Below, piece after piece: positions 1 through 7,979 of a stretch of 7,979 nucleotides of DNA. Under the pieces are notes generated by a model, which saw only the letters and a program-made list of their open reading frames with translations, was not told where the DNA came from and did no database searches. How positions within the stretch are numbered: the stretch's first letter is position 1; the number at the start of each line of letters is the position of its first letter. The DNA is from Candidatus Aenigmatarchaeota archaeon (lineage in GTDB: Archaea; Aenigmatarchaeota; Aenigmatarchaeia; CG10238-14; SpSt-28): assembly GCA_023256115.1 (NCBI GenBank), contig JAGDWU010000039.1, positions 1-7,979 of the forward strand. The letters run 5' to 3'. Position numbers and translations under genes: made by a program.

Positions 1-225
1 TCTTCCTAATGCTTTTCCTAATTCTAAGCTAGTTCCTTCAAAAACTTCAATTTTTTTAGGATCAACTAAAGCGTAAACATCTTCTTTTAAATCTTCCGGA
101 ATATTAGCTGCAATAATAACTTTTTTTGGTTCATGTAGCTTTAAATATTTAATGCATTTTCTTGCACCAAATATTGCTTTTCCCTCTTTTACTAATTCTT
201 TTATTTCGCTACTTATTTCTTTCAT
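1..225 (-). CDS. rpl30e: Ribosomal protein L30e, N-terminal 75 codons (cut by window edge)
   Basis: This is a partial gene: it starts at ATG 225-223 and stays open for 75 codons to the window edge. The family (L7Ae/L30e/S12e RNA-binding fold) acts in the large ribosomal subunit and is usually about 100 residues, so roughly a quarter is missing. Visible family features are GKAIFGARKCIKYLK (residues 15-29, the helix that is usually G-x-x-x-T-I-K-A-L), VIIAANIPEDL (36-46), and FEGTSLELGKALG (62-74), which closely matches the conserved E-G-T-S-x-E-L-G-x-A-L-G motif. The ATG overlaps the end of rpoA'' by 17 nt, and rpl30e is the standard neighbour after rpoA'' in archaeal RNA polymerase clusters. 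No clear Shine-Dalgarno sequence is visible, so translation is probably coupled to rpoA''. Identification is strong; only the 3' end is unknown. Confidence 0.93.
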   Translation of the reverse strand, partial: MKEISSEIKELVKEGKAIFGARKCIKYLKLHEPKKVIIAANIPEDLKEDVYALVDPKKIEVFEGTSLELGKALGR

Positions 226-1318
226 GATATACTAGTTTTACTCTTCCAGTTCCTATTGGTACTAAGTTTCCTATCATTAAATTTTCAAAAGGCCCTTGTA
301 GTTTATCTATTTGATTTTTAATTGCGGCATTTACTAAATGTTTTACAGTTTCTTCGAAACCGGCTTTTGCTAATACACTTTCTCTTCTGCCAGCAACACC
401 ATGCCTACCAATAGCTTGTATTTCACCAGTAAAGCACATTGCATCTGCAATTATAGACAAAAATCTTGTATCAACATCTAATCCTTGCTGTTGCAAAGTC
501 TTATAAATTTCTAATAATAATAAATGTCTTGCAGCTTCAATTCCTAATACTTCTGCTATTTCATGCGGATTATTACAATATGTTTTTGTATAATCTATTA
601 TTTCATAATTTCTTTTAAATAATTCTTTTAAGTTAGAGCCTAATGTTTGAATAACATTTTTGTTTCCTTCTTTTATTATTGTTGCTCTTTCAACTCCGCT
701 AATTCCTTTAAATGTTAATTTTTCTATTCTATCTTTTAAAATTCTTAATTGTTTGACATTATATTCTTTTTTAGGGATTAAAATAACTTTATTTTTTTGC
801 TTTTTAACTTCAAAAACTTTAAACTTTTTTTTCAATAAATTATAAAGTTCTTTAACTTTTTCTTCTTCTCCAGAAATTTCAATTGTCATTTCACTCAAAT
901 TTAAGGCTACTTGAAATTCTTCCCATATTTTTCTTTCTACTATTTCGCTTGCAATTTTGTATGCATTTTCTTCGTTATCATATTCATCTTTTAGATAAAT
1001 GTACATCATTGGAGTTGAAATTTTTTTTCTTGCATCGAACAATTCAATTAATCTCGGCAAACCTAAGGTTATTTTAAATGTTGTTCCACCAGCCAAATGA
1101 TATACTCGCATGGTTGCTTGCGTTGCAGGTTCGCTAACACTTTGAGTTGTTAATATTCCTATAGCTTCATTTGGTTCAAAACATTTACTAATCCAATTAT
1201 AATATGTTTCAATGATTATTTTTTCTTTTTCTTTTTCGCTTTTATTAGCTATTTCTTTTTCCAATTTTTCCCTTATACCTATTGGTAATGCTTTAAGATA
1301 TTCTATATAGCTGCTCAT
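209..1318 (-). CDS. rpoA2: DNA-directed RNA polymerase subunit A'' (Rpo1C)
   Basis: This is the C-terminal part of the largest RNA polymerase subunit, which archaea encode separately. It completes the active-site cleft and carries the trigger loop that closes over the incoming NTP. Counting from the upstream GTG at 1330 (373 codons), the trigger loop spans about residues 66-110: E-P-A-T-Q, then M-R-V-Y-H78 with the catalytic histidine, then TLGLPRLIELFDARK and STPMM. The C-terminal cleft domain has ADAMCFTGEIQAIGRHGVAG (296-315), SVLAKAGFEETVKHL (318-332) and IGTGRVKLVY (359-368). Length fits the family. I prefer the ATG at 1318 (369 aa), because an AGTGAT element lies 7 nt upstream and the extra N-terminal MILI is not typical. 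With this start the gene overlaps the B'-A' stop by 26 nt; with GTG it would be 38 nt. The trigger loop has some uncommon residues (see findings). Confidence 0.97.
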   Translation of the reverse strand: MSSYIEYLKALPIGIREKLEKEIANKSEKEKEKIIIETYYNWISKCFEPNEAIGILTTQSVSEPATQATMRVYHLAGGTTFKITLGLPRLIELFDARKKISTPMMYIYLKDEYDNEENAYKIASEIVERKIWEEFQVALNLSEMTIEISGEEEKVKELYNLLKKKFKVFEVKKQKNKVILIPKKEYNVKQLRILKDRIEKLTFKGISGVERATIIKEGNKNVIQTLGSNLKELFKRNYEIIDYTKTYCNNPHEIAEVLGIEAARHLLLLEIYKTLQQQGLDVDTRFLSIIADAMCFTGEIQAIGRHGVAGRRESVLAKAGFEETVKHLVNAAIKNQIDKLQGPFENLMIGNLVPIGTGRVKLVYHERNK

Positions 1319-4300
1319 AATTAAAATCACTTTCTATTTTTGTCGGATCTATTCCATCTTCACCAGCAATAAATTGAATTACGTTTCCGCTAGAATCTCT
1401 AACAGTTAAATCAAATTCAACTCTTAAATCTTGTAATGCTCCAATAAATCTTCTTTCTAGATATCCGCTTTGCCTTGTTTTAACTCCTTTATCCATTAAA
1501 CCTTCTCTGGAATTAATTGCTTCGAAATATACTTCAAATGGGTCCAAACCTTCTTTAAATCCATGAATTACAAAACCTTTTGCTCTTGCACTTATATCAT
1601 TTAATTCAAAGTGTGGAAATGTTCTTAAGTAATAACCAATTTTAATTCTTTCTCCCATAATTCTTTCTTGTCCAACCAAACCGCTAATTTGAATATAATT
1701 TATCAAGCTTCCTCTTGCTCCACTAGCAGAAATCCAAAATACTTCATTCTCTTTATTTATATTTTGTAAAATTAAATTTCCAACTTTTGTTGTTATATCG
1801 CTTATTATTCTATTTATTTCTTGTTCTACAACTTCTTCGCTAGTTCTACCAATTATTTTTTCAATTTTGCCTTTTCTAAACTTTTCAATTAATTCAAAAA
1901 TTTGTTGTTCCCCGCTTTTAATAATTTCTTCTTTTTGCTTTAACAATTCTTTACTTACTTCATAATCTTTGTAAGATATTGAAATTCCATGTTGTAATGC
2001 AATACTCATTCCTAATTTAGAAATATTTTCTATAAACTTTTTGGTATAAAATTCACCATATTCACTTAAAATTCTATTTAATAACTTTCCATTTTCACCA
2101 ACAGCTTTTTTATCTATTACTCCAGAAACCAATTTACCATTTTCAATTTTTGTTATTCCTTTTTCTTTTTCAATATTTATTAAATTGTTTTTAAATTCAA
2201 TTGAAATTTTTGGTAAGAATAGGCTAAAAATTTCTTTGCCGCTAAATTTTTCTTTTCTTGGAATCTCTATGTTTAAATCAATATTTCTAACTAATTGAAC
2301 AACATCTTTATAATTCATTTCTTCAATTTTATAAGTTAATAAGAATAAGCCTGTAATTTGATCATGCAATAAAGCAATTATTGGACCGCTATATCTTGGG
2401 CTTCTAATATGTTTGATTACGCCTGCCAATAATTCTGCTTCTGCCATTGCTTCTTTTGATTGTAAAACATGCAAATTCATTTCATCTCCATCAAAATCTG
2501 CATTGTAAGGAATTGTCGTGCAAAGATTTATCCTAAATGTTTTTCCTGGCATTACTACAACTTTATGAGCTAACATGCTCATTCTATGTAAGCTTGGTTG
2601 TCTGTTAAATAATACAACATCACCATTCAACAAATGTCTTTCAACAATCCAGCCAACATCTAACATCTCAGCTATTAAATTTTTGTTTTTTTCCATTATT
2701 TTTATTTTTGTTCCATCTGGCTTAATTACATAATTTGCACCAGGCCACTTGTCTGCATTTAAAACTAAAATCTTTAAAAATTCTTTATTTTCTTCATTTA
2801 CAACTTCTGGTACAGTTAAAATTTTTGCAAATTCTAATGGCACACCAACTTCATCTATATCTATATAAGGATCTGGGCTAATTACAGCTCTTGCAGAAAA
2901 GTTAACTCTTTTTCCTAATAAATTATATCTAAATCTTCCTTCTTTTGCTTCTAATCTTTGTACCAATCCTTTTAATACTCTTCCGCTTCTATGTCTAGCA
3001 GGCGGAACATTGCTTAACTCATTATCATAAAATGTTGCAACATGATATTGTAATAATTCGCTAAAGTCTTTTACAATAAATTCTGGAACTCCAGCTTCTA
3101 ATGCTTCTAAAAAGTTTTTATTAACTCTTAATATATCTACAAGCTTATGAGTTAAATCATCTTCACTTCTTTCACCAGTTTCCAAAACAATAGATGGTCT
3201 AATTCTTGGCGGCGGAACTAAAATTACATTTAAAATAACATGTTCTGGCCTAATTTTTATTCCAGCTTTTTCCAATTCTTCATTAGGAATTTTTGATAAA
3301 AATTCCTTTAATTCACCTTTATCAACTTCTTTTTCATCTATTTTTATTGTATAAGGTAATACTAATTCTATTTTTGGTTGTTCTTTTCCGCAGTGCGGAC
3401 ATTTACTTGGCAAACTTTTTAGCAAGCTTTTTAATGATTTCTTTTCTTTACTTAAATATTTATAACAATTCTTACAAAATGCTCTCAAAACATTATAAAC
3501 AAATCTCACAAATAGCGGATGTATTACAGGCTTAGCAAGCTCTATGTGACCAAAATGTCCAACACAAGTTACAAAATTTCCATAACAAGTTCTGCATCTA
3601 ATTCCAGGATCTATTGTTCCTAATCTCGGATCCATTAAACCACCTTCTATTGGATAACCTTCTTCATCATATAATTCAGATTTAACAATTTTTCCAATGG
3701 AATATTTCTTTATTAGTTCTGGGGTGAAAATGTTAAACTCAATTGAAATAACCTTTTTCAAATCTTTATCTACAATTAACTTTGGATAAATTAGCATAGT
3801 GTACAATTCTTGTAATAGTAATTTGAATGCATAGGACATTTCAACTTCTATAACATCTTTTCCATCTTTACAAACTGGGCAATAATACTCATTTTTAAGA
3901 TAGTTTTTCCATGCTATTAATCCACAATTTGTGCAAACTGGAACTAAGGTTTTATCGCTATCAAATCTTTCTTTTAAAGTTATTGCTGCGCCATGAGCAA
4001 TCAAAACATCCTTCTCCATTTCTCCCAATCTTAATCCACCTTCTTTTACTCTACCTTCTGTTGGTTGTCTTGTTAATAATGTAACAGGACCTCTAGCTCT
4101 AGCATGTTTCTTATTCGATGCCATATGATATAATCTCATCACAAATCCTACTCCAATTAAAATTTTTACTTCATACTTTTTTCCTGTTCTTGGATCATAC
4201 ATTTCTTCTCTTCCACTTTCTTCAAAACCATATTTTTTAAGTAATTCAACTATATATTCCTCATTAACTTTACCAAATTGTGTATCATATTCTATTTTAC

Positions 4301-5552
4301 CTTCCAAAGCACAAACTTTTCCAAAAGCAACTTCTAATAATTGGCTAATTGTCATTCTTGATGGAATAGCATGCGGATTTAAAATTAAATCTGGAACTAT
4401 TCCGCTAGCTGTAAATGGCATATCCTCTTGTCTAACTAACAATCCAATAACCCCTTTTTGTCCATGTCGAGTTGCAAATTTATCTCCAATTTCTGGTACT
4501 TTCAAATCTCTTACTATAACTTTAACATGTTTATTACCATCTTGATTTGTTGTTATATAAACTCTATCAACAACTCCTTGATCTTCATGTCTTAAAGTAA
4601 TTGAAGCGTCTCTTAAATTTTCGACTAAGAAAAACCTTTCCGGTTTACTAATAAATCTTAATGGTGCTACTTTTCCTATTAAAACGTCATTTCCTTTAAC
4701 TTCTGTCTCTAATCTAACAATTCCATCTTCATCTAAATTTTTATAAGCTTCTTCTCCTAAATAATCTTTAACTCCAGGCTGAGGAATTCCAATAATATCT
4801 TTTTGACCGCTGGGATATTTATTTTCATCAGTTTCATACGTTCTAAACATATAAGCCCAATATAATCCTCTTTCTACGCTTGATTTATTTAAAATAAATG
4901 CATCTTGCATTGCATAAGGATGTGAAACAATAGCAACAACAATATTCATACCATTTGGATGTGTATTAAATGGAAAAACTTGATAAGTTGGGGTTTGAAC
5001 TAAAGGAACTTGAGAATAAACAGAAGCATAAGAAATCGAATCGGCTCTTGTATTAAAAGCTAAATTATAAATTCCAACAGCTTGGCCACTCATTCTAGCA
5101 CCATAATTAATTCTATCTCCTCTAGCATAATTAACAAAAGGTATTAAGCTGGCATGCAATCCGAATATTATGCTTGGATGAATTTCTAAATGTGTTGTTT
5201 TTTCATTTATATCTTTTTCTGTTAATGCTATAATGGCATTTTCTTCTTCCATAGCATCTAAAAATTCTATTATTCCTTCCTTAACTAAATCAAAAAATGT
5301 TAGTTCTCCCTTTTTCAATTTTTCAATATGCTCTTTAGTGAGCAAAGGTTTACCATTTTTAACAACTATTAATGGCCTTCTAATTCTTCCGCTATCTGTT
5401 GAAATGTAAATTGAATTTTTATATGGCAAGTAACTTACGTTAACTTGATAATTTATTTTTCCACTTCTTCTTAATTCTTTTATTCTTTTTATTAATTTTT
5501 CTGGTTCATTTGTTTCTCCTAAATATTCTCCATCTAAAAATACTTTAATCAT
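1293..5552 (-). CDS. Fused RNA polymerase subunits B' and A' in one polypeptide (1419 aa)
   Basis: One uninterrupted frame carries two core subunits normally encoded by separate archaeal genes. Residues 1 to about 597 are B' (C-terminal half of the second-largest subunit): HPSIIFGLHASLIPF (125-139), the active-site GDKFATRHGQKGVIG (356-370, with K358 and K366), RARGPVTLLTRQPTEG (485-500), GGLRLGEMEKDVLIAHGAA (505-523) and a zinc ribbon (C540, C543, C558, C561). From about 598 A' begins: YPIEGGLMDPRLG (633-645), clamp zinc site C653-C656-C663-H666, second zinc site C693, C696, C718, C721, RSEDDLTHKLVDILRV (795-810), the switch/rudder region RFRYNLLGKRVNFSARAVIS (873-892), FNRQPSLHRMSMLAHK (982-997), the Mg-binding NADFDGDEMN (1017-1026, with D1019, D1021, D1023), and the bridge helix (about 1325-1370). 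The end, IQFIAGEDGIDP (1392-1403), is the usual A'/A'' split point. There is no linker, stop or frameshift at the junction. The start ATG overlaps rpoB'' by 8 nt. Both identities are near certain; whether the protein stays as one chain is unknown. Confidence 0.97.
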   Translation of the reverse strand: MIKVFLDGEYLGETNEPEKLIKRIKELRRSGKINYQVNVSYLPYKNSIYISTDSGRIRRPLIVVKNGKPLLTKEHIEKLKKGELTFFDLVKEGIIEFLDAMEEENAIIALTEKDINEKTTHLEIHPSIIFGLHASLIPFVNYARGDRINYGARMSGQAVGIYNLAFNTRADSISYASVYSQVPLVQTPTYQVFPFNTHPNGMNIVVAIVSHPYAMQDAFILNKSSVERGLYWAYMFRTYETDENKYPSGQKDIIGIPQPGVKDYLGEEAYKNLDEDGIVRLETEVKGNDVLIGKVAPLRFISKPERFFLVENLRDASITLRHEDQGVVDRVYITTNQDGNKHVKVIVRDLKVPEIGDKFATRHGQKGVIGLLVRQEDMPFTASGIVPDLILNPHAIPSRMTISQLLEVAFGKVCALEGKIEYDTQFGKVNEEYIVELLKKYGFEESGREEMYDPRTGKKYEVKILIGVGFVMRLYHMASNKKHARARGPVTLLTRQPTEGRVKEGGLRLGEMEKDVLIAHGAAITLKERFDSDKTLVPVCTNCGLIAWKNYLKNEYYCPVCKDGKDVIEVEMSYAFKLLLQELYTMLIYPKLIVDKDLKKVISIEFNIFTPELIKKYSIGKIVKSELYDEEGYPIEGGLMDPRLGTIDPGIRCRTCYGNFVTCVGHFGHIELAKPVIHPLFVRFVYNVLRAFCKNCYKYLSKEKKSLKSLLKSLPSKCPHCGKEQPKIELVLPYTIKIDEKEVDKGELKEFLSKIPNEELEKAGIKIRPEHVILNVILVPPPRIRPSIVLETGERSEDDLTHKLVDILRVNKNFLEALEAGVPEFIVKDFSELLQYHVATFYDNELSNVPPARHRSGRVLKGLVQRLEAKEGRFRYNLLGKRVNFSARAVISPDPYIDIDEVGVPLEFAKILTVPEVVNEENKEFLKILVLNADKWPGANYVIKPDGTKIKIMEKNKNLIAEMLDVGWIVERHLLNGDVVLFNRQPSLHRMSMLAHKVVVMPGKTFRINLCTTIPYNADFDGDEMNLHVLQSKEAMAEAELLAGVIKHIRSPRYSGPIIALLHDQITGLFLLTYKIEEMNYKDVVQLVRNIDLNIEIPRKEKFSGKEIFSLFLPKISIEFKNNLINIEKEKGITKIENGKLVSGVIDKKAVGENGKLLNRILSEYGEFYTKKFIENISKLGMSIALQHGISISYKDYEVSKELLKQKEEIIKSGEQQIFELIEKFRKGKIEKIIGRTSEEVVEQEINRIISDITTKVGNLILQNINKENEVFWISASGARGSLINYIQISGLVGQERIMGERIKIGYYLRTFPHFELNDISARAKGFVIHGFKEGLDPFEVYFEAINSREGLMDKGVKTRQSGYLERRFIGALQDLRVEFDLTVRDSSGNVIQFIAGEDGIDPTKIESDFNYEQLYRIS
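1326..1331 (-). promoter_or_regulatory. Candidate Shine-Dalgarno for rpoA''
   Basis: On the minus strand AGTGAT is followed by a 7-nt spacer and the ATG at 1318-1316. It resembles the archaeal GGTGAT consensus, which pairs with the 3' end of 16S rRNA. It lies inside the end of the fused B'-A' gene, and its GTG is the alternative upstream start, so it favours 1318 over 1330 as the real start. Only five of six bases fit the consensus, and the region is AT-rich, so this is moderate evidence. Confidence 0.4.
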
Positions 5553-7032
5553 GTTTTACAATTAAATCTTTTATCTGATTTTTTATTTCTTCTTTCTCTT
5601 CATCGCTAATTCCATATGTTACTTCACTAAAAATAGCCAAATATTTTCTTAATCCAATTGTTGGTCCTTCTGGTGTTTCGGCAATACAAAGCTTTCCAAA
5701 ATGAGTCGGATGCAATTCTCTTGCTTCAAAATGTTCTTGTGTAGTTTTTAATGGACTACTAACTAATCTCATATGTGTTATTGATTTATTCAAATTTATT
5801 CTTTCTAATCTTTGCGAAGTTCCAGTTCTATTGCCAATCCATGTTCCGACTGCCATTGCAGATTGAATTAAGTTTGTAACATAATTGCTTTCTATTGTTG
5901 CTTCTATTGGAGGCAATTTACCTTTTCTTGCAAATTTTTGAAAGTTTGCAATCATTCTTGCAATTACACCTTGCCTTCTTAATAAAATTGTTCTCATTAA
6001 AATTTCAAATAGTTCGCCTGCCAATCTCACTCTTTTATTCATATAATGATCTATATCATCTTCCTTTTCTTTTCCAATTGCAGTTGCAATCATTCTTTCA
6101 ACAATTTTAGCTAAAAATAAGGCTTTACTTAATCTAGCGTCTTTTGTTTGACCTAAATGCAATAAGAAATATTTATCAATTATTAGTTGGGCTCTTTGTA
6201 TTCTTAATCTTTTTTGTGGTAATTTCAAGTATTTTCCAATTTCATCTAAAGCCTCTTCTTGAGTTGCTATTGGATATTCATATAAATTAACTAAAAATTC
6301 ATTTTGTATTTCTTTATCCTTAGAAATCATTTTTAATAATAGCTCATCATTTTCAATTCCTAATGCTTTAAACAAAATAACTACAGGAAAGTTTTTAAGA
6401 GCTGTAAATGTTGTTGTTATTATACCATCTCTTTTTAGCTCAAATAATTGCTTTAAAACATATCCATCTTTTTCACTATTTATTCTACAATTTACAACAA
6501 CATTATTTGAATTTGTTTTTCTTATTATAATTCTATTTGGAGCAAGTTCCTCAAATAAAATTAATATTCTTTCAGTTCCATTTATTATAAAATATCCTCC
6601 AGGATCGTCTGGATCTTCTTTTATTTTTATTAGCTCTTCTTCACTCATTTTAGATAAAGGACATAAAACACTTTTTACCATTACAGGAAATTCTCCAAAA
6701 TAAACATTTTTTGGTTCAGATTCTGTTCCATCTATTTCAGTAATAACTTTTAAATACATCGGAACACTATAAGTTAAATTTCTTATCCTAGCTTCATATG
6801 GATAAACTTTTCTTTCAGTTCCATCTTTTTCAACTATTCTTGGATATTTTCCGAGTTCTACTCCTAAAAATTTAATTTTTACTTTTCCTACATTGGGAAT
6901 TTCTGGTTTAATTGATCCAATATTTTTTACAATTTTGCTAAATCTTTTTTTTACAAATTCGTTATAAGAATCTATTTGATACCTTACAAATCCTTTTTCT
7001 TTAATATATGCACCTAACAATTCTCGTAGCAT
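5545..7032 (-). CDS. rpoB2: DNA-directed RNA polymerase subunit B'' (Rpo2N)
   Basis: This is the N-terminal half of the second-largest RNA polymerase subunit (protrusion, lobe and fork), which pairs with B' to form the upper jaw and DNA-hybrid wall. The 495-aa length and the split point are those of organisms with a divided rpoB. Motifs in order: QIDSYNEFVKKR (19-30), EARIRNLTYSVPMYL (80-94), FPVMVKSVLCPLS (115-127), DDPGGYFIINGTERIL (142-157), DIDHYMNKRVRLAGEL (326-341), fork loop TGTSQRLERIN (403-413), and ELHPTHFGKLCIAETPEGP (439-457). The ATG at 7032 shares one base with the rpoH stop (TAATG), and the stop overlaps the B' start by 8 nt (ATGATTAA), so translation of the three genes is probably coupled. 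No Shine-Dalgarno is evident. Nothing essential looks missing. Identification is near certain. Confidence 0.97.
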   Translation of the reverse strand: MLRELLGAYIKEKGFVRYQIDSYNEFVKKRFSKIVKNIGSIKPEIPNVGKVKIKFLGVELGKYPRIVEKDGTERKVYPYEARIRNLTYSVPMYLKVITEIDGTESEPKNVYFGEFPVMVKSVLCPLSKMSEEELIKIKEDPDDPGGYFIINGTERILILFEELAPNRIIIRKTNSNNVVVNCRINSEKDGYVLKQLFELKRDGIITTTFTALKNFPVVILFKALGIENDELLLKMISKDKEIQNEFLVNLYEYPIATQEEALDEIGKYLKLPQKRLRIQRAQLIIDKYFLLHLGQTKDARLSKALFLAKIVERMIATAIGKEKEDDIDHYMNKRVRLAGELFEILMRTILLRRQGVIARMIANFQKFARKGKLPPIEATIESNYVTNLIQSAMAVGTWIGNRTGTSQRLERINLNKSITHMRLVSSPLKTTQEHFEARELHPTHFGKLCIAETPEGPTIGLRKYLAIFSEVTYGISDEEKEEIKNQIKDLIVKHD

Positions 7033-7259
7033 TATTTTTCTATAACTATTCTATAATAAATACTTTTTCTTCCAAATATATTTCTTTCTATTTCTATTAT
7101 ATCACCAACTTTTGCGTTTAACGCTTTAACCATTGGATCACTAGCTAAAATTTTTGGTAGTTGACTTTCTTTTACATTATACCTTTTTAATAATTCCTTT
7201 TTTTCTTCCTCGCTTAATATTCTGCATTTTGGTACTAAAAAATGTTTAAATATGTCCAT
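7032..7259 (-). CDS. rpoH: DNA-directed RNA polymerase subunit H (Rpo5, Rpb5-like)
   Basis: This 75-aa protein corresponds to the C-terminal assembly domain of eukaryotic Rpb5 and sits at the lower jaw of RNA polymerase near downstream DNA. Family features: H6 with LVPK (8-11), LSEEEKKELLKRYNV (15-29), LPKI (34-37), DPMVKALNAK (41-50), GD (52-53) and YYRIV (68-72). The usual LVPKH reads LVPKC. The loop between the last two strands, usually S-P-T-A-G, reads N-I-F-G-R-K. Length is normal for archaea. The gene opens the canonical H-B''-B'-A'-A'' order and overlaps rpoB'' by one base. The 23-nt leader after the upstream gene is pure A/T except for one G and has no convincing ribosome-binding site. 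A TATA-like run inside it lies too close to the ATG to serve this gene. Confidence 0.95.
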   Translation of the reverse strand: MDIFKHFLVPKCRILSEEEKKELLKRYNVKESQLPKILASDPMVKALNAKVGDIIEIERNIFGRKSIYYRIVIEK

Positions 7260-7294
7260 AATTTATCTTTTTTTATATAAATTTATCTTTTTTT
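7260..7294. repeat. 15-bp direct repeat with 20-bp period before rpoH
   Basis: AATTTATCTTTTTTT (plus strand) occurs exactly at 7260-7274 and again at 7280-7294. The second copy includes the last codons and stop of the 141-aa gene; the first copy abuts the rpoH ATG. A small tandem duplication that created the leader between the two genes would explain this. Low sequence complexity makes chance or polymerase slippage possible. No function can be assigned. Confidence 0.6.
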
Positions 7295-7708
7295 GATATA
7301 CTCTAAAAATAATTCATATACGTTTAAGTAAATGTTTCTTTTAAAATATTCTTTATAATTTTCAATTTCCTCAAATGAAGTAGCATTCAAAATTTTTTTC
7401 ATTAAATCTTTACAATATGCTTCTATCTCTTTAACTTTAGCTAAATTTATATTTGAAAATCTGGAATTTACTAGCGCAATTATTCTATCTAAAAAATCTA
7501 TAATAACAATTTTATATCCAGGAAAAAATTTTGAAGGGGAAGTTATCAATAGTTCATTCTTTAGTTTTTTTATTTGAGTTTCTATTTCTGTTACTTTAAA
7601 TTTTAACAATATATTATCACTAAAACCTTTTCTAAACCTTGAAGAATCCAGAAGCTCTTGAACTGCTTGGCAATATGAAATTATTTCTAAATCTGCTAAA
7701 TTTATCAT
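7283..7708 (-). CDS. Unrecognised 141-aa helical protein, first gene before rpoH
   Basis: I do not recognise this protein. It is cytosolic by appearance (no signal peptide or membrane segment) and rich in Lys, Ile, Leu and Glu. It reads as almost all alpha-helical: a first helix at about residues 4-21, a possible coiled coil at about 34-55 (LLKFKVTEIETQIKKLKNEL), a Pro/Gly-containing break at 58-64 (PSKFFPG), a hydrophobic helix at 66-82, a helix at 89-107, and an aromatic-rich C-terminal helix pair from about 111. Cysteines 13 and 99 are isolated, so a zinc site is unlikely. It has a TATA-like promoter 36-43 bp upstream and ends 23 nt before rpoH on the same strand, so it is probably the first gene of the RNA polymerase transcript. 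It does not resemble RpoE, F, K, L, N, P, TFS or Rpo13 to my eye. A role linked to transcription is only a guess from position. The open frame, strand and compact fit support a real gene. Confidence 0.75.
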   Translation of the reverse strand: MINLADLEIISYCQAVQELLDSSRFRKGFSDNILLKFKVTEIETQIKKLKNELLITSPSKFFPGYKIVIIDFLDRIIALVNSRFSNINLAKVKEIEAYCKDLMKKILNATSFEEIENYKEYFKRNIYLNVYELFLEYIKKR

Positions 7709-7743
7709 AAAAAATTAACAAAAATAATTAACTTATTGTTTTC

Positions 7744-7751
7744 ATATTTAA
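7744..7751 (-). promoter_or_regulatory. TATA-like box, likely promoter of the RNA polymerase operon
   Basis: TTAAATAT on the minus strand is centred about 39 nt before the ATG at 7708. With the usual archaeal spacing of about 26 nt from TATA centre to start site, transcription would begin near 7722, giving a leader of about 13 nt. That fits the absence of a Shine-Dalgarno sequence. The adjacent upstream bases (ATTACC) are a poor BRE match, although GCAAAT occurs slightly further up. AT-rich background makes false matches easy. It is the best-placed candidate I can find. Confidence 0.4.
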
Positions 7752-7781
7752 GGTAATTTGCAATCACTCTAAAAATAATTA

Positions 7782-7808
7782 TTTTTTAAAAAATAAAATA
7801 ATAAATAG
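7782..7808 (-). terminator. T-rich terminator of the upstream gene, with an AT palindrome
   Basis: Sixteen bases after the stop at 7822-7824, the minus strand reads CTATTTATTATTTTATTTTT and continues in T, the kind of T-tract that ends archaeal transcripts. A possible weak 9-bp stem (7846-7854 with 7804-7812, including G-U pairs, 33-nt loop) precedes it, but the loop is long. The perfect 18-bp palindrome TTATTTTTTAAAAAATAA at 7779-7796 lies within and beside the T-tract and would give a T-run on either strand. It separates the upstream gene from the RNA polymerase promoter. Confidence 0.5.
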
Positions 7809-7821
7809 AAGCGGGCAAACA

Positions 7822-7979
7822 TTAACACTGAACATATAGAGATTGACTTCTACCACCGCTTATTATCCTTACTTCATAACTTTTTCCTGCATCAAATTTC
7901 GCACTTATTACTGCTCCTATATATTCTCCTGGATTTACGCTACTGGTTAATCGTGTACCACAATTTGTTCCTCCAACAT
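7822..7979 (-). CDS. C-terminal end of a probable secreted or pilin-like protein (5' end outside window)
   Basis: A frame open from the window edge encodes 51 residues and stops with TAA at 7824-7822. The fragment is rich in Gly, Ser, Thr and Val, and poor in Lys and Glu compared with the neighbouring proteins. It begins VGGTNCGTRLTSSVNPGEYI and ends in alternating beta-strand patterns (KSYEVRIIS, then QSLYVQC). The N-P-G-E-Y turn followed by strands, and the D-A-G-K-S-Y-E-V stretch, are the style seen at the C-terminal end of archaeal type IV pilin-like and Ig-like surface proteins. Two cysteines (positions 6 and 51 of the fragment, the last being the final residue) could form a disulfide, which would fit an extracellular location. 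A T-tract follows the stop. That it is coding is fairly likely; the pilin-like label is inference from composition only, as the N-terminal signal region is not in view. Confidence 0.6.
   Translation of the reverse strand, partial: VGGTNCGTRLTSSVNPGEYIGAVISAKFDAGKSYEVRIISGGRSQSLYVQC

Follow-up and report, generated by a model that had tools for sequence, protein, structure and literature searches.

Among the closest described systems are bacterial ones. Helicobacter and Wolinella carry a fusion of rpoB and rpoC that has been treated as a rare genetic event uniting them; in it the C-terminus of the second-largest subunit runs into the N-terminus of the largest, placing both barrels on one chain (PMC1557499). 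These proteins are full-length, at ~2900 residues, whereas the archaeal fusion described here is limited to B' and A', each a half-subunit, or to B and A', and recurs within a single order. An E. coli enzyme with tethered β and β' subunits is reported to function in vitro (PMC1750930, citing Severinov 1997). Among Archaea, the A'/A'' pair varies between fused and split states, and one study calls such events rare and uses them to argue for the position of the archaeal root (PMC5484517). A fusion of this kind joins the halves of one subunit, whereas the gene examined here joins two different subunits. The literature searched, part of it as excerpts and with subscription journals under-represented, gave no account of a B'-A' fusion in an archaeon.

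The window (the whole stretch of DNA analysed, 7,979 nucleotides) constitutes contig 18 of a 0.62-Mb draft genome and contains the only match within that genome. The genome falls among those that their submitters named Aenigmatarchaeota. The window encodes an RNA polymerase cluster (Table 1) in which a 1419-residue frame matches the Pfam domains Rpb2 4-7 at residues 4-593 and Rpb1 1-5 at residues 599-1400. The B' part belongs to the NCBIfam family rpoB_arch (TIGR03670; residues 4-596, 813.7 bits against a cut-off of 811, profile positions 1-597 of 599) and the A' part to PRK08566 (residues 598-1409, 1013.7 bits against 819, profile positions 6-865 of 883); a second A' model, TIGR02390, is narrowly missed (994.2 versus 1042.6 bits). 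ORF, Pfam and NCBIfam analyses place neither a stop nor an extra domain between B' and A' in this frame. Both subunits therefore occupy one open frame with the second-largest first, as in a natural fusion of the second-largest and largest RNA polymerase subunits.

Table 1. Features of the RNA polymerase cluster in the window.
Feature	Positions	Strand	Description
Ribosomal protein L30e	1..225	minus	Truncated by contig end; partial gene, 62.3 bits, below NCBIfam cut-off 77
Separate rpoA''	209..1330	minus	373 aa, GTG start as listed; 38-base overlap with A' end; ORF, Pfam, NCBIfam
Fused rpoB'-rpoA' gene	1293..5552	minus	1419 aa, ATG start, no internal stop, roughly 160 kDa; Rpb2 domains 4-7 then Rpb1 domains 1-5
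A' module, residues 599-1419	1293..3758	minus	Rpb1 domains 1-4 plus the beginning of 5; contains the NADFDGD loop
Joint codon TTG (Leu598)	3759..3761	minus	Occupies B' stop codon position of split relatives; split/fused comparison
B' module, residues 1-597	3762..5552	minus	Rpb2 domains 4-7 and C-terminal zinc ribbon; boundary set from split relatives
Separate rpoB'' (N-terminal half of B)	5545..7032	minus	495 aa; 8-base overlap with B' start; ORF, Pfam, NCBIfam
rpoH (Rpb5 C-terminal domain)	7032..7259	minus	First RNA polymerase gene of the cluster; ORF, Pfam, NCBIfam

The translation of the fused gene holds the A' motif YNADFDGDEMN and the B' stretch GDKFATRHGQKG, both of which we take to be catalytic-site stretches. 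One predicted chain thus carries both halves of the active-site barrels. The bacterial fusion models score far below their cut-offs on this gene: PRK09603, presumably the model of the Helicobacter/Wolinella β-β' fusion, reaches 292.2 of 5372 bits and PRK14844 (NF011417), which we take to represent the Wolbachia fusion, 284.6 of 4632. The latter describes the same kind of join, but between full-length β and β'. Split rpoB''/rpoB'/rpoA' loci of other DPANN archaea (L036-L039, L041, L042) share the gene order and domains of the window at ~41-52% identity per half; unlike the window, they encode B' and A' in separate frames that in most cases overlap or lie a few bases apart. A preliminary description, made from the DNA alone, had read the locus as one frame that runs from a complete B' straight into a complete A' without stop, frameshift or linker, in a B''/B'-A'/A'' arrangement. 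ORF, Pfam and NCBIfam evidence agrees with this reading: B'' and A'' are separate ORFs, the four cysteines of the B' zinc ribbon lie at residues 540-561 as described, and the gene identities and position of the join hold when Pfam, NCBIfam and split relatives are consulted. Upstream of rpoH, a 141-residue ORF (7283-7708, minus strand) has no Pfam or NCBIfam match, and its best match among the other loci compared has an E-value of 0.92.

Comparison with split relatives indicates how the joint is built. Split members of the order have a B' that ends near ...IYPK(I/L)VVKE(E/D)-stop and an A' that begins M..(I/V)DKI(E/V)F; the A' gene either shares one or four bases with the B' stop or begins at most 4 bases past it. 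The window reads ...IYPKLIVDKD-L-KKVISIEF... (codons GAT-TTG-AAA), with Leu598 at the stop position. Across fused genes the joint spans 15-19 codons, from just past PK to ~8 residues into A', a length close to that of the two native tails combined, so no inserted domain lies there. Leucine occupies the old stop position in seven genomes (G000, G001, G002, G011, G012, G014 and G023), encoded variously by TTG, TTA, CTT, CTA and CTG, and three fused genes (G032, G023 and G010) retain a methionine roughly where A' starts in split relatives. Two members of one family differ at this point, with GAT-TAA-ATG in split G028 versus GAT-AAA-ATG in G032, the stop having given way to lysine and the start methionine being kept. 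The G010 joint reads GAA-GAA-ATG and would be the product expected from inserting one A into an ATGA overlap of the kind seen in G015. Among 105 split rows, A' lies in the B' frame in 21 and in another frame in 72, while in 12 the first A' match is more than 60 bases from the stop; since in-frame and out-of-frame arrangements both exist, both routes to fusion, a stop change and an indel, were open.

The window joint also aligns without gaps to PDB entry 3qqc_A, an RNA polymerase clamp with Spt4/5 in which one chain is named for b, a' and a third name that we read as a''. Both chains join a B tail to an A' head with equal spacing; 3qqc_A, however, is a clamp piece made for crystallography and, as its name also indicates, presumably an engineered construct, whereas the window holds a natural full gene. 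The preliminary description did not mention this structural parallel. In a structure prediction of moderate confidence (mean pLDDT 72, with 95 of 386 residues below 50, and with strand pairing absent from the output), the joint is predicted to consist of two strands linked by a short turn.

Among the split rows, those with A' in the B' frame (21 of 105) are L055, L060, L075-L091, L159 and L160, and in several of them the stop abuts the start. Rows with a stop directly before an in-frame A' start are one base change from fusion, and read-through would give a fused chain.

We identified the same junction in separate assemblies across the phylum. A class-level search of 156 genomes, the number covered at phylum level as well, gave a match in 146, and junction regions were obtained for 136, of which 125 (126 rows) have both halves readable in one locus. 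Not in this set are the 10 genomes that gave no match, 10 in which the position of A' fell outside the matches listed, and 11 whose junction could not be read (G006, G085 and nine from family f32). B' and A' are fused in 21 of the 126 rows, including 14 of 33 in the window's order; the count becomes 20 of 125 if the row for a fused contig of G121 is excluded. A genome of the same genus (G002) is fused at 66% identity with the joint codon CTA. The same-family G003 is split by an ATGA overlap at ~54-56% identity, so fused and split states are mixed within the family. Two genomes, G037 and G039, encode whole B-A' fusions in frames of 1930 and 1920 residues, and G066 and one G121 contig, both truncated by contig ends, resemble them. 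Long stop-free frames of 1390-2483 residues were also considered as candidate fusions; these were often read-through sums, and G025, G054 and G077 proved split.

A database search with a joint-spanning stretch returned 3333 hits, the best 120 of which (one being the window's own protein) cover 97-100% of the stretch. Within these best 120, 90 proteins are 1417-1461 residues long and of the B'-A' type in nearly every case (P0100 carries the label of a partial B), 23 of 1910-1928 residues join a whole B to A', and the remaining seven (810-1608 residues) look partial or cut. One protein of this group is 88% identical over the joint and also fused, and several lie on contigs of more than 240,000 bases, up to 783,396. 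Most organism-named proteins among the best 120 are filed by their submitters under Aenigmatarchaeota or Aenigmarchaeota, with P0057 under Woesearchaeota and P0073 under archaeon only. The preliminary description had proposed looking for the junction in related genomes and held that close relatives split at high identity would speak against a fusion; the junction recurs as described, no such relatives were found, and both G002 and the 88%-identical protein are fused. The recurrence and the whole B-A' fusions (about 1910-1930 residues) go beyond that description.

The genome-by-genome search covered four groups, the Aenigmatarchaeota and three further classes. In the Woesearchaeota class (378 genomes, 368 with a match), every match listed that spans both halves has at least one stop, and the same holds for the spanning matches listed in the class of L035, titled Micrarchaeota (295 genomes, 276 with a match); in these two classes a rare fusion showing up as a pair of weaker matches could have escaped the listing. 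The class of G161 and L040 (44 genomes, 42 with a match) gave three full spanning matches with a stop in each. Inspection of the sequences of 20 suspicious long frames from the Woesearchaeota and Micrarchaeota-titled classes revealed no B'-A' fusion among them. A plasmid search gave 66 records, all below 60% identity, and the organisms named in them are bacteria.

We further found the fused state to be distributed in several places on trees. All trees were built from the two subunits themselves, so that their match to species history is assumed and horizontal transfer may have contributed. An IQ-TREE of 36 rows, which omits the gappy G003 and the long-branched G053, implies 7 state changes, 6 of them forced by well-supported branches, and rejects a single clade of fused rows (p-AU 3e-67). 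A quick tree of 38 rows implies 9 changes (7 forced), and a 133-row FastTree, which includes seven rows from outside the phylum, 12. Fused rows are nonetheless clustered, with 1-2 of 500 shuffles giving counts as low, so the state has been inherited as well as repeatedly gained. Change counts by themselves do not separate gain from loss. In a two-state model on the FastTree the fission rate goes to zero, the free and fusion-only models fit equally well, and lnL is -45.18 for fusion only versus -54.84 for fission only. Under these models, the B'-A' fusion likely had many independent origins in the phylum, and fused genes likely reverted to the split state seldom or never.

Two alternatives concern the history of the frame. 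An assembly or sequencing error could have turned two ordinary neighbouring genes into one by removing a stop or shifting the frame between them, and the window is indeed a short contig of a draft genome, from a set in which damaged frames do occur (G025, G028 and G086). The fusion is found, however, in 21 of 126 rows and in all of the best 120 of 3333 database proteins, several on long contigs, and the same-genus genome is fused through a different joint codon. The same frame in separate assemblies cannot be accounted for by chance or by a single assembly error, and we regard an error as extremely improbable. If one ancient fusion had taken place in the order's ancestor and its descendants had split the gene again many times, each time regaining a stop and a start, common descent could account for the shared leucine at the old stop position; such a history is also compatible with the clustering of the fused state and with the change counts taken alone. 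The fission-only model is nevertheless 9.7 log units worse, the retained methionines at the A' start look as if the split state came first, and the leucine codons vary; we consider this history very unlikely.

A third alternative bears on the product: some or most of the A' in the cell could be a separate protein, either translated from TTG598 onwards or cleaved from the long chain. TTG598, the single such codon in the window joint, lies approximately at the A' start of relatives and would yield MKKVISIEF, and an in-frame ATG, GTG or TTG is present in 11 of the 21 fused joints. The other 10, including those of the same-family G001 and G002, contain no start codon, however, and ribosome-site pairing at the window's TTG is slight (-1.7 kcal/mol). 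The joint has about the length of two native tails, with no inserted domain, though a protease could cut elsewhere. On balance we think separate production of A' unlikely, if somewhat less so than an ancient fusion.

Pairing was calculated between the 16 bases before the A' start and the 16S tail (ten letters), with fused genes given the advantage of the best of three virtual starts; 12 of 133 rows gave no value. Within the order, median pairing is -3.15 kcal/mol in fused versus -6.7 in split rows (14 versus 19 rows, p 0.0005), and outside it -3.9 versus -7.0 kcal/mol (7 versus 81, including rows beyond the phylum, p 0.013). Of the 21 fused rows, 5 reach -4.5 or lower, compared with 80 of the 100 split ones. 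Relative to shuffled sequences, the difference is +0.49 in fused versus -1.72 in split rows (p 2e-5), or +0.82 versus -0.79 in the order alone (p 0.033); shuffled fused sequences also pair less, and base composition accounts for part of the difference. In 11 kinship-independent pairs, a mean of 5.9 run in the expected and 0.7 in the opposite direction. Because the median sign-test p is 0.125 once kinship is removed, weaker ribosome-site pairing in fused genes is only suggested. The A'' starts, used as a control, hardly show pairing within the order (medians -0.95 fused, -0.9 split) and pair strongly and alike outside it (-8.5 in 5 fused, -7.8 in 55 split, p 0.45). In split relatives within the order (for example L055, L093-L095 and L102), the KEE/KED codons at the C-terminus of B' (AAAGAGGAA/T) double as a ribosome-site-like GAGG for A'.

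We hold with considerable confidence that the B' and A' genes form a continuous frame that is predicted to give a single chain with both catalytic barrels and that likely arose from adjacent genes by loss of the intervening stop. The stop codon would have been lost by a stop change or an indel, leaving a single frame. The final strand of B' would lie next to the initial strand of A' in an ordinary archaeal polymerase, with the chain ends approximately one turn apart, and joining them may thus be structurally cheap. Assembly would bring B'', B'-A', A'' and the small subunits together into an enzyme that works like the split form; its clamp core would fold out of one chain, and B' and A' would be produced 1:1. 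As judged from sequence, there may be one polypeptide in the cell, with normal activity and a neutral joint. The same step would have been repeated many times in Aenigmatarchaeota, with some lineages adding B'' too. With less assurance, we favor a broader proposal in which the B'/A' boundary is a hairpin at which fusion is free and one-way. The Aenigmatarchaeota polymerase would then have ratcheted at least about ten times independently, without return, to a single chain with both barrels, and in some cases on to a B-A' protein of 1,910-1,930 residues, an archaeal counterpart of the β-β' fusion.

The joining and splitting of large subunits has been treated as rare and used as an evolutionary marker (PMC5484517, PMC1557499). 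The B'-A' state changed at least six to seven times in one order, and such characters can thus be highly homoplastic. Related fused and split enzymes provide a natural series for the effect of subunit separation on assembly, and natural long-chain polymerases offer material for structural work. Fused proteins among the best 120 of 3333 carry database names of 'subunit A'' or 'subunit B' alone, so annotation-based subunit counts may be wrong for the phylum.

Several relatives exhibit other departures from the common arrangement. G121 has two polymerase sets, L066 (G121:C127) and L067 (G121:C12), one fused and one split; its fused contig groups with G066 of family f15, which makes misbinning probable, and G121 is probably a mixed bin. 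In nine genomes of family f32 (L171-L179), the stretch examined has no B' upstream of A', and A' is short (frames of 795-811 residues); the polymerase cluster is probably broken up in them. B'', B' or A' is frameshifted or stopped in the draft genomes of L060 (G028), L061 (G025) and L116 (G086), probably through sequence errors. In L074 (G082) and the class of G161 (for example L040), A' and A'' share one frame while B and A' lie apart. The A'' genes of L054 (1822-4368), L112 (995-3526) and L068 (432-2903) are 823-848 residues long and contain an intein (Intein_splicing and LAGLIDADG_3), and A'' frames of 836-923 residues in L042, L073, L080 and L083 show a similar match gap; the A'' of the window, at 373 residues, is intein-free.
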